Below, piece after piece: positions 1 to 64,000 of a DNA stretch of 64,000 nt. Made by a program: the position numbers and the translations under genes. The first letter of the stretch is position 1, and every line of letters starts with the position of its first letter. The DNA is from Bacillus sp. Cs-700 (GTDB taxonomy: Bacteria > Bacillota > Bacilli > Bacillales > Guptibacillaceae). The notes beneath the pieces were generated by a model. That model ran no database searches, was not told the DNA's origin, and was given only the letters and a program-made list of their open reading frames with translations. The stretch is taken from contig NZ_CP041063.1 of assembly GCF_011082085.1 (NCBI RefSeq), positions 2,480,001 to 2,544,000 on the forward strand. Direction: 5' to 3'.

Positions 1-1311
1 GGGTTCTACTGTCTCAATCCCTGTAATGGTTTCATCTTCTAAACCGCTGCTCATCGCAAGGTATTGATCCAGCCGAACCTCCCCGCCAGCTACGCGGTTT
101 CCTTTTATTTTGATCACGTACTCGTTCGGTTCGAGCTGGATGTTGTCACGAATTCGAATAACAGGCACGACAATCCCGAATTCAAGGGCGATTTGCCTGC
201 GAATCATGATGACGCGATCGAGAAGATCACCGCCCTGTTTTTGGTCGGCTAGTGGAATAAGTCCATAGCCAAACTCAAACTCAATTGGATCGACTTGTAG
301 AAGACTCGTCACGCTTTCTGGCTTTTTCATTTCTTCAACTTCTTCGTCGCCTGCGGCTAATTCGACTTCTTTCGTTTGATCCAGATTCTTTTGCATCGTC
401 CAGCCTCCATAGACGAGGAGCCCTGCGATTGGAAATGTGAGAAGCGGATTGATCGGTGTCGCAAGACCTAGGAGCGCCACAACCGCTCCAACAACGTAAA
501 GAAGCTTCGGATAAGCAAAGATTTGCGAGGTGATATCAGATCCTAGATTACCATCTGATGCTGCTCGCGTTACGACAATTCCCGTCGCTGTTGAAATGAG
601 CAGCGCAGGAATTTGACTAACAAGGCCATCGCCAATCGAGAGAAGCGTAAACGTCGTTGCCGCATCGCCAACTGGCATCCCATGAACGACCATTCCGATA
701 ATGAGTCCACCGATAATATTAATTAACGTAATGACAATACCGGCAATCGCATCACCTTTTACGAACTTACTGGCTCCGTCCATCGCGCCATAAAAGTCAG
801 CTTCACGCGCAATTTTTTCTCGGCTTACTTTCGCCTCGCGATCTGAAATCATACCTGCGTTCAAATCAGCATCAATGCTCATTTGCTTCCCTGGCATCGC
901 ATCGAGCGTAAATCGAGCAGCTACTTCAGCCACTCGTTCGGATCCTTTTGTAATAACAATGAATTGAATAATAACAAGAATCAGGAATACAAGGAGTCCG
1001 ATCACAACACTCCCGCCAACTACGAAAGAACCAAACGTTTCAATCACCTGTCCACCTGTTTTGTTCGTTAAAATGGAGCGCGTTGTTGAGACGTTTAAGC
1101 CAAGTCGGAAGAGCGTTGTTAATAACAACAGCGATGGAAAAATCGAAAACTGAAGCGCTTCTTTCGTATTCATCGCTACAAGGATGATCGTGAGCGCTAG
1201 GCTAATGTTCATCATAATGAGAAAATCGAGTAAGAGTGGAGGGAACGGGATGACCATCATGATCACAATCATAATGACGGATACGAGCACGGCATAATCT
1301 TTTATTTTCAT
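1..1311 (-). CDS. flhA: Flagellar export apparatus protein FlhA, 3' part missing (runs off left edge)
   Basis: FlhA is the large inner-membrane component of the flagellar type III export gate; its cytoplasmic domain docks chaperone-substrate complexes. The ATG is at 1309-1311 behind a GGAGG-rich site, and 437 residues are visible before the window ends. The N-terminus (MKIKDYAVLVSV) opens a membrane domain of several helices up to about residue 310, with the family stretch FRLGLNVSTTRSIL near residue 70 and a cytoplasmic loop containing MPGKQMSIDADLNAG. The start of the soluble domain follows. It begins 2 bp after the flhB stop and is the last visible gene of the long operon. Family assignment is firm; only the C-terminal third is unseen. 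Confidence 0.97.
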   Translation of the reverse strand, partial: MKIKDYAVLVSVIMIVIMMVIPFPPLLLDFLIMMNISLALTIILVAMNTKEALQFSIFPSLLLLTTLFRLGLNVSTTRSILTNKTGGQVIETFGSFVVGGSVVIGLLVFLILVIIQFIVITKGSERVAEVAARFTLDAMPGKQMSIDADLNAGMISDREAKVSREKIAREADFYGAMDGASKFVKGDAIAGIVITLINIIGGLIIGMVVHGMPVGDAATTFTLLSIGDGLVSQIPALLISTATGIVVTRAASDGNLGSDITSQIFAYPKLLYVVGAVVALLGLATPINPLLTFPIAGLLVYGGWTMQKNLDQTKEVELAAGDEEVEEMKKPESVTSLLQVDPIEFEFGYGLIPLADQKQGGDLLDRVIMIRRQIALEFGIVVPVIRIRDNIQLEPNEYVIKIKGNRVAGGEVRLDQYLAMSSGLEDETITGIETVEP

Positions 1312-1313
1312 CG

Positions 1314-2414
1314 TCAGTTCCCTCCTCCCGGGTAGCCTTTAATGCTATAAACGTAAGCAAGTATTTCTGCGACAGCCTTGAACAGCTCTTCTGGCACCCC
1401 ATCACCAATGTCCACCTGATGATAAAGCGCACGCGCAAGCTGGACATTTTCCGTCGTAATAATTTCGTGCTCTTTCGCTTTTTCTTTAATCTTTTGCGCC
1501 ACGTAATCCATCCCTTTCGCAACGACTGTCGGCTTATCCATTTCTTTCGGATCGTACCGAAGCGCAATGGCAAAGTGCGTAGGGTTCGTGATCACGACGT
1601 CTGCATTTGGAATCTCTGAGATCATGCGGTTCATTCCAAGCGCACGCTGCTTTTCTTTAATCTTTGATTTAATGAGCGGGTCACCCTCGCTCTTTTTATA
1701 TTCATCTTTAATGTCCTGTTTTGACATACGGATGTTTTTTTCAAAGTCATATTTCTGATATACATAGTCTAATAGGGCTAAAAATAATAATAGAATTCCT
1801 ACAGCTAAGCCCGTTTGGACGATGAGTGAGCCTACAAGAGCGGTGGCTTCCCCGATCGACTTTTGCGAAATAAGCATCACTTCATCTCGCTTATTCCAAA
1901 GAACAATAAACGTAACGGCTGAAATAAAGGTGATCTTAATTAATGATTTCAAAAGTTCTACGAGCGTTCGAGCTGAGAAAATCCTCTTCGCTCCTTTTAT
2001 CGGATCAATCCGTTCAAGTTTTGCCTGGAGCGGATCAGTAGAAACGAGAAAACCAACCTGCATATAGTTTCCTAGCACGCCCATGATAAGGGAGATCCCC
2101 ATTAGAGGTGCTGCAATCAGCGCCGCTTGCCAGACGTTTTCTTTTAACATACGATCAACATTTTGTTCTGTGAGCGTCCAATCCGTGATGTGAACAAGGT
2201 TGCCTCGAATCATCGATTGAAGACTTTCGATCATCCATCCACCAATGAACGACATAAATAAAAAAACGCCTATCATCATAAATGCGGCTGGAATCTCAGC
2301 ACTTCTTGCCACCTGACCTTTTTTACGAGATTCCTGTTTCTTTTGCGGTGTTGCTTTCTCCGTCTTTTCCTGTGAAAAGAACTGAAGGTCCATCTGAAAG
2401 CGATATGTTCGCAT
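1314..2414 (-). CDS. flhB: Flagellar export switch protein FlhB
   Basis: FlhB is the export gate subunit that switches substrate class from rod/hook to filament after self-cleavage. The frame is open upstream, but I place the start at MRTYRFQMDLQFF (ATG 2412-2414), giving 366 residues, near the 360 of B. subtilis; the upstream 40 codons overlap fliR and look unlike FlhB. The N-terminal signature DLQFFSQEKTEKATPQKK is present, followed by four hydrophobic segments and the autocleavage motif NPTH (in NADVVITNPTHFAIALRY). It starts 4 bp after the fliR stop, with a weak GGGTGG-type site. MDLQFF, seven codons in, is another possible start. Confidence 0.96.
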   Translation of the reverse strand: MRTYRFQMDLQFFSQEKTEKATPQKKQESRKKGQVARSAEIPAAFMMIGVFLFMSFIGGWMIESLQSMIRGNLVHITDWTLTEQNVDRMLKENVWQAALIAAPLMGISLIMGVLGNYMQVGFLVSTDPLQAKLERIDPIKGAKRIFSARTLVELLKSLIKITFISAVTFIVLWNKRDEVMLISQKSIGEATALVGSLIVQTGLAVGILLLFLALLDYVYQKYDFEKNIRMSKQDIKDEYKKSEGDPLIKSKIKEKQRALGMNRMISEIPNADVVITNPTHFAIALRYDPKEMDKPTVVAKGMDYVAQKIKEKAKEHEIITTENVQLARALYHQVDIGDGVPEELFKAVAEILAYVYSIKGYPGGGN

Positions 2415-2418
2415 CGTA

Positions 2419-3195
2419 CTACCCACCCAATAGTTGAATAAGCTGGCCCATGGTATCCAACATCTCTTGAAACACTCCTCGCAGTAAAAAGAAAAAAGTT
2501 GGAATCGTGACAAGAATAAGGACAAAGCCAACAAAGATTTTTAACGGTAATCCGACAACAAAAATGTTCACTTGCGGGACAGCACGTGCAAGTAGCCCTA
2601 ACGCCACATCAACTAGAAATAAAGAGGCAACAATCGGAAGAGCCAGTTGAAACGCAGAGAAAAACATCCCGGCGAAAACTTCAGCGATAAAGCGCGCAAG
2701 TGACTGACTGTCCGCCTGGCTAAGGAGCACATCAGCCGGCAAAAGCTCATAACTTCTTACAAGTCCGTCAAGCATCATATGGTGACCATCAACGGAAACG
2801 AGAAAGAGTAAGGCAAGCATGTATTTAAAGTTTCCGATAATCGGTACCTGCGTTCTCGTCTGTGGATCAATGACATTCGCAATGACAAAGCCCATTTGAA
2901 AATCGATGAACGCGCCAGCGACTTGTACCGTATAAAGGATGAGGGAAGCGATAAATCCAAGCGACAGACCAATAAATAACTCTTTTAAAATGTAGATAAT
3001 AAACGTCAGATCAAGTGCTAAATCTATTTCTGCTCCTAACCCGGCTGTTACAATCAATGCAATAAAAAAACCAAGTCCCACTTTAAAGCGGTTTGGAACG
3101 CTTCTTGTTGAGAAAATGGGTGCGGTAATAAAGAATGACGTTGCCCTCATGAAAACGAGTAAAAACAAGGGCAGAGCGTTAACGACACTTTCCAT
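2419..3195 (-). CDS. fliR: Flagellar export gate protein FliR
   Basis: FliR is an integral membrane subunit that assembles with FliP and FliQ into the FliPQR export gate. I choose MESVVNALPLFLLVFMRATS (ATG 3193-3195; 258 residues), which matches the family N-terminus; the longer frame only adds codons overlapping fliQ. Six hydrophobic stretches and the polar MGFVIANVIDPQTRTQVPI loop of the family are visible. It follows fliQ by 2 bp and precedes flhB by 4 bp, so translation is probably coupled along fliP-Q-R-flhB-flhA. Confidence 0.96.
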   Translation of the reverse strand: MESVVNALPLFLLVFMRATSFFITAPIFSTRSVPNRFKVGLGFFIALIVTAGLGAEIDLALDLTFIIYILKELFIGLSLGFIASLILYTVQVAGAFIDFQMGFVIANVIDPQTRTQVPIIGNFKYMLALLFLVSVDGHHMMLDGLVRSYELLPADVLLSQADSQSLARFIAEVFAGMFFSAFQLALPIVASLFLVDVALGLLARAVPQVNIFVVGLPLKIFVGFVLILVTIPTFFFLLRGVFQEMLDTMGQLIQLLGG

Positions 3196-3197
3196 CT

Positions 3198-3467
3198 TTA
3201 GCCGATAAACCTGTATAGATTTTGGTATAAGTTTGTTGTGTAATCGAGTAGCGTTGTGAGCATCCACGGTCCAAACAGAACGATCGTTAATAGTACGGCA
3301 ACGATTTTTGGTATAAACGCTAGCGTCTGTTCTTGAATTTGCGTCATCGCCTGAAACACACTGACGATTAACCCCACACCAAGAGCGATTAACAGAAGTG
3401 GAGCTGAAATAATAATCACGGTATAAACAGCATCTTCTGCAAGTGAAATGACCATATCTGGCGTCAT
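3198..3467 (-). CDS. fliQ: Flagellar export gate protein FliQ
   Basis: FliQ is the small export gate subunit that forms a ring of helical hairpins around FliP/FliR. The 89-residue product has the typical length and two long hydrophobic helices (about 15-40 and 55-75) with the family motifs ALGVGLIVSVFQAMTQIQEQTL and FIPKI. A clear GGAGG lies 6 bases before the ATG at 3467, inside the 11-bp gap behind fliP. Confidence 0.97.
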   Translation of the reverse strand: MTPDMVISLAEDAVYTVIIISAPLLLIALGVGLIVSVFQAMTQIQEQTLAFIPKIVAVLLTIVLFGPWMLTTLLDYTTNLYQNLYRFIG

Positions 3468-3478
3468 CGTCGTCCTCC

Positions 3479-4162
3479 TTAGAAGCTTAATAGAAGTGAT
3501 TCGACGACTAGATACCAGCCATCGACAAGCACAAATAATAGTATTTTAAACGGAAGAGATATCATAACCGGCGGTAGCATCATCATCCCCATCGCCATGA
3601 GCGTTGAGGCCACTACCATATCGATAATAAGAAATGGAATAAAAATAATAAATCCAATCTGAAACGCCGTTTTCAGTTCAGAAATTGCAAAAGCTGGAAC
3701 GAGTGCTGTTAAGCGAATGTCTTCCACTGATTCCGGCTTCTCTAGCTCGGCGTACTTATAAAAAAGAGCCAGATCTTTTTCGCGCGTATGCCCCGCCATA
3801 AACTCTTTAATTGGCAGTTCGGCTGCATCGAGCGCTTCTTCCTGTCCGATCTCTTCATTTAAATATGGCTGTAGCGCCTCACTATTAATCTCTGAAAGGA
3901 CAGGGGACATAACGAAAAAGGTTAGAAACAGAGCGAGTCCAATGAGCACCTGATTCGGTGGCATTGACTGCGTCGCAAGCGCTGATCGAACGAAGGAAAG
4001 AACAACAACGATTCTCGTAAAACAAGTCATCAACACTAGAATTGCTGGGGCAAGCGAGAGAACAGTTAAGAGAAGGACGAGCTGAATGGTGACGGACACA
4101 TCTTCTGTGGCATTTGATCCAAAATCAAGGCCTGGAATCGTTAAGTTTATGAGCAAATCCAT
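3479..4162 (-). CDS. fliP: Flagellar export gate protein FliP
   Basis: FliP is the core subunit of the flagellar export gate. The product has 227 residues with the FliP signature from about residue 37 ([21 protein letters not shown], then [18 protein letters not shown]). After a periplasmic loop, a second signature region follows with [19 protein letters not shown]. Its ATG overlaps the fliO stop in a TAATG junction, which suggests translational coupling. The usual FliP signal peptide is not evident, as in B. subtilis. Confidence 0.97.
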
Positions 4163-4743
4163 TACTTATCGTCCCTTCCACTTCCGTCGTCCCAATAGTT
4201 CTTCCGTTTGTTTCGCTGTTTCTTTAAGCTTGCTTGAATCAACTCTTGAATGCCCGTTTGTTTATGATTTATAAACGAAAAGCCTGTTTTCTGCTCTTCC
4301 GCCTGCTCTAGGATACGTTCCACTTCTTCCTTATCTTCAATTTCTTTCAGCAAATTCACGTTGTCACCAACGCCAATCATATAGAGCGAATCGCCAACCT
4401 TCACCATTTGAACCGATTTATTGTTACCGAGCGGAGTCCCGCCAATCGGCGTAAAAACCGAATGATGTTGAAGCTTTTTCTGCCGCTTTGATAAAAACCG
4501 GATAAGCAAATAGATCAAACCAACGACGACGATCGTATAGAAAACGAGCTTAATAAGAAGAAAGAAAATGTTCGTGTTCGTCCCTACCTCAGCCGGCTCT
4601 TCTTGGGGTTCAGAATGCTCGTCCCCATCTTCCGTTAGCCAGTCTGTTACGCTACCGTTGTTAGCAGCTGCTGCTACAGAATCAGGCATAAAGATTATAA
4701 GGCAAAGGAGGAGTGTCATGATGCTAATCACCTGCTGTCTCAT
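4162..4743 (-). CDS. fliO: Flagellar biosynthesis protein FliO (FliZ in older Bacillus naming)
   Basis: FliO helps FliP assemble into the export gate. The 193-residue protein has an N-terminal signal-like helix (residues 5-25), an acidic extracytoplasmic stretch, a transmembrane helix at about 60-84 ([22 protein letters not shown] cut short here by length), then the FliO domain with [38 protein letters not shown] precedes the ATG. In B. subtilis cheY lies between fliY and this gene; here fliY ends only 15 bp upstream, so cheY is absent from this place. Confidence 0.9.
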
Positions 4744-4758
4744 CTGTAAACACTCCTT

Positions 4759-5874
4759 CTAACGCAGCTTTGACAAACGCTCTGCTGCACTTAAAATATC
4801 CGTTACTCTGACACCAAAGTTCTCATCGATCACAACAACTTCACCCTTGGCGATGAGTTTGCTATTAATCAAAATATCGACCGGCTCTCCTGCAAGCTTA
4901 TCAAGCTCTAAAATCGATCCATGTGAAAGCTCAAGTATGTCCTTTACAATGCGCTTCGTTCGGCCTAGCTCCACCGTCACCTGGAGTGGAATATCTAATA
5001 ACATATTTAGGTTTCGTTGTTCACTGTACGGGTGATCTTCCTGGCTGAAATTTGTAAACTGTACGTTTTGGATATTCGGTTCAGGCTCTTTCACACGTGA
5101 TGCAAAAGTGACTGGCTCCTTTTCTTCGTTAACCTCTTCAGGCTCGTTAAATGATTTTGAGTGCAATTCGGCCTCCTGCTCCTTTGCCTTCTGTGTCTCT
5201 TGCTGCTCTGCTGCTTGAAGGTCTTCCGCACTGACGAGCAGTTCGGTAATTTGCTTTGCTACGCTTCCTGGCACCACATGGTGGACCACAGTTTGGACAA
5301 TCGAACCGATTGATAGATCGAATGTCATATCGACGTAAATCGGTTCTGTGCCTTTTTCGACAAGTACGGAGTTTGCTGCCTCAGAAACAACCTGAAGATT
5401 TGTAAACGTCCCAGAAAAAGAAGAGCCCGAAGCCATACTCAGCCCCTTATGAATGCTTTCCATCATACCTGTCATCACAGCGGTTAAGCTTCTATCTACG
5501 CTCTCGTCCCCTTCATCCCCCCTGGCTACTTGCCAAATATCAGCCATATCCTGAGCATCAGGAGGATTCACCATCATGATCGATTCACCAACAGCCGCTC
5601 CCTCATAGCGAACCGCTGCTTCTACGTAAGGAAGGGACATCTCGCGTTGAAAACGATCTTCAGGAAGAATCTCCATCGCAACATTGGATACAAACACATC
5701 CTGCATAAAAACAGATGAAAGTGTTGTCGTCAGACTGCCGATTGCGACGCTAAACAGCTCGCTCAGCGCTTCCTTTTCCACCTGATGAAAAGATACGACG
5801 TCTTCCTCCTTCCCAGCTGCTGCTTCTTGAAATAACGCATTGATTTCTTCTTTTGAAAGGCGATCATCCGTCAT
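4759..5874 (-). CDS. fliY: Flagellar motor switch protein FliY with degenerate phosphatase centre
   Basis: FliY replaces FliN in bacilli; it forms the C-ring and in B. subtilis removes phosphate from CheY-P. In the 371-residue product the N-terminal CheY-binding-type peptide is kept ([11 protein letters not shown]), a CheC-like domain spans about 30-205, and a FliN domain fills about 285-371 ([22 protein letters not shown]). The two CheC-type active sites look broken. Where B. subtilis FliY has EIGN this protein has ELFS, and the second E..N pair reads T..M. Structural C-ring function should remain; phosphatase activity is doubtful. It overlaps fliM by 11 bp. Confidence 0.92.
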
Positions 5875-6856
5875 GCCCTATTTCCTCCTCTTCCTTCACT
5901 TCAGTGATTTGTACAGCCATTCGGCCTTTTGATGTTCCAGGCTGGCCATGAAATTTCACGCGATTATCAACTTTAACAATGAGCGAATCAGACACCGTTT
6001 GGTCTAAGCGAATGACGTCTCCATCTTCTAAATTCAAAAATTCTTCAATCGTTATTTCAGAATGACCAAGCTCTGCAACAATGCCTAAATTGGTTTTTTT
6101 CAGTCTCTTCTCAAGTTCCTTGCTTTCCTGCGGCTCACGATCCTTTTTTTGATTGGATAGCCAGTGATGAGCGGAAAGTCTTGGCATGATTGGTTCAAGA
6201 ACGACGTGTGGAAGACAGAGGCGAATATTGCCACTCACTTCTCCTACTGTTACACGTAACGTAACGGTTACGACCGTTTCGTTTGGTGATACAATTTGAA
6301 GAAAATGCGGGTTCACTTCAAGCTCTTTTAATTCCGTTTTCAGCTTAAGGACAGACGTCCAGGCGTCTTGAAAACTTTCTAGGATTTTACTAAAAATCCG
6401 CTCAATGACCATCGTCTCAATTTCAGTTAAATGAGAGAGCTTATCCGGTTGAACACCTTGACCTCCAAGCATGCGATCAAGCATCGCATACGCGAGCTCT
6501 GGCGCCACTTCAAGCACCATCTGCCCTTGTAATGGTGAAGCAACAAAGAGACTAAGAATGGAGTTCTCTGTGATCGACTTCACAAATTCTTCAAATGGCA
6601 TCTGATCAACAGAATGAACGGAGGCTTGAATGATCGTCCGAAGCTGAGCGGATGAATAGGTCGTCATAAGCCGCGCATAATTCTCATGAATACGCGTTAA
6701 AATTCGAATGTGGTCTTGAGAAAAGCGAAGCGCTCTTTTAAAATCATACGTTTCTACTTTTCTCTCTTTCATTGGCTTCTTCTGCCCAGGTTCATCAATA
6801 GCAGCAAGAAGCGCATCTACAGTTGCTGGCGATAGCATATCAGACAACATGGTCAC
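5864..6856 (-). CDS. fliM: Flagellar motor switch protein FliM
   Basis: FliM is the C-ring subunit that receives CheY-P and links FliG to FliN/FliY. The 330-residue protein shows the family core [21 protein letters not shown] near residue 35, then [14 protein letters not shown]-like and [20 protein letters not shown] segments and a C-terminal FliN-like domain. The N-terminal CheY-binding peptide is altered: [13 protein letters not shown] in place of LSQNEIDALLSAI in B. subtilis. Start is a GTG at 6856 or the ATG two codons in. fliL, which lies upstream in B. subtilis, is not here but behind motB. Confidence 0.95.
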
Positions 6857-6866
6857 CCCCGTTCGT

Positions 6867-7061
6867 CTATTTTTTCTCTAGTACGTTAATGTTACGGTAA
6901 AATTCCGTAACGAGCTGTTTCACTTCATCGATTGATTCCATCACCACATAGCGTTTTCCATTCGTTAATAGAATCATCGTATCCGGCGTTGATTCAATCG
7001 TTTCAATGTAAATCGCATTCAACATCATCGTTTCTCGATTTAATTTCGTTAACGGTATCAT
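6867..7061 (-). CDS. flbD: FlbD/SwrD family small flagellar protein
   Basis: A 64-residue protein with the FlbD-family pattern I.L.TKLN.....LNA..IE.IE.TPDTMI.L.NGK.YVV.ES..EV. SwrD in B. subtilis raises flagellar motor power for swarming. It sits between flgE and fliM, the usual operon place. No convincing ribosome binding site is seen before the ATG, so translation may depend on coupling or a weak site. Confidence 0.88.
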   Translation of the reverse strand: MIPLTKLNRETMMLNAIYIETIESTPDTMILLTNGKRYVVMESIDEVKQLVTEFYRNINVLEKK

Positions 7062-7102
7062 ATGAACAGAGCAGGCCGAGGAAATCCCTCAGCCCTTACC
7101 CC

Positions 7103-7858
7103 CTATCGTTTTAAATTGACGATTTCTTGAAGGATCTCATCTGACGTTGTAATCACTCTTGAGTTTGCCTGGAAGCCACGCTGCGCCACAATCATTTCCG
7201 TAAACTCTTCAGTTAAGTCAACGTTGGACATTTCGAGTTGGCCAGCGACGACGCGCGAGCCTTCTGGTAGGCCACCAGCAGCTACCCCAGATTTTTCTGT
7301 TTCAATAAATAGGGAATTTCCAACTTTATTAAGACCTGCTGGGTTTGGAACTGTATCAATCCCTAAATTGATAGTTTGCTGAGGGTTGCCATTATTATCT
7401 GTATACGTAATCTGGCCAGCTGCATTAATACTCGAAATCTGGCCAATATTTGAAATTGGATTCCCCGCGTCATCTAAAACCGCGTACCCTTGAGTCGTTA
7501 CAAGATTTCCTTCAGGATCTAGCTGAAAAGATCCCGAACGAGCAAGGTATTCAGTCCCACCTTCAGCCTGCACTCTAAAGTACCCATCTCCTTGAATGCT
7601 AAGATCCGTCTGAACTCCTGTCGTCATCGGTGACCCCGGACTATCGATCATATTAATGGCAGAAACAGATGAACCAAGCCCTACTTGCATTGAGTTCACG
7701 GAGTTTCCAGCTACGCTTTGACTAAGCATATCTTCAAACAGCACTCTACTTTTCTGGTAACCTACTGTATTCACGTTCGCAATATTATTCCCAATCACGT
7801 CTAGCTTCGTTTGAAAGCCTCTCATTCCTGAAACGCCTGAGTACATTGAATTTAACAA
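7103..7858 (-). CDS. flgE: Flagellar hook protein FlgE
   Basis: The hook subunit polymerises outside the cell between rod and filament. The 251-residue product begins at a TTG (7856-7858) behind GAGGGGG; the residues MYSGVSGMRGFQTKLDVIGN and NNIANVNTVGYQKSR are the rod/hook family signature. The C-terminus has the matching coiled helix SNVDLTEEFTEMIVAQRGFQANSR. B. subtilis FlgE has about the same size and operon place. It could equally be called FlgG-like from sequence; position behind flgD supports the hook role. Confidence 0.92.
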   Translation of the reverse strand: MLNSMYSGVSGMRGFQTKLDVIGNNIANVNTVGYQKSRVLFEDMLSQSVAGNSVNSMQVGLGSSVSAINMIDSPGSPMTTGVQTDLSIQGDGYFRVQAEGGTEYLARSGSFQLDPEGNLVTTQGYAVLDDAGNPISNIGQISSINAAGQITYTDNNGNPQQTINLGIDTVPNPAGLNKVGNSLFIETEKSGVAAGGLPEGSRVVAGQLEMSNVDLTEEFTEMIVAQRGFQANSRVITTSDEILQEIVNLKR

Positions 7859-7931
7859 GTTGTTTCCCCCTCTAATTGTGTCGCTGCTTCAATCGGTCCA
7901 CAGCGAATTGGCCTCCTGCTCGGTCCGGCCA

Positions 7932-8294
7932 CTATAAAATAAGTGCTGAATCAATGTTCGTTACGATTTGGTTTTCCATATTGTCCTGCTTCATGGCGGT
8001 AATGACTTTGTTGTTTTTAACGCTAACAACAAAAGCGAGATCCTTCATTAGCATAAGCGATTCTTTTGATCCTTTTTCACGCGCTTTCTCCACTCCGTCA
8101 TTTAACTGTTGGAGTTGCTGATCTGAAAGGGAAATACCGTTTTGCTCGAGTCGAACTTGTGCGTGATGACTAAACGAAACTTGAGACGCAATTGTTTGTT
8201 TTAGCTGATCTGCAAAAGAACTGGCTTCCTGCTTTTTAACCGATTGAATGGGCTGCTTCGGATAATATGCCTGATTTACTTGAATATTTGCCAC
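7932..8294 (-). CDS. Flagellar operon protein of the TIGR02530 type
   Basis: A 120-residue soluble protein found between flgD and flgE in many Firmicute flagellar operons; its job is unknown. The family pattern is clear: SHHAQVRLEQNGISL near residue 42, LNDGVEKAREKGSKESLMLM, then LAFVVSVKNNKVITAM. It starts with GTG (8292-8294) behind GAGGGA. It follows flgD directly. A role with hook cap or hook assembly is only inferred from its neighbours. Confidence 0.85.
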   Translation of the reverse strand: MANIQVNQAYYPKQPIQSVKKQEASSFADQLKQTIASQVSFSHHAQVRLEQNGISLSDQQLQQLNDGVEKAREKGSKESLMLMKDLAFVVSVKNNKVITAMKQDNMENQIVTNIDSALIL

Positions 8295-8295
8295 G

Positions 8296-8712
8296 CTATT
8301 CCCTCGTTTCGATACGCTCTAAAAGGGAAACGTCTACTTGTTTACCACTATCAAGTTCTGCGAGTACATTGCCTTCTTTGTATAAAACGGCCTGAACCTT
8401 TCCAGAGCTAACCTTGTTATTCTCTTGCCACTGAACGCTTTTTCCAATCAAATCCGCGTAATCCGTCATCGAGCTTTGTAGCTGACGATCAAAAAATTTA
8501 TTCATCGATGTACCCATGTTTGTCATTTGTTCGAGTGAACTAAATTGCGCCATTTGGCCGATAAATTCAGTGTCCTGCATCGGCTTCATTGGATCTTGGT
8601 TCGAAAGCTGGGCAACAAGAATTTTCAGAAAATCATTTTTTCCAAGCTGACCTGATGCCTCTGTCTTTTGTGTTTGTGTTGCTTGGGATGCTGTAACGGA
8701 GTTTGTATTCAT
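8296..8712 (-). CDS. flgD: Hook cap protein FlgD
   Basis: FlgD caps the growing hook and is needed for FlgE assembly. The 138-residue product contains the conserved N-terminal part: [20 protein letters not shown] and then [19 protein letters not shown]. It is short like Bacillus FlgD and lacks the large Ig-like domains of enterobacterial FlgD. TAAGGAGG precedes the ATG. It lies 10 bp after fliK. Confidence 0.95.
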
Positions 8713-8722
8713 CTAATCCTCC

Positions 8723-10078
8723 TTATATGGCGTAGTTAATTCCGCCGGACGTGCTTTCTTCTCTTTCATTTGTTACGAGCGGATTGTCTTCTAACTCATA
8801 TTCGCCTTTTCGTTCATGCCGCTTCTTTCCTTGCTGAAACTGCTGTCCCTGCTCTCCCCGTCCATCCTGCATGAATGTGTTTTGGGACCCCTGCGGCTGC
8901 TGAACGACTTCCACTTTATCAAGCTGAATGCCCTGCTGAACGAGCGTATGACGAAGCTGATGAAGCTGTGATTCGATCAATTCTTTTGCGCCAGCAGTGG
9001 CTGTAACGATGTGCGCTGTTACTTTCCCATCTGATGTCGTTAACCGAATATCAAGCTGTCCGAGATTTTCTGGAGAAAGCTTAATTCTGAAATTCGTTTC
9101 ATCACCATTTTTAGAAAGTTGCATACGCTCTGTTATCATTTCACTTAGTTCCGTGTTCAAGTAACGAGCTTGCACAGGTGCTTCTTTAACGGGTGCGTCA
9201 TTACTTTGTTTTACTAGCGGGAAGCCATCTGGCTTTTCCTCCGTTTGAACATCATCTATCGGTGATAGTTCAGGAGACGGTTGCTCCAAATTCTCTAGTT
9301 GCTCAGTTTCCGTTTGATCAACTTGCGGCCTTGCTTTTTCCCCTTCTTCCAAGACAGATCTTGTCTTGCCCTCCACTATAGCTTCTTGCTCTTCTAGCTG
9401 AGGGATTTGATCGACTGTTACCTCAAGATTTTTTTGGTTTGATGACTGTTCAGCTGTCAATTTCTTTATGATCTCGAGTGATTTTGTTGCCTCTTGCCCT
9501 TTCGGAAATTCAGTCATCTTTACCTCTTCAAGCGGCTTCGGATTAGCTAAAACTTCTTTTACACCTTGTTGCATCTTCAACCATTCTTGGTTCGAAAACT
9601 CAGGTAAAATGTCTAAGCCATTTTTTCCTTGTAACTTCAAACTTGACTCATTTACCTTGGAAACTACTGATTCAAGAGGTTGTTGGTTTCCAAACTGCTC
9701 CATGTTCATCAATTCCTGCTTCGTAAAACCAGTTAGGATGAACCCTTGCTGGCTCCCACTTTTCACTTGTACGTTCTCCATGCTTTCAAGATATCCCTGT
9801 AGCTTAGGTATGCTGGACGTTTGGCTACCTTGAAGGTCTAACGGATGTGCTCCATTATTTATCATTAGAAGATTGAGCGGTAGTTCAGCTTCACCGTATG
9901 GAACCTTACCATCACCCTGCTCCAATTCACTCTCGCCTGCAGTTCCTCGATCTTTACCCGCTTCTTGTTCATTCACCTTTATTCCTAAAGCACTTAACAA
10001 AGTTGAAAAATCAGTTGAATTGGCTGTTGGCTTAGGCTGCACGAAAACGCTTTTTCCAAGTGACTGGATGGCGTTCAC
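8723..10078 (-). CDS. fliK: Flagellar hook-length control protein FliK
   Basis: FliK measures hook length and triggers the FlhB substrate switch. The 451-residue protein has a long low-complexity, Gln/Glu-rich N-terminal half and a conserved C-terminal domain from about residue 310 (FRIKLSPENLGQLDIRLTTSDGK cut here; then LRHTLVQQGIQLDKVEVV). Start is GTG at 10076-10078 behind GAGGAGGTG. The variable N-terminal part makes only the C-terminal match diagnostic, but the operon place is exact. Confidence 0.93.
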   Translation of the reverse strand: MNAIQSLGKSVFVQPKPTANSTDFSTLLSALGIKVNEQEAGKDRGTAGESELEQGDGKVPYGEAELPLNLLMINNGAHPLDLQGSQTSSIPKLQGYLESMENVQVKSGSQQGFILTGFTKQELMNMEQFGNQQPLESVVSKVNESSLKLQGKNGLDILPEFSNQEWLKMQQGVKEVLANPKPLEEVKMTEFPKGQEATKSLEIIKKLTAEQSSNQKNLEVTVDQIPQLEEQEAIVEGKTRSVLEEGEKARPQVDQTETEQLENLEQPSPELSPIDDVQTEEKPDGFPLVKQSNDAPVKEAPVQARYLNTELSEMITERMQLSKNGDETNFRIKLSPENLGQLDIRLTTSDGKVTAHIVTATAGAKELIESQLHQLRHTLVQQGIQLDKVEVVQQPQGSQNTFMQDGRGEQGQQFQQGKKRHERKGEYELEDNPLVTNEREESTSGGINYAI

Positions 10079-10092
10079 TTTTTCACCTCCTC

Positions 10093-10938
10093 TCAGTTCG
10101 CTAAATCAGTAACGTAACTAGATGAAATCGATTCTTCCATTTCGGTAAGTAATGCCTTCCGCTTGTCATCTCCTAGTTTTTTAAGGATGGAGAGTCCCAC
10201 TTCTTTCTCTTCTTCAGACTGAGACATCTTCGAAAGGATACCGGCCGCTTCTTCTTCAGGCATTTCGGATAAGTCTTTTGCAACATCTGATGTAGAGAGC
10301 GAACTGTCTTCACGGTCAATCGCATTCATGAGAAGCGTCATTCTTTCTTGCATCGCCGCAATCTCGGGATCGTCTGCTTTTTCAAGATCTCTTAATGCAA
10401 TAGTAAGATCTGCCGCAACAGCTGCGTTCATTTTACCGAGCACTGCCGCTTGCTCTGTACTTCCCATCGCATCGAGTAAGAGAGCAGCCTCATTTAACGT
10501 GAGATTTTCCATAATCGAAGCTGACTTTGAAGCTGACATTCCTTCATAGGTTTTCGCTAACTGCTGAAGCTTCTTTTCACGCTCTTCCTTGTCAGCTAAC
10601 TCACTTTTCATTTCTTCCGTTAACGATTCCAACTCCGATTGCTTTTTCGTTAGCTTAATCTCCTGTTCATCAAGCTGTTTTTTTAACGCGGAAATTTCGC
10701 TTTCCTTGTTATCAATCTCTTTTTTTAGCAAGTCTTCTTCATTTTGATCCGTTGCTTCAGCCGTCAAATTCTTTTCAACATAGGCGATTGGTTTCTTCGT
10801 AAGAGAAGTTGCTACGGCAAACAAGTCATATCCAAGAAACGGCAGAACGACGAGCAGTACGGTCGCCATAAAGGCAAGCGGTAAAAGAAAACCGTGAATG
10901 ATGCGTTCTTTCCATGAACTTTTCTGTCGCTTTCGCAT
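10093..10938 (-). CDS. ylxF: YlxF/MotE-like membrane-anchored flagellar protein
   Basis: A 281-residue protein with one N-terminal transmembrane helix (about 14-35), a strong coiled coil (about 60-140, rich in K/E/L), and a C-terminal MgtE-N-like helical domain (MENLTLNEAALLLDAMGSTE and later LSKMSQSEEEKEVGLSIL). B. subtilis YlxF sits in the same place between fliJ and fliK. MotE-type proteins act as export or motor chaperones, which is a family inference. I prefer the ATG at 10938 over the GTG nine bases upstream because GAGGAG is then well spaced. Confidence 0.85.
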   Translation of the reverse strand: MRKRQKSSWKERIIHGFLLPLAFMATVLLVVLPFLGYDLFAVATSLTKKPIAYVEKNLTAEATDQNEEDLLKKEIDNKESEISALKKQLDEQEIKLTKKQSELESLTEEMKSELADKEEREKKLQQLAKTYEGMSASKSASIMENLTLNEAALLLDAMGSTEQAAVLGKMNAAVAADLTIALRDLEKADDPEIAAMQERMTLLMNAIDREDSSLSTSDVAKDLSEMPEEEAAGILSKMSQSEEEKEVGLSILKKLGDDKRKALLTEMEESISSSYVTDLAN

Positions 10939-10952
10939 CCCTCTCACTCCTC

Positions 10953-11405
10953 TTAGCCGTTTCTCGCCAGCATATACGCTCGCACAGTGTTTAAATCGTC
11001 CAATTCATTTTGTTCGATCATTTTCATATCGTGATAAAACTCTTCTTTTCTCGTTTCTTTGATCGATTGCCACGTTTTTTCTTCTCTTACTTTTGAAGCA
11101 AGCGTATCCTGCTGTTCGTTTACCTTGTGTTCGACCTGACTCAGCTGTTTTCGCTTTTGTTCAAGCTGCTTTTCGAGATAAGTCATATGCTCTTCTTCTT
11201 TTAAAAGCTCGATGATCGGAAGGCCCTCTAACTGACGTTGTTCAAGTCGAAGTCGCTTGGAATGAATGTCTTCTTCAAGTTGATGTGCTTCCTGCTCGAG
11301 ATTAACCTGTACTTTGAGCGACTCCGCCATTTCGAGCTGAGCCTGAGACTTCTCGTTTTCTTTCACATCCAAAATTCGTTGAAATGGGAATTGAAAAGCT
11401 GCGAT
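10953..11405 (-). CDS. fliJ: Flagellar export protein FliJ, apparently starting at ATC
   Basis: FliJ is the coiled-coil stalk of the export ATPase that links FliI to FlhA. Homology extends upstream of the first TTG at 11372. The frame reads (M)AAFQFPFQRILDVKENEK, the Bacillus FliJ N-terminus (MAYQFRFQKLLELKENEK in B. subtilis). In that frame a TGA lies four codons before GCA, and no ATG, GTG, TTG or CTG comes after it. The codon at the expected start is ATC (11403-11405), with AAAGGA about 10 bases upstream. That gives 150 residues against 147 in B. subtilis. Either a rare ATC start or a sequence error. Confidence 0.8.
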   Translation of the reverse strand: MAAFQFPFQRILDVKENEKSQAQLEMAESLKVQVNLEQEAHQLEEDIHSKRLRLEQRQLEGLPIIELLKEEEHMTYLEKQLEQKRKQLSQVEHKVNEQQDTLASKVREEKTWQSIKETRKEEFYHDMKMIEQNELDDLNTVRAYMLARNG

Positions 11406-11407
11406 GG

Positions 11408-12727
11408 TTAGTCATCCTTTCCAAATCGAGATAATAGCCGATCCTTACTTTCTTCAAATGAAGCCAGATCATCAATGCCCTGCTTTATATACTTTTCAAT
11501 CTCTGGATGAATCGAGATTGCTTTATCGATGTTGCTGTTTGTACCGGCTTTATAGGCGCCTATGTTAATTAAATCTTCCGATGACACATAGACGGAAAGT
11601 AGCCGCTTAAACTCTTCTGCTGATTTCATATGAGCGGGGGTTACAATTTCATTCATAACGCGACTGACGCTTTGCTGAACGTTAATAGCTGGATACTGCC
11701 CTTTTTGCGCAAGCTTTCGATCCAGAACGATGTGCCCGTCCAAAATGCCTCGTACCGCATCGGCAATTGGCTCATTCATATCATCGCCATCAACAAGAAC
11801 AGTGTAGAAAGCGGTAATCGATCCCGTCTCTGCCGTCCCTGATCGCTCTAATAGTTTTGGCAAAAGAGCAAAGACGCTTGGCGTGTAGCCTTTACTCGTC
11901 GGAGGCTCCCCAATCGCAAGCCCTACTTCCCGCTGTGCCATTGCAAATCGCGTCACCGAGTCCATCATCAGCATGACGTTCTTTCCTTGATCTCGGAAAA
12001 ATTCTGCAATTGACGTTGCGGTTAGTGCACCCTTAATCCGCTGTAGCGGCGGCTGATCCGATGTCGCTACAACAACAACGGATTTCTTTAAGCCCTCTTC
12101 ACCAAGATCGCGTTCAATAAAATCTCTTACTTCACGTCCACGTTCACCGATGAGCGCAATGACGTTTATATCCGCTTCTGAGTTTCGTGCTGCCATGCCC
12201 ATTAACGTACTTTTTCCAACACCGCTTCCCGCAAAAATACCGATCCGCTGCCCCTGCCCAACTGTTAACAAACCATCAATCGCGCGAACGCCAAGTTGAA
12301 AAGGCGTCGTAATCCGCGGTCTCGTCATCGGATTTGGCGGCTTTCGATTTGTGGAAACGGCCTTTAATCCACCTGGCAGATCTGTTTGATCAAGTGGTCT
12401 ACCGCGTCCATCAAGAATCGTACCTAACAGCGAATAGCCGACCTTCACTTCAAGCGGTTGTCCTGTCGCCACAACAAGACACCCAGGGCCAATCTCTGAT
12501 AAATCATGCATTGGCATAAGGAGAACACGATTTTCACGAAAGCCTACTACTTCTGCCTCGATCGGCTCCTTTAATGGCGCTGGGTACAAGTAGCAAAGCT
12601 CACCGATCTTCACTTCTGGTCCAAGCGATTCAATTGTTAGTCCGATAACCTGCGTTACTTTTCCATATTTCTGGACTGTTTCGATTGCTTGAATGTGTGA
12701 CAGATAAGGTTCAACATTAATGCTCAT
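11408..12727 (-). CDS. fliI: Flagellum-specific ATPase FliI
   Basis: FliI is the hexameric ATPase at the base of the flagellar export machine, related to F1 beta. The 439-residue product has the Walker A motif GIFAGSGVGKSTLMG near residue 165 and the Walker B-like strand VMLMMDSVTRFAMAQREVGL. The ATPase signature PSVFALLPKLLERSG comes next. I start at MSINVEPYL (ATG 12725-12727), which has GAGGAG 10 bases upstream; the longer frame adds six codons. It overlaps fliH by 11 bp and ends 2 bp before the fliJ start. Confidence 0.97.
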   Translation of the reverse strand: MSINVEPYLSHIQAIETVQKYGKVTQVIGLTIESLGPEVKIGELCYLYPAPLKEPIEAEVVGFRENRVLLMPMHDLSEIGPGCLVVATGQPLEVKVGYSLLGTILDGRGRPLDQTDLPGGLKAVSTNRKPPNPMTRPRITTPFQLGVRAIDGLLTVGQGQRIGIFAGSGVGKSTLMGMAARNSEADINVIALIGERGREVRDFIERDLGEEGLKKSVVVVATSDQPPLQRIKGALTATSIAEFFRDQGKNVMLMMDSVTRFAMAQREVGLAIGEPPTSKGYTPSVFALLPKLLERSGTAETGSITAFYTVLVDGDDMNEPIADAVRGILDGHIVLDRKLAQKGQYPAINVQQSVSRVMNEIVTPAHMKSAEEFKRLLSVYVSSEDLINIGAYKAGTNSNIDKAISIHPEIEKYIKQGIDDLASFEESKDRLLSRFGKDD

Positions 12728-13514
12728 CAATCGTACGCTCCTCAAACGTTGCTAGTAGCTGCTTTTTCATTTCAAAAAGCTGACTATGAATCGAAATATC
12801 GTACGATCCACTCGGCGTATGAACAAGTCCAGAGCCGACCTCCAAATCATTCATCGGAACGAGTTTAAGACTTGCGTTTACATCTAGCTGTTTTTCTAGC
12901 TCGTCCACCATCGGCATGACGTGTTGGTAGTCTTCTGTCGACACTTGAAAAACGACTTCACCACGATCCTGCACTTTTTTCAGCGTATCCTGAACAATAC
13001 CAAGTAGCACTTCAGGACGTTGTTCCAATTCATTCATAATAATTTTCTTCGCAATGGCCGTGCTTAGTGAGAGAAGAAATGGCTCAGCACTTTGAATCAA
13101 CTCTTCTTTTTTGTCATAAGCGGCCTTTATCATCTGTTCCATTTCTTTCTTTTGCTGATCGAACTCGAAATGAATTTGCTGCATGCCTGCTTCATACCCA
13201 GCCGCATATCCGCTTTCTTCCGCTTCTCGCACGGTTTTTTTCGTCATTTCCTGCCACTCGAGCTCTTTTTCCTGCTGCTTTTTCTCTAGATGGTGATGCA
13301 CATTCGCTTCTTCTTCTCCAAGCCTCGTTCGAATTGTATGATAGAGATCTTCAAGACGAATCATCATTTCAAGAAGCTGAGATTTCTTTTCTTCTATTGT
13401 CATTGTCCTCGTCGGAAGAATACGGCTACGTTTTGGTTCTGTCACTGTTCGCTGTTCAAGCACCTTTGGAACGGCTCGCTTTTCGCCAGAGGTTTTTCGG
13501 ATGACGTTAGACAA
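12717..13514 (-). CDS. fliH: Flagellar export ATPase regulator FliH
   Basis: FliH holds FliI at the C-ring and works as the peripheral stalk of the export ATPase. The 265-residue protein starts with TTG (13512-13514) behind GGAGGAG, has a charged helical middle with A...G-rich repeats (SGYAAGYEAGMQQIHFEFDQ), and a conserved C-terminal domain (SLSTAIAKKIIMNELEQRPE). It overlaps fliG by 8 bp and fliI by 11 bp, so translation is likely coupled. Confidence 0.92.
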   Translation of the reverse strand: MSNVIRKTSGEKRAVPKVLEQRTVTEPKRSRILPTRTMTIEEKKSQLLEMMIRLEDLYHTIRTRLGEEEANVHHHLEKKQQEKELEWQEMTKKTVREAEESGYAAGYEAGMQQIHFEFDQQKKEMEQMIKAAYDKKEELIQSAEPFLLSLSTAIAKKIIMNELEQRPEVLLGIVQDTLKKVQDRGEVVFQVSTEDYQHVMPMVDELEKQLDVNASLKLVPMNDLEVGSGLVHTPSGSYDISIHSQLFEMKKQLLATFEERTIDEH

Positions 13515-14520
13515 TCAAATCATCTCCTCCGCCGCGCGCAATCATCACATCGCCAGTTTCTTCAAGGTAGCGGATGACAGAAACGATGCGCGTTTGGGCT
13601 TCTTCCACTTCACGTAGTCGAAGTGGCCCCATTAATTCGATCTCTTCTTTTACCGTATCGACCCGGCGATTGGACATATTTCTGAAAATCGTATCCTTCA
13701 CATCATCGCTTGCGACTTTTAACGCAATGGAGAGATCTTCATCCTTTACTTCGCTAATCACAAGGCGAATCGAGCGATCATCAAGCGTCACGATATCTTC
13801 AAATACAAACATCCGCTTTTTAATCTCTTCTGCTAGATTTGGATCATCTTTTTCAAGTGAACTTAAAATCGTACGTTCTGTGCTTCGATCAACGCTGCTC
13901 AATACCTGAACAATCGCTTCCACTCCACCTGTAAATGTGTAGTCTTGGGAGCCCGTTGCGTTAAGTTTCCCTTCAATAATCGTCTCAAGCTGACTAATGA
14001 CTTCTGGTGATGTGCTATCCATTAGTGCGATACGACGCGCAACATCTGCCTGACTTTCTTGCGGCAGCGAGGAAAGAATTTGCGACGATTGCTTTGCATC
14101 AAGATAGGAAAGAACAAGCGCAATCGTCTGCGGATGCTCCTGTTGTAAAATATTTAAAATTTGATCGGGATCCGCTTTTCGTGCAAACGCAAAAGGTTTT
14201 ACTTTTAGGTTCGCTTTTAAACGCGTCAAAATTTCTTCTGCCTTCTTCGATCCAAGCGCCTGTTCAAGAACATGCCGTGCATATTCAATGCCACCGACCG
14301 CGATGTAGTCTTTCGCTTTTACCATTTGGATAAACTCGTCTACGACGGCTTCACGCTCATCAGGCTCTACTTTTCGAAGCTCTGAGATCCCAAGTGCCAG
14401 CTGATCAATTTCTTTTTCCGATAAATGTTTAAAGGTTTGTACGGATAAGTCTGGTCCTAAAGAAGTAAGAAGGATTGCCGCTTTCTGAGTTCCCGTTAAT
14501 TCTTCTGTCGTGCTCACCAT
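13507..14520 (-). CDS. fliG: Flagellar motor switch protein FliG
   Basis: FliG couples the rotor to MotA. The start MVSTTEELTGTQKAAIL (ATG 14518-14520) gives 337 residues, matching B. subtilis (338). The N-terminal domain (TGTQKAAILLTSLGPDLS), the middle domain with EHPQTIALVLSYL near residue 125, and the C-terminal torque domain (MFVFEDIVTLDDRSIRLVI) are in order. The charged C-terminal residues that face MotA are kept. The longer frame adds nine codons that overlap fliF. Confidence 0.96.
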   Translation of the reverse strand: MVSTTEELTGTQKAAILLTSLGPDLSVQTFKHLSEKEIDQLALGISELRKVEPDEREAVVDEFIQMVKAKDYIAVGGIEYARHVLEQALGSKKAEEILTRLKANLKVKPFAFARKADPDQILNILQQEHPQTIALVLSYLDAKQSSQILSSLPQESQADVARRIALMDSTSPEVISQLETIIEGKLNATGSQDYTFTGGVEAIVQVLSSVDRSTERTILSSLEKDDPNLAEEIKKRMFVFEDIVTLDDRSIRLVISEVKDEDLSIALKVASDDVKDTIFRNMSNRRVDTVKEEIELMGPLRLREVEEAQTRIVSVIRYLEETGDVMIARGGGDDLIV

Positions 14521-14528
14521 CCAACCCC

Positions 14529-16163
14529 CTATTCTTCTTTCATCCATAGTCTTAGTAGTTTCACAAATTCTTCTGGATCATTTTTTGCAAGACTTTCAAT
14601 CTCGTCTTTTCCAACTAGGGTATCTGGCGTCATATCGACTTCGCGCTCTTCGCGTGGTAAATAATGATCTTCCGGAGGACTATAAGATTGTTCAAACTCC
14701 ATGAAGTCTTCATCTTCTTTACTTACCCGGCGTCGGAAAAGTAGAAAAATTCCTCCTATAATGAGAACCCCTACTCCACCTGCAATCGTATAAAGTACCC
14801 AGGCGGGAACGCTATCCATCATCTTTGAAAACATGCCTTCTGTTGGCTCTTCATAGTCGGCCCGTCCCTTAAATTCATTCGCAAATACCGAGATCCGCTC
14901 TTCAAGAGCCGCGTCATCAAGCGGAACTTCACTTTCACTTAACGAGGTACGGACAACATTTTTAAGGACCGTGCGAATATCTTCTATATCAGCTGCAGTT
15001 AAGGTCGTGATATCATCAGCCACAGGTGGCTCTACACCAACGTTTATCGTAATATCATCAATGAGATAAGGACTTTCTTCGATCTCCTTATGAATGCGAT
15101 TCACTTCACGGTTGATGCGGTCTTCTACTTTTTCATAAGAACCGTCACCCTGGGCACCCGGATCATCTGCGTTATAGTTTGGAATTTCGCCTTCATCTGT
15201 ACCTGTTCCATCCTGAGCAGCAGCTTGATCGCCAGAATACGATTCCATAATTTTCTCAACACTTATATCAATGCCTTCACCTGTTTCTTCATCGACAGGT
15301 TCAACAAGATCTTCGGTGCGTTTTTCTTTTGTAAAATCAACGCTAGCCATGACGGAAACAACCACTTTATCCTGACCTAGAATCATGCCAAGCATTTGTT
15401 GGAGTTCCTGTTGCATGTCTTTTTCAATATCGTTACGGATATCTTCTTGTTGCTGGTAAGCGGATAAAGTTGTATCAACTCCGCCGCTTTCTCCGTAATC
15501 AAAAGCAGTTCCGTTCTGGTCCATGATGACAATGTTTTCGACAGGGAGATTCGGAACACTTTTACTTATAAGATGATAAAGCCCTGTAATTTGGCCCTGG
15601 TCAAGCTGAGCACCAGGATCCCTCGTAAGGACGATCGAAGCAGAAGCTGTTTCACCTGTTTCATCAAGCCAAACACTTTCGGCTGGTAGAGTAATCATCA
15701 CTTTTGATTCCTGAATACCGCCAATTTGCTCAATTAAATAACTCAATTCATTTTGCATCGCATCTCGTTCTACAACATCGAATTGGCGATCTGTCATTCC
15801 CATGCCCATGTTTTCACTAAAGATGCTGTAGTTCACGTTACCGCTTTTTGGAATACCTTCAGCCGCTAGACTTACTTTTAAATCAGACGCCTGATCTTTT
15901 GGCACACTGATCGTTGTTCCATCAGCTGAAACTTCCACGGGAATCCCTTTCTGCTCGATGGCCCCTTTGATTTCACCAGCTTCGGTCGGCGTTAAATTAG
16001 AATAAATCGGTGTTAAATTGGGTTTAGACATCCAAAAAACAAGGAATAGAAGTAGGAGAAGAGTGACGAGAAATGTCCCTCCGATCAGCCATTTCGTTTT
16101 TGTGGAATAGCTTCCCCACATTTCTTGCCAGCGACTTTTAAAGTTCAGTAGTTGTTGGTTCAT
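14529..16163 (-). CDS. fliF: Flagellar MS-ring protein FliF
   Basis: FliF builds the MS-ring in the cytoplasmic membrane. The 544-residue protein has a first transmembrane helix at about 25-45, ring-building motifs (NLTPTEAGEIKGAIEQKGIP; the VSLAAEGIPKSGNVNYSIF region) and a second transmembrane helix near 445-465 (VLYTIAGGVGVLIIGGIFLL). The short cytoplasmic C-terminus binds FliG. An acidic low-complexity insert (about 315-345) sits between the ring domains. Confidence 0.96.
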   Translation of the reverse strand: MNQQLLNFKSRWQEMWGSYSTKTKWLIGGTFLVTLLLLLFLVFWMSKPNLTPIYSNLTPTEAGEIKGAIEQKGIPVEVSADGTTISVPKDQASDLKVSLAAEGIPKSGNVNYSIFSENMGMGMTDRQFDVVERDAMQNELSYLIEQIGGIQESKVMITLPAESVWLDETGETASASIVLTRDPGAQLDQGQITGLYHLISKSVPNLPVENIVIMDQNGTAFDYGESGGVDTTLSAYQQQEDIRNDIEKDMQQELQQMLGMILGQDKVVVSVMASVDFTKEKRTEDLVEPVDEETGEGIDISVEKIMESYSGDQAAAQDGTGTDEGEIPNYNADDPGAQGDGSYEKVEDRINREVNRIHKEIEESPYLIDDITINVGVEPPVADDITTLTAADIEDIRTVLKNVVRTSLSESEVPLDDAALEERISVFANEFKGRADYEEPTEGMFSKMMDSVPAWVLYTIAGGVGVLIIGGIFLLFRRRVSKEDEDFMEFEQSYSPPEDHYLPREEREVDMTPDTLVGKDEIESLAKNDPEEFVKLLRLWMKEE

Positions 16164-16184
16164 CTTTTATCCATCCCTGATTGG

Positions 16185-16475
16185 CTACATTTGCATGCGC
16201 ATGATTTCCTGGTATGATTCAATAACCTTATTTCTCACTTCAACTGTTAGATTGAGAGATAGTGAGGCTTTTTTTGCTGCAAGCATAACTTCATGAACAT
16301 CCTGTACTTCTCCAGTTACGAGCTTATTTGTCATTTGTTCCGATGCCACCTGGTTATCGTTCACTTGTTTAATCGCATTCTGCAGCATTTGACCAAAATC
16401 AGCTGTTGCCTCTCCTGAAGAAACCTGAGGCTTTGCTTGAGCAGGAAGCTGCTGAAGTGCACTAATCGTGTTCAT
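16185..16475 (-). CDS. fliE: Hook-basal body complex protein FliE
   Basis: FliE joins the MS-ring to the rod. The 96-residue product carries the conserved C-terminal half: VMLAAKKASLSLNLTVEVRN then KVIESYQEIMRMQM, which is the family signature. GGGGGA lies before the ATG. It sits between flgC and fliF as in B. subtilis. Confidence 0.95.
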   Translation of the reverse strand: MNTISALQQLPAQAKPQVSSGEATADFGQMLQNAIKQVNDNQVASEQMTNKLVTGEVQDVHEVMLAAKKASLSLNLTVEVRNKVIESYQEIMRMQM

Positions 16476-16499
16476 ATAATCCCCCTATGCTCGACATCT

Positions 16500-16949
16500 C
16501 TACTTCCCAAGCTCGAGCGCTTTCATATACATACTTTTTGTGGCGTTTAACGCCGTTACGTTTGCTTCATATGACCGTGAGGCTGACATAAGATCAACCA
16601 TTTCCTTCACCATATCAACATTCGGCATCTCTACGTATCCCTCTTCATTCGCATCGGGATGAGCGGGATTATAAACAAGCTTATTTGGCGCATTATCTTC
16701 TTGTACGTTCGATACTTTCACTCCAGTAGAAGACGCTTCGTTCCCCATCGCCTTTTGGAGCTTGCTTTCAAACGAGTTTTCCTCTAGCTCTACTACTTTT
16801 CGCTTGTACGGCTGCCATTCACCATCAACAAGTTCTGAACGCGTTGTTTCGGCATTCGCAATATTTGAGGAAACGACGTCCATTCGGAGTCGGTTTGCTG
16901 TTAACGCTGAAGCGCTCGCATTGAATCCATTAAATAAATTCATTCTCAT
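16500..16949 (-). CDS. flgC: Proximal rod protein FlgC
   Basis: FlgC is a rod subunit. The 149-residue protein shows the rod signature ASALTANRLRMDVVSSNIAN near residue 13 and the C-terminal helix MVKEMVDLMSASRSYEANVT. Its ATG overlaps the flgB stop (TAATG). MNLFNGFN, two codons in, is an equally plausible start with better spacing to GGGAG. Confidence 0.96.
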   Translation of the reverse strand: MRMNLFNGFNASASALTANRLRMDVVSSNIANAETTRSELVDGEWQPYKRKVVELEENSFESKLQKAMGNEASSTGVKVSNVQEDNAPNKLVYNPAHPDANEEGYVEMPNVDMVKEMVDLMSASRSYEANVTALNATKSMYMKALELGK

Positions 16950-17338
16950 TAGCTCCCTCGAATTGCGGTTTGTAAGTCACGGAATTGGCTATTCGTCTTT
17001 TCAACCATCGCATTGTACCAAAGCTGGTTTTTCGCGAGTTCTGCCATTTCAACATCCATGTCAACGTTGTTTCCATTCGATTGATTTACTGTACTTTGAT
17101 CCGTCTTCACAACGGGATTTAATGAATTTTTTTCGTAACTAAACGGGACGTGTTTGGGGTTTGATTTGTAGCTCTGCAGATTTTTAGTGGCTTCCTGCAG
17201 GTTATCTTGAAATGAAACGGTTTGTCGTTTGTAATTAGGGGTGTCAACATTTGATATATTTGACGTAATGGTTCGCTGTTGAACCATTGACGCATTTAAT
17301 GCTTGTTCAAGCGGTTTGATCGATTGAAAAACATTCAC
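16949..17338 (-). CDS. flgB: Proximal rod protein FlgB
   Basis: FlgB is the first rod protein and the first gene of the long operon. I place the start at the GTG 17336-17338 (VNVFQSIKPLEQALNASMVQ), which gives 129 residues, the B. subtilis length; the longer frame runs into the promoter region. AAGGAG is 13 bases upstream of this GTG, which is wide, and a closer GGAAAG may also serve. The signature RTITSNISNVDTPNYKRQTV is present. The region upstream to 17581 is shared with divergent flhO. Confidence 0.92.
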   Translation of the reverse strand: MNVFQSIKPLEQALNASMVQQRTITSNISNVDTPNYKRQTVSFQDNLQEATKNLQSYKSNPKHVPFSYEKNSLNPVVKTDQSTVNQSNGNNVDMDVEMAELAKNQLWYNAMVEKTNSQFRDLQTAIRGS

Positions 17339-17581
17339 GAAGCTTTCCACACTCCTTGTATAAATGTGTATTTGTAGGTAAATATTGGTTATGTGTCCAA
17401 AAGTATACTCATTCGACATTTTTTTCGATATTGATAGCATAGCATTGTCAAAAATAATAGTAAATGAGTGTTTTCACCTAAAAAACGACTTTTTTCACTT
17501 AATTTTCCCATATCCAAGCGGTATAATAGAGGTATAATTTTCTAAGTACACGTACGATCGTACTACGATGGGAGCGAAAAA
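17339..17581. promoter_or_regulatory. Divergent intergenic region between the flgB operon and flhO-flhP
   Basis: This 243-bp stretch should hold the promoters of the main flagellar operon (minus) and of flhO-flhP (plus). On the plus strand two TATAAT boxes lie at 17522-17527 and 17533-17538; the first has TTAATT 17 bases upstream, a poor -35. On the minus strand a perfect TTGACA lies at 17446-17451 but no good -10 follows at 16-18 bases. I found no clear sigma-D pattern here. The region is AT-rich. Confidence 0.4.
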
Positions 17582-18400
17582 ATGTTTAAAGGCATGTATA
17601 CAGCTACGTCCGGCATGATGGCAAGTGAGCGAAAGCAACAGTTCTTAACGAATAATCTCTCAAATGCTCAAACACCAGGCTTTAAGCAGGATGAAGCAAC
17701 TTTCCGATCCTTTCCTGAATACTTATTGAAAGAAAGAAATACGAACACGCCCCCTAACTCTTCTATTGGCACGCTCCAAACTGGCGTCTACACGCAGGAA
17801 GGCATTCCGAACTTTTCAAGTGGATCTCTTAACGAAACTAGCAAACAAACAGATTTGGCCCTTATCGATGAGAACCTCCCTACCGTTGCAGAAACTAGTA
17901 AAAAAGGCCTACTTCTATTTGGTGTTCGTCTTGAGGATAACGCGATTCGCTACACAAGAAATGGAAATTTTTCTGTCGATGAAGAGGGTTTTCTTTCGAC
18001 AAGTGAGGGCAATCAAGTAATTGGCGAAGATCTTCAGCCGATTCAACTAACGAGCGACTCGTTCACTGTGAGAGATGATGGCACGATTCTCGAGGAAAAT
18101 GGCAACGAACAGCAGCTATGGATTGGCTATACCGATAACCCTACTAATCTCACTCAGCAAGGAAATGGCGTTTTTGCATGGGATGGTGATGAAGCTGATG
18201 CGCCAATCAATATACAAACCACTGATATTACCGAATATGCTGTGAAACAAGGCTACCTCGAAGGTTCGAACGTGGATATGACGACAACGATGACGGATAT
18301 GCTTAACACGTATCGCTTATATGAAGCAAACCAAAAAGTACTACAAACGTACGATCAAAGCATCGACAAAGCCGTAAATGATGTCGGTCGCGTCTACTAG
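17582..18400 (+). CDS. flhO: Flagellar rod/hook-basal body protein FlhO (FlgF/FlgG family)
   Basis: FlhO is one of two Bacillus distal-rod proteins. The 272-residue product has the rod signature MYTATSGMMASERKQQFLTN followed by NLSNAQTPGFKQDEATF, and the C-terminal helix EGSNVDMTTTMTDMLNTYRL. B. subtilis FlhO has about 270 residues. A GGGAG site precedes the ATG. It forms a two-gene unit with flhP and reads away from flgB; in B. subtilis the pair lies elsewhere, beside mbl. Confidence 0.92.
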   Translation: MFKGMYTATSGMMASERKQQFLTNNLSNAQTPGFKQDEATFRSFPEYLLKERNTNTPPNSSIGTLQTGVYTQEGIPNFSSGSLNETSKQTDLALIDENLPTVAETSKKGLLLFGVRLEDNAIRYTRNGNFSVDEEGFLSTSEGNQVIGEDLQPIQLTSDSFTVRDDGTILEENGNEQQLWIGYTDNPTNLTQQGNGVFAWDGDEADAPINIQTTDITEYAVKQGYLEGSNVDMTTTMTDMLNTYRLYEANQKVLQTYDQSIDKAVNDVGRVY

Positions 18401-18411
18401 GAGGATTTCGC

Positions 18412-19212
18412 TTGAATATTCAAATGGCTACCGCATCTTCTTCACTTAGTCAGACACAAAAGAAAATGAATACAATCGCAAATAACATCGCAAACGTGAA
18501 TACAGCAGGCTATAAAAGCCGAGAAGCAACGTTCCAGAATCTCTTAACCCAAACATATGCAAACCAAACTGGTGAAGCAACTGAGCCTGGAAGAGAAACC
18601 CCTGAAAACCTTCGCGTTGGTTTTGGATCAAAAGTTGGTTTAACGGTCCTTAACAACAAGCAAGGCTCTGCTCAAGAAACAGGTCGTAAACTTGACGTGA
18701 TGCTTGAAGGAGAGAATGTTTACTTCCGGGTTCAAAACGACGATACCGTGAACTATACGAGAGATGGCTCTTTTGAGATTCAAAATCAGAACGGAGCATT
18801 TTCACTCGTAACAAGCCGTGGGAACTCGATTCTGGATACGAACGGTAATGCGATTACGTTTGATAATAATCCATCCAAAATTTCCATCTCTGAAACGGGA
18901 GAATTGGTAGCGACGGATGCGAACGGCAATGACCAAACGTTTCAGCTCAGCATCGCCAAAATCGATCGCCCGCAGGCGCTCGTGAATGTCGGAGGAAATG
19001 AATTTTCTCTCCAAGAGAACGGCGAGCTTGAGCTTGTCGCACTTAATGGAGACGAATATAAAACAAGACAAGGCTATCTTGAAATGTCGAACGTGGATTT
19101 AACGAATGAAACAACGGAGATGATCTCGACACAGCGACTCCTCCAATTCCAAAGCCAGGCGATTAAAATGGCGGATGAAATGATGGGGTTAGCGAATACG
19201 ATCAAAAGATAA
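18412..19212 (+). CDS. flhP: Flagellar rod/hook-basal body protein FlhP (FlgG family)
   Basis: The partner of FlhO in the distal rod. The 266-residue protein starts at TTG (18412-18414), supported by TAGGAGGA 6 bases upstream; no ATG lies nearby except codon 4. It carries KKMNTIANNIANVNTAGYKS near residue 18 and the C-terminal MSNVDLTNETTEMISTQRLL. The operon ends with a strong hairpin at 19221-19252. Confidence 0.92.
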   Translation: MNIQMATASSSLSQTQKKMNTIANNIANVNTAGYKSREATFQNLLTQTYANQTGEATEPGRETPENLRVGFGSKVGLTVLNNKQGSAQETGRKLDVMLEGENVYFRVQNDDTVNYTRDGSFEIQNQNGAFSLVTSRGNSILDTNGNAITFDNNPSKISISETGELVATDANGNDQTFQLSIAKIDRPQALVNVGGNEFSLQENGELELVALNGDEYKTRQGYLEMSNVDLTNETTEMISTQRLLQFQSQAIKMADEMMGLANTIKR

Positions 19213-19220
19213 GTCAATAA

Positions 19221-19252
19221 ACAAAATCCCTCTCGTATGAGAGGGATTTTGT
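19221..19252. terminator. Bidirectional terminator between flhP and flgL
   Basis: The inverted repeat ACAAAATCCCTCTC / GAGAGGGATTTTGT with a TATG-type loop gives a strong stem and U-runs in both directions. It ends flhP on the plus strand and flgL on the minus strand. Confidence 0.9.
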
Positions 19253-20134
19253 TTATCTAAGAAAGTCTAAAAGAGATGGCTGAATGATCTTCGCGCTTGC
19301 GGCAAGAGAAGCCTGGTAGACGCTTTCTTCCGTTTTAAGTTTCATGATGGCTTCGGCAAAATCAACGTCATCGTTTTTAGAAACGAGCGTTTGTAGAGAA
19401 AGGTTTTCTTCCTTCAAGCGTTGATTCATCCCTTCCACTCTCGACTGCTTTGCGCCAAGGGTTGTCCAGCTGTTTAACACTTGCTCTTTACCTGTCTCAA
19501 TCTGTTTCAGTGCACTGCTAACGCCTTCCTGATCCCCACTCGCTAATGCGCCTGAAAGCTGATCAAGCGTCTTAAACAGGTTCACATTCCCATCAAACAC
19601 TTCTCCCGTAACGTTCATTTCAATTGTATTGCTATTGCTAGAAGACATACGCTGCATCAGTGACTGGTTGTTATAGGTTAGATCGCCATTCGCTGCAATT
19701 TGAATCGGTTGATCTGTTTTCTGTCCATTGAAGATGTACTTTCCATCAAACTTTGTATTGGCAATATCCTGAATCTCAGCGTGTAATTGTTCAATTTCTT
19801 TTGCAATCGTTTGCTGATCTTCTGGTGAGTTCGTTCCGTTCGACGCCTGTAAGCCTAGCTCATTTGCTCGCTGAAGCGCATTAGAGATGCTGTTAAGGGC
19901 CTGGTCGGTTGTTTCCATCCACGACAGAGCGTAATCGGTATTACGTTCATACTGCTCATTATCAGCTAGCTGAGAGGCGAGTTTCAAAGATTTCTGAACA
20001 CCAATAGGATCATCAGAAGGCGTATTGATTCGTTTCCCTGTTGAAACCTGTTCATTCGCCTTTTCATAGCGCGAGAGGTTCTGCTGTAACTGAGAGGTGA
20101 TGTTTGAGCTAAGCATTTGCTGTGTAATTCTCAT
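19253..20134 (-). CDS. flgL: Hook-filament junction protein FlgL
   Basis: FlgL is the second junction protein (HAP3) and resembles flagellin at its ends. The 293-residue product begins MRITQQMLSSNITSQLQQNL and has SRYEKANEQVSTGKRINTPS; the C-terminus ends in a flagellin-like helix (ASLAASAKIIQPSLLDFLR). AAGGAG precedes the ATG and flgK ends 18 bp upstream. Confidence 0.94.
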   Translation of the reverse strand: MRITQQMLSSNITSQLQQNLSRYEKANEQVSTGKRINTPSDDPIGVQKSLKLASQLADNEQYERNTDYALSWMETTDQALNSISNALQRANELGLQASNGTNSPEDQQTIAKEIEQLHAEIQDIANTKFDGKYIFNGQKTDQPIQIAANGDLTYNNQSLMQRMSSSNSNTIEMNVTGEVFDGNVNLFKTLDQLSGALASGDQEGVSSALKQIETGKEQVLNSWTTLGAKQSRVEGMNQRLKEENLSLQTLVSKNDDVDFAEAIMKLKTEESVYQASLAASAKIIQPSLLDFLR

Positions 20135-20152
20135 ATGATGATCTCCTTTCTA

Positions 20153-21478
20153 CTAAACGCCCATGCGATTAATAATGACGTCAAGAAGCTCATCGGTTGT
20201 GCTGACATAGCGAGCTGCCGCATTATAAGCATGTTGAAATTGAATAAGGTTTGACATCTCTTCATCAAGCGAGACGCCGCTTACTGACATCCGATTTTGA
20301 TCGATTGACTTTAAGACGGCCTGGTGACTTTCAACAGACCGTTCTGATGATTGTGTTTTTGCCCCAATCTTTGAAATAAGCAAGCCGTAAAAATCGCTTA
20401 CGCTAGCATCTGCATTGACGTTTGAATAGGCTACATTAAACGAAAACGCTTCGTTTTTTAAGTTGCTGATTGCAGTAGCAATATCACCATTACTAACCGA
20501 ACTATTATTGGAAGAGGCCGCAATTGTAGCTGGATTTGCTTTCACTTCTTGATTTATGCTAACACTTTCAAGAAATGTTGTTCCCGTTCCATTTGTATCA
20601 AACATCGCTTCTCCTTGTTTCATCGAACCGTTCGCATCCTTTGCTAGAGAATACCCCGACGTCATCAAGTCATTTAAGCCAGCAAATTCTTCGGATGTTC
20701 CATTTACATCTGTTGTAACTGATCCAGTTATAAGTTGATTAAACATTTCATTTAAATCGTTTTGAAAGCTTTCAACTTCCTTTACCGACTGTTGAAATCC
20801 CTCAAGCTTTCCCGTATTCTTTGCATTTGTTAGCCCTGACATCTCATCCATTAAAAGGTCGCTTCGATCTTTTAACTCGTTCGCTTCAGGTTTTAAAGCT
20901 ATCTCTTTGTTTAAACCATCAATTTGTGTCGTTAAATCGTTGATTTGATCATTCACTGCTGTTATTTGTTGATTTAACCTAGTTGATAGACTTGTTAATC
21001 CCTCATTTAAGGTTTTCCCTTGAGAAAGCAGTTCTTCTGAACGTTCCACAAGAACTGCACGAGCCGCAAGACTATCAGGATTTGAAGCAAGATCTTCCCA
21101 CGCTGAAAAGAAGCGATCTAGGGAAGCACTTATGCCACTCTCTCCTGGCTCTCCTGTTAATGTCTCTATGCGCTTAAGCGTTTCAAGCTTCGTCGATTCA
21201 GATCCTAATTGACCATTGCGCTCGCGATACTGGCTGTCCAGATATTCAGAACGAACGCGTTCAATCGATTCAACACTTACACCAGTCCCAAGCTGTGAGG
21301 ATGAGCTACCAGTTTGATAAGGATACGGAATGGAAGACGTTGCTTGCATATCCACTCGCTGCCTCGAATATCCGGGAGTATTCGCATTTGAGATATTATT
21401 TCCTGTTGTCGTAAGAGCCGTTTGTTGCGTATAAAGACTTCTCTTACCGACTTCTAATCCATGAAACGTAGACGTCAT
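20153..21478 (-). CDS. flgK: Hook-filament junction protein FlgK
   Basis: FlgK (HAP1) joins hook to filament. The 441-residue protein has the N-terminal rod-type signature LTTTGNNISNANTPGYSRQR near residue 22 and the C-terminal NLIQFQHAYNAAARYVSTTD motif. It is shorter than B. subtilis FlgK (about 507), mainly in the variable middle. AAGGAA lies before the ATG. Confidence 0.95.
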   Translation of the reverse strand: MTSTFHGLEVGKRSLYTQQTALTTTGNNISNANTPGYSRQRVDMQATSSIPYPYQTGSSSSQLGTGVSVESIERVRSEYLDSQYRERNGQLGSESTKLETLKRIETLTGEPGESGISASLDRFFSAWEDLASNPDSLAARAVLVERSEELLSQGKTLNEGLTSLSTRLNQQITAVNDQINDLTTQIDGLNKEIALKPEANELKDRSDLLMDEMSGLTNAKNTGKLEGFQQSVKEVESFQNDLNEMFNQLITGSVTTDVNGTSEEFAGLNDLMTSGYSLAKDANGSMKQGEAMFDTNGTGTTFLESVSINQEVKANPATIAASSNNSSVSNGDIATAISNLKNEAFSFNVAYSNVNADASVSDFYGLLISKIGAKTQSSERSVESHQAVLKSIDQNRMSVSGVSLDEEMSNLIQFQHAYNAAARYVSTTDELLDVIINRMGV

Positions 21479-21508
21479 TCAAATCCGTTCCTTTCTCAAC
21501 CTGATACC

Positions 21509-21976
21509 TCAGGCTTTCGTATCAAAATATCCTCGCGGTGTTTGCAGTGGCTTCTGGTTGGGCCTGCCGTAAGTGATCGATTGATTTGATGTCGTTAAAT
21601 GGCCAATCATATGATGGACAAATGCCATACCATCTCTTAACAACGCTTCATTTACATCATTCATGCTCTGAAGTTTTTCTGCTTTTTCTTTTAAATCAGC
21701 CGCTCGATTCTCGACCATTCTTTTAACAGGCGGACTTAACAAGCCTAGAACTTGTTTAAGCGTTTGATCTCGACCTGCAAGCTTTTCTGTAATCTGCTGC
21801 CGCTTCTCTTCACTAACACGAAGTTTTGGAAGCAGCTCCTTTTCTTTGTTCATTACTTCTGTCAATCGCTTCACGTCTCGTTCTACTAACGCCTCTTGTT
21901 TTTCTTCAGAAAGAACGATTAACTTATCATGAAGAAGAATCATTTCACCCATAACTTCTAAAAGTTCCTGTCCCAT
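21509..21976 (-). CDS. flgN: FlgN family export chaperone
   Basis: FlgN (YvyG in B. subtilis) is the export chaperone for FlgK and FlgL. I start at MGQELLEVMGEMILLH (ATG 21974-21976), where AGGAGG is well placed; this gives 155 residues. The helical pattern with LHDKLIVLSEEKQEALVERD at about 15-34 fits the FlgN family. The gene follows flgM by 14 bp and precedes flgK. Confidence 0.85.
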   Translation of the reverse strand: MGQELLEVMGEMILLHDKLIVLSEEKQEALVERDVKRLTEVMNKEKELLPKLRVSEEKRQQITEKLAGRDQTLKQVLGLLSPPVKRMVENRAADLKEKAEKLQSMNDVNEALLRDGMAFVHHMIGHLTTSNQSITYGRPNQKPLQTPRGYFDTKA

Positions 21977-21990
21977 CGTGCCGCCTCCTG

Positions 21991-22251
21991 TTAAAACCAC
22001 TGATCAAACAGCTTCTCAGCTGTCTTCTGACTGTCGACACGATACGTACCTTCTTCAATCTGCTTCTTGATTGCCGTTACTTTCGCTTCGCGGTCTTGTT
22101 CGGTCTTCATGTCGTATAGTTCTCTCGCTTTGTTTGAAATTTGAAGCTCATCTTCTCGAGGAGCCTTTTTCACTTGCTCCACTTTCGTAACAGGATTATG
22201 CTTCTGGTAAGGGTTTACAATGGGTGGTGCTGATGGTTTATTAACATTCAT
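21991..22251 (-). CDS. flgM: Anti-sigma-D factor FlgM
   Basis: FlgM binds the flagellar sigma factor until the hook is complete and FlgM is exported. The 86-residue protein starts MNVNKPSAPPIVNPYQKH and has the sigma-binding helices in the second half (ISNKARELYD; KVTAIKKQIEEGTYRVDSQK; AEKLFDQW). AGAGGTG precedes the ATG. A sigma-D-like promoter lies upstream, so it would be made under the regulator it inhibits. Confidence 0.93.
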   Translation of the reverse strand: MNVNKPSAPPIVNPYQKHNPVTKVEQVKKAPREDELQISNKARELYDMKTEQDREAKVTAIKKQIEEGTYRVDSQKTAEKLFDQWF

Positions 22252-22319
22252 ATCCGGTCACCTCTTTCCGACAGTTTATCATACTACTCCTATTCTATTA
22301 TTCGTACCCGAATTTGAGG

Positions 22320-22358
22320 ATTATACCGTTATTATCGGAAATTTCTTGAAAAAAGTTA
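22320..22358 (-). promoter_or_regulatory. Promoter(s) before flgM: sigma-D-like and a TATAAT box
   Basis: On the minus strand TAAC (22355-22358), a 15-base spacer and TCCGATAA (22332-22339) match the sigma-D pattern TAAA-N15-GCCGATAT except at two places. Just downstream lies TATAAT (22320-22325), possibly a sigma-A -10. The promoter sits in the fliL-flgM gap and would serve flgM-flgN-flgK-flgL. Confidence 0.55.
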
Positions 22359-22363
22359 ACCGC

Positions 22364-22795
22364 TTACTGAATTTTAAAATCCGTTACGAGAACGCGTTCG
22401 ACCTTTCCATCATGCATCACTTGATTTACTTCATTTTGGATTGATTCTTCAAACTTCTTCAGTCCTTCAGATCCTTTCAAATCCTCTTTTGTGAGACCGG
22501 CTAATGTTGAGATGACGATTGCTTTTAATTCGGGGTTACGAACTTCAAGTTCTTTATAACTTTTTTCCTGATCAGCTAGTAAGTTTAACTGAACGACTGC
22601 AAAATGATCTGATGATAGATTGGTTGTCAGTGGTTCCATGCTAAAGCTCCTTGCAGCAAGCTCTTCCGCTGTTGGTTCTTTCTCTTCCTGTGCCACCACT
22701 TTTTTTATATCAATATCTAGAAAAAACACAGCTGCGGCTGCCCCTGCGCCTATTATGCCAAGCGCCGTAAGGAAGATGATTAAGATCCGTTTCAT
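22364..22795 (-). CDS. fliL: Flagellar basal body-associated protein FliL, displaced next to motB
   Basis: FliL supports stator function around the motor. The 143-residue protein has one N-terminal transmembrane helix (about 4-26) and the FliL domain with MEPLTTNLSSDHFAVVQLNL near residue 52, ELEVRNPELKAIVISTLAG, and the C-terminal VERVLVTDFKIQ. In B. subtilis fliL lies between flbD and fliM; here it is the third gene of motA-motB-fliL, 16 bp after motB. AAGAGGTG is the likely ribosome binding site. Confidence 0.92.
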   Translation of the reverse strand: MKRILIIFLTALGIIGAGAAAAVFFLDIDIKKVVAQEEKEPTAEELAARSFSMEPLTTNLSSDHFAVVQLNLLADQEKSYKELEVRNPELKAIVISTLAGLTKEDLKGSEGLKKFEESIQNEVNQVMHDGKVERVLVTDFKIQ

Positions 22796-22811
22796 TCTGT
22801 CACCTCTTGTT

Positions 22812-23588
22812 CTAATTTTCTACGTTGTATGGAAGAATAAGCACTTCAACTCTTCGGTTTTTTGCTCTGCCTTCTTCCGTTTTATTTGAATTTATCGGGC
22901 GATATTCTCCGTATCCTGTAAAACTAAATAACTTTGGATCAAGCTTCTTGTTATTCAATAGCTCTGTCATAAAATTCAGCGCGCGCTCTGAACTTAAATG
23001 CCAGTTCGATGGATACTGTGACGTTTTAATCGGGCGATCATCCGTATGACCGGTAACCGTAATCCGCCGCGGTGGATCCGTAACGAGAAGATCTGAAATT
23101 TGCTTGGCGAGTGGTTTCGCATCTCCTGTTAACACGGCTTTTCCGCTTTGAAACAGCGCTGCTTCTTTTATCGTAATTAAAAGTCCTTCTTCCGTTAACT
23201 TCGTTTTTAAATACGAATCAAGATCTTGATCGGCGATATATTCATCAATTCGACCCTGTAATTTCTGAAGCTTATTTTGATCCTGTTCCAATGCTTTTTC
23301 TTCAGGATCGTCCTCTTTTGCCTCTTCTTTCTCTGGCTCATCCGTCATGCCTACAAAGGAACCATCTTCTGGGTCGAGCATCGCCGGTTCGCCTTCTAAA
23401 ATCCCAGTTCCTCCACTTAACACTTCCTGAAAAGATTGAGACATCGCTTCATACTTTTTCACATCAACCGTACTTGCCGCAAAAAGAACGATAAAAAGAG
23501 CCAGTAGAAGCGTTAACATATCGGCATATGGAATGAGCCAGCTTTCGTCGACGTGATCCTCATGCTCCTCATGTCTCTTCTTACGCAT
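22812..23588 (-). CDS. motB: Flagellar stator protein MotB
   Basis: MotB anchors the stator to peptidoglycan and carries the ion-binding aspartate. The 258-residue protein has WLIPYADMLTLLLALFIVLF (Asp near residue 23) and an OmpA-like domain (about 135-250) with VTGHTDDRPIKTSQYPSNWH and NRRVEVLILPYN. A valine lies 11 residues after the Asp, where B. subtilis MotB (proton-driven) has Val and sodium-driven MotS has Leu; proton use is thus suggested, not shown. It overlaps motA by 8 bp. Confidence 0.95.
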   Translation of the reverse strand: MRKKRHEEHEDHVDESWLIPYADMLTLLLALFIVLFAASTVDVKKYEAMSQSFQEVLSGGTGILEGEPAMLDPEDGSFVGMTDEPEKEEAKEDDPEEKALEQDQNKLQKLQGRIDEYIADQDLDSYLKTKLTEEGLLITIKEAALFQSGKAVLTGDAKPLAKQISDLLVTDPPRRITVTGHTDDRPIKTSQYPSNWHLSSERALNFMTELLNNKKLDPKLFSFTGYGEYRPINSNKTEEGRAKNRRVEVLILPYNVEN

Positions 23589-24396
23589 CAGCGCCTACTC
23601 CTTCTACCTCTGATTGACTTGATTTCTTCTCAGCGTCAAGGTTTCGCTCCTTACTAGGCAAGTAGACGAGAAGCTTGTCTTCTACCATGCGGGGCGATGC
23701 ACCTGACTGAACTGCCAGAAGGCCTTCAAGCATGATCATTTTAATTCGAGCCTCAGCATTGGATTTACGCTTCAGCTTATTTGCGAACGGATGCCAGAGA
23801 ACGTAACCTGTGAAAATCCCAAATAGTGTCGCGATAAAAGCCGCTGCAATCGATTTTCCAAGCAGCTCCATATCACCAAGATGACTAAGCGCTGCGACTA
23901 GTCCAACGACCGCGCCAAGAACACCGAGCGTCGGGGCATACGTACCAGCCTGAGTAAAAATCCCCGCTCCCATTCTGTGACGTTCTTTCATCGCTTCAAT
24001 ATCCTCAACTAAAATTTCCTCAATCGCTTCATGTGAATGACCATCAATGACCATTTGGAAGCCGCCTTTTAGAAAATCATCATCAATCTCTTCAAGATTA
24101 TTTTCAAGCGAAAGGAGTCCTTCACGACGAGCAACAGTCGCCCACTCACGAAACATCGGAATCAGCTCTTTTTCGGTAAGAAGCTTCTGATTGGAGAAGA
24201 TAATTTTTAATAATGTTGGGAATTTCTTAATCTCGTTAAATGGAAATGCGATAAGTAGTGCTGCCGCTGTCCCAACAAAAATGATCACGAGGGCAGCGGG
24301 ATTTAATAGAGCAGCCGGATTTGCTCCCTTCAAGATTAATCCGCCAACTAGCACGAAAAAACCGAGGAGCACACCGAACAGTGATGTTTTTTCCAT
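23581..24396 (-). CDS. motA: Flagellar stator protein MotA
   Basis: MotA forms the stator ion channel with MotB and pushes on FliG. The start MEKTSLFGVLLGF (ATG 24394-24396) has AGAGGG at good distance and gives 271 residues; GTG three codons upstream is too close to that site. Four transmembrane segments are seen, with the cytoplasmic loop between TM2 and TM3 (FREWATVARREGLLSLEN) that holds the conserved Arg/Glu. TM3 has TYAPTLGVLGAVVGLVAAL. Confidence 0.95.
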   Translation of the reverse strand: MEKTSLFGVLLGFFVLVGGLILKGANPAALLNPAALVIIFVGTAAALLIAFPFNEIKKFPTLLKIIFSNQKLLTEKELIPMFREWATVARREGLLSLENNLEEIDDDFLKGGFQMVIDGHSHEAIEEILVEDIEAMKERHRMGAGIFTQAGTYAPTLGVLGAVVGLVAALSHLGDMELLGKSIAAAFIATLFGIFTGYVLWHPFANKLKRKSNAEARIKMIMLEGLLAVQSGASPRMVEDKLLVYLPSKERNLDAEKKSSQSEVEGVGADA

Positions 24397-24419
24397 TGCT
24401 TTCACCCTCTTTATTTAAC

Positions 24420-24794
24420 TTACTTCTTTGCCTGTTCCATCGCTTGCTTCCACGTATTTCGAAACTCTTCAGCTAAGCTTTCAACTTCTTTTAAAATGCT
24501 CGTATCATTTTGAATATTCGCCGTTACAAGCTGCGAAATCATAAACTCATAGAGCGCATCCATCGTTTGTGAGAGATCCATCTCCATATTTAAGGACGAA
24601 CGCAATTCATAAAGGATGTTTTGCGCTTTAATGATATTCGTGTTCTTCGCTTCCATATCCCCTTTTTCCATCGCAATAGAGGAAAGACGGATAAATTTGA
24701 TGCAGCCGTTATAAAGCATTAACGTTAATTCCTGAGGCGATGACGTTGCGACCGCATTCGTTTGATACGTTTGATATGGATTTTTCATAGCCAT
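24420..24794 (-). CDS. fliS: Flagellin export chaperone FliS
   Basis: FliS binds flagellin and keeps it unfolded for export; in B. subtilis it also takes part in the FliW-CsrA-Hag balance. The 124-residue product contains MKNPYQTYQTNAVATSSPQE and LTLMLYNGCIKFIRLSSIAM, the FliS signature. AGGAGGG precedes the ATG. It lies between the FliT-like gene and motA. Confidence 0.95.
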   Translation of the reverse strand: MAMKNPYQTYQTNAVATSSPQELTLMLYNGCIKFIRLSSIAMEKGDMEAKNTNIIKAQNILYELRSSLNMEMDLSQTMDALYEFMISQLVTANIQNDTSILKEVESLAEEFRNTWKQAMEQAKK

Positions 24795-24805
24795 AAAAAT
24801 CCCTC

Positions 24806-25189
24806 CTATTTACGCTGATCGAAAAAGGCGCCGTCCGAATATGTGGCTGGCTTAGATTTGTAATTATTCGATGCTGCCTTCCCTTGTTGGAAACGTCTCA
24901 TTTGATCTGAAAAAGCTGAATAAAGCTCCGACAGCTTTGGTTGAATCATCTCTTCAAGAGCGCTTAGCTGTTGTAATAGTCCTTGCTCATCTTCCGTCCA
25001 ATCCTTGCCTTCTGTCTCCATCGCTTCTTCTAATAATTTAATTGTTTCCTCACGACGGGTAATCATATGATTAATACCGTCAAGCTTTTCTGTACCATTT
25101 TCATTCATGGATGGATTGATTTCACCAAGTGATTTTGCGATTTGATTCGTCACCACATGCAGTTGATTTATCGCATCAATTCTTCTCAT
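24806..25189 (-). CDS. Putative FliT-like flagellar chaperone
   Basis: A 127-residue helical protein between fliD and fliS. I start at MRRIDAINQLHVVTNQIAKS (ATG 25187-25189), two bases after the fliD stop; the longer frame overlaps fliD. It is rich in E, Q and L with EETIKLLEEAMETEGKDWTE in the middle. In B. subtilis the cluster is fliD-fliS-fliT and FliT chaperones FliD. Sequence likeness to FliT is weak, so the name rests mainly on place and size. Confidence 0.6.
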   Translation of the reverse strand: MRRIDAINQLHVVTNQIAKSLGEINPSMNENGTEKLDGINHMITRREETIKLLEEAMETEGKDWTEDEQGLLQQLSALEEMIQPKLSELYSAFSDQMRRFQQGKAASNNYKSKPATYSDGAFFDQRK

Positions 25190-25190
25190 T

Positions 25191-26663
25191 TTACATCCCA
25201 CCAAGTAAGTTTTGTTGTACCCATGCACTCTGCTGATTAAGCTGACTCATCGCCGTTTCAAGCGTAGAGAACTGTTTCCAATACCGATCTTCAATCGTAA
25301 CGAGCTTATCTTCCCAGTTTTCCATCTGTTCATCTAAATCTTTTAACCTCGTTGAAAGAAAGCTACTATCAACAAGCGTTCCTGGCGTCCCTGCTTTTTT
25401 TCCTAGCTGATCGATCCCTTTGTTAACAGAGTCGTAAAGACGATCGCCAATCCCTTCTGTCCCGCTCGTAAAAAGATTCATGACCTCTTCAGGCTTTTGT
25501 TCTAGGGCACTCTTTAATTTGGCTTCGTCGATAAAGAGCTTGCCTCCATCCTGATAAGAACCGGTATTGATTCCAACTTGAGAAAGCATGCTAAGCTCAC
25601 CTGCCGGAATTCCGCTAACCGGTGACATCCAGGCATTGCGGAGATCACTCACAATCCCCCGAACAGTCGCATCACTTTGCAGCATCCCGCTTTTCGCTTT
25701 CTCTTCCCAAAGTTCGATCTCTTTTTCGGTAAGATCTTCTCTTTGCGCATCGGTGAGCGGAGGGAAATCGCGGTTTCGTTTTTCCGTCAGCATCCCCTGC
25801 GCTTTATCAATAAACTCGTTGTACTTCTCAACAAAATTCTTAATCATGTCAAAAGGAGCCTGGACATCACTTTGGACCGATACAGTGGAAGTCCCTTTTT
25901 GGACAAGGTCAAGCTTTAAGTGATTAATCGTTGTGGTATTCGTTTTCAAGTTATCGACAACAATGCCATCAAACGTCACAGAACCATACTTCCCTTGTGC
26001 AGTACTTGCTGCGCCACCGAGAATGCGACTTTCTACCGTTGGATCAGTAAACCCAAGCGTAAAGGTCTCATCCCCACCCATCGCTTTGGATGAAATGAAG
26101 AAGCGAGAGGTCGTGTCATCGTAGCTTGCTCGTAAGCCAAGTGATTCACCTGTTGTACCATCAGTCGCACCGGCGATTTTTTCTGCGAGACTTTTAAAGG
26201 TGTCTGTTGAAGTGATCGTAATGGAAGCCATTTGCCCTTTGCTATTTGTAAGCTGAAGCATTGTATCCGCTTCACCTGTTTGAAGTACTTTATCCGTTCC
26301 CTTTGCGGCTGTGCCCGCTTCATTTTGAATCGCTTGTCCTGATGTAAACTTGGCGCTTTGAGCGAGTTCGTTAACGGTAACCGAATAAGAACCCGGGACA
26401 GAGGCAGATGTCGTTGTAGCAGTAACGGCTCCTGTGTTAGATGAAACGATTTTAAAAGCATTGTAACCAGACTGCAACCGCATCGATGAAGCCGTGCTTC
26501 GCATATCCGACATCATTGTATTTAATTCACGATACGATTCCTTCTGCCATTCCATCGTTTGCTTCTTTTGAGACAATTTATCGAGCGGAATTCGCTCCGC
26601 CATCATGAGATCTTTTACCATCTGATCTGTATCCATCCCCGTCGCTAACCCGGAAATTCTCAT
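25191..26663 (-). CDS. fliD: Flagellar filament cap protein FliD
   Basis: FliD caps the growing filament. The 490-residue protein starts at MRISGLATGMDTDQMVKDLM (ATG 26661-26663), because GGAGGAG is 6 bases upstream of this ATG and abuts the earlier one. It has the FliD N-terminal domain, a variable middle and the C-terminal domain (KALEQKPEEVMNLF-like region, then TIEDRYWKQFSTLETAMSQL). A near-perfect sigma-D promoter lies upstream. Confidence 0.95.
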   Translation of the reverse strand: MRISGLATGMDTDQMVKDLMMAERIPLDKLSQKKQTMEWQKESYRELNTMMSDMRSTASSMRLQSGYNAFKIVSSNTGAVTATTTSASVPGSYSVTVNELAQSAKFTSGQAIQNEAGTAAKGTDKVLQTGEADTMLQLTNSKGQMASITITSTDTFKSLAEKIAGATDGTTGESLGLRASYDDTTSRFFISSKAMGGDETFTLGFTDPTVESRILGGAASTAQGKYGSVTFDGIVVDNLKTNTTTINHLKLDLVQKGTSTVSVQSDVQAPFDMIKNFVEKYNEFIDKAQGMLTEKRNRDFPPLTDAQREDLTEKEIELWEEKAKSGMLQSDATVRGIVSDLRNAWMSPVSGIPAGELSMLSQVGINTGSYQDGGKLFIDEAKLKSALEQKPEEVMNLFTSGTEGIGDRLYDSVNKGIDQLGKKAGTPGTLVDSSFLSTRLKDLDEQMENWEDKLVTIEDRYWKQFSTLETAMSQLNQQSAWVQQNLLGGM

Positions 26664-26696
26664 GAACATCTCCTCCGTTCATACCTTCTATTGATA

Positions 26697-26723
26697 CTAT
26701 CGGCAGGGTTAGGTAATTTTTTA
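26697..26723 (-). promoter_or_regulatory. Sigma-D promoter of fliD
   Basis: Minus strand: TAAA (26720-26723), exactly 15 bases, then GCCGATAG (26697-26704); sigma-D consensus is TAAA-N15-GCCGATAT. It lies 34 bp before the fliD start and probably drives fliD, the FliT-like gene, fliS and perhaps motAB-fliL. Confidence 0.85.
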
Positions 26724-26771
26724 AGGTGTAAAAAGACCTAAAAAAGAACCCTCCATCGAAAGTTCAAACAC

Positions 26772-27110
26772 TCAGATTTTATGATCGACCATAAAGCCGA
26801 GCAGCTCAGCCGTTGCCGCGTAGCGATCGAGGAACTTTTTTGAAGGGATTTCTTTAATAACTTCATCAGTTTGCGAATCGATGATCTGAACGTAGTATTC
26901 GTTTAGTTTGTCATGGAGTTGGAATTTGAGTGAGGTTTGAGATGGTTCGAGGTAGGTGTTTAGAGCTTTGATGTGGTGCTCAATGGTGTCTTTCGATAAA
27001 ACCTTTTCTTCTACCTCATGCTTTTCGATCGCCTTATTCATTTCAGTATTTTTTGTTTGAGTGAACTTAGTTGATCCAATAGGTGCAGTTGAAACGTCTC
27101 TTAGTTCCAT
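26772..27110 (-). CDS. flaG: FlaG family flagellar protein
   Basis: FlaG (YvyC) proteins affect filament length; the mechanism is unclear. The 112-residue product has the conserved C-terminal part LKFQLHDKLNEYYVQIIDSQ, TDEVIKEIPSKKFLDRYAA, after a polar N-terminus. TTGGAGAG precedes the ATG. It lies just after the hag terminator and before fliD, as in B. subtilis. I see no clear promoter of its own; readthrough from hag is possible. Confidence 0.9.
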   Translation of the reverse strand: MELRDVSTAPIGSTKFTQTKNTEMNKAIEKHEVEEKVLSKDTIEHHIKALNTYLEPSQTSLKFQLHDKLNEYYVQIIDSQTDEVIKEIPSKKFLDRYAATAELLGFMVDHKI

Positions 27111-27140
27111 CAGCTACTCTCCAATTCCGTATCAATTTGT

Positions 27141-27175
27141 TTTAAAAAAGGTGGCCTTCAATTGAAGACCACCTT
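27141..27175 (-). terminator. Rho-independent terminator of the hag transcript, after the 3' exon
   Basis: On the minus strand the stem AAGGTGGTCTTCAA / TTGAAGGCCACCTT (27148-27175, one G-U pair) is followed by a run of U (27141-27149). It lies 10 bp after the stop codon of the second flagellin C-terminus, not after the hag stop, so the intron and 3' exon belong to the hag transcription unit. Confidence 0.9.
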
Positions 27176-27184
27176 GTGAGTAAA

Positions 27185-27237
27185 TTAACGTAGAAGTTGT
27201 AGTACAGCTTGTGGCTGTTGGTTGGCTTGCTTTGCCG
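27185..27237 (-). other. Flagellin 3' exon behind a group I intron (second C-terminus)
   Basis: The minus strand here encodes AKQANQQPQAVLQLLR and a TAA (27185-27187): the canonical end of a Bacillus flagellin, with no start codon or N-terminus of its own. The hag gene upstream already ends in QANQSSSAVLQLLR, so this is a second C-terminus, clearly diverged at codon level. Joined to the T left by a 5' splice at the hag stop codon, the frame reads SAKQANQQPQAVLQLLR. Its place between intron and terminator makes a downstream exon more likely than a random relic, though a relic of a deleted tandem flagellin cannot be excluded. Confidence 0.8.
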
Positions 27238-27554
27238 CTGTTCCTTTCGGATACAGAATAGACTATATCTTCACCTCTCGTGTTCGAAAGGGCCGGGCAC
27301 TTCGAATGGCGTTTGCCCCCCTACGGATTTCATCACCATAGCTTTCGCCTTAGATGGTTTATCCTAGTCGTTGAACCTTCCCCACTCTTTCGAGACAGGA
27401 GCTTGGCTGCTGATTATCCAATCTTAATTCTTTTCAACCCATCACGCTCACCGTTTTCAGTCACGTTGTGGGGAATCAAGCTTAAGGAAGTTCCAGCAAT
27501 TCACCCGGTTATGCTCTTACCCGTTACCAGATAAGACGCCCTGTTCAATCAATT
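27238..27554 (-). ncRNA. Group I self-splicing intron at the flagellin stop codon (IA-like, no endonuclease)
   Basis: About 317 nt. Conserved boxes on the minus strand: P AAUUGCUGGAA (27491-27501), Q AAUCAGCAGCC (27405-27415), R GUUCAACGACUAG (27364-27376), S AAGAUAUAGUC (27261-27271). Helices: P4 GCUG/CAGC, P7 GACUA/UAGUC, P3 CCGGGU (27503-27508)/GCCCGG (27293-27298), P8 CCUUUCG (27285-27291)/CGAGAGG (27274-27280), a P7.1-type hairpin after R, and P9 around a GAAA loop near 27250. P1 candidate: exon UAAGAU (27555-27560) with guide GUCUUA (27532-27537), giving the required U-G pair at the cut and an intron starting AAUUGA. The last G is 27238 or 27235; both keep frame. Group I introns are known in flagellin genes of thermophilic bacilli. 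Confidence 0.88.
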
Positions 27555-28404
27555 ATCTTAGCAGCTGAAGCACTGCAGAAGAACTTTGATTGGCTTGAGC
27601 CAACATTGCTTGTGATGCCTGGTTAAGAATATTGTTCTTAGTGAAATCCATCATTTCTTTTGCCATGTCTACATCGCGGATACGAGATTCTGCGGCTGTT
27701 AGGTTTTGTGCAGTAGTTCCAAGGTTGTTAATCGAATGTTCAAGACGGTTTTGAACTGCACCTAATTTTGAGCGTTCTTCAGAAACTAAAGTTATTGCAG
27801 TATCGATGGTTGTTATTGCTGCAGTTGCTACAGCATTTGTAGAAGAAATATCTATAGCATCTGCCGTCTCATCATCAGCTGTGGCAACACCAAGCCCCGT
27901 GCCACCAGTCATATCTGAGATAGTAACAGAAATTGTTTGACTTTCATTTGCGCCTACTTGGAAATTAAATGTTCCAGTACCTGTACTAGTACCATCAAGA
28001 AGACTTTCAGTATTAAATTCAGTATTGGTAGTGATTCTATTTAGTTCTTTTGCTAACTGATTTGCTTCCGTTTGAAGAGCCTTTCTATCGTCAACATTGT
28101 TAGTATCGTTGGAAGCCTGAACAGCTAATTCACGCATACGTTGTAAAATAGCATGTGACTCATTTAAACCGCCCTCAGCAGTTTGAAGCAAGGAAATTCC
28201 ATCTTGAGAATTACGACTTGCCTGCTCAAGACCACGAATCTGGCCACGCATTTTCTCAGAAATTGAAAGTCCTGCCGCATCGTCCCCAGCACGGTTAATA
28301 CGAAGACCAGAAGAAAGTTTCTCCATGTTCTTAGATGCATTTAGTTGGTTCGCACCCATCTGATTGTACGTGTTCATTGCTGCTAAGTTGTGATTAATAA
28401 TCAT
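27553..28404 (-). CDS. hag: Flagellin (filament subunit); stop codon interrupted by a group I intron
   Basis: The main filament protein. The unspliced frame gives 283 residues: N-terminal D0/D1 (MIINHNLAAMNTYNQMGANQ; KLSSGLRINRAGDDAAGLSI), a short variable middle without D2/D3, and C-terminal D1/D0 (ESRIRDVDMAKEMMDFTKNN; ANQSSSAVLQLLR). GGAGG lies 10 bases before the ATG. Splicing at T|AA of the stop would extend the protein by about 16-17 residues that repeat the terminus; without splicing the normal-looking end is made. Transcription comes from a sigma-D promoter, and the leader has two CsrA sites. Confidence 0.96.
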   Translation of the reverse strand: MIINHNLAAMNTYNQMGANQLNASKNMEKLSSGLRINRAGDDAAGLSISEKMRGQIRGLEQASRNSQDGISLLQTAEGGLNESHAILQRMRELAVQASNDTNNVDDRKALQTEANQLAKELNRITTNTEFNTESLLDGTSTGTGTFNFQVGANESQTISVTISDMTGGTGLGVATADDETADAIDISSTNAVATAAITTIDTAITLVSEERSKLGAVQNRLEHSINNLGTTAQNLTAAESRIRDVDMAKEMMDFTKNNILNQASQAMLAQANQSSSAVLQLLR

Positions 28405-28413
28405 TTAAAATCT

Positions 28414-28423
28414 ACCTCCATGT
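28414..28423 (-). promoter_or_regulatory. CsrA binding site overlapping the hag ribosome binding site
   Basis: The leader RNA reads ACAUGGAGGU, a full match to the CsrA consensus ACANGGANGU, and its GGAGG is the hag ribosome binding site. In B. subtilis CsrA bound here blocks hag translation and FliW relieves it; both genes lie just upstream. Confidence 0.8.
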
Positions 28424-28446
28424 AATTGGTTTTATCAAGAAAATCC

Positions 28447-28456
28447 ACATCCGTTT
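28447..28456 (-). promoter_or_regulatory. Upstream CsrA binding site in the hag leader
   Basis: AAACGGAUGU matches ACANGGANGU at 9 of 10 positions and lies 23 bases before the site at the ribosome binding site. Two spaced GGA sites bound by one CsrA dimer is the arrangement known for B. subtilis hag. Confidence 0.65.
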
Positions 28457-28475
28457 GGACTTCCTAACACCCCTA

Positions 28476-28502
28476 TTATCGGCAGGCATTTTAGGATGTT
28501 TA
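28476..28502 (-). promoter_or_regulatory. Sigma-D promoter of hag
   Basis: Minus strand: TAAA (28499-28502), 15 bases, GCCGATAA (28476-28483), almost the consensus TAAA-N15-GCCGATAT. It lies after the terminator of the csrA unit, so hag has its own transcript with a leader of about 65-70 nt. Confidence 0.92.
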
Positions 28503-28523
28503 ATAGTTTTCTGAAAAATATTT

Positions 28524-28553
28524 AAAAAGAACCGCATCTATAGATAGCGGTTC
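28524..28553 (-). terminator. Terminator of the fliW-csrA-VOC unit
   Basis: Minus strand GAACCGC / GCGGTTC stem around an AT-rich loop, followed by UUUUU (28524-28528). It separates the fliW-csrA unit from hag. Confidence 0.8.
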
Positions 28554-28569
28554 CACTCTTACTAACAAT

Positions 28570-28965
28570 TTATCTTAAATGCGCAAATTCTTCCTTTTCA
28601 TAAAGCCCCGGCAAATAAGCCTCAAGCCTACTCCCATCCGGATCATAAAATTTAAAATGCGCGATTCCATCTTCTTCATCAACCGTGACGCCACGCTCTC
28701 GCAGCTCATTCTTAAACGTTTCCGCATTCTTCTCTGCTAAATGCAGAACCGGATAAGACCCGCTCGCATCAATTGAAGGAAGCTCTTCTCCTTCCTTCAA
28801 CTCTATCAAGCAAATCGCCGTCTGCCCTTCACCAACACCAAGCACCACGGTACCACCGTAGTTCTTCGTCACATGAAGACCGAGCATTTCTTCGTACCAT
28901 TTCACTGCGTTCTTAATATCCCGCACACGAATGTTCACTTGATAAACGCCTTCAAAGAAACTCAT
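28570..28965 (-). CDS. VOC (glyoxalase/dioxygenase fold) family protein
   Basis: A 131-residue protein with one vicinal-oxygen-chelate unit pair: VYQVNIRVRDIKNAVKWYEE at the start and FKFYDPDGSRLEAYLPGLY at the end, typical metal-ligand regions. GGAGGG precedes the ATG at 28963-28965. The substrate cannot be told. It sits between csrA and hag, 10 bp after csrA, and shares its transcript; in B. subtilis csrA and hag are direct neighbours. Confidence 0.85.
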   Translation of the reverse strand: MSFFEGVYQVNIRVRDIKNAVKWYEEMLGLHVTKNYGGTVVLGVGEGQTAICLIELKEGEELPSIDASGSYPVLHLAEKNAETFKNELRERGVTVDEEDGIAHFKFYDPDGSRLEAYLPGLYEKEEFAHLR

Positions 28966-28975
28966 CAAGTCCCTC

Positions 28976-29209
28976 CTATGAACTCGTATTTTTCCTGAAC
29001 TCCTTCAAATCCTCCAAGCTAAACTCCTGCATCGCGGCAAGCTTATTCTCTGACTGAATGGCTTCATATACTTCTTTTCGGTGGATGGCAATATTCTTCG
29101 GTGCTTCTACACCTAGCTTCACCGTATCGCCGTCAATGCTAATGATTTTTAGTTCAATTTCATCATTAATCACAATTGATTCGCCTTTTTTACGTCCAAG
29201 TACGAGCAT
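28976..29209 (-). CDS. csrA: Translational regulator CsrA
   Basis: CsrA is an RNA-binding dimer that blocks translation of hag mRNA in Bacillus. The 77-residue protein has the full CsrA fold: [20 protein letters not shown], then [20 protein letters not shown]. The RNA-contact residues (L4, R6, the [11 protein letters not shown] strand and R44) are present. Its start overlaps the fliW stop by one base. The C-terminal tail is typical of long Bacillus CsrA. Confidence 0.96.
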
Positions 29210-29658
29210 TACTCCGCCTCCTCTGTGTTCACTTGCTTTAAGAGAGGTTCTTTGATGCCATACTCCTGTTTTAAGACAAGTTGTTTTCCAGTATGTTCTT
29301 CGGTGTTAAAAATTAGCGGTGCTTTTAAATTCATCGTCGCTTCTTTTAATGAACCCTGAACAGTAAGAATCGAGAGCACAAGCGCATGGGCTGGATCGGT
29401 TAAATTAAGCTGAGCGAGCGTGCTATCGTCAAGGTTTACTTCATAATTTGGGTAAAAGGAAAACGGATCGGCGAGAAAAAAGCATAGGCCGCTTTCTTCT
29501 GTTGATTGTAAAAAGTAAAAAGGAGACTCATCTTTGTCATCAGCGGGTAATAGACAGTAAGTTGTAAAGTGCTCAAGGCCAGGGATGCCACTTTCAAACG
29601 TGACGAGACGTTCTTCGGTGACGTCCATTTCTCCAAAGCGTGCAGTATGTAATTTCAT
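29209..29658 (-). CDS. fliW: Flagellar assembly factor FliW (CsrA antagonist)
   Basis: FliW binds either flagellin or CsrA; free FliW releases CsrA from hag mRNA. The 149-residue product has family motifs [20 protein letters not shown] and [27 protein letters not shown] lies before the ATG; a TATAAT box at 29692-29697 (minus strand) may be its -10. It overlaps csrA, so the two are translated together. Confidence 0.95.
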
Positions 29659-29845
29659 AGCGATCTCCTTTTTTGATCAGTGTGTACCCTCATTATAAGG
29701 CCTATAGCGCTTTTTTCCATGGATAATTTGTTGTCTTTTTGAAATTTCGGTAAACTTAACGTAACAGACAACCGCTGAAAAAGCAGAATCATGTCGAAGT
29801 TTTATTCTTAATCACATAACGATCAACATGAAAGGAGAAAGCGTC

Positions 29846-30568
29846 ATGAAGATCACCTTTTATCCACTCGGTGAAGCAGCCGTGAAATGCTGTTTCCATG
29901 AAGACATTTCAACTGCTCTAACAAATAAAATTCAATCATTTTGTCAAAAGCTTCACCACCATCATGCTGGCATCACGGAATGGGTACCTGCCTATGACTC
30001 TGTCGCCGTTTACTACGATCCGTGGAAGCTTTCGTATGAGCAAATCACTAACATGCTTCAACCTATTGCGTACGAAATTGACGCAAATCACCAGAAAACA
30101 AATACGGTAATTACCATTCCAACGGTTTACGGAAGCGACTATGGTCCGGACCTTGAAAATCTCGCAGCTGCCAACAACCTTTCCACTAAAAAAGTCATCA
30201 CCTTACATACGAAGCGCCACTACCTCATTAACATGATCGGCTTTTTACCAGGATTTCCTTACTTAAGCGTGCTGGATGAACGAATCGCGATGCCTCGATT
30301 TGAAAATCCAAGGCAGTCCGTTCCATCTGGATCCGTTGGCATTGCTGAAAATCAGACTGGGATTTATCCGCTCGATTCACCTGGCGGCTGGAATATCATT
30401 GGACGTACTCCGCTAAAGCTTTTTGATAGCGAAAAAGAAGATCCGTTTCTGTTTGAGCAAGGCGATTATTTACAGTTCAAATCCATTTCGGAAGACGAAT
30501 ACAAACAGATTCAGCGTGAAATTGAAAATGGCACGTACGAACTTGAACGCAGGGAGGAATCCGAATGA
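29846..30568 (+). CDS. pxpB: 5-oxoprolinase subunit PxpB (KipI family)
   Basis: PxpB works with PxpA and PxpC to open 5-oxoproline to glutamate with ATP. I start at MKITFYPLGEAAVKCCF (ATG 29846), where AAAGGAG is well placed; the upstream ATG lies in that site. The 240-residue protein has the cyclophilin-like signature INMIGFLPGFPYLSVLDERI and PRQSVPSGSVGIAENQTGIY with GGWNIIGRTP. In older work the homologue KipI was described as an inhibitor of sporulation kinase A. It overlaps pxpA by 4 bp. Confidence 0.93.
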   Translation: MKITFYPLGEAAVKCCFHEDISTALTNKIQSFCQKLHHHHAGITEWVPAYDSVAVYYDPWKLSYEQITNMLQPIAYEIDANHQKTNTVITIPTVYGSDYGPDLENLAAANNLSTKKVITLHTKRHYLINMIGFLPGFPYLSVLDERIAMPRFENPRQSVPSGSVGIAENQTGIYPLDSPGGWNIIGRTPLKLFDSEKEDPFLFEQGDYLQFKSISEDEYKQIQREIENGTYELERREESE

Positions 30569-31332
30569 CGTTTCGCATTGATTTAAACAGTGACCTAGGA
30601 GAAAGCTTTGGTACTTATGTTGTCGGTCAAGATGAACAGGTGCTCGAGCTCGTTTCTTCCGCCAATATTGCATGCGGCTATCATGCCGGAGACCCGCATA
30701 TTATGAATAAAACAGTCGAATGGGCGAAAGAGCACCATGTTGGGATTGGTGCGCATCCTGGATTTCCTGATTTAGTTGGTTTTGGCCGTCGCAATATGAA
30801 CATTACACCAGAGGATACGTACTCCCTCGTTCTTTATCAAATCGGAGCACTGCACGGGTTCTGCAGGGCGCATGAAGTGCCTTTACAGCATGTGAAACCG
30901 CATGGGGCGCTTTACAATATGGCTTCGAAGGATCCTGAACTTGCGAACGCGATTGCGCAAGCCGTGAAAGATTTTGATTCCGAGCTGATTCTATTTGGGC
31001 TTGCAAACTCGGAGCTCATTCGCGCTGCGCAGGACGCTGCACTTCCTTATGCTTCGGAAGTGTTTGCCGACAGAACGTATCAGCCTGACGGTTCGCTTAC
31101 CCCTCGTGTTGAAAAAAATGCGATAATTCGTGATGAGCAAGCAGCGATCGAACAGGTGATTCAAATGGTGAAAGAAGGAATGGTAACGGCCGTTGATGGC
31201 TCGATTATTGCGATTGAAGCGGATACGGTTTGTGTGCACGGAGATGAGTCGTCAGCGCTTGCGTTTATTAAGGCGCTTCGGAAACGGTTTACGGAAGAAA
31301 ATATTGAGATGGAAAGGATCGGAAACCGGTGA
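30565..31332 (+). CDS. pxpA: 5-oxoprolinase subunit PxpA (LamB/YcsF family)
   Basis: The 255-residue protein begins FRIDLNSDLGESFGTYVVGQ and has NIACGYHAGDPHIMNKTVEW and HVKPHGALYNMASKDPELAN, the LamB/YcsF signature with conserved Asp, His and Lys. It overlaps pxpB and pxpC by 4 bp each (ATGA junctions), so the three subunits are translated as a coupled set. Confidence 0.95.
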   Translation: MTFRIDLNSDLGESFGTYVVGQDEQVLELVSSANIACGYHAGDPHIMNKTVEWAKEHHVGIGAHPGFPDLVGFGRRNMNITPEDTYSLVLYQIGALHGFCRAHEVPLQHVKPHGALYNMASKDPELANAIAQAVKDFDSELILFGLANSELIRAAQDAALPYASEVFADRTYQPDGSLTPRVEKNAIIRDEQAAIEQVIQMVKEGMVTAVDGSIIAIEADTVCVHGDESSALAFIKALRKRFTEENIEMERIGNR

Positions 31333-32252
31333 AATTATTTTCAGTCGATAAACCAGGATTGTATACAACTTATCAAGATTTAGGGCGTGTCGGGTATTTG
31401 AAGTACGGGGTTCCGGCATCTGGAGCACTTGATCGCTTCGCTCTACAGGTTGGTAATCTTTTAGTTGGCAACGAACGAGGTGCGGCCGGTCTTGAAGTGA
31501 CGATGCAGGGACCAGAACTAATCGCTCAACAATCTTTTGTGATGGCTGTAACGGGAGGCGATTTATCTCCTATGATCAACGGAAAACGGATTGCGCTCTG
31601 GAAATCCGTTCTTATTAAAAAAGGACAGGTGCTCGAGTTTGGAAAGCCACGTACTGGCGTCCGCGCTTACCTCACCGTTTCAGGCGGATTTCAATCAAGT
31701 CAATATATGGGCAGTCGCTCCGTTTATGAACCAGCTGGTCTTGGACGTCCGCTTCAGAAGGGTGATGAACTCTTTGGTGAGCCTAGAAAACAAAAAGCAG
31801 GAACCGGGCTCTTTTTCACCGAGATTCCTGATTATGATCGTGAGATAGAAGTACGCGTTGTGAAAGGACCTCATCATGAACAAATCTCGGATAAGGTCGT
31901 TTCGGATTTTTTCGCTATGAGTCATGAGGTGTCGCCGCAATCTAATCGTATGGGCTACCGCCTTCAATCTGAGCTTCAGACGAATCATGAAGCGAACGTT
32001 GTTTCAGATGCAGTTCCAATTGGTGGTATTCAGCTACCTGGAAACGGTCAGCCGATCATCCTGCTTGCAGATCGGCAAACGACAGGTGGATATACGCGAA
32101 TCGGAACAGTGATTGGTCCTGATTTGCCGCTCGTTGCCCAGCTTCCACCTGGTGGGAAAATTCGTTTTAAAGAAGTAACGGTAGAAGAAGCTCAAAATGC
32201 GGCGAAACAAGTTGAACAGAAGCTCCGTATTTGGGAGCGAATCCATCGCTAA
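31329..32252 (+). CDS. pxpC: 5-oxoprolinase subunit PxpC (KipA family)
   Basis: The 307-residue biotin-dependent-carboxylase-like subunit has the family start TYQDLGRVGYLKYGVPASGA, a middle AYLTVSGGF, and PIGGIQLPGNGQPIILLADR with QTTGGYTRIGTVIGPDLPL near the end. It completes the pxpBAC operon. The gene runs convergent to the minus-strand gene at 32249, the stops overlapping by 4 bp. Confidence 0.94.
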   Translation: MKLFSVDKPGLYTTYQDLGRVGYLKYGVPASGALDRFALQVGNLLVGNERGAAGLEVTMQGPELIAQQSFVMAVTGGDLSPMINGKRIALWKSVLIKKGQVLEFGKPRTGVRAYLTVSGGFQSSQYMGSRSVYEPAGLGRPLQKGDELFGEPRKQKAGTGLFFTEIPDYDREIEVRVVKGPHHEQISDKVVSDFFAMSHEVSPQSNRMGYRLQSELQTNHEANVVSDAVPIGGIQLPGNGQPIILLADRQTTGGYTRIGTVIGPDLPLVAQLPPGGKIRFKEVTVEEAQNAAKQVEQKLRIWERIHR

Positions 32253-32518
32253 TGCAGGCGGAGGTAGCTGTGAAGCTCGTCTTTCACAACCTCCCCCTGA
32301 TCTTGTTCAGTCATTTGCAGGTGATAATGATCGCCTTCAGCTTCAGCCTGGAAATTGTAGAAACCTTTACTATTTAAATAGTCGCTCAGATCTTCAATCT
32401 TTTCACACTGAGAGAACAAAATTTTATTGCCCACATAATCGTCATTCACATAAACATTATACGTATGTGCATTTTTCATCTCTTCCCCTTGATTAAAAAA
32501 CGGGAACGGTTCCGGCAT
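32249..32518 (-). CDS. Hypothetical small protein, 89 residues
   Basis: I do not recognise this family. The protein is acidic and soluble, with a compact region NAHTYNVYVNDDYVGNKILF and a stretch rich in E, D, H and Q after it. AAGGAGGG stands 7 bases before the ATG, which supports a real gene. It is monocistronic and convergent with pxpC. Confidence 0.65.
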   Translation of the reverse strand: MPEPFPFFNQGEEMKNAHTYNVYVNDDYVGNKILFSQCEKIEDLSDYLNSKGFYNFQAEAEGDHYHLQMTEQDQGEVVKDELHSYLRLH

Positions 32519-32606
32519 TCTGTCTCCCTCCTTTCTTTAGGGATTACTATCAATTTGTCCCTCCCTGCCGTTTTTATGTTGGAAAAACATTCATGTGCGC
32601 TAGTAT

Positions 32607-32632
32607 GTTTAATCCTTTAAGCATTCGGGAAC
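32607..32632 (+). promoter_or_regulatory. Sigma-B-like promoter of the aldehyde dehydrogenase gene
   Basis: GTTTAA (32607-32612), 14 bases, GGGAAC (32627-32632), against the sigma-B pattern GTTTAA-N12..15-GGGWAT; one mismatch. It lies 32 bp before the start codon. Confidence 0.55.
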
Positions 32633-32664
32633 CTTCTATAACGTACACTAAAGGAGGATGACTC

Positions 32665-34122
32665 ATGGCTAACACATATACGAAGCAATATATTAACGGT
32701 GAATGGGTTACGGGTTCTAGTGACAAAACTGTAACAAATTTTAATCCATTTTCCGGCGAGGAAATTTTTACATTAAATTCAGCATCTGAAGAAGATCTAG
32801 ATAAAGCTTACAAAACGGCAAAAGAAGCACAAAAATCATGGGCACAAACAACACCAGGCAAGCGCCAGCAAATTCTTGATAAAGTAGCAGCGCTTATGAC
32901 CGAACGTAAAGAAGAGATCGTTGACTGGCTTGTGAAAGAATCAGGCAGTACGAAGATTAAAGCGAACGTCGAATGGGCCGCAGCCACTCGCGTTGTGAAA
33001 GAGTCGGCATCATTCCCATATCGTATGAAAGGGCAAATTGCGCCTTCTGATACGCCAGGGAAAGAAAACCGTATTTATAAAAGCGCGAAAGGCGTGATCG
33101 GTGTCATCGGACCGTGGAACTTCCCGCTTCACCTTTCTATGCGTTCGGTTGCACCTGCGATCGCAACTGGTAACACGGTTGTTCTAAAACCAGCATCTGA
33201 AACGCCTGTTACAGCAGGGTTCCTAATCGCTGAACTATTTGAAGAAGCAGGACTTCCTAAAGGCGTGCTAAACGTCGTAGCAGGACGCGGTTCTGAAATC
33301 GGCGATGCGTTCGTCACGCACCCAATTCCAAAATTGATTTCCTTCACAGGTTCAACGGAAGTTGGTCAGCATATCGGCGAACTAGCAGGTAAGAACATTA
33401 AGGAAACGGCACTAGAGCTTGGCGGTAATAACGTGTTTATCGTGCTTGATGATGCGGATATCGATCAGGCTGCTGAATCAGCGGCGTTCGGTAAGTTCTT
33501 GCATCAAGGTCAAATTTGCATGGCGATCAACCGCATTATCGTGCATGAAAGCATTCACGACAAATTCGTGGAAGCATTTAAAGAAAAAGTCGCTTCCCTT
33601 CAAGTTGGCGATCCGTCTGATGCGAAAACAGCTGTTGGTCCACTGATCAACAAAGATGCTGTTGAACGTATTCAAGAATCGCTTAACACGTCACTTGAGC
33701 AAGGCGCTGAGAAAATTCTTGGTGGCGAAGTCGAAGGTAATGTGATGCATCCGGTTATTTTAACGAACGTAACGAATGACATGCCAATTGCGAAAGATGA
33801 AATTTTCGGTGCCGTTGCGCCAATCATTAAATTTAGCACGGTAGACGAAGCGATTGAAATCGCAAATGGTTCTCCATACGGCCTTAGTGGCTCTGTTCAT
33901 TCTTGTGACTTAAACCGCGGTGTTCAGGTTGCGCATCAAATCGAAACAGGCATGGTACACATTAACGACCAGCCGGTAAACGATGAAGCACACATGGCCT
34001 TCGGTGGCGAAAAAGAATCAGGCCTTGGCCGATTCGGCGGCGAATGGGCTCTTGATAAATTTACAACTGTGAAATGGATTTCCGTTCAGCAAGAACGTCG
34101 TCAATATCCATTTTTCCAATAA
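32665..34122 (+). CDS. NAD(P)-dependent aldehyde dehydrogenase
   Basis: Oxidises an aldehyde to the acid. The 485-residue protein shows the cofactor and active-site regions in order: GVIGPWNFPLHLSMRSVAPA (about 150), SFTGSTEVGQHIG, the catalytic Glu in ELGGNN (about 255) and catalytic Cys in GQICMA (about 289). It resembles YfmT-type (vanillin dehydrogenase) and related Bacillus enzymes, but the substrate is open. AAAGGAGG precedes the ATG. A sigma-B-like promoter suggests a role in stress detoxification. A terminator follows. Confidence 0.93.
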   Translation: MANTYTKQYINGEWVTGSSDKTVTNFNPFSGEEIFTLNSASEEDLDKAYKTAKEAQKSWAQTTPGKRQQILDKVAALMTERKEEIVDWLVKESGSTKIKANVEWAAATRVVKESASFPYRMKGQIAPSDTPGKENRIYKSAKGVIGVIGPWNFPLHLSMRSVAPAIATGNTVVLKPASETPVTAGFLIAELFEEAGLPKGVLNVVAGRGSEIGDAFVTHPIPKLISFTGSTEVGQHIGELAGKNIKETALELGGNNVFIVLDDADIDQAAESAAFGKFLHQGQICMAINRIIVHESIHDKFVEAFKEKVASLQVGDPSDAKTAVGPLINKDAVERIQESLNTSLEQGAEKILGGEVEGNVMHPVILTNVTNDMPIAKDEIFGAVAPIIKFSTVDEAIEIANGSPYGLSGSVHSCDLNRGVQVAHQIETGMVHINDQPVNDEAHMAFGGEKESGLGRFGGEWALDKFTTVKWISVQQERRQYPFFQ

Positions 34123-34129
34123 GTAATAG

Positions 34130-34160
34130 AAATCCCTCGACTCGCTCGAGGGATTTTTTG
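34130..34160 (+). terminator. Terminator after the aldehyde dehydrogenase gene
   Basis: Stem AAATCCCTCGA / TCGAGGGATTT with loop CTCGC-type bases followed by TTTT. Confidence 0.88.
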
Positions 34161-34264
34161 TGCGCTAGCCGAATTGGTTACCCGGGAAATAGTGGGAGAA
34201 CAGCTATATTGTTGCTTTTTATTTTCATTTTTGAAAAAATAGATAGAGAAAAGGAGATGGAAAC

Positions 34265-34777
34265 ATGATTGAAGTTCGTGAAGAGAAGGTACAGGATCAT
34301 GAGGAAATCTCAACCATTTTACAAAAAGCGTTTGGTGGAGAAGATGAGGTAACGCTGGTTAAAGATATTCGGGATTCTGCTTATTTTGTACCGGAGCTTT
34401 CTCTTGTGGCGCTACATAATCGACGTGATCCAGTCGGCTACATTCTTTTTAGTGAAATCACCATTTCCACAGAAAAAGAAAAACTCACGTCCCTTGCGCT
34501 TGCTCCTGTCGCAGTCGTGCCTGAGTTACAGCGGGAAGGAATCGGGAGCATGCTCATTCAAGATGGTTTGATGAGAGCAACTTCACTCGGATACCGACAC
34601 GTAGTGGTCCTTGGTCACAAGGAATATTACCCGCGATTCGGTTTCGTTCCTGCTTCTGAAAAGAACATCTCCGGGCCGTTTGATGCAGGAGATGCGTTTA
34701 TGGTGAAAGAACTTAAAAAGAATGCGCTCAAAGAGATTAGCGGAAAAGTGGTTTATCCGAAAGCGTTCGGCGTGTAA
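34265..34777 (+). CDS. GNAT family N-acetyltransferase (YhbS-like)
   Basis: A 170-residue acetyl-CoA-dependent acetyltransferase. Typical parts are SLALAPVAVVPELQREGIGS with the acetyl-CoA loop (RxxGIG type), then LIQDGLMRATSLGYRHVVVL and GHKEYYPRFGFVPASEKNIS, which mark the YhbS group. AAAGGAG precedes the ATG. The substrate is not known. Confidence 0.9.
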   Translation: MIEVREEKVQDHEEISTILQKAFGGEDEVTLVKDIRDSAYFVPELSLVALHNRRDPVGYILFSEITISTEKEKLTSLALAPVAVVPELQREGIGSMLIQDGLMRATSLGYRHVVVLGHKEYYPRFGFVPASEKNISGPFDAGDAFMVKELKKNALKEISGKVVYPKAFGV

Positions 34778-34784
34778 GGCGACA

Positions 34785-34812
34785 CAAAAAAAGCCGCTCA
34801 TGGGCGGCTTTT
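34785..34812. terminator. Bidirectional terminator
   Basis: AAAAGCCGC / GCGGCTTTT stem between convergent genes; A-run and T-run on the two sides serve both strands. Confidence 0.88.
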
Positions 34813-34814
34813 CG

Positions 34815-35105
34815 TTAAAAGTCAAAGATTGAATCTTCGTTCGCATCATCATCTTTCATCGGTTTTGATGCAAGAGGTTGTTGAACAGGTGCAGCTTGTT
34901 GGAGCGGCTTAGGGGCAGGGGCAGAAGGAGTCTTTGGACGACTGCTTCCCGATGCCTGAAGTAGCATGTCGCAGTACGTTTTAATCGCAATGAGCTCTTC
35001 ACGAATGCCGTTTACATCCGCATCATTTTCTTCAACGTTATAAGTAAGCTGTTTCATACGCGTATTCATTTGCTGAATCAGCTGATCAATCGGGATATCT
35101 TTCAT
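34815..35105 (-). CDS. YwdI-like protein (DUF5327)
   Basis: A 96-residue protein with a helical N-terminal half (PIDQLIQQMNTRMKQLTYNV and REELIAIKTYCDMLLQA) and a disordered Pro/Ala/Gln-rich tail ending DEDSIFDF-like acidic residues. This matches the Bacillus YwdI type; function unknown. AAAAGGAG precedes the ATG. Confidence 0.75.
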   Translation of the reverse strand: MKDIPIDQLIQQMNTRMKQLTYNVEENDADVNGIREELIAIKTYCDMLLQASGSSRPKTPSAPAPKPLQQAAPVQQPLASKPMKDDDANEDSIFDF

Positions 35106-35198
35106 ATCAGTAAACTCCTTTTAGTGAAGGATCTTTTATCCCTAGTGTACCAAACTACAAACGAAATGAAAAAAATTAGTTAAGAAGGAGATTAACCA

Positions 35199-35747
35199 AT
35201 GGATACTCTTCATGAAGTACTGAAATTTAATGAGGAATTTGTAAATAACAAGGAATATGTTCCGTTTGAGACAACTGGCCTTCCAGACAAAAAAATCGTC
35301 ATTCTTTCTTGCATGGATACGCGTCTTGTGGAACTTCTTCCACGCGCAATGAATTTAAAAAATGGTGACGTGAAAATTGTAAAAAACGCTGGTGCTGTGG
35401 TGAGTCACCCATTCGGTAGTATTATGCGCAGTATTCTTGTAGCGGTCTATGAACTTCAGGCTGAGGAAGTATGGGTCATTGGCCACCACGACTGTGGCAT
35501 GGGGAAAGTTAATCCAGATGAGCTTCTTCATAAAATGGAAGATAGCGTAACAAAAGAAGTGGTCGCTTCCATGAAACACGTTGGAATTGATCTTCATTCT
35601 TGGCTCCAAGGTTTTACAACGGTTCAAGACGGCGTACGCGATAGCGTTTCGATGATCCAGAATCATCCACTACTTCCAAAAGACCTTCCTGTTCACGGAC
35701 TTGTGATTGACCCTGCAACTGGAAAGTTAGATCAAGTGACAGAATAA
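35199..35747 (+). CDS. ytiB: Beta-type carbonic anhydrase (YtiB-like)
   Basis: Interconverts CO2 and bicarbonate. The 182-residue protein has the zinc ligands in CMDTRLVELLPRAMNL (Cys 32, Asp 34) and GHHDCGMG (His, Cys near 95). These are the beta-CA signature. AAGGAG precedes the ATG and a strong terminator follows. YtiB is the B. subtilis homologue. Confidence 0.92.
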   Translation: MDTLHEVLKFNEEFVNNKEYVPFETTGLPDKKIVILSCMDTRLVELLPRAMNLKNGDVKIVKNAGAVVSHPFGSIMRSILVAVYELQAEEVWVIGHHDCGMGKVNPDELLHKMEDSVTKEVVASMKHVGIDLHSWLQGFTTVQDGVRDSVSMIQNHPLLPKDLPVHGLVIDPATGKLDQVTE

Positions 35748-35751
35748 TGTT

Positions 35752-35785
35752 AAAAGCGCGCGCCTCAATTGAGACGCGCGCTTTT
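35752..35785. terminator. Bidirectional terminator after the carbonic anhydrase gene
   Basis: AAAAGCGCGCGTCTCAA-type stem: aaaagcgcgcgcctcaa / ttgagacgcgcgctttt with T-run; also ends the minus-strand gene at 35792. Confidence 0.9.
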
Positions 35786-35791
35786 TCATTA

Positions 35792-36313
35792 TTATTTCGC
35801 TAAAAGGTCAGCAAAAGCTTTTCCGTACTGTGGAAGATCCGGCGGGCGACGCGCAGATACAAGATGACCATCAACAACAACAGGCTCATCAATCCACGTA
35901 GCGCCGGCATTTTCCATGTCATCACGGATGCCTGGCGTGCTCGTTACTTTCTTTCCTTCTAACACCTTAGCAGAAATTAAGACCCATCCGGCATGGCAAA
36001 TCTGACCGATTGGTTTCTTATTTTCTTCCATATGCTGTACCATTTTTAACACTTCAGGGAAACGGCGAATTTTATCTGGTGCCCAGCCACCTGGAACAAG
36101 AATCGCGTCGTAGTCTGCAGGGTTAATGTCTGCATAAGCATAATCGGAAACGACCGGTACGCCGTACTTCCCAACATACTTCTCTCCTGCATTCTCTCCA
36201 ACATAATGAACCGTTGCGCCTTCTTCAATAAGACGATAATAAGGATAGGTTAGCTCGAGATCTTCATATTCATGATGAACAAGACTAATGACTTTCTTAT
36301 TTTCTAAACGCAT
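35792..36313 (-). CDS. yfkM: DJ-1/PfpI family protein (YfkM-like, general stress protein 18)
   Basis: A 173-residue class I glutamine amidotransferase-like protein. The nucleophile elbow IGQICHAGWVL (Cys near 105), an upstream Glu and ILVPGGWAPDKIRR are visible. Such proteins act as proteases or protein/nucleotide deglycases; which applies is disputed. B. subtilis YfkM belongs to the sigma-B stress regulon, and a matching promoter is seen upstream. Confidence 0.9.
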   Translation of the reverse strand: MRLENKKVISLVHHEYEDLELTYPYYRLIEEGATVHYVGENAGEKYVGKYGVPVVSDYAYADINPADYDAILVPGGWAPDKIRRFPEVLKMVQHMEENKKPIGQICHAGWVLISAKVLEGKKVTSTPGIRDDMENAGATWIDEPVVVDGHLVSARRPPDLPQYGKAFADLLAK

Positions 36314-36337
36314 ACTTCCACCTCCACTCTTTACCTT

Positions 36338-36363
36338 ATACCATTTTTCTTCGATTTCAAAAC
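36338..36363 (-). promoter_or_regulatory. Sigma-B-like promoter of the yfkM-like gene
   Basis: Minus strand: GTTTTG (36358-36363), 14 bases, TGGTAT (36338-36343), against GTTTAA-N12..15-GGGWAT. The B. subtilis homologue is sigma-B dependent, which supports the call. Confidence 0.5.
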
Positions 36364-36465
36364 GATTAACATGTTACAGGATAGTTCTTCCTTTTCAAGC
36401 ATGTATTCTCTAGTATGCTCCTGTCCCAGTGGGAATACTAAAGAGAAGGTAAAGGAGAGATTACA

Positions 36466-37290
36466 ATGGATGTTGGTCTTTTACTGGAATATGCCTGGGT
36501 GCTACTCGTTTTAATCGGTCTTGAAGGGGTGCTAGCAGCAGACAACGCCCTCGTCATGGCCATTATGGTCAAGCACCTTGATCCAAAAAAGCGCAAAAAA
36601 GCCTTGTTTTATGGACTTGGCGGAGCATTTGTCTTTCGTTTTGGCTCTCTCTTCATCATTTCTTTTCTCGTCGATATTTGGCAGGTACAGGCCATTGGTG
36701 CCATTTACTTGCTGTTTCTCAGTTTAAATCATCTTGTTAAAAAGTTTTTCTTAAACGATCGAAAAAAAAGCAAAAAAGAAAAGAATTCTCAGCAAGGGGC
36801 TGGCTTTTGGACAACCGTTCTAAAAGTAGAACTTGCTGATATTGCTTTTGCGGTTGATTCGATTTTGGCGGCCGTCGCCTTAGCACTAACGCTTCCAAAT
36901 ACTAATTTACCTCGAATTGGTGGCATGGATGGCGGTCAATTCCTTGTGATTTTAACCGGAGGAATTGTTGGGCTTATTATTATGCGATTTGCTGCAAATT
37001 ATTTTGTTAGGCTACTGCATCGTAAACCAGGTTTAGAAACCGCAGCATTTGCGATTGTCGGCTGGGTTGGTGTGAAGCTCGCAGTCTATACGCTTGCGCA
37101 TCCAAATCTCGGCATCCTCGCAGAAGATTTCCCGAAAGAACCCGCGTGGAAAATCACGTTCTGGGGTATCCTAGTTGCCATTGCCCTTGGCGGCTGGTTT
37201 TTATCTTCAGAACGTAAGGAAACAGAACGAGAAGACGCGAACGAAGATACACTTGAAGAAGTAGATGATGAAGCGAATGATTTTTCATAA
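36466..37290 (+). CDS. TerC family integral membrane protein
   Basis: A 274-residue protein with about seven transmembrane helices and the TerC hallmarks: LEGVLAADNALVMAIMVKHL near residue 18 and VELADIAFAVDSILAAVALA near 130, with buried acidic residues thought to bind metal. TerC proteins in Bacillus export manganese to protect and metalate secreted enzymes. The tail is acidic. AAAGGAGAG precedes the ATG; GGGAAT at 36431 could be a sigma-B -10 but lacks a good -35. Confidence 0.9.
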   Translation: MDVGLLLEYAWVLLVLIGLEGVLAADNALVMAIMVKHLDPKKRKKALFYGLGGAFVFRFGSLFIISFLVDIWQVQAIGAIYLLFLSLNHLVKKFFLNDRKKSKKEKNSQQGAGFWTTVLKVELADIAFAVDSILAAVALALTLPNTNLPRIGGMDGGQFLVILTGGIVGLIIMRFAANYFVRLLHRKPGLETAAFAIVGWVGVKLAVYTLAHPNLGILAEDFPKEPAWKITFWGILVAIALGGWFLSSERKETEREDANEDTLEEVDDEANDFS

Positions 37291-37296
37291 CAAACA

Positions 37297-37327
37297 ACAG
37301 GTGCCCATTAAGGCACCTGCTATTTTT
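37297..37327. terminator. Terminator between terC-like and DUF1499 genes
   Basis: CAGGTGCC / GGCACCTG stem with T-rich flank on the plus strand, overlapping the end of the convergent gene. Confidence 0.8.
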
Positions 37328-37721
37328 ATGCATTCTGAAACGCTTCTCTTATTTCATTCATCCGTTTTTTATTTACACCCATATCTGAGTATCCGGTCCG
37401 AGAAGCGGAACGAAAATGAATATTTTCGCTTGCTGTATCAATGTAAAATTCGATATCATCAACGAATTTAAACAGCTTTGATTTCTCCTCCGCTCGTATG
37501 TAGTGCGACCCCTGTTCTACAATTTCTGTGCGCTTTCGATTCGTTAAGATGGTTTTTAATTTAGCGAGCGCTTCTTCAGCAGTTCCGTTATACGGGATCG
37601 GATCCATCCCGTGCTTCTCGTCAGTGCTTTGACTTGATACGCAGTTGGGTTTATCTGGACAGGGAGCAAGTTTCCCTTCTTTCACGCCTAATTGTTCTGA
37701 ACTCACTTCGATCGCCTCCAA
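37326..37721 (-). CDS. DUF1499 domain protein
   Basis: A 131-residue protein with the DUF1499 start LAPCPDKPNCVSSQSTDEKH (two cysteines), a middle FVDDIEFYIDTASENIHFRS and ending in SASRTGYSDMGVNKKRMNEI. Function unknown; no signal peptide is seen. It is monocistronic. Confidence 0.85.
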   Translation of the reverse strand: MEAIEVSSEQLGVKEGKLAPCPDKPNCVSSQSTDEKHGMDPIPYNGTAEEALAKLKTILTNRKRTEIVEQGSHYIRAEEKSKLFKFVDDIEFYIDTASENIHFRSASRTGYSDMGVNKKRMNEIREAFQNA

Positions 37722-37822
37722 TAATCTTTTTCTATTCTATCTATACCCTATCACTTCACCATTTGAACTTATTATGCCTTACAATGCGTAAAAAAAGCAG
37801 CACATTGATGTGCAAATTTCTC

Positions 37823-37848
37823 GTTTAGAACTCTCTGAAAGCGTGAAT
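37823..37848 (+). promoter_or_regulatory. Possible sigma-B promoter of the yflT-like gene
   Basis: GTTTAG (37823-37828), 14 bases, GTGAAT (37843-37848), a weak match to GTTTAA-N12..15-GGGWAT. The B. subtilis homologue (GSP17M) is sigma-B dependent. Confidence 0.35.
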
Positions 37849-37901
37849 AGTACTTCTGTGATCAAAAAAACAGGATTTTAATCTTTGAAGGAGGCAATAT
37901 T

Positions 37902-38249
37902 GTGAGTAGACCAGTAGTACGTGAATATCAAAACGATGAGAAACTAAAAAGTGATATCGAGGAGCTAAGCAATATCGGCGTCTCAAAAGATGACATCTAC
38001 GTGCTTTCCCATGACGACGACCGCACAGAGCGCGTTGCAGACGGCGTTGATGCAAACACGATCGGCAAAAAAGAAATGGGGCTTAGCAGCCTGAAGAACG
38101 TATTTAGTAAAAAAGGCGACGAACTGCGCAGCAAAATGCAGGAAATCGGATTTTCGAAAGAAGAATCTGAGCGCTATGAAGAAGAAATGGACAAAGGTAA
38201 GATCTTCATGTTTGTGACGGATACAGATAAAGTAACAGAGTGGAAGTAA
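37902..38249 (+). CDS. yflT: General stress protein 17M-like (YflT)
   Basis: A 115-residue protein of the GSP17M family: an N-terminal fold with LKSDIEELSNIGVSKDDIYV and LSHDDDRT, then a linker, and a helix-rich C-terminus with FSKEESERYEEEMDKGKIFM. It starts with GTG behind GGAGG. In B. subtilis this is a sigma-B-controlled stress protein of unknown mechanism. Confidence 0.88.
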   Translation: MSRPVVREYQNDEKLKSDIEELSNIGVSKDDIYVLSHDDDRTERVADGVDANTIGKKEMGLSSLKNVFSKKGDELRSKMQEIGFSKEESERYEEEMDKGKIFMFVTDTDKVTEWK

Positions 38250-38264
38250 GGAATAAAGAATAAG

Positions 38265-38303
38265 CAAAAGCCGCTGATTCGGTGTTGAATCAGCGGCTTT
38301 TTG
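38265..38303 (+). terminator. Terminator after the yflT-like gene
   Basis: AAAAGCCGCTGATTC / GAATCAGCGGCTTTTT stem with a short loop. Confidence 0.9.
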
Positions 38304-38314
38304 CGGTGGTGCGC

Positions 38315-38359
38315 GGGTAGGGGTAGGGGTAGGGGTCAGGCTCGTGCCTGACCCCTACC
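38315..38359. repeat. G-quadruplex-type tract joined to a 14-bp inverted repeat
   Basis: Four G-runs (38315-38317, 38320-38323, 38326-38329, 38332-38335) are separated by TA, a textbook intramolecular G4 pattern on the plus strand. The last runs also form the left arm of a perfect inverted repeat, GGTAGGGGTCAGGC (38328-38341) and GCCTGACCCCTACC (38346-38359), loop TCGT. The two folds exclude each other. It lies between a terminator and the 3' end of the sigma factor gene. Confidence 0.75.
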
Positions 38360-38396
38360 GCTCGTTGCCTTTATGATATCCTAACTAATAAGCAGC

Positions 38397-39389
38397 TCAC
38401 TCACTCTTTTTCTCCTTATAAACCTTCAACAATTCTTCCACCGAAATCCCGTCAATCATCATGCCTTTCAGCTGAGATTTCTCGATTTTCACACCTGATA
38501 AGTTACAATCTGTGATCGTGCTCCCATGAAGGTCACATTTCTCAAAAAGAATCGGCATGTGCTCTTGTCTTCTTCCTGATGCAAGATGATCCTCAGGGGG
38601 TAAGCCAATATTCCGAAAAACCGCCCCACCCATTTGGCCGTTCTCCACTTTTAGGTCACTCAGATCAATATCTCGAAATGTAATTCCACTCATATTCATG
38701 TTCCTAAATGTTGCTTCAACCATATAAGCATCAGAAAAGATCGATTGAGCTAAGTTTGAATTCATGAAATTGGCGTTCGTTAACTCCACTTGATCGAATA
38801 AGGCACTACGAAGACGCAGTTCTTTAAATACTTTCCGTTCAAATTCTTCCCCAACGTTTTGTTCCCTTAAATTCTTTTCAACCATCTCATTCATCTCCTT
38901 TTTCATCTTTGCTCTAGCTCTTCGAATCCGACTCTCAATTGCAGAGGTGGAGCAAGCCAACATGGAAGCAATCTCTGCCATCGAATACCCTCCCATGTAA
39001 TAAAGAACAATAGAAGTTCGCTCATCTTCCTTCAGTTCATATAGCGCTTGCCAAACAAGGTCGCTTGTTTCTGTTTCTTTCGTTTCAAGCAGCTGAAGTG
39101 CCTTTTCTTGAAACGATTGCTCCACCACCTGTACCATCCGCTTTCGCTTTCTTTTTAAATCCAGACTTAGGTTTCGAGCAATACTCGTTAGCCAGCTGCC
39201 CATCTTCTCTGGATTGGCAAGCGAATGGCGCTTCAAGTAGGCTTTTATAAATGCTTCCTGCGCAACATCTTGGGCGAGATGGTAGTCCCCGAGAACACTA
39301 TAAGAAATCGCATAGAGCGCATTCGCATAGCGACTTACCACCTCCCGAAACCCTTCTTCTGTCTGCCATTCTACAATTGATTCTGTCAA
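38397..39389 (-). CDS. ECF-type RNA polymerase sigma factor fused to pentapeptide repeats
   Basis: A 330-residue protein. Residues 1-170 are an ordinary ECF sigma factor: region 2 with GDYHLAQDVAQEAFIKAYLK, region 4 with MGGYSMAEIASMLACSTSAI and ESRIRRARAK. From about 190 to 310 pentapeptide-like repeats follow (LTNANFMNSNLAQSIFSDAY; FRNMNMSGITFRDIDLSDLK; later CDLHGSTITDCNLSGVKIEK). The frame is continuous, without a stop or shift between the parts. No anti-sigma gene is adjacent, so the C-terminal part may hold the control function. Target genes unknown. Confidence 0.88.
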   Translation of the reverse strand: MTESIVEWQTEEGFREVVSRYANALYAISYSVLGDYHLAQDVAQEAFIKAYLKRHSLANPEKMGSWLTSIARNLSLDLKRKRKRMVQVVEQSFQEKALQLLETKETETSDLVWQALYELKEDERTSIVLYYMGGYSMAEIASMLACSTSAIESRIRRARAKMKKEMNEMVEKNLREQNVGEEFERKVFKELRLRSALFDQVELTNANFMNSNLAQSIFSDAYMVEATFRNMNMSGITFRDIDLSDLKVENGQMGGAVFRNIGLPPEDHLASGRRQEHMPILFEKCDLHGSTITDCNLSGVKIEKSQLKGMMIDGISVEELLKVYKEKKSE

Positions 39390-39513
39390 CTTGTTTCACC
39401 TCACTAGAGCTTTCACTTATATAGACGTTTCCCATCCATTGATTCCGTCAACAAAACGGAAATTTTCTCTTATTTTGGACTTCGTCTTTTGCAGGAGGAC
39501 AAATGTATGTGTA

Positions 39514-39540
39514 AGGGGTCAGAGAGGAGCCAGACCCCCC
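39514..39540. repeat. Degenerate GGGGTC..GACCCC inverted repeat element
   Basis: AGGGGTCAGAGAGGAG then CCAGACCCCCC; the core resembles the 38328-38359 repeat (GGGGTCAGG / CCTGACCCC). Lies about 100 bp before the small membrane protein gene. It is probably a copy of a dispersed intergenic repeat. Confidence 0.5.
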
Positions 39541-39622
39541 CTAAAAAATTAGTTCTTCGCTCGTCTCCCACAGCATATATTTGTAGGGCAATAAAAATAT
39601 TTCTTTCAAAGGGAGTGCTGAT

Positions 39623-39814
39623 ATGTTGGATCGAACATTGCTTTTCGTAGCCGCTATGATTGCTGGGTTTGCATTACTTCGTTTGTCTGAAGCAGATTCA
39701 TTCCTCGAGAGTCTTAATCCGGTTTTCGAAGTTGTTGGTTTTCTAGCAGCGCTGCTATTTGCACTTGTCTTGATCTACAAAGGCATCATGGCCATTTTAC
39801 CTCGGAAAGTGTAA
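39623..39814 (+). CDS. Small hydrophobic membrane protein, 63 residues
   Basis: Not recognised. Two hydrophobic helices (about 6-20 and 34-58) separated by SEADSFLESLNPVFEVVG. AAAGGGAG stands before the ATG and a terminator follows, which supports a real gene. Confidence 0.65.
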   Translation: MLDRTLLFVAAMIAGFALLRLSEADSFLESLNPVFEVVGFLAALLFALVLIYKGIMAILPRKV

Positions 39815-39840
39815 CCGCTTTCCACTCCTGAAAGAAACGA

Positions 39841-39869
39841 AAAGCGGGATCACTAGGATCCCGCTTTTT
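39841..39869. terminator. Bidirectional terminator
   Basis: AAAGCGGGATC / GATCCCGCTTT stem between the small membrane gene and convergent fumC. Confidence 0.9.
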
Positions 39870-39872
39870 GAT

Positions 39873-41261
39873 TTATTCTTTTGGTGCAATCATATCTTCA
39901 GGACGAACGATCTCATCGAACTGCTCCGCTGTCAGGAGGCCGCTCTCAAGAGCAGATTCACGTAGCGTTGTACCGTCTTCATGCGCTTTTTTCGCAATTT
40001 TTGCCGCATTTTCATAACCGATATGCGGATTCAAAGCTGTGACAAGCATAAGCGAATTTTTCAAGTAATCTTGAATCACTTCTTGATTCGGCTCAATGCC
40101 TACTGCACAATTGTCGTTAAAGGACTTCATTCCGTCTGCGAGTAAACGCGATGACTGGAGGAAGTTATAAATGATAACTGGCTTAAAGACGTTTAGTTCA
40201 AAGTTCCCTTGACTCGCTGAAAAACCAATTGTTGCGTCATTCCCCATCACTTGTGCTGCTACCATCGTAAGCGCTTCGCTCTGCGTAGGGTTAACTTTAC
40301 CTGGCATGATTGAGCTCCCTGGCTCATTTGCTGGAATTGTCAGTTCACCAATACCACAGCGTGGTCCACTTGCAAGCCAGCGCACGTCGTTTGCGATTTT
40401 CATCAGATCCGCCGCAAGCGCCTTGAGCGTACCGTGTACGTGAACAATTTCATCGTGACTTGTAAGCGCATGGAATTTATTTTCAGCTGATGCGAACGTC
40501 TTGTCCGTCATTTTGCTAATTTCTTCCGCTACCATGTCTCCGAACTTCGGATGGGCATTTAGTCCAGTTCCAACCGCTGTTCCACCAATCGCAAGCTCCT
40601 TCATGTATTTTACACTTTCAAGAAGCATATTCTCACACTTCACAAGCATACGATGCCAGCCGCTAATTTCTTGACCAAGCGTAAGTGGCGTTGCATCTTG
40701 AAGGTGCGTACGTCCAATTTTAATAATATGTTCATTGTCCTGCATTTTTTGATAGAGCGTTTCTTTCAGCTCAATAAGAGCTGGATAAAGATGGTCCTCA
40801 ACAGAAAGAACAGCCGCAACGTGCAGCGCTGTTGGGAACGTATCATTGGAAGATTGGGACTTGTTCACGTCATCATTGGGATGAATACGTTCTTCACTTC
40901 CCTGTTCTTGTAAAAGTTCATTCGCACGAAACGCAAGCACTTCATTCATATTCATGTTGGACTGCGTGCCGCTTCCCGTCTGCCATACGACGAGTGGGAA
41001 GTGTTCATTATGATCGCCATTAATGACTTCATCCGCTGCCTTCACAATGGCTTCAGCTTTCACATCTTCAAGCTTACCAAGACGCTGATTTGCGAGCGCC
41101 GCGCCCTTTTTCAACATCGCAAATGCTTTTACTACTTCAAGCGGCATTTGCTCATTGCCGATTTTAAAATTCTGCTTGCTTCGCTGCGTCTGTGCACCCC
41201 ACATTTTATCTGCTGGTACTTTGATTTCTCCAATTGTGTCTCGTTCAATTCGATAATCCAT
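39873..41261 (-). CDS. fumC: Class II fumarate hydratase
   Basis: Interconverts fumarate and malate in the TCA cycle. The 462-residue enzyme shows the fumarase/aspartase signature [13 protein letters not shown] near residue 315, the regions [20 protein letters not shown] and [20 protein letters not shown], and the catalytic-loop [17 protein letters not shown]. subtilis calls this gene citG/fumC. GAAGGAGG precedes the ATG. Confidence 0.97.
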
Positions 41262-41446
41262 TGTGATCCTCCTTCAGAGTATAAGCTAACAGGTTCCACT
41301 TCGATAAAAAGAAGAGAAGTCCTTTCTCTTCAAATAAATTTCTCATTATGACGACGCTTTCATCATAACACACTCTCCTTTTACCGGGAATCAGGAGATA
41401 CGAGCATTTTTACATAGAAAAAGCCGCTCATACGCTGAGCGACTTC

Positions 41447-43441
41447 TTAAGCATTCGCAACTTCTTTTTTCTCATCTTGCTTAATTAACAATTGAAGCGC
41501 AAGTAGGGCAATAAAGAGCCCAAGTCCCACAAGGTCTGTTGAACCTTCCGGATAGATGAGCATTACGCCTGCCGCTACAGCTGCGATCCGCTCAACAATA
41601 TGTGTGCGACGGTACCAGTAACCAATCATACCTGCGCCAATGCTTATCATACCTGTTAAGGATGTAAAGAGCACCCAGAGAAGGCTTTGCCATGTCGTAT
41701 CAATCATCATGAGCTCAGGTGAGAGCACGAAAATGTATGGAATGATAAACGCGGCGATTGCGAGCTTTGCAGATTGCACGCCTGTTTTAAGAGGCTCTCC
41801 CCCTGACACCCCAGCTGCCGCAAATGCAGCGAGCGCAACCGGCGGTGTAATGTCAGCGACAATGCCAAAATAGAACACAAACATATGCGCTGAAAGCTCA
41901 GGTACAGATAATACGATTAAAGCTGGAGCCGCAATTGTCGATGTAATCACATAGTTTGCCGTCGTAGGTGATCCCATTCCGAGAATAAGCGAGGCGATCA
42001 TTGTGAAGAAAAGCGTGAGCAGCAAATTTTCCCCCGAAAGAGAAACGAGGCTATTCGCGAGCTTTAATCCGAGTCCGGTAAGCGTCACGACACCAACAAT
42101 CATACCCGCTGCAGCCGTTGCAGCCGCTACACCTAAGGCCGTTCGCGCACCGTTCGCAAGAGCATCAATAAAATCACCAATTCCCATGCGCGTTTCTTTA
42201 TTAATCGCTCCTACAATAATCGCAGATAAGATCGCATAAAGAGCTGCACGCGTCACGGACGTACCTGACATTAAAAAGAAGATAACGGCAACGATTGGAA
42301 AAAGAAGATAGATCCTAGCGAGCACGGCTTTTCGGTTTGGCATTTCATCTTCCGTTAATCCTCGTAAGCCAATCCGCTTTGCTTCAAAATGAGTCATAAT
42401 CCAGATTCCTGTAAAATAAAGCAAGGCAGGAATCGTGGCCGCTTTCGCAATTTCCCAGTACGTAATGCCTCCGATAAATTCCACCATAAGAAACGCCGCA
42501 GCGCCCATAATTGGTGGCATAAGCTGGCCACCTGTCGAAGCCGCTGCCTCAACACCACCAGCGAACTCTTTTCGATAACCGAGTCGCTTCATCATTGGGA
42601 TTGTAAACGATCCAGACGTAACAACGTTCGCAACCGAGCTTCCGCTAATCGTTCCTTGAAGCGCACTTGAGAAGATCGCTACTTTTGCAGGACCACCAAC
42701 ACGCTTTCCTGCAATGACTAAGGCGAGATCATTGAAATACTGCCCAACCCCCGTTTTGACGAGAAAAGCGCCAAAGAGAAGGAAGAGGAAAATGAAGGTT
42801 GAAGACACCCCGAGCGGCGTTCCTAAAATTCCTTCTGTCGTATAGTACATGGAGCGAATAATTCGGTCGATGCTTAACCCGCGATGCTGTAGAAATCCAG
42901 GCATATATGGGCCAAGGTACGCATAAAGCAAAAAGATTGATGTAATAATTGTGATTGGCAAGCCAACAACGCGACGAGTGGCTTCTAGCACGAGTACGAT
43001 CGCAAGGAAACCGACGATTAAATCGAGCGTTGTTAAACGCCCCACTCTGAAAACAAGTTCTTCGAAGTTTAGCGGCCAGTACATTCCCACGTATACACCA
43101 ATAATCGCAAGAAGCCCATCGTACCAGGCTACTTGAAACCTTCCTTTTGTTTTATCGCGCAGCTTCTTTTTAGAAGCTGGAAATAAAAGGAAAATAAGAC
43201 CGAGCGCAAATGCTAAGTGAATGGAGCGCTGCAGCTGGGCCGTGAAAACGCCAAATATGGCTGTATAAAGCTGAAATACAGAAAAACCTACAAGCCCGGC
43301 AAGAGCGATCCATCCAATAATACCTGTCAGCCTTCGATGCCCTGCTTCAGGATCGAATTTCGCCATTAGTTCCTGCGTTTGTTCGTCTGTCATCTGCTCT
43401 TTATCTTCCTTCGTTTTCGGAGGCTGATCTTTCTCACTCAA
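41447..43441 (-). CDS. TRAP transporter permease, fused small and large subunits (TAXI type)
   Basis: A 664-residue multi-helix protein joining the 4-TM and 12-TM TRAP subunits. The large-subunit signature FGAFLVKTGVGQYFNDLALV and GTISGSSVANVVTSGSFTIP, then AASTGGQLMPPIMGAAAFLM, are visible; the N-terminal 4-TM part occupies about residues 40-140 after an acidic polar start. Fused permeases pair with TAXI receptors, here encoded two genes upstream. It overlaps the DUF1850 gene by 8 bp. Likely a sodium-coupled uptake system for an organic acid. Confidence 0.92.
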   Translation of the reverse strand: MSEKDQPPKTKEDKEQMTDEQTQELMAKFDPEAGHRRLTGIIGWIALAGLVGFSVFQLYTAIFGVFTAQLQRSIHLAFALGLIFLLFPASKKKLRDKTKGRFQVAWYDGLLAIIGVYVGMYWPLNFEELVFRVGRLTTLDLIVGFLAIVLVLEATRRVVGLPITIITSIFLLYAYLGPYMPGFLQHRGLSIDRIIRSMYYTTEGILGTPLGVSSTFIFLFLLFGAFLVKTGVGQYFNDLALVIAGKRVGGPAKVAIFSSALQGTISGSSVANVVTSGSFTIPMMKRLGYRKEFAGGVEAAASTGGQLMPPIMGAAAFLMVEFIGGITYWEIAKAATIPALLYFTGIWIMTHFEAKRIGLRGLTEDEMPNRKAVLARIYLLFPIVAVIFFLMSGTSVTRAALYAILSAIIVGAINKETRMGIGDFIDALANGARTALGVAAATAAAGMIVGVVTLTGLGLKLANSLVSLSGENLLLTLFFTMIASLILGMGSPTTANYVITSTIAAPALIVLSVPELSAHMFVFYFGIVADITPPVALAAFAAAGVSGGEPLKTGVQSAKLAIAAFIIPYIFVLSPELMMIDTTWQSLLWVLFTSLTGMISIGAGMIGYWYRRTHIVERIAAVAAGVMLIYPEGSTDLVGLGLFIALLALQLLIKQDEKKEVANA

Positions 43442-43988
43442 GTACGTTCACTCCTTTCATCCATTGCCATAAACTAATGTTTTCTGATTCAAGATGAAGC
43501 CATGATCCTGGTTCGATAATCCGACTTAATTCAATTTCTTTATCTTGTACAAGAAGGACGTGGTTGGCTACAACCTGTCCCGTTCTAAGGTCAATAAACG
43601 GAAACTTCCGGTTCATATCTTTGATTTTATATCCCTCTTCATCTTGGACAAAGCGCTCTCCTGCATCTGCATGAGAAGGCATGCCGATCGCGAAATTCTC
43701 ATACGCCAGTTCATACTGCACAATTTCACCCGCTTCCGATACATAATACGATTCTTGCACCGGCGTTTTGTGAACGGAGTGTGTGTAGCGAATGTCAAAG
43801 TTCGCTGGATCATCTTCAAATGGCACATACGCAATTACTTTCCCGGTCTCTCCCTTTTCAAGAGCCACTACGGGAAAAAACGGATAAAGAAAAACGATTA
43901 AGATGAGTACAAGGGCGATCGACGTTTGATACAAAAACTGTTTTGTTGAATCAGAAGGTTTCATCGTAAGAAGACGCAGGCTTTTCAC
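43434..43988 (-). CDS. DUF1850 protein of the TAXI-TRAP system
   Basis: A 184-residue membrane-anchored protein (helix about 18-42) with an outer domain having FDIRYTHSVHKTPVQESYYV and EGYKIKDMNRKFPF. DUF1850 proteins usually lie between TAXI receptor and fused permease genes, exactly as here; a role in transport assembly is inferred from that. The start is GTG at 43988 or ATG eight codons in; neither has a strong ribosome binding site. Confidence 0.85.
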   Translation of the reverse strand: MKSLRLLTMKPSDSTKQFLYQTSIALVLILIVFLYPFFPVVALEKGETGKVIAYVPFEDDPANFDIRYTHSVHKTPVQESYYVSEAGEIVQYELAYENFAIGMPSHADAGERFVQDEEGYKIKDMNRKFPFIDLRTGQVVANHVLLVQDKEIELSRIIEPGSWLHLESENISLWQWMKGVNVLE

Positions 43989-44023
43989 CTGCGTCCGTCA
44001 CATCCTTTTTTATAGATTCTTGC

Positions 44024-44998
44024 TCACTCGACACCTTTTTCATCAAAATATTTCTTAGCACCAGGATGAAGATCAATGCCAACACCCTCTAGTGCGGAAT
44101 CAGCTGTAATGAACTCCCCTTTTGCGTGGGTGATTTTATCAGAGTTATCAAAGATCGCTTTCGTCACTTGATACACGTAATCTTCATCAAGATCTGAACG
44201 AGCAACAAGCATCGCAAGAACGGCAACTGTTTTTACATCGCTCTCAAGGCCATAAGTTCCGCTTTTCACCGTATCTTCTGCATAGTACGGATGCTCTTCA
44301 ATCAGCTTATCGATTTTATCTTGTTCGATTGGTAGGATTGTCACCTGCTTTTGTGCAGATAGTCCTTCGACTGCCCCTGTCGGAGTACCTGATGTAATAA
44401 AGGCAGCGTCAATTGTACCGTCTTGAATACCTTCTGTTGACTCATCGAATGCAAGGTGCTGCGCATCGATATCGTCCATTGTGATGTCATGAGCTGCAAG
44501 CACTTGCTCCGCATTCGCGTATGTTCCACTTCCTGGGGCTCCAACCGATACTTTCTTTCCTTTTAATTCATCTACAGAGGCAATGCCGCTTTCCTCAAGC
44601 GTTACGATTTGAATGGTTTCAGGATAAAGCGTTCCAATTGCCTGGATATTGTCTACTTTTCCATCTTCAAACATCAGTTCACCGTTTGTTGCATAAGCTG
44701 CGATATCTGTTTGCGTAAACGCAACGTCTGCATCGCCATCTTGGAGAATCTGCATGTTTTCAACAGAAGCACCAGAGGACTGAGCATTTGCACTTTCAAT
44801 ATCTGTTTCATCTTGAATAATATTCGCAAGCTCACCACCTAGAGGAAAATAAGTTCCTCCCGTACCACCAGTCAATAAACTTAGCTCTGAAGGGGATCCG
44901 TTCGCTTCTCCTTCTGAATCAGACCCTCCACAAGCACCGAGTATCATTGCCATCGATAGCACGACGACAAACAAACTCATCAACTTTTTCTTTCCCAT
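44024..44998 (-). CDS. TAXI family TRAP transporter substrate-binding lipoprotein
   Basis: The outer binding protein of the TRAP system. I start at MGKKKLMSLFVVVLSMAMIL (ATG 44996-44998), where GGGGGAG is well spaced. It has a lipoprotein signal with the lipobox LGAC, then the TAXI motifs SLLTGGTGGTYFPLGGELAN and SVGAPGSGTYANAEQVL. The 324-residue size fits. TAXI proteins often bind dicarboxylates or glutamate; the ligand here is not known. Confidence 0.93.
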   Translation of the reverse strand: MGKKKLMSLFVVVLSMAMILGACGGSDSEGEANGSPSELSLLTGGTGGTYFPLGGELANIIQDETDIESANAQSSGASVENMQILQDGDADVAFTQTDIAAYATNGELMFEDGKVDNIQAIGTLYPETIQIVTLEESGIASVDELKGKKVSVGAPGSGTYANAEQVLAAHDITMDDIDAQHLAFDESTEGIQDGTIDAAFITSGTPTGAVEGLSAQKQVTILPIEQDKIDKLIEEHPYYAEDTVKSGTYGLESDVKTVAVLAMLVARSDLDEDYVYQVTKAIFDNSDKITHAKGEFITADSALEGVGIDLHPGAKKYFDEKGVE

Positions 44999-45232
44999 GC
45001 CATTCTCCCCCTTCAATAATTAGAAAATTTCAAATTTACTATACCATATTGTTCCTGTAATTGGTACAGGCTGCTCAAGTACAACGCCTCACACGAAATC
45101 TGTACTAATACAAAAAAATCCACGTTTCTACTTCATTCGTTTTTTTTCGACTAGAAATCTTAGTTCAAGTTCTGTCGAAAGAACACGAAATCGCATAAAA
45201 ACATGGATTTCAACTTGTGGTTTTTTATCAAT

Positions 45233-45595
45233 TTAATCAGATATTCCCCAGTTTTGCAGTGTTGCTTGTCGAATCATCGTCTCAGGGGTAAAAATAAATG
45301 TCCATGGTACAGCTGTGTTCGCTTGCACCGTTAGCTCGTGAGTAAAACGCTTCTCCGCTATAAGCGTATTCTGTTCAAAATAAGACAGCAAACGGTCTTC
45401 GAGCTTCCAGTCATCTCTGCCATTTACGATACAGACAGATGCGAGTAAGTCATTTCGGTGGTTGAACGCAATCCGAACCGGAATAAACTGTAACTTGCCC
45501 TTTTGTATCGGATGCTTTGCATAAATGTCCTGATACATTTTACGATCGCGATCCGCAATCGTACGATCCCACTTTTCCTCAAAGATCAGCGTCAC
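45233..45595 (-). CDS. SLAP domain protein
   Basis: A 120-residue protein with the SLAP-type core GKLQFIPVRIAFNHRNDLLA, SVCIVNG and a C-terminal VPWTFIFTPETM. SLAP domains occur with S-layer assembly and secretion in bacilli. No signal peptide is seen, so it is probably cytoplasmic. It overlaps the upstream aromatic acid exporter gene by 17 bp. Confidence 0.7.
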   Translation of the reverse strand: MTLIFEEKWDRTIADRDRKMYQDIYAKHPIQKGKLQFIPVRIAFNHRNDLLASVCIVNGRDDWKLEDRLLSYFEQNTLIAEKRFTHELTVQANTAVPWTFIFTPETMIRQATLQNWGISD

Positions 45596-46640
45596 GTTTA
45601 TCCCCCCTACTTTTGTACCTTTTCTCTTTCTCCACTAAAATTGACAGATCATCAATCACATCATTTAAAGATAATAATTCAAAGATTACAATCATCTTTC
45701 CGGTAAAATGATGACGCGGATCAGTTGTTTCATCCCTTGTGTCATCAAGATCGTGAAACAACTGATCAAGTTTTTCAATGCTTTTCAAATGCGCTTCTGA
45801 ATTCTGGACAGAAGGATTGTGAAACGCTTTTGAAATCGAACGACCTGCTTCAATAATAATACGATGATCGTCTTGATCAATTGTGTTTTTCGTATCGGTA
45901 AACAACATATTGCCAAGATGGTACAGGATCTTCTGTAAGTATTCGAGCTTTTTTAAGACAACTGAAAAACTACGCACTTCATGAATGCTGTGCCTGCGAT
46001 ATTTCCACTCTTCTCGCTGATATGAAATCAATTTATACGTTCGTTCAAGATCGCGACTTAATCGCTGGTAAACAAGTGTCTGTCTTTTGGCATGGGGCAG
46101 GTCAATAATAATTTGGTCTAATAAATCACCTGCATTTTTGTACAGACGCTTAACAGCCTGATTGATCATCGTATGGAATTTAGGGGGCATCACAAAATAG
46201 TTAACAGCCGTTGAAACGACAATGCCGATTAACGTCGTACTGAGTCTGCCCACAAAAGAGGTCATATAATCGCCTGTTGTATCTGGAATCATCGCCACAG
46301 CTGTGAGCGTTGCGACGAGCATCCCGTCATCAAGCCCAAGCTTATGACAGGCGATTAGCGTGAAGGTTGCGGCTAACGCAAACGTGAAGGGCGATTGATG
46401 TAAAAAAGATTCAAACAGCATCGCAAATCCAGCGCCGATCGCCGCGGCAGGAAAGCGCACAAGTCCTTTTTTAATGGAATCAGATGCCGTCGGTTCAACG
46501 GTTACAATCGCGGTGATGACCGCAAAAAGAACAGGTAACCCAAGGGCATCACAAATCCAGGCGGTCAGAAATGCCGCCAGTCCTGTTTTTAAAATACGTC
46601 CACCAACAAATTTAAATACTTTATGCTTAATGTCTATCAT
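45579..46640 (-). CDS. Aromatic acid exporter family protein (ArAE_1)
   Basis: A 353-residue protein with an N-terminal membrane domain of about five to six helices (ALGLPVLFAVITAIVTVEPT; LIACHKLGLDDGMLVATLTA; TLIGIVVSTAVNYFVMPPKF) and a long cytoplasmic helical C-terminus. This is the YqjA/YgaE-type architecture in bacilli. Substrate is unknown; efflux of aromatic acids is only the family name. Confidence 0.85.
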   Translation of the reverse strand: MIDIKHKVFKFVGGRILKTGLAAFLTAWICDALGLPVLFAVITAIVTVEPTASDSIKKGLVRFPAAAIGAGFAMLFESFLHQSPFTFALAATFTLIACHKLGLDDGMLVATLTAVAMIPDTTGDYMTSFVGRLSTTLIGIVVSTAVNYFVMPPKFHTMINQAVKRLYKNAGDLLDQIIIDLPHAKRQTLVYQRLSRDLERTYKLISYQREEWKYRRHSIHEVRSFSVVLKKLEYLQKILYHLGNMLFTDTKNTIDQDDHRIIIEAGRSISKAFHNPSVQNSEAHLKSIEKLDQLFHDLDDTRDETTDPRHHFTGKMIVIFELLSLNDVIDDLSILVEKEKRYKSRGDKRDADL

Positions 46641-46745
46641 TCGTATCAGTCCGTTTCTATTCCTTCATTATAACGTACGCTCATGGTTTACATGAACCCA
46701 TTTTCCACTTATTGTTTAATTAATTCGGATAGAAGGAGAGCGGTT

Positions 46746-47369
46746 ATGAATCAGTATGCTGGCATTGACTTATCAGGACCATCAAACACGAAAGATACAT
46801 CACTAGCGATTTTCGAGGGGAACGCTGCACAACTTTCATTTGTGCAGTTATTTGAAGGCGCGACGGATGAAAAAATCTATGAGCAATTCAGAGGCAAAAA
46901 AGATGTAACGATCGGGATAGATGCGCCACTTTCCTATCAACCAGGTGGCGGCGATCGTCCATCCGACCGTGCCCTCAGACAGCGGATTGTGAAAGCCGGG
47001 ATGCGAAGCGGCTCAATTATGACACCGACGATGACTCGGATGGTATATTTAACATTAAGAGGGATTTCGCTCTCCAGAGGTCTTGAAGCGAATGCCCATA
47101 TCGTTGAGGTTCATCCTGGAGCTGCGATTGGATTACGCGCGCGTTCCGAAGCCGTTCACGCCTACAAAACAGACATTGACTCACGCTATGAGCTAAGAAA
47201 CTTTCTCGAGAGCGAAGGGATGACCGGAATTCCAGAAAAAGCGCTTCAGTCCTCGCACTCTTTTGATGCCTGCCTGGCTGCGTATGCCGCCTGGAAATGG
47301 CATGAAGGAAAATCAGAGTTTCTCTATCAAGCGGAACCCCCGTTTCACCCATTTGATATGAGTTGTTAA
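46746..47369 (+). CDS. DUF429 family protein
   Basis: A 207-residue protein starting MNQYAGIDLSGPSNTKDTSL (ATG 46746, GAAGGAGAG 5 bases before); the upstream frame has no site. The GIDLSGP and GIDAPLSYQ motifs give an RNase H-like nuclease fold with conserved Asp residues, and the C-terminus has HSFDACLAAYAAWKWHEG. Function is not established. Confidence 0.85.
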   Translation: MNQYAGIDLSGPSNTKDTSLAIFEGNAAQLSFVQLFEGATDEKIYEQFRGKKDVTIGIDAPLSYQPGGGDRPSDRALRQRIVKAGMRSGSIMTPTMTRMVYLTLRGISLSRGLEANAHIVEVHPGAAIGLRARSEAVHAYKTDIDSRYELRNFLESEGMTGIPEKALQSSHSFDACLAAYAAWKWHEGKSEFLYQAEPPFHPFDMSC

Positions 47370-47391
47370 CATAAGAAGCTTTTGACATACG

Positions 47392-47421
47392 AAAAAACCC
47401 TGCGTACTAGTTACGTAGGGT
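47392..47421 (-). terminator. Terminator of the small membrane gene
   Basis: Minus strand ACCCTACGTAA / TTACGTAGGG-like stem (ACCCTACGTAACTAGTACGC then AGGGT) followed by U-run; overlaps the gene's last codons. Confidence 0.75.
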
Positions 47422-47601
47422 CTCATCAAAGACTTTTGGAACGACGTCGCGAACGACAATATAAAATATTCCTATAAAAAATGCTGTAATTGCCATCGCA
47501 AATGAAGGAAACACATCCCACTCACGGTCCATGCCCCACCCACTGAGCATCGCTCCTGAAAACGTGCCAATCATATAGCAAAACGGAATCCACCATTTCA
47601 T
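47407..47601 (-). CDS. Small membrane protein, 64 residues
   Basis: Not recognised beyond its layout: a first helix (about 4-22, WWIPFCYMIGTFSGAMLS) and a second (about 32-53, FAMAITAFFIGIFYIVV) with a conserved-looking WGMDREWD turn. I start at MKWWIP (ATG 47599-47601), as GAGGTG is then 9 bases away. Confidence 0.65.
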   Translation of the reverse strand: MKWWIPFCYMIGTFSGAMLSGWGMDREWDVFPSFAMAITAFFIGIFYIVVRDVVPKVFDETLRN

Positions 47602-47656
47602 TTTGACGATCACCTCAGAAATGATATACCCCGTTTCGACAATTTCCGAACCTTTT

Positions 47657-48130
47657 TTAGAGCATTTCCTCGATATCTTCCTTTAAATCACTCGGCTCAG
47701 TCTTAGGTTCATAGCGTTTTACAACCTCACCATTTTGATTTACGAGAAACTTCGTAAAGTTCCATGGAATATCACCGTGTTCGATTCCTGGCGCTTCCTG
47801 CGTTAAATACTTGTATAAAGGATGAGCATTTACACCGTTCACATCGATTTTAGCGAACATTGGAAAACTGACGCCATAGTTTATTGAACAGAATTCCTCA
47901 ATATCTTCCTGCGATCCAGGTTCCTGCTCGCCAAACTGGTTACAAGGAAATCCTAGAATTTCAAAAGGCTTGTCTTCAAGCGACGTATACAGCTCCTGGA
48001 GCCCTTCATATTGTGGGGTTAACCCACATTTGCTTGCCGTATTGACAATTAGAAGAACCTTTCCGCTATATTCTGAAAGCGGCATTTCTTTCCCTTGAAG
48101 CGTTTCTGCAGTGAATGAATGGACAGTCAT
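47657..48130 (-). CDS. bsaA: Glutathione peroxidase family thiol peroxidase
   Basis: Reduces peroxides. The 157-residue protein has the active-site cysteine in NTASKCGLTPQYEGLQELY (Cys 36, in place of selenocysteine), the resolving-type ILGFPCNQFGEQEPG and the Trp/Asn region IPWNFTKFLVNQNG. Bacillus enzymes of this family use thioredoxin or bacillithiol rather than glutathione. AGGAGGGG precedes the ATG. Confidence 0.93.
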   Translation of the reverse strand: MTVHSFTAETLQGKEMPLSEYSGKVLLIVNTASKCGLTPQYEGLQELYTSLEDKPFEILGFPCNQFGEQEPGSQEDIEEFCSINYGVSFPMFAKIDVNGVNAHPLYKYLTQEAPGIEHGDIPWNFTKFLVNQNGEVVKRYEPKTEPSDLKEDIEEML

Positions 48131-48194
48131 GTTACCCCTCCTAAGTCATTGTCTCACTCAACTTTTATCATAGTTAAGAAAAGAGTGCTAGCAT

Positions 48195-49250
48195 TTAGCG
48201 CGCTCGTGCAATGATCCCATTATGCACCTTAATATAACCGTGTCTAACAATATCCATCCCGTTCTCATAAGCATAGAGCCCCATCTGACGGATATCCATA
48301 AGCTCACGATATGTGTGGTTCATCATATCGGCCATGACGTGATAATAAATACGTGACTTCATTTGATTGCGAGGCGTCGTCATGATCACATACCCATTAT
48401 CCTTCACAAACTTTCGATGCCAGTCTAGTATCGCTGGTTTATGCTCATCAGGTACATGCTCAAGCAAACCAACGCTCAACACAATATCAAACTCTTTATG
48501 AAAATCGAGGTCGCGGATATCTTTTACAAGATAGCTAATAGTCATCTGATCTTTGTACCAAACCTTGGGACCGCCGGTTTGTGGATTTGTACCGAGAAAA
48601 GGATACGAATTTGGAAAATGACCAAAACGATCCGTTTTACAAAACGCATCATAGTCGACCATGACAACTTCTCCACCTGGGTACATCGCATGAAGCTGCA
48701 TCGCCTCATATCCTTCCGCAGCGCCAAGAAAGAGAATACGAGGGTTTTTCACATCAAGCCCTTCAAAAAGAGCTCGCTTTCCTCTCGGATCCCAGATTCC
48801 ATCTTCTATTCGGTGCACATAGTTCCAAAGAGACAGGCGAACCATCTCCCCTAGCCCATGCTTCACATCGCGGAGATGAAAGCCTTTGAAACCATCTTTC
48901 AGAGACGTTTTTAACCGCTGCTGTTCAGCTGGAACATCCTGCATGAAAAGGTTATGGAACGAGCGGTTAAAGTACTCCCAAGACGTTTTGACCGGCATAT
49001 CCTGCTCATGCTCCGCTTCCCAATCCTTCCGTTCTTTTGCAAGCTTCTTTACTTCAAATGGCCTCCCTACCTGTTTCCATGACAGTTGTGACCAGTCACG
49101 AACAACATTAGCATTTACAAAACGATCCAACTGTTCATTACGAGGATTTCTTAAATCAACGCGATAGCTTGGCATGAGCGCTGTGTACTCAAAGTCCTGT
49201 TCAGAAAAAGGGTGTTCGGGCGTTATTGAAGCAAGTTCCAATTGCGTCAC
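48195..49250 (-). CDS. Class I SAM-dependent methyltransferase
   Basis: A 351-residue protein with a C-terminal Rossmann methyltransferase domain: motif I RILFLGAAEGYEAMQLHAMY (about 175), an acidic strand GGEVVMVDYDAF, motif IV FDIVLSVGLLEHVPDEHKPA and VKDNGYVIMTTPRNQMKSRI. The first 150 residues are polar and not recognised. The glycine loop is less typical (GAAEGYE). Substrate unknown. It diverges from the radical SAM gene. Confidence 0.85.
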   Translation of the reverse strand: MTQLELASITPEHPFSEQDFEYTALMPSYRVDLRNPRNEQLDRFVNANVVRDWSQLSWKQVGRPFEVKKLAKERKDWEAEHEQDMPVKTSWEYFNRSFHNLFMQDVPAEQQRLKTSLKDGFKGFHLRDVKHGLGEMVRLSLWNYVHRIEDGIWDPRGKRALFEGLDVKNPRILFLGAAEGYEAMQLHAMYPGGEVVMVDYDAFCKTDRFGHFPNSYPFLGTNPQTGGPKVWYKDQMTISYLVKDIRDLDFHKEFDIVLSVGLLEHVPDEHKPAILDWHRKFVKDNGYVIMTTPRNQMKSRIYYHVMADMMNHTYRELMDIRQMGLYAYENGMDIVRHGYIKVHNGIIARAR

Positions 49251-49350
49251 TCCCCAGTTTTTGTTTATTTTCTCACGTAAGCGCTTTCATTACAAATATT
49301 TTCCGAATTATTAGACGTATTTTTCTTAAGAAAAGAACCCATTCTGGTGA

Positions 49351-49356
49351 TATAAT
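49351..49356 (+). promoter_or_regulatory. Extended -10 promoter element of the radical SAM gene
   Basis: TGATATAAT: TATAAT at 49351-49356 with the extended TG one base upstream; no good -35. It lies 33 bp before the start codon. Confidence 0.5.
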
Positions 49357-49388
49357 GAGAAGATTAACAATGCAGGAGTTGGAAAATA

Positions 49389-50993
49389 ATGAAGATTGTT
49401 GTAAGTACGTTAAATGCGAAGTTTATTCACACATGTCTCGCATTGCGTTACCTAAAAGCCTCCGCTGCCCCTGACTACGATGTACAGATGGCAGAATATA
49501 CGATTAAAGATCCCATTATGAATATCGTTAGTGATCTTCACAGTATGAAAGCTGATGTGATTGGCTTTAGCTGCTACATCTGGAACATTGAGGAGACCAT
49601 TCCCGTCATTGAAATGTTAAAAAAAGTGAATCCTTCCCTTACGATTGTACTTGGCGGACCAGAAGTGTCATATGATGTGTATGAGTGGCTTGATCGCATT
49701 CCACAGGCCGACTACATTGTTATGGGCGAAGGAGAAGTGACGTTTAAAGAACTTCTTCACTCTATTGAAATGGGAAGCTCTGTTGAAAATGTAAAAGGCA
49801 TCGCTTATCGAAAAGATGGAGAGAACCAGATTAATCCACCAGCACCAAAGCTTAGCCTAAGCGAAATTCCATCTCCGTTTCGATTCGAAGAAGATCTTGC
49901 TGATCTCGGTCGTCGCGTCACCTATGTGGAAACGAGTCGCGGCTGTCCGTATTCCTGCCAGTTCTGTTTATCTTCAATTGAATTCGGCGTTAGATACTTT
50001 CCTGTCGAACGAATGAAGGAAGAGCTGCGCTTCTTAATGGACAACGGAGCAAAGACGATTAAATTCGTGGATCGAACCTTTAACATTAGACGAAATTATG
50101 CAATCGATATGTTCCAATTTCTGATTGATGAGCATCGCCCTGGCTGCGTTTTCCAGTTTGAAATTACCGCTGACATAATGCGTCCTGAAGTACTCGAATT
50201 TCTCAACCGCGAAGCTCCGTCCGGTCTCTTTCGCTTTGAGATCGGAATTCAGTCTACAAATGACGCAACGAATGAAATCGTCATGCGGAAACAAAATTTT
50301 GAAAAGCTCGCTAGAACGGTAACGATGGTAAAAGACGGGGGTAAAATTGATCAGCATCTTGATTTAATCGCTGGCCTTCCCGAAGAAGATTATGCTTCGT
50401 TTCGTAAAACATTTAACGACGTCTTCTCATTTCGTCCTGAAGAGCTTCAGCTCGGCTTTTTAAAAATGCTGCGTGGCACCGGTGTACGACTGAGTGCTGA
50501 AAAACACGGCTATCTTTACATGGACAATGCCCCTTATGAAATTCTCGGCAATAACGTTCTTTCTTTTGATGACGTTATTCGCATTAAACAGGTTGAAGAT
50601 GTGCTCGAAAAATACTGGAATGATCACCGAATGGATGCAACGATTGAATATCTTGTAACGGAGGTTTTTTCATCGCCATTTGATTTCTTTCAGGCATTTG
50701 GTAGCTATTGGGAAGGAAAAGGCTGGTCACGAATCGGCCATCAGCTTGAAGATCTTTTCCGACGGCTTGCTGATTTTATTAAGATGCATGCGCCTCATCA
50801 CCATGAACATGTATCCACGCTAATGAAAATCGATTATTTATCAAACTCAAAGCAAAAACCGCGAACCGTTTGGTGGAGCGACCGGTTAGAAAAAGAATCA
50901 GAAGCTGCTTTATTGAGGCTTGTTAGCGAACAACCCGCTATCCTTGGCTCCTCCTACCAATCAGTAAGTCTATCAGAGCGAGAGCTTCATTAG
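49389..50993 (+). CDS. B12-binding domain radical SAM protein (DUF4080 type), ended early by an in-frame TAG
   Basis: The 534-residue frame has a cobalamin-binding domain (about 1-135: DVIGFSCYIWNIEETIPVIE, VLGGPEVSYD), the radical SAM cluster motif CPYSCQFC near residue 185, and the DUF4080 region. A TAG at 50991-50993 follows SERELH. The same frame then stays open for 46 more codons with protein-like sequence (HTVIELLPRS..., LLVHYHPKTNERNLFYGKLP) to TAG at 51134. A full product would have 581 residues, usual for this family. So the gene has lost its C-terminal strand region by a nonsense change, or the TAG is read through, or the base is wrong. Confidence 0.88.
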   Translation: MKIVVSTLNAKFIHTCLALRYLKASAAPDYDVQMAEYTIKDPIMNIVSDLHSMKADVIGFSCYIWNIEETIPVIEMLKKVNPSLTIVLGGPEVSYDVYEWLDRIPQADYIVMGEGEVTFKELLHSIEMGSSVENVKGIAYRKDGENQINPPAPKLSLSEIPSPFRFEEDLADLGRRVTYVETSRGCPYSCQFCLSSIEFGVRYFPVERMKEELRFLMDNGAKTIKFVDRTFNIRRNYAIDMFQFLIDEHRPGCVFQFEITADIMRPEVLEFLNREAPSGLFRFEIGIQSTNDATNEIVMRKQNFEKLARTVTMVKDGGKIDQHLDLIAGLPEEDYASFRKTFNDVFSFRPEELQLGFLKMLRGTGVRLSAEKHGYLYMDNAPYEILGNNVLSFDDVIRIKQVEDVLEKYWNDHRMDATIEYLVTEVFSSPFDFFQAFGSYWEGKGWSRIGHQLEDLFRRLADFIKMHAPHHHEHVSTLMKIDYLSNSKQKPRTVWWSDRLEKESEAALLRLVSEQPAILGSSYQSVSLSERELH

Positions 50994-51134
50994 CACACTG
51001 TCATTGAGCTTTTACCTCGTTCTATAAATGGGCAAGCAGAGCAAACAATTTTACTTGTTCACTATCATCCAAAAACGAATGAGCGGAACTTATTTTATGG
51101 GAAACTTCCTGCCGATTCTTCTATTGCGATGTAG
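50994..51134 (+). pseudogene. Separated C-terminal end of the radical SAM protein
   Basis: In frame with the gene at 49389 after its TAG codon: HTVIELLPRSINGQAEQTIL, LVHYHPKTNERNLFYGK, LPADSSIAM then TAG. It has no start codon or ribosome binding site of its own and is followed directly by the terminator at 51139, so it is the original 3' end of the gene. Confidence 0.75.
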
Positions 51135-51138
51135 ATTC

Positions 51139-51172
51139 ACAAAGGCATTTCGATGTTTTCGAAATGCCTTTT
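51139..51172 (+). terminator. Terminator of the radical SAM gene
   Basis: AAAGGCATTTCGA / TCGAAATGCCTTT stem with T-run, just behind the second stop codon. Confidence 0.88.
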
Positions 51173-51272
51173 CCATTGAGTAGATACCCCAAATAAAGGA
51201 TTTTATCGGTTCAAGACGAATAGGATAACTAACCAAGCCGGAGGATAGGCCGGTAAATAATGGAGGGATAGC

Positions 51273-52724
51273 ATGAGACTATTAGAAATGGATGCCCTGT
51301 CCCTGTCGAAGAAGATTTCCAGACGCGAAATTTCGTCGTACCATGCTGTTCGAACGTATATTGATCATTTAAATACGATTAACCCTATCCTGAATTGTCT
51401 TGTAGAAGATCGCTTTCATGATGCGATCGAAGAAGCAAAAAAAGCCGATTACACCCTTACGACTGGAGAAGCCAAAGGCCGATTATTCGGTGTTCCAATT
51501 AGCGTCAAAGAATGTTTCCATGTCAAAAACATGGTGACAACGGGTGGCCTGAGTTATCGAGCAGGCTTACGAGAAAAGGAAGATGCTGAAGTGGTAAAAC
51601 GCCTTCGAGCAGAAGGGGCCATCCTATTAGGAAAAACCAATACACCTGCCCTTTGTTTTTGTCAGGAAACCGATAACAAGCACTACGGTCGAACGAATAA
51701 TCCGTGGGACGTGACTAGAACCGCTGGGGGATCAAGCGGTGGAGAAGGTGCTTTAATCGCATCAGGTGGGGCCGCAGTTGGACTTGGAGCTGATATTGGC
51801 GGTTCAATTCGATTCCCGTCTCACTTTAATGGCATTGTCGGCTTTAAATCCGGCAATCGCCAGGTATCACAGGAAGGAAATTTTCCTTACATCGATAAGC
51901 CCGAGCAAGAGCGCATGCTTGGCATCGGTGCCATGAGTAAGTCCGTCCAGGATGCAAGGTTAATTAATGAGATTATTGCTCACGAACCGCCATCAGCGCG
52001 TAATCTCAATGATTTTAAGCTTGTCTATCCTGTTCCTCATCATCGCTATCCAATTAATCGAGAAACCTTTCAGTTGATTGCTAGCATCAGAGACGCATTT
52101 GATGGAGAACTTGCTGAGGAACAGGCAAACCCTCCTTTTTTTGAAGAAGCGGCTCATATGTGGCAACAAATGATGTCTGTTGACGGTGGAGCCGATATGG
52201 CCAAACTCATGTCAGATAATGAGAAAGCTAGTCCGTTCAGTGAGTTTATGAAAGAAAAACTCTTCCGAAGTTCAGATGTCCATTCTTACCTTTCCTGGGC
52301 GCTCATCGGCACAAAACTTTTTAAACCGAATCAAAAACAAATGAAACAAATTCATGCTTCACTAAAACGTGGAGATGAACTACTAGACGATTACTTGGAT
52401 GACCGCATTTTAATTATGCCTGTTTATCATTCTCCAGCACCCCTTCATGGAGAGCTATATCAAGAGCTGTTCTCCATTCGGAAAACATTTTTAAACTACA
52501 TGCCATACGTTGCTTATGCGAATGTATGGGGCCTTCCTTCTCTGACCATACCAATTGGAATGAGCAAGGAAGGGCTCCCGATTGGTGTACAGCTCGTAAG
52601 TCGGGTTGGTCATGAAGAGGCGCTCTTTCAGCTAGGTGAACAGATTGAGCAGCGCATCGGTGGTTATCAACGCTGTCAGAAACACGATTCTAAAAAAGAA
52701 GAGGTTGAGGCAGAACTCGTTTAA
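51273..52724 (+). CDS. Amidase (amidase signature family)
   Basis: Hydrolyses an amide bond by the Ser-cisSer-Lys triad. In this 483-residue protein the Lys lies in GVPISVKECFHVKNMVTTGG (about 77), the cis-Ser in AGGSSGGEGALIASGG and the nucleophile Ser in GADIGGSIRFPSHFNGIVGF. The amide substrate cannot be told. GGAGGGA precedes the ATG. It is followed by an EamA transporter 24 bp on, perhaps co-transcribed. Confidence 0.93.
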   Translation: MRLLEMDALSLSKKISRREISSYHAVRTYIDHLNTINPILNCLVEDRFHDAIEEAKKADYTLTTGEAKGRLFGVPISVKECFHVKNMVTTGGLSYRAGLREKEDAEVVKRLRAEGAILLGKTNTPALCFCQETDNKHYGRTNNPWDVTRTAGGSSGGEGALIASGGAAVGLGADIGGSIRFPSHFNGIVGFKSGNRQVSQEGNFPYIDKPEQERMLGIGAMSKSVQDARLINEIIAHEPPSARNLNDFKLVYPVPHHRYPINRETFQLIASIRDAFDGELAEEQANPPFFEEAAHMWQQMMSVDGGADMAKLMSDNEKASPFSEFMKEKLFRSSDVHSYLSWALIGTKLFKPNQKQMKQIHASLKRGDELLDDYLDDRILIMPVYHSPAPLHGELYQELFSIRKTFLNYMPYVAYANVWGLPSLTIPIGMSKEGLPIGVQLVSRVGHEEALFQLGEQIEQRIGGYQRCQKHDSKKEEVEAELV

Positions 52725-52748
52725 GTTGTCGGGAGGATTGACTACGAA

Positions 52749-53642
52749 TTGTTTACGAATCAACACACAAAGCCTTATTTTGCCATTATGATCGCTATTT
52801 TATTTATTTCCACTTCCGCTGTCATCGTAAAGCTCGCTTCAGCACCAGCTTCAGTCATAGCGATGTACCGTCTTGCTTTCGCGATTCTGATCATGTTGCC
52901 ACTTGTGCTACGAAATTATCGTGATTCATTTAGACAAATTAAAAAGTCAGATTGGGGGTTTGGTAGTCTTGCGGGCATCAGCCTCGCATTTCACTTTATC
53001 CTCTGGTTTGAGTCATTAAATTACACGTCTGTCGCAAGTTCAGTTGTTCTTGTTACACTGCAGCCACTGTTTGCCTTTATCGGAACGTATTTGTTCTTTA
53101 AAGAAAAACTCACCCTTCTAGCGATTGCTGGAGGGGTGACAGCTGTGGCAGGATCGATTGTTATAAGCTGGGGTGATTTTCGAATTAGTGGAATGGCCCT
53201 ATGGGGAGATCTTCTTGCCCTTACTGCCTGTGCAATGGTTACCGGCTACCTTCTATTTGGACAAAACATTCGCAAGCGTTTGGACCTTATTCCCTATACG
53301 TTCATTGTTTATGGAATCGCAGCACTGACGCTAATACTCTATAACATACTATTACGCTACCCTTTCTTTTCGTATCCCACTTCCGATTGGGGATACTTTC
53401 TCTTACTCGCCATCTTCCCTACGTTGCTTGGGCATTCACTCCTGAATTGGGCAGTAAAGTGGGTAAGCGTGAACGTGATTTCAATGAGCATTCTATTTGA
53501 ACCGATCGGCGCTAGTATTCTCGCGTATTTTATCCTTGGCGAGAAACTGCACACCATGCAATGGATCGGTGGCGGGATTATCATTACAGGTCTGTATCTT
53601 TTTATTAGAAGCTATAAAACTAAAAGAAAACCGAAAAAATAG
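52749..53642 (+). CDS. EamA family transporter (DMT superfamily)
   Basis: A 297-residue protein with ten transmembrane helices in two EamA repeats; LVTLQPLFAFIGTYLFFKEK ends repeat 1 and ISMSILFEPIGASILAYFIL ends repeat 2. The start is TTG (52749) with GGGAGGA 11 bases upstream. Exports or imports small metabolites; substrate unknown. A long GC-rich terminator follows. Confidence 0.88.
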   Translation: MFTNQHTKPYFAIMIAILFISTSAVIVKLASAPASVIAMYRLAFAILIMLPLVLRNYRDSFRQIKKSDWGFGSLAGISLAFHFILWFESLNYTSVASSVVLVTLQPLFAFIGTYLFFKEKLTLLAIAGGVTAVAGSIVISWGDFRISGMALWGDLLALTACAMVTGYLLFGQNIRKRLDLIPYTFIVYGIAALTLILYNILLRYPFFSYPTSDWGYFLLLAIFPTLLGHSLLNWAVKWVSVNVISMSILFEPIGASILAYFILGEKLHTMQWIGGGIIITGLYLFIRSYKTKRKPKK

Positions 53643-53675
53643 CCAGGCGCGCCCCTCTTGGGCGCGCCTGGCTAT
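53639..53675. terminator. Strong bidirectional terminator
   Basis: ATAGCCAGGCGCGCCC / GGGCGCGCCTGGCTAT, a 16-bp perfect stem with loop CTCTT, between convergent genes. Confidence 0.9.
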
Positions 53676-53710
53676 TTCGACATCATTCGAGCTAAAGCGG
53701 GCAGTGCCTG

Positions 53711-54445
53711 TCACCGCGCCTTTGGACACGTCTTACAGCATGCGCCGCCTTCTGAGATTTGATCATACAAGCAGCACGTGCGGCGGAAGCGGATTGGTCC
53801 GTCATCTCGCTCTACTTTCTCTGAATAATACGGCATGAACGGGTTCGCACCGCACGTAAAACTTGTGCAGTTAAACTCTTTCAGCAGGTAATGAAAGTCT
53901 TCTTTCGCTCGACTTACCTGCTCCCCATTCCCTTCGGATGGAATGAGTGTTTCATAGACCCAAAAAAGGTAAATCGCCGCATTCTCCCAAAGAATCGCTG
54001 CGGATAGTTTCGTTGCTTTCACCATCGTTTCTACGAATGGAGCAAGGTTCTCATTAATGAGCTTATTCGCAAGCTCTGCTCTAATGTCCGCCCGCTCCTT
54101 TTCACTTCTCTTCAACGAATTTGGGATCGTTCCCTGCATTACCCCCGCCTGCGTATTCATGGCAACCTCCAGCTCATCAGGTCCGGCAAGGATCGGTTTA
54201 TCCCACATCGTAAAGGCGTATAGAATCGGAGCAAGTGTCATAAACCCATATCGCTTCATGAACTGTGACCCTGCGACAATCACCGATGGAAAATGGCCTT
54301 CTGACACAAGCCGTTCAAGTAACGCTTTTAACTGTTCGGAATCCAAAAGTTGTTGAGCAGTGTGTTCCCCTTTTCCACCAAACGTAAGGCGCAGTTGCTC
54401 TAACTTCTCTTTCTCCTCTCTGCTAAATACCAGTTGCTCTTGCAC
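53711..54445 (-). CDS. FhuF-like ferric-siderophore reductase
   Basis: A 244-residue protein of the siderophore-iron reductase type. The C-terminus has the [2Fe-2S] cysteines in RRTCCLYDQISEGGACCKTC (C-C-x9-C-C-x2-C), the FhuF hallmark; the rest is the FhuF/IucA-C-like fold. I choose the GTG at 54443-54445, 10 bases after GGGAGG; the longer frame runs through the ATPase gene. It is the last gene of the siderophore uptake operon and probably releases iron inside the cell. Confidence 0.85.
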   Translation of the reverse strand: MQEQLVFSREEKEKLEQLRLTFGGKGEHTAQQLLDSEQLKALLERLVSEGHFPSVIVAGSQFMKRYGFMTLAPILYAFTMWDKPILAGPDELEVAMNTQAGVMQGTIPNSLKRSEKERADIRAELANKLINENLAPFVETMVKATKLSAAILWENAAIYLFWVYETLIPSEGNGEQVSRAKEDFHYLLKEFNCTSFTCGANPFMPYYSEKVERDDGPIRFRRTCCLYDQISEGGACCKTCPKAR

Positions 54446-55238
54446 GATGGACCTTCCTCCCTTTACCATGTGGCACACAAAGCGGCGTCCCAAATAATGG
54501 ATCTTCAATAATGTCACACTGAAGGCCAAATACACGCTCCACAAGATCAACATTTACAATGTCTTCAGGTTTCCCCTGGTCATAGATTCCTTTATCTTTT
54601 ACAGCAATAACATGATCCGCATAGCGACACGCCAGATTTAAATCGTGCAGCACCATCAAAATTGTCCGGTTATCTTCTTTATTTAATTCAAAAAGTAAAT
54701 CGAGCACTTCTACTTGATGTGCGAGGTCGAGATATGTTGTCGGTTCATCTAGCAAAATAATGTCCGTATCTTGAGCCAGGGTAAGGGCAATCCACGCACG
54801 CTGACGCTGGCCTCCGGATAGTGAATCGACATCGCGTTCTGCAAAGTCTTCCATATGCGTCGCCTTAAGTGCTTTTTGCACAGCGGCTTCATCTTCCTCT
54901 GACCACTGACTGAACCAGGATTGATACGGATAACGACCCTGTTTCACGAGCTGTAGAACCGTCAGTCCTTCAGGGGCGACAGGGGATTGGGGAAGAATGG
55001 CCATTTTCCGGGCAATTTCTTTCGTTGGCTTATTTGAGATCGCCTCTCCATCCAGAACGATGCCACCTGAATGCGGCTTTAAAAGACGGGCAAGACTTCG
55101 TAAAAGCGTTGATTTTCCGCAGCCATTCCCACCAATTAAAACGCTCATCTCTCCTTTTGGGATGAGTAAGTTCAGCTGATCTATGACCGTTTGTTCTCCA
55201 TATCCAAGCGTTAAATCTTTCGTTTGCAATGCGTACAT
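54423..55238 (-). CDS. Iron-siderophore ABC transporter ATP-binding protein
   Basis: A 271-residue ATPase of the FecE/FhuC type: Walker A GGNGCGKSTLLR near residue 36, signature LSGGQRQRAWIALTLAQDTD, Walker B IILLDEPTTYLDLAHQVEVL and the His switch VLHDLNLACRYADH. It drives the permease pair upstream. It starts 12 bp after the permease stop and overlaps the FhuF-like gene. Confidence 0.96.
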   Translation of the reverse strand: MYALQTKDLTLGYGEQTVIDQLNLLIPKGEMSVLIGGNGCGKSTLLRSLARLLKPHSGGIVLDGEAISNKPTKEIARKMAILPQSPVAPEGLTVLQLVKQGRYPYQSWFSQWSEEDEAAVQKALKATHMEDFAERDVDSLSGGQRQRAWIALTLAQDTDIILLDEPTTYLDLAHQVEVLDLLFELNKEDNRTILMVLHDLNLACRYADHVIAVKDKGIYDQGKPEDIVNVDLVERVFGLQCDIIEDPLFGTPLCVPHGKGRKVHRARATGI

Positions 55239-55250
55239 GCCGCCACCTCC

Positions 55251-56300
55251 TTATTTGTTTCTCGAACGATACAATAAATAGATAAAATACGGTGCGCCAA
55301 TCGCTGCCGTAAACACACCTGCAGGAACTTCAAGCGGTGAAAAAAGCGTGCGTCCAATTAAGTCTGCGATCATGACAAGCATGCTGCCGACAAGGGCTGA
55401 AACAGGAACAAGCACACCAAAAGAAGAGCCCACTAACTTTCTTGCAATATGAGGTGCCATTAAGCCAACAAAGCCAACGCCACCTGCGAAGGCGACAGCC
55501 CCTCCCGCAAGTGCCGTACTGATTAAAAGGAGAACGATGCGGTCTTTTAAAAGCATAGCGCCTGCTCCTTTTGCCACATCGTCGCCAAGCTCTTGCAAGT
55601 TCACTCTTCTAGAGTAAACCATGAGCAGAATCATCAGGATGACAACCCACGGTAAGAGCGTAAGCACATCCTGTCCATTCGTTCCATGAACGCTCCCCGT
55701 AATCCAAATATTCGCATCAGATGCTCGATAAATTGGTCCAACGATCATTAATAGCGTTGTTAGTGCTTGCAGTAACGCCGTTAAGCCAATTCCAATCAGG
55801 ACTAATCGAATGGGTGAAATGCCGTTTTTCCAGGATAAAATAAATACGAGAAAACCTGCTAAAACCGCTCCAGTAAAGGATGCAAGCGGCATCCACTGAA
55901 TGCTGACTGTTAGCGCATTCGCCTTATCACTAAACACTGTTAAAAAGCCAATTGTCGCAAGCGCGCCGCCCCAAGTGATACCGAGAATATCAGGCGAAGC
56001 AAGCGGATTTCGAATCATCCCCTGTAGGATCGCTCCTGACACGGCAAGAGCAGCTCCTGCTAAAATCGCCATGGCAATCCTCGGGAAGCGAAACTGTTTT
56101 ACGACAAGCTTATTCATTTCATCACCATACCCAAACAGCGCCTTAACCACTTGGTCTGGTGTCATAAAAATCTCGCCAAGACCGATACTAAGGAGCGCAG
56201 TTACGATGACCGCACCAACGAGTCCAGCGATCACCCATAATGCACGTCGATCGAGTAAAAAAGAAATAGCTTTCATTCGAAAGGAAGTGTATTTCATCAT
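55251..56300 (-). CDS. Iron-siderophore ABC transporter permease (FecCD family), second
   Basis: A 349-residue permease with about ten helices: RFPRIAMAILAGAALAVSGA and ILQGMIRNPLASPDILGIT, GGVGFVGLMAPHIARKLVGS and the C-terminal EVPAGVFTAAIGAPYFIYLL are the FecCD signature. It overlaps the first permease gene by 4 bp and works as its partner. Confidence 0.95.
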   Translation of the reverse strand: MMKYTSFRMKAISFLLDRRALWVIAGLVGAVIVTALLSIGLGEIFMTPDQVVKALFGYGDEMNKLVVKQFRFPRIAMAILAGAALAVSGAILQGMIRNPLASPDILGITWGGALATIGFLTVFSDKANALTVSIQWMPLASFTGAVLAGFLVFILSWKNGISPIRLVLIGIGLTALLQALTTLLMIVGPIYRASDANIWITGSVHGTNGQDVLTLLPWVVILMILLMVYSRRVNLQELGDDVAKGAGAMLLKDRIVLLLISTALAGGAVAFAGGVGFVGLMAPHIARKLVGSSFGVLVPVSALVGSMLVMIADLIGRTLFSPLEVPAGVFTAAIGAPYFIYLLYRSRNK

Positions 56301-57307
56301 AGCTGTTTAAACTCCCTTCGAGCAATATATATAAAGAACGGTGTACCGATCACAGCTGTTAATACGCCAACAGGCGCTTCAAGCGGCAAAATAACATAAC
56401 GCGCCGCAATGTCTGCAGATAGCAGTAGGATTGCGCCTAATATCGCACTGTAGGGAATGACCCAGCGGTAATCCGGGCCAGTAAAAAAGCGAGCCACGTG
56501 CGGCACCACAATGCCGATAAATCCAATCGGCCCTGCTACGGCTACAGAACCGCCTGCAAGAAATACAATAAAAAGTGCAGCACCCGCTTTTACAAGAAGC
56601 GTACGTTGGCCTAGCCCTTTTGCGACATCTTCTCCGATAACGAGCGTATTAATTTTTGTACTGATAAGAAGCGCACCAACTAAACCGATTCCAATATACG
56701 GGAGCACCGAATAAAGCATCGCTAGACTACGTCCTTCAATAGACCCAGCAAGCCAAAAGAGAACGTCTTCAAGAGCCTTCTCATTTAAAACGAGCATACC
56801 TTGCGTTAACGAGGAGAACATCGCTGCCATCGCTGCACCAGCAAGCGTCAGCTTCATCGGCGTAAGTCCTTCTCTTCCAAGTGAGCCAAGTACATAAACG
56901 AGGATTGAGGCAAATGCCGCTCCAAGAAACGCTAACCAGCTAAACGTCGTAAGTGAGGAAACGGAAAAGAACGTAACGGCAATCACAATGACAAAACTCG
57001 CCCCTGCATTTACGCCTAGTATCGATGGTGATGCGAGAGGGTTACGTGTAATTGCCTGCATAAGCGCTCCCGCAACAGCGAGACTTGCACCTACAGCGGC
57101 CCCAATTAACGCTCTCGGAACGCGATTTTCAATAATAATAATATGTGCATTGCTTCCATCGAATTGCGTAAACGCCCGCCAAGCCGTTGCCCATGTAATA
57201 CTCGTTAGTCCATAAACAACGCTTGCCACCATCAACATCATGACAAGAAAGAAGCCAATCACAATCCCGAACCATTTTCTATTTACTGAATGCAATTTAT
57301 GTGTCAT
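56297..57307 (-). CDS. Iron-siderophore ABC transporter permease (FecCD family), first
   Basis: A 336-residue permease with RVPRALIGAAVGASLAVAGA, LMQAITRNPLASPSILGVNA, GPIGFIGIVVPHVARFFTGP and EAPVGVLTAVIGTPFFIYIA. It is the first gene of the minus-strand operon permease-permease-ATPase-FhuF-like. A promoter TTGACA-N17-TACACT (57341-57369) lies upstream, next to a Fur box. Confidence 0.95.
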   Translation of the reverse strand: MTHKLHSVNRKWFGIVIGFFLVMMLMVASVVYGLTSITWATAWRAFTQFDGSNAHIIIIENRVPRALIGAAVGASLAVAGALMQAITRNPLASPSILGVNAGASFVIVIAVTFFSVSSLTTFSWLAFLGAAFASILVYVLGSLGREGLTPMKLTLAGAAMAAMFSSLTQGMLVLNEKALEDVLFWLAGSIEGRSLAMLYSVLPYIGIGLVGALLISTKINTLVIGEDVAKGLGQRTLLVKAGAALFIVFLAGGSVAVAGPIGFIGIVVPHVARFFTGPDYRWVIPYSAILGAILLLSADIAARYVILPLEAPVGVLTAVIGTPFFIYIARREFKQL

Positions 57308-57340
57308 AAAGGTTAATCCCTTTCTTCATCATCCTTTATA

Positions 57341-57369
57341 AGTGTAAAAAAAGAATGAAAACGTGTCAA
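57341..57369 (-). promoter_or_regulatory. Sigma-A promoter of the siderophore permease operon
   Basis: Minus strand TTGACA (57364-57369), 17 bases, TACACT (57341-57346). The Fur-type palindrome at 57376-57390 lies directly upstream. Confidence 0.65.
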
Positions 57370-57375
57370 TGAATT

Positions 57376-57390
57376 TGAGAATCAATCTCA
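57376..57390. promoter_or_regulatory. Fur box between divergent siderophore transport promoters
   Basis: TGAGAATCAATCTCA, a 7-1-7 palindrome close to TGATAATNATTATCA. It lies between the -35 boxes of the divergent promoters, placed to repress both when iron is plentiful. Confidence 0.75.
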
Positions 57391-57398
57391 TTTAACTA

Positions 57399-57427
57399 TT
57401 GACTCTTGTGTGACAATTCAGTATGAT
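57399..57427 (+). promoter_or_regulatory. Sigma-A promoter of the siderophore-binding protein gene
   Basis: TTGACT (57399-57404), 17 bases, TATGAT (57422-57427), flanked by two Fur-type sites. Confidence 0.7.
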
Positions 57428-57438
57428 TACATCGTAAA

Positions 57439-57453
57439 TGAAAACGATTATCA
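57439..57453. promoter_or_regulatory. Second Fur box, downstream of the binding protein promoter
   Basis: TGAAAACGATTATCA, 7-1-7 layout with a good right half (ATTATCA) and weaker left half; overlaps the likely transcript start. Confidence 0.6.
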
Positions 57454-57473
57454 CTAATAAGGAGGAAATACAT

Positions 57474-58430
57474 ATGTTCAAAAAAAGTTGGCTCATCGTT
57501 TGCCTTGCAGCATTTATGATTCTAGCTGCTTGTGGAACGAACGGAAATAATGAAAATAGCAGCTCAGGTGACAAAAAGGAAGAGGAAACAACCCGAACAG
57601 TCAAGCACGCGATGGGGGAAACAGAAGTTCCAGAGAATCCTGAAAAAGTTGTTATTTTAACAAATGAAGGAACGGAAGCTTTACTTGCTATGGATGTAAA
57701 ACCTGTCGGCGCAGTGCAATCATGGCTCGGTGATCCGTGGTACGATCATATTTCTGACGACATGAAAGACGTTGAAGTTGTCGGAACGGAAAGTGAAGTA
57801 AACCTTGAGGCTGTTGCTGCACTAAAACCTGATCTCATTATCGGAAATAAGCTTCGTCAGGAAGACATTTATGATCAGCTTAGCGCAATTGCTCCAACGG
57901 TTTATTCCGAAACGTTAAAAGGTGACTGGCAAGAGAACTTTGAATTTTATGCCAAAGCACTAAACAAAGAAGATAAAGGCGAAGAAGTAATGAGCGCCTA
58001 TAGTGATCGCATTGATTCAATGAGCGAGGAGCTTGGTGATCAGCTAGACAAAAAGGTCTCCGTTGTACGTTTCCTAGCTGGCCAAACGAGAATTTACTAC
58101 AAAGACTCTTTCTCAGGGGTTATTCTTGAGCAGCTTGGCTTTGCTCGTCCAGAATCTCAGCAAAAAGAAGATTTCGCTGAAGAAGTAACAAAAGAACGCA
58201 TCCCAGAAATGGATGGCGACGTCCTCTTCTACTTCACATATGAAGCTGGAGACGGTGAAGCGAATTCCACTGCTGAAGAATGGACGAATGATCCGCTTTG
58301 GAACAATCTACAGGTTGTAAAAGACGGAAATGTTCATGAAGTAAGTGATGCAATTTGGAATACGTCTGGTGGCGTACTTTCCGCTAACTTGATGCTTGAT
58401 GATATCAAAGACGTCTTTTTAGGTGAATAG
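57474..58430 (+). CDS. Iron-siderophore ABC transporter substrate-binding lipoprotein
   Basis: The outer receptor for a ferric siderophore. Start at MFKKSWLIVCLAAFMILAAC (ATG 57474) with AAGGAGG 8 bases upstream; 318 residues. It has a lipobox LAAC, a Ser/Gly/Glu linker, then the class III binding fold with NPEKVVILTNEGTEALLAMD and VNLEAVAALKPDLIIG. It stands divergent from its permease operon under Fur-type control. The siderophore cannot be named. Confidence 0.95.
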   Translation: MFKKSWLIVCLAAFMILAACGTNGNNENSSSGDKKEEETTRTVKHAMGETEVPENPEKVVILTNEGTEALLAMDVKPVGAVQSWLGDPWYDHISDDMKDVEVVGTESEVNLEAVAALKPDLIIGNKLRQEDIYDQLSAIAPTVYSETLKGDWQENFEFYAKALNKEDKGEEVMSAYSDRIDSMSEELGDQLDKKVSVVRFLAGQTRIYYKDSFSGVILEQLGFARPESQQKEDFAEEVTKERIPEMDGDVLFYFTYEAGDGEANSTAEEWTNDPLWNNLQVVKDGNVHEVSDAIWNTSGGVLSANLMLDDIKDVFLGE

Positions 58431-58440
58431 GATGTAATGA

Positions 58441-58468
58441 AAGCTCGGCCAATGCCGGGCTTTTTTTG
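58441..58468 (+). terminator. Terminator after the siderophore-binding protein gene
   Basis: AAAGCTCGGC / GCCGGGCTTT stem (one G-U pair) with a run of seven T. Confidence 0.85.
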
Positions 58469-58591
58469 ATTATCCTTTCACAAATAAGGGAATTGGTTTA
58501 GGAGATGGTTTTCTTTTCGTAAGAAAGTGGCAAGAAGACAGGTTCTCATCAGGTATACTAATAGAAAGACATATAAGGAGGGGATAAATCG

Positions 58592-59509
58592 ATGCCTAAT
58601 GTCTGGACGCATATTTTATTCGGTGAAGAAGCTGCGATGGAAGCCGGCATATGGAACACGATCAAAGGTGACCTGCCTTTCTTTCGACTTGGTGCTCAGG
58701 GACCTGACCCTTTCTTTTACCATAATTTCTGGCCGTGGAAAAAAAATAAGCCGGTGCAGGAAGTTGGTTCTGCTCTTCATCAAGATCATTGCGGCCCATT
58801 CCTCATGGAAATGATTGAATACGGAAAGCAAGATGATCCGATGCTGCGAGCTTATATTCTTGGCTTTGTGACACATCATATTCTGGATCGAAACACTCAC
58901 CCCTATATCCACTACCGTTCTGGTCTTGAAGGCAACAGACATCAGCAGCTTGAAATCATTATTGATACCATTTTGATGAAAGAATATAAAGATGTGGAAA
59001 CTTGGAAAACCCCCGTCTATCAAGAGATTCAAATTGGAAAATCACTCTATCCTCCCATTGAACTGATGCTTTATGAATGTATTCAATCCTTTTATCCTGA
59101 GACAGCTGAACGCATGCCAGAGGATTACATTAACCAATCTTACCGCGATATGGTGCTCGCGCTCAAACTATTATTTGACCCGCACGGCTGGAAAAATCAG
59201 CTTTTAAAGAAACAAGTCTCCTCTTTTTCCTATCGAAAACAAATCGGTGATGAAGATTATTTAAATCGAGAAGGAACACCATGGATTCACCCTGCAGTGA
59301 AAGACGAGGAATCAACTGCAACTTTTGAAGAGCTGCTTGAGCAAGCTAAAGAAGAAGCAACGAACATCCTCCCTCTCATCCATGACTACTGGCACAACGA
59401 AGAAGATTGTATGACTGAATTGAAAACACAAATTGGCAACCGCTCGTATGACACAGGGAAAGATAGCACCCTTCCACTTGAATTAAAACACTTCAATCCA
59501 ATTTTGTAA
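58592..59509 (+). CDS. Zinc-dependent phospholipase C family protein
   Basis: A 305-residue protein with the family pattern of His and Asp metal ligands: MPNVWTHILFGEEAAMEAG at the start (His 7), LGAQGPDPFFYHN, AYILGFVTHHILDRNTHPYI and HYRSGLEGNRHQQLEIIID. No signal peptide, so it likely acts in the cytoplasm; substrate not known. AAGGAGG precedes the ATG. Confidence 0.85.
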   Translation: MPNVWTHILFGEEAAMEAGIWNTIKGDLPFFRLGAQGPDPFFYHNFWPWKKNKPVQEVGSALHQDHCGPFLMEMIEYGKQDDPMLRAYILGFVTHHILDRNTHPYIHYRSGLEGNRHQQLEIIIDTILMKEYKDVETWKTPVYQEIQIGKSLYPPIELMLYECIQSFYPETAERMPEDYINQSYRDMVLALKLLFDPHGWKNQLLKKQVSSFSYRKQIGDEDYLNREGTPWIHPAVKDEESTATFEELLEQAKEEATNILPLIHDYWHNEEDCMTELKTQIGNRSYDTGKDSTLPLELKHFNPIL

Positions 59510-59522
59510 GGGGTTACATGAT

Positions 59523-59563
59523 AAAAAAAGGCTCAGAGCAGCTGAATGTGCTGCTCTGAGCCT
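59523..59563 (-). terminator. Terminator reading on the minus strand, behind the repeat array
   Basis: AGGCTCAGAGCAGC / GCTGCTCTGAGCCT stem (59529-59563) with U-run on the minus strand (59523-59529). It lies about 150 bp after the MFS gene end, so the repeat array between would be transcribed. Confidence 0.85.
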
Positions 59564-59607
59564 CATTTGTGGGCCATGTTGCTGACTTTTACGTTCAAAA
59601 ATCGGGG

Positions 59608-59699
59608 AATTCCGAGATTTTCTTGATAATTCCGCGATATTTCATTTTTTTCCGCGAAAATGACGCTTAATTCCGCGAATTGAAGATTAATTCCGCGAT
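59608..59699. repeat. Five ATTCCGCGA-type repeats with a 20-21 bp period
   Basis: TTCCGAGA at 59610 and TTCCGCGA at 59630, 59650, 59671 and 59691: spacing 20, 20, 21, 20. Most copies are preceded by AA or TAA; spacers between the units differ. The array fills the gap between the MFS stop codon and the minus-strand terminator. I do not know its function. Confidence 0.8.
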
Positions 59700-59710
59700 T
59701 CCATCAACCC

Positions 59711-60997
59711 CTACACATCAAGCCCTTCATTTGCCATAACAACCTTCGCCTGCTCTTTCCCTTGATCGATGTTTACTTTGTTAAGTAAATAGATGCCTGC
59801 TAAGAAAAAGACGACGAGTGAAACGATACCAAGACGGCTTGATCCAGTTACTTGACCAACGAAGGCAAAGAGAAAAGGACCGAAAATCGCTGAAAATTTA
59901 GCGGAAATGCCGTAAAATCCGTAAAACTCTGCATGTCTGTGATCGGGAACCATACTTCCAAAAATCGATCGACTTAATGCCTGAGCGCCTCCCTGAACGA
60001 AGCCGACCATGATGGCAAGCAGATAGAAATGCGTGGCAGTAGTCATGAAATAACCGAGAAAAACAATCCCTACGTAAATCCACAGTGCGAGCATAAGCGC
60101 TCGCTTAGGGCGAATTTTCTTGGCCAAGTAGCCGAATAAAAACGCGAAGGGAATCCCTACGAACTGCGTGATTAGGAGCGCTGCGATTAAATCGTTCGCG
60201 TCGATGCCGATATCTCTTCCATAAATTGTCGCCATTTTTATAATGGTCGAGATCCCATCGTTAAATAACCAGAAAGCGACAAGGAAAAGAAGAAGCTGTT
60301 TGTAGTGGTTTAACTCCTTGAACGTCGTGCGAAGCCTTTTAAACCCGATCGTCGCATAGGAGCCGCTTAACTTAGGCTGAGTATGTTCCACTTCTTTCAC
60401 GTTTTTGAACATGGGTATGGAAAAGATAAACCACCATACCCCAACGCTTGCGAATGAAAGCTGCGTTGCGACAAGCGTGTTCGGAAGGAAAAACCAGGAT
60501 GGATTTAGGATCATCATTAGATTCACAAGAAGGAGCAGGCCACCGCCAATATACCCAAACGCATAGCCTCTTGCTGAAATGCGATCAATCTCTTCTCCTT
60601 TTGCGATTTCCGGTAAAAACGCATCGTAAAAGACGTTGCTTCCTGAGAAACCGATCGTACCAAAGATTAATAGAATAGAAGCAAACAGGTAGCCTCCCTC
60701 GCCAACAAACGCCATTAAAATGCTTGCGATCATCCCCATATAGGCAAAAAAGCGCAAAAATACTTTTTTAGAATTGGAGTAATCCGCAATGGCACCGAGT
60801 ACGGGTGCCAGAATCGCAACAATTAAAACAGCGATCGATTGCGAATAGCCCCAGTAAGAAGTAGCTAGACTTTGATCAATATTTTTGGCAGCAACATCAT
60901 AATAGAAAACAGGTAAAACGGCTGCCATCATTGTTGTTGCGAAAGCAGAATTAGCAAAGTCATACATCATCCAGCTACGAATCTCTTTTTTCCTCAT
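59711..60997 (-). CDS. MFS transporter of the YxiO/Atg22-like type
   Basis: A 428-residue protein with twelve transmembrane helices. It begins MRKKEIRSWMMYDFANSAFA and has VLGAIADYSNSKKVFLRFFA (loop 2-3) and GGAQALSRSIFGSMVPDHRH, typical of the UMF1/Vps-Atg22-like family; B. subtilis YxiO has the same size. I start at ATG 60995-60997; the frame is open 16 codons upstream. Substrate unknown. Confidence 0.88.
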   Translation of the reverse strand: MRKKEIRSWMMYDFANSAFATTMMAAVLPVFYYDVAAKNIDQSLATSYWGYSQSIAVLIVAILAPVLGAIADYSNSKKVFLRFFAYMGMIASILMAFVGEGGYLFASILLIFGTIGFSGSNVFYDAFLPEIAKGEEIDRISARGYAFGYIGGGLLLLVNLMMILNPSWFFLPNTLVATQLSFASVGVWWFIFSIPMFKNVKEVEHTQPKLSGSYATIGFKRLRTTFKELNHYKQLLLFLVAFWLFNDGISTIIKMATIYGRDIGIDANDLIAALLITQFVGIPFAFLFGYLAKKIRPKRALMLALWIYVGIVFLGYFMTTATHFYLLAIMVGFVQGGAQALSRSIFGSMVPDHRHAEFYGFYGISAKFSAIFGPFLFAFVGQVTGSSRLGIVSLVVFFLAGIYLLNKVNIDQGKEQAKVVMANEGLDV

Positions 60998-61159
60998 CTC
61001 TTTGCCCCCATGATGGTCGTTTTCTTTCAGCATATCAGGTCTCAACGTGTCATTCTTCGTGCTGGAATATTCTTCATAAACCTTTTACAACGAGCAGGCT
61101 TGCCACATATTCTTGGTGCGAGTACACTAACGGTAGAGTGATGAAACGGAGGTCGTCCT

Positions 61160-61468
61160 ATGGACCAAAATGATATTCAAAACAAAGTGATCGAAAATTA
61201 TCAGCGTGATGAAAACATGATGATTCTCGTCTTTGCCCAGTGGTGCGTCAACAATGACTTGAATCCAGAAACGCTTTATGAGAAAGCTTATCCTGATCAA
61301 ATCAATAACCCTGCTCTCAAGCAAAGCATCGAACTCGTCGTGCCGAAAGAAGAATCAGAACATATCCCTGATCAAACGGTAATGGGTGTCCTTTCCCTCT
61401 TTGGTAATGATGATCTTGCATTTGTCGTATCTGAAGAAATCGAAAAACGTTCAAAACCAGAGAAATAG
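61160..61468 (+). CDS. Hypothetical protein, 102 residues
   Basis: A small acidic, mostly helical protein: DQNDIQNKVIENYQRDENMM, ILVFAQWCVNNDLNPETLYE, then VMGVLSLFGNDDLAFVVSEE near the end. It resembles small Bacillus proteins of unknown function such as YxiS, but I am not sure. It diverges from the MFS gene; GAGGTCG-like bases precede the ATG. Confidence 0.7.
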   Translation: MDQNDIQNKVIENYQRDENMMILVFAQWCVNNDLNPETLYEKAYPDQINNPALKQSIELVVPKEESEHIPDQTVMGVLSLFGNDDLAFVVSEEIEKRSKPEK

Positions 61469-61522
61469 TTGTTTCATAGAGTTTATTCGATAGGAAAGGG
61501 AAACTTCCCTTTTAATCTCAAT

Positions 61523-61553
61523 AAAAGCCCCGGAGCATAAGCTCTGGGGCTTT
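61523..61553. terminator. Bidirectional terminator
   Basis: AAAGCCCCGGAGC / GCTCTGGGGCTTT stem (one G-U pair) between convergent genes. Confidence 0.85.
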
Positions 61554-61555
61554 GT

Positions 61556-62434
61556 TTAGTTCGTATCGCGAAATAACTTTACGAGTGCCTGCGTGCCACT
61601 ATCTTCTTCGCCACGCTCAGCAAGATCTTCATATAACTTCTTCGACAGTTCAAGTCCTGGGGTTAGCATTCCCATTTGTTTGGCGGACTCAAGGGCAATC
61701 GTCATATCTTTTATAAAATGCTTTACATAAAAGCCAGGCTCGAACCGATTAGAGATCATTCTTGGTGCCAGGTTGCTTAGTGACCAGCTTCCAGCAGCAC
61801 CGAATTCAATGCTCTCAAGGACCGTTGTCGGATTTAACCCTGCTTTTTCAGCATAAACAATCGCTTCAGAAACGCCAATCATGTTACTGGCGATCGCGAT
61901 TTGGTTGCACATTTTCGTATGTTGGCCTGCTCCAGCTGGTCCTTGGAGAACGATATTTTGACCCATTACATCAAAAATAGGCTGTACCTTTTCAAAGACT
62001 TCTAATTCGCCACCAACCATAATTGATAGCTTTCCTTCCTTGGCACCAACGTCTCCCCCTGATACAGGCGCATCAAGAGCGTAGAGCTGCTTGGACAAAG
62101 CATACTGATAGATTTCTTCGGCTAGCGCTGGGCTTGAGGTTGTCATATCAATTAATATAGAATGCGCTCGTGCATGTTCAAGCAACCCATTCTCACCTAT
62201 GTATACCTCTTCCACATCTTTCGGGTAACCGACCATCGTGATGATTACGTCAGCATTCGCTGCCACATCCTTCACTTCGTCGTACCATTCTGCCCCTTCT
62301 TGAATGAGGGCTTCAGCCTTCCTTTTTGTTCGTGTTGAGATAAGCGTTCGGTACCCTGCCTTGATCAAGTTTCGAACCATGCTTTCTCCCATAACGCCGA
62401 TTCCAATAAACCCGAGTACTGGCTTTTTCTCCAT
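61556..62434 (-). CDS. ykwC: NAD(P)-dependent beta-hydroxyacid dehydrogenase (YkwC-like)
   Basis: A 292-residue enzyme of the 3-hydroxyisobutyrate dehydrogenase family: nucleotide motif LGFIGIGVMGESMVRNLIKA, substrate motif ALDAPVSGGDVGAKEGKLSI and the catalytic Lys region GAGQHTKMCNQIAIASNMIG. B. subtilis YkwC fits in length. The acid substrate is not known. Confidence 0.9.
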   Translation of the reverse strand: MEKKPVLGFIGIGVMGESMVRNLIKAGYRTLISTRTKRKAEALIQEGAEWYDEVKDVAANADVIITMVGYPKDVEEVYIGENGLLEHARAHSILIDMTTSSPALAEEIYQYALSKQLYALDAPVSGGDVGAKEGKLSIMVGGELEVFEKVQPIFDVMGQNIVLQGPAGAGQHTKMCNQIAIASNMIGVSEAIVYAEKAGLNPTTVLESIEFGAAGSWSLSNLAPRMISNRFEPGFYVKHFIKDMTIALESAKQMGMLTPGLELSKKLYEDLAERGEEDSGTQALVKLFRDTN

Positions 62435-62512
62435 CGTAAATCGCCTCTCTTCCCAGAATTTCCTTTTCTAACACTTGTCTTCATCGTACACTAAAGGAGA
62501 GGTGAATTCCTA

Positions 62513-63469
62513 ATGAAAACAAGTAGTTTTGCCGGTATATTTATATGGATTGCGTTCGTTGTAACAAAATTGATCACAACCCCGATCGATACGCTTCAAT
62601 ATGTGATGATTTTATTAATGTTCGCCTATCTGGTACTCGTTCCGCTAACGCTGAATCTCGTACAGCAAAAAAAGAATGTTTTCTACCATTATGCCACCCG
62701 TTTGCAACTTGTTTCAGCTGTACTAGCGGGCATCTCTTTCTTTCTTGAACAAGGAATGTTAGCTGTTCTGCTAGCCGTTCCATGGTTACTGACAACCATT
62801 TTAATCGCGCTTTATGGATTCACGCGCCTCCTGCAAACATGGAAAAAAAGCACGATTTTTGATGTATTAATCCAACTTGGATTGATGTACATTAGCATCG
62901 GAGGACTCTGGCTTATTTTGCATCGATCAGGTGTACAAATTCTTCATTTTAGCGATGTTATCGTATTGCTTACATCCATTCATTTTCACTATGCGGCATT
63001 TATCACACCGATCACGATGGCGTTCATTGGAAAACGTCTGCTTGCAAAAGCTCCTCTCTTAAAATCCTGGTTTAAACTGATCGCCATCCTTGTCTTATTT
63101 GGCCCACCGTTTATCGCAGCAGGAATTACGCTTTCAGATTCATTACCTGTTCTTGAGTTTATTTCAGTCGTTGAATTTGTTACGCCGCTGATCGTCTTTT
63201 CAATCCTTTGCCTCGTCTACTTAGTGCCAACACTTGAGTATTCGGTGCAAATGCTGTTGTCAATTTCATTCGCTTCTCTCCTGTTTTCAATGAGCTCCGC
63301 GATGATCTATGGATTTGCTCATATTAATGAAACGGTGATTCTCGGTATTCCTTTAATGGTCTTTTTTCATGGATTCGTAAATACATTCGGCTTTTCACTC
63401 TTTGGACTACTTGGCGTAACAGTGATGCAGGAGACGAAACAAATCAAAAAAACCAGCCTCTCAATGTAA
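62513..63469 (+). CDS. YndJ-like integral membrane protein
   Basis: A 318-residue protein with about ten hydrophobic helices. The pattern TSIHFHYAAFITPITMAFIG and VFFHGFVNTFGFSLFGLLGV belongs to the YndJ family, whose role is unknown. It lacks the extra soluble C-terminal half of B. subtilis YndJ (about 545 residues). AAAGGAGAGG precedes the ATG. Confidence 0.8.
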   Translation: MKTSSFAGIFIWIAFVVTKLITTPIDTLQYVMILLMFAYLVLVPLTLNLVQQKKNVFYHYATRLQLVSAVLAGISFFLEQGMLAVLLAVPWLLTTILIALYGFTRLLQTWKKSTIFDVLIQLGLMYISIGGLWLILHRSGVQILHFSDVIVLLTSIHFHYAAFITPITMAFIGKRLLAKAPLLKSWFKLIAILVLFGPPFIAAGITLSDSLPVLEFISVVEFVTPLIVFSILCLVYLVPTLEYSVQMLLSISFASLLFSMSSAMIYGFAHINETVILGIPLMVFFHGFVNTFGFSLFGLLGVTVMQETKQIKKTSLSM

Positions 63470-63489
63470 AATGTGAGAAGCTGGTTTTT
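63447..63489. terminator. Bidirectional terminator
   Basis: AAAAACCAGCCTCTCA and TGAGAAGCTGGTTTTT arms with loop ATGTAAAATG; ends the yndJ-like gene and the convergent wrbA-like gene. Confidence 0.8.
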
Positions 63490-63492
63490 CGC

Positions 63493-64000
63493 CTATTTTA
63501 TATTTTTTAAGGCGCCTGCAACCTTTGCAACGCGTGCACCAAGGCGGGAAGCCATCGTTAATTCAGCTTCAACTGGCGTTCTCGATCCATCGCCACCCGC
63601 AAGAGTTGAAGCGGCATAAGGAGAGCCTCCAATTCCATCTGTTGTTAGCTGCTCAGGATTCTCGCCATATGGCAGCCCAACATAGATCAAACCAAAGTGC
63701 ATAAGCGGAACAAACGTTGTGAGTGCTGTCGTTTCTTGTCCCCCATGAATCGAAGCGGTACTTGTAACAACCGCGGTCGCTTTCCCTTCTAATTCACCAT
63801 TCATCCAAAGCGATCCCGCTGAATCAAGGTATTGTTTCATTTGAGCAGGCATGGAACCATAGCGAGTTGGCACTCCCCAGATAATCCCGTCAGCCCAGCG
63901 TAAATCATCAAGCGTCGCTTCAGGAATACTGTTCTGTGCTTCTTGTGCTTCGACGTAAGGTGGTTGATCTGACATCGCTTGTTTCACGACATCAAATTCA
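63493..64000 (-). CDS. wrbA: WrbA-like NAD(P)H:quinone oxidoreductase, 5' end missing (runs off right edge)
   Basis: A flavodoxin-like quinone reductase. The last 169 codons are visible: DLRWADGIIWGVPTRYGSMP, AQMKQYLDSAGSLW, and the FMN-site ASIHGGQETTALTTFVPLMH, then GGSPYAASTLAGGDGSRTPV. These are WrbA hallmarks. The N-terminal phosphate-binding loop lies outside the window. Confidence 0.92.
   Translation of the reverse strand, partial: EFDVVKQAMSDQPPYVEAQEAQNSIPEATLDDLRWADGIIWGVPTRYGSMPAQMKQYLDSAGSLWMNGELEGKATAVVTSTASIHGGQETTALTTFVPLMHFGLIYVGLPYGENPEQLTTDGIGGSPYAASTLAGGDGSRTPVEAELTMASRLGARVAKVAGALKNIK

Follow-up and report, generated by a model that had tools for sequence, protein, structure and literature searches.

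Group I introns in flagellin genes are known from thermophilic Bacillus and Geobacillus (Hayakawa and Ishizuka, 2009; Hayakawa and Ishizuka, 2012; both via PMC3984707 and PMC4853749), and passages of PMC4853749 give them the label IA2 and describe their splicing as temperature-dependent. At the locus described here, too, a flagellin gene of Bacillota carries a group I intron, and the published introns may correspond to either of the two types distinguished below. Sections of PMC3984707 further discuss translation outrunning folding as a problem for such introns, and add that the in-frame stops present in many of them may aid folding by stalling ribosomes. Two more distant systems bear comparison. 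The psbA intron of cyanophage S-PM2, also of group I, lies in a protein gene and its splicing is regulated; according to an excerpt of PMC5931967, its unspliced message is unlikely to yield a functional protein, whereas the unspliced message of our locus encodes a complete protein. In yeast HAC1, as described in part of PMC8002603, a functional C-terminal peptide of the unspliced product is encoded at the 5' end of the intron, as appears to be the case here; however, that intron is not of group I, and its peptide destroys the unspliced product, whereas the one reported here appears to complete it. Closer at hand, the Bacillus recA and nrdE introns belong to the same catalytic family and both occur in relatives of the organism studied here, but at other insertion sites and, unlike the flagellin intron, with no copy of a C-terminus seen in them. 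The sections of the literature covered yielded no intron-encoded spare C-terminus, and part of what is set out here may already appear in Hayakawa and Ishizuka (2009, 2012). Within those sources, flagellin group I introns are known and the spare ending is apparently the unreported part.

Bacteria translate during transcription, so that an intron in a protein-coding gene should yield truncated protein before it has folded and been excised. The flagellin gene hag is, moreover, very highly expressed. Here, we analyze the hag locus in a stretch of 64,000 nucleotides (the window) of Bacillus sp. Cs-700 (NZ_CP041063.1, positions 2,480,001 to 2,544,000). We propose that a group I intron occupies an A|Q boundary near the end of hag, and that, as its sequence and those of its relatives would have it, splicing gives the ancestral end of the protein and the unspliced message a spare one, with flagellin full-length either way; we regard this account as likely.

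Results

A group I intron on the sense strand of hag

An earlier note on this DNA, made from the sequence alone, had placed a complete group I intron without an endonuclease ORF on the hag sense strand. Both points are borne out for that strand. A covariance search of 26500-28800 with RF00028 (Rfam Intron_gpI) matches 27556-27238 on the minus strand over the whole model (positions 1-253), with 80.8 bits (E = 2.1e-20) against a gathering score of 50, and this is the sole match reported across the 4.3-Mb genome; the single-sequence fold of 27220-27620 has a z-score of -2.99. Within the intron, the list of open reading frames has none of at least 50 residues on the sense strand. On the opposite strand, an 84-codon ORF with a GTG start (27280-27534, plus strand) lies within the intron and a 52-residue ORF (27209-27367) overlaps it.

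Among 15 genomes of the family, RF00028 scores above the cut-off in nine, with 14 matches listed, which by eye comprise eight in hag (in eight genomes), two in nrdE, three in recA, and a weak one without an assigned gene. All eight hag introns lie between two complete C-termini. The other seven genomes have an intronless hag, and two of them (G005 and G006) have the 3' flank seen in the window. A blastn search of window positions 27180-27580 against 397 genomes of the order gave matches in 237, many of them, to judge by E-value, short and confined to the exon. Sixty further stretches were fetched, mainly from the better blastn matches, and loci L017-L096 and L127-L216 were scanned for the conserved R box with at most two mismatches. 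The cores flanked by an exon anchor at either end amount to 44 introns of a second type lying upstream in hag (type 1) and 86 of the type found in the window (type 2), 84 of which are distinct. Outside these counts stand two exact cores, namely the second core of L192 and that of L205, along with inexact cores that have no exon anchor (e.g., chance hits in L020). In L192, a broken copy of the end of exon 2 stands ahead of the second core, and in L205 the 5' part is of type 1 and the 3' part of type 2; both look like recombined or decayed flagellin loci.

The structure was examined in alignment A1, which holds 81 of the 84 distinct type-2 introns (L039, L178, and L195 were left out). Over 11 helices with 49 pairs, 96.9% of cells are paired and 28 pairs have changes on both sides; covariation over the whole structure is 0.356 against 0.129 for shuffled alignments, with none of 500 shuffles as high, and falls to at most 0.069 when the structure is slid. 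The conserved core is present in full: paired cells make up 100% in P3, P4, and P7, 100 and 99.6% in P6, and 90.7% in P8. Both strands of a pair change in P3, P6, and P8, but not in P4 and P7. P4 (UGCUGG/UCAGCA) and P7 (GACUA at 27365..27369 with UAGUC at 27261..27265), the two helices that the earlier note had singled out as exact, are indeed each paired in all 81 relatives, P4 hardly varying and P7 never. P1 consists of 4 bp between GCUC (27600-27597) and the internal guide GGGC (27538..27541), paired in 81/81, and places a U-G wobble (27598/27540) at the splice site, a placement that draws on conservation and on by-eye comparison with type 1, without covariation in type 2. Since P1, P4, and P7 hardly vary, each is uninformative, or nearly so, taken alone. 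The P2 hairpin that follows the guide (27516..27535; 27535-27530 with 27521-27516) changes on both sides in six of its six pairs. By sequence and structure, including the terminal G and P9.0 considered below, the interruption of hag is a group I intron whose own strand lacks an endonuclease gene.

The inferred junctions follow an alanine codon and a terminal G

Comparison of the 84 distinct type-2 introns gives the junctions GCT|CAA and G|CAA, which set the window intron at 27597..27230 on the minus strand, with the 5' site after 27598 and the 3' site after 27230. At 368 nt, it is longer than the roughly 317 nt first estimated. Upstream, exon 1 (28404..27598, minus strand), delimited by the ORF and the conserved GCT, ends in NQASQAMLA, its last codon being GCT with the U at the splice site; downstream, exon 2 (27229..27185, minus strand) encodes QANQQPQAVLQLLR followed by TAA. 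The 3' site falls 8 nt past the end of the Rfam match. The model end was rejected as the intron end, since the nrdE intron of L010 likewise runs beyond it to the exon junction.

Several lines of evidence support these junctions. Immediately ahead of the spare ending stands a GCT codon in 83 of the 84 introns, the exception (L039) being a case where the script anchored two codons early and GCT is present by eye; the same codon is GCT in only 21 of 53 flagellin ends that have no intron core nearby. At the other side, the base before the CAA of exon 2 is G in 84/84, although it falls within codons as varied as AAG, TGG, GTG, CCG, GCG, TAG, and CTG, indicating that it is the G that is conserved and not the residues before CAA as protein. 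P9.0 forms between the two bases ahead of this terminal G and the third and fourth bases past the P7 strand (in the window, UU at 27257..27258 with AA at 27232-27231, adjoining the G at 27230), in the compensatory combinations UU:AA (67), CA:UG (8), and AC:GU (3) in 78 of 81 introns; the remaining three are not fully paired in the tested register. When the exons are joined at these sites, the product aligns with the intronless hag genes of L102 and L112 with 163/182 and 164/181 identities and zero gaps. In type-1 introns, the triplet at the splice site is GAT in 44/44 and the aligned guide triplet is GUC in the rows inspected by eye; set against the GCU and GGC of the corresponding region in type 2, this points to a matching change of splice site and guide between the types.

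The earlier note had instead let the intron split the hag stop codon at its T (T|AA). On this model, the intron would end at 27238 or 3 nt further, and splicing would add a second C-terminus in frame, such as LLR-S-AKQANQQPQAVLQLLR. Such a join preserves the reading frame in the window and, when worked through by hand, in the majority of relatives, and the GRU before the stop can pair with a guide GUC (U-G in 79/81, R-U in 79/81, and G-C or G-U in 72/81, one gap row included). However, the GUCUUA of the P1 then proposed (UAAGAU/GUCUUA) lies largely in P2, the bases of which covary as P2, and the helix itself, although 83.1% of its cells are paired, covaries no more than shuffled alignments do (0.201 against a mean of 0.205, with 332 of 500 shuffles scoring at least as high), which argues against a splice site at the stop codon. 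Moreover, joining that site to the Rfam end leaves 51 gap columns against the two intronless genes L102 and L112; by hand, it makes a T|AG stop in L176, L187, L189, L198, and L202, and finds no open in-frame join in L072 and L089. It also leaves the conserved GCT and final G unexplained. We therefore consider a split stop codon very unlikely: the stop lies 42 nt downstream of the 5' site placed at GCT|CAA, where it closes a copy of the flagellin C-terminus that the intron encodes.

The surroundings of the gene also read differently from the first impression, which was of a normal hag followed by about 440 bp of empty sequence, for 27229..27185 is a second, in-frame, conserved flagellin C-terminus. 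Behind it, a hairpin followed by a T run (27145..27175, minus strand) is by eye the probable hag terminator; a pattern scan did not list it. On the other side, a 132-residue ORF (28570-28968, minus strand), VOC/glyoxalase-like by eye, lies between hag and csrA-fliW-like genes (28976-29658).

The intron begins with a second coding sequence for the flagellin C-terminus

The hag ORF (28404-27553) ends in AMLAQANQSSSAVLQLLR and continues past the 5' splice site: the first 45 bases of the intron (27597..27553, minus strand) encode 14 residues in frame with exon 1, QANQSSSAVLQLLR, followed by TAA (27555-27553). The frame of exon 1 runs into the intron for 14 codons and then stops in 80 of the 84 type-2 introns, 14 codons being the length in each of the 80, a rate to be read as that of loci taken mainly from the best-scoring matches and hence not an unbiased one. 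The peptide repeats the end of flagellin, with VLQLL and then R, Q, G, or K, and equals exon 2 in length. Over all 84 introns, the first in-frame stop is TAA in 74, TAG in six, and TGA in four. A copy is lacking in four introns, in which the frame instead reads QFEQIAA (L167), EMAA as anchored (L039), or 23 residues (L178), or stops at once (L195). The tree and the pN/pS estimates draw on the 80 copy-bearing rows, which span 23 family labels of the order along with a few named loci.

Selection on the copy is visible at the level of the protein. When close relatives are compared in 40 disjoint pairs, the copy has a pN/pS of 0.172, next to 0.162 in the final 20 codons of exon 1 and 0.114 in exon 2; the respective values are 0.155, 0.126, and 0.115 in 61 nearest-neighbor pairs and 0.213, 0.227, and 0.124 over all 3160 pairs. 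These values disfavor neutrality. Gene conversion from exon 2, or neutral survival after a duplication, would fit the likeness of the spare ending to exon 2 in residues (84% identity on average), but the nucleotide identity between a copy and its own exon 2 averages 68% and never exceeds 81%, and this disparity between nucleotides and residues speaks against recent conversion. Differences between copies of relatives also concentrate at third codon positions (67/23/140 over the 40 pairs). Conversion or neutral persistence is accordingly highly improbable. More improbable still is that the intron is dead or bypassed, with flagellin made from the unspliced message alone and exon 2 a relic: the unspliced message does encode a complete flagellin, but exon 2 is under stronger selection than the copy, and the ribozyme core is conserved with covariation.

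The two endings also agree at their tips. Copy and exon 2 close on the same residue in 79 of 80 rows (R/R in 70, Q/Q in six, and G/G in three), the exception being K/R, and on a tree built without the bases of the copy itself, Q/Q needs four changes, three of them forced by supported branches, and G/G one. The codons used for this residue are unlike. In 73 clean rows of 74 (72 Arg and one Lys), the copy ends in AGA, AGG, CGG, CGA, or once AAG, and never in CGT or CGC, the lone CGT coming from L192, a misassigned row, whereas exon 2 ends in CGT in 68 of 74. Pairing of GRU with GUC was not accepted as the cause of this bias; each row offers one informative base.

An alternative that retains both endings is that the spare one forms the tip of a distinct isoform, with splicing, perhaps in response to temperature, switching between functionally different C-termini. 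A few positions do set the copy apart from exon 2 (in the window, SSS in place of QPQ), and parts of the discussion in PMC4853749 report temperature-dependent splicing of flagellin introns in thermophilic bacilli. Against this, the tip of the copy follows that of exon 2 in nearly every row, suggesting a function that matches rather than diverges, and we hold such a switch to be rather unlikely.

Intron starts in type-1 hag, recA, and nrdE

The type-1 introns, found at 44 loci (e.g., L137, L140, and L141), interrupt hag further upstream, inside RDVD|MAKEMM. Their in-frame start reads YALAA and a stop after RDVD in 32/44, and ends in AA in 42/44. For comparison, the tmRNA tags of 15 loci end in FALAA (9), SLAAA (1), or FALAAA (1), with no ARAGORN call in four. 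Codons 4-5 of the type-1 start have a full 5-bp hairpin partner in 39/44, and RNA structure alone may therefore explain the conservation of YALAA; by eye, codons 1-2 can pair with sequence before the guide, and type-1 P1 is apparently longer than that of type 2. In recA, long matches were found in nine of 397 genomes of the order (L233-L241), with starts FGN|QRLVA and a stop in four and QLVVA, QRIVA, QLQTA, RYMVA, and QFTLGFPC in one each, so that eight of nine have a five-residue in-frame tail ending in A before the stop. Two nrdE introns have an in-frame stop at or near the junction.

Most starts of the type-1 hag and recA introns, on their sequences, look like degradation tails. We suggest, tentatively and as something that may well not hold, that group I introns in bacterial protein genes could be selected to encode a 5' peptide that renders the unspliced product harmless, in the form of a substitute C-terminus when the intron lies near the end of the gene and of a tmRNA-like degradation tail when it lies further inside. 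If true, such introns would solve the conflict between coupled translation and RNA folding at the level of the protein.

Discussion

Sequence comparison shows directly that the intron is present, where its junctions lie, that it carries the copy, and that both endings are under selection as protein. On the proposed account, in which flagellin is complete with or without splicing, joining at GCU|C and G|C would produce an mRNA for the ancestral end, QAMLA-QANQQPQAVLQLLR, and a ribosome arriving at the intron ahead of splicing, or translating RNA that is never spliced, would produce full-length flagellin ending in QANQSSSAVLQLLR. The predicted splicing would then take place in the cell, and spliced and unspliced messages would both supply useful amounts of protein. 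Protein-level constraint on both endings argues that both hag messages are probably translated. The short P1 of 4 bp may slow splicing. The host genus is not known to be thermophilic. Temperature could play some role in the window intron.

The benefit in hag would be that a failure of splicing, or translation that comes too early, is made harmless. With a spare end on the unspliced message, the intron would cost little even when translation outruns splicing. The type-2 hag introns would thus represent a way round coupled translation, and one that has left an evolutionary trace in the form of a second coding sequence under protein-level selection. Annotation based on ORFs is expected to display an apparently normal hag at such loci and to miss the ancestral last exon. 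More generally, how introns survive in bacterial coding genes would become a question that can be tested.
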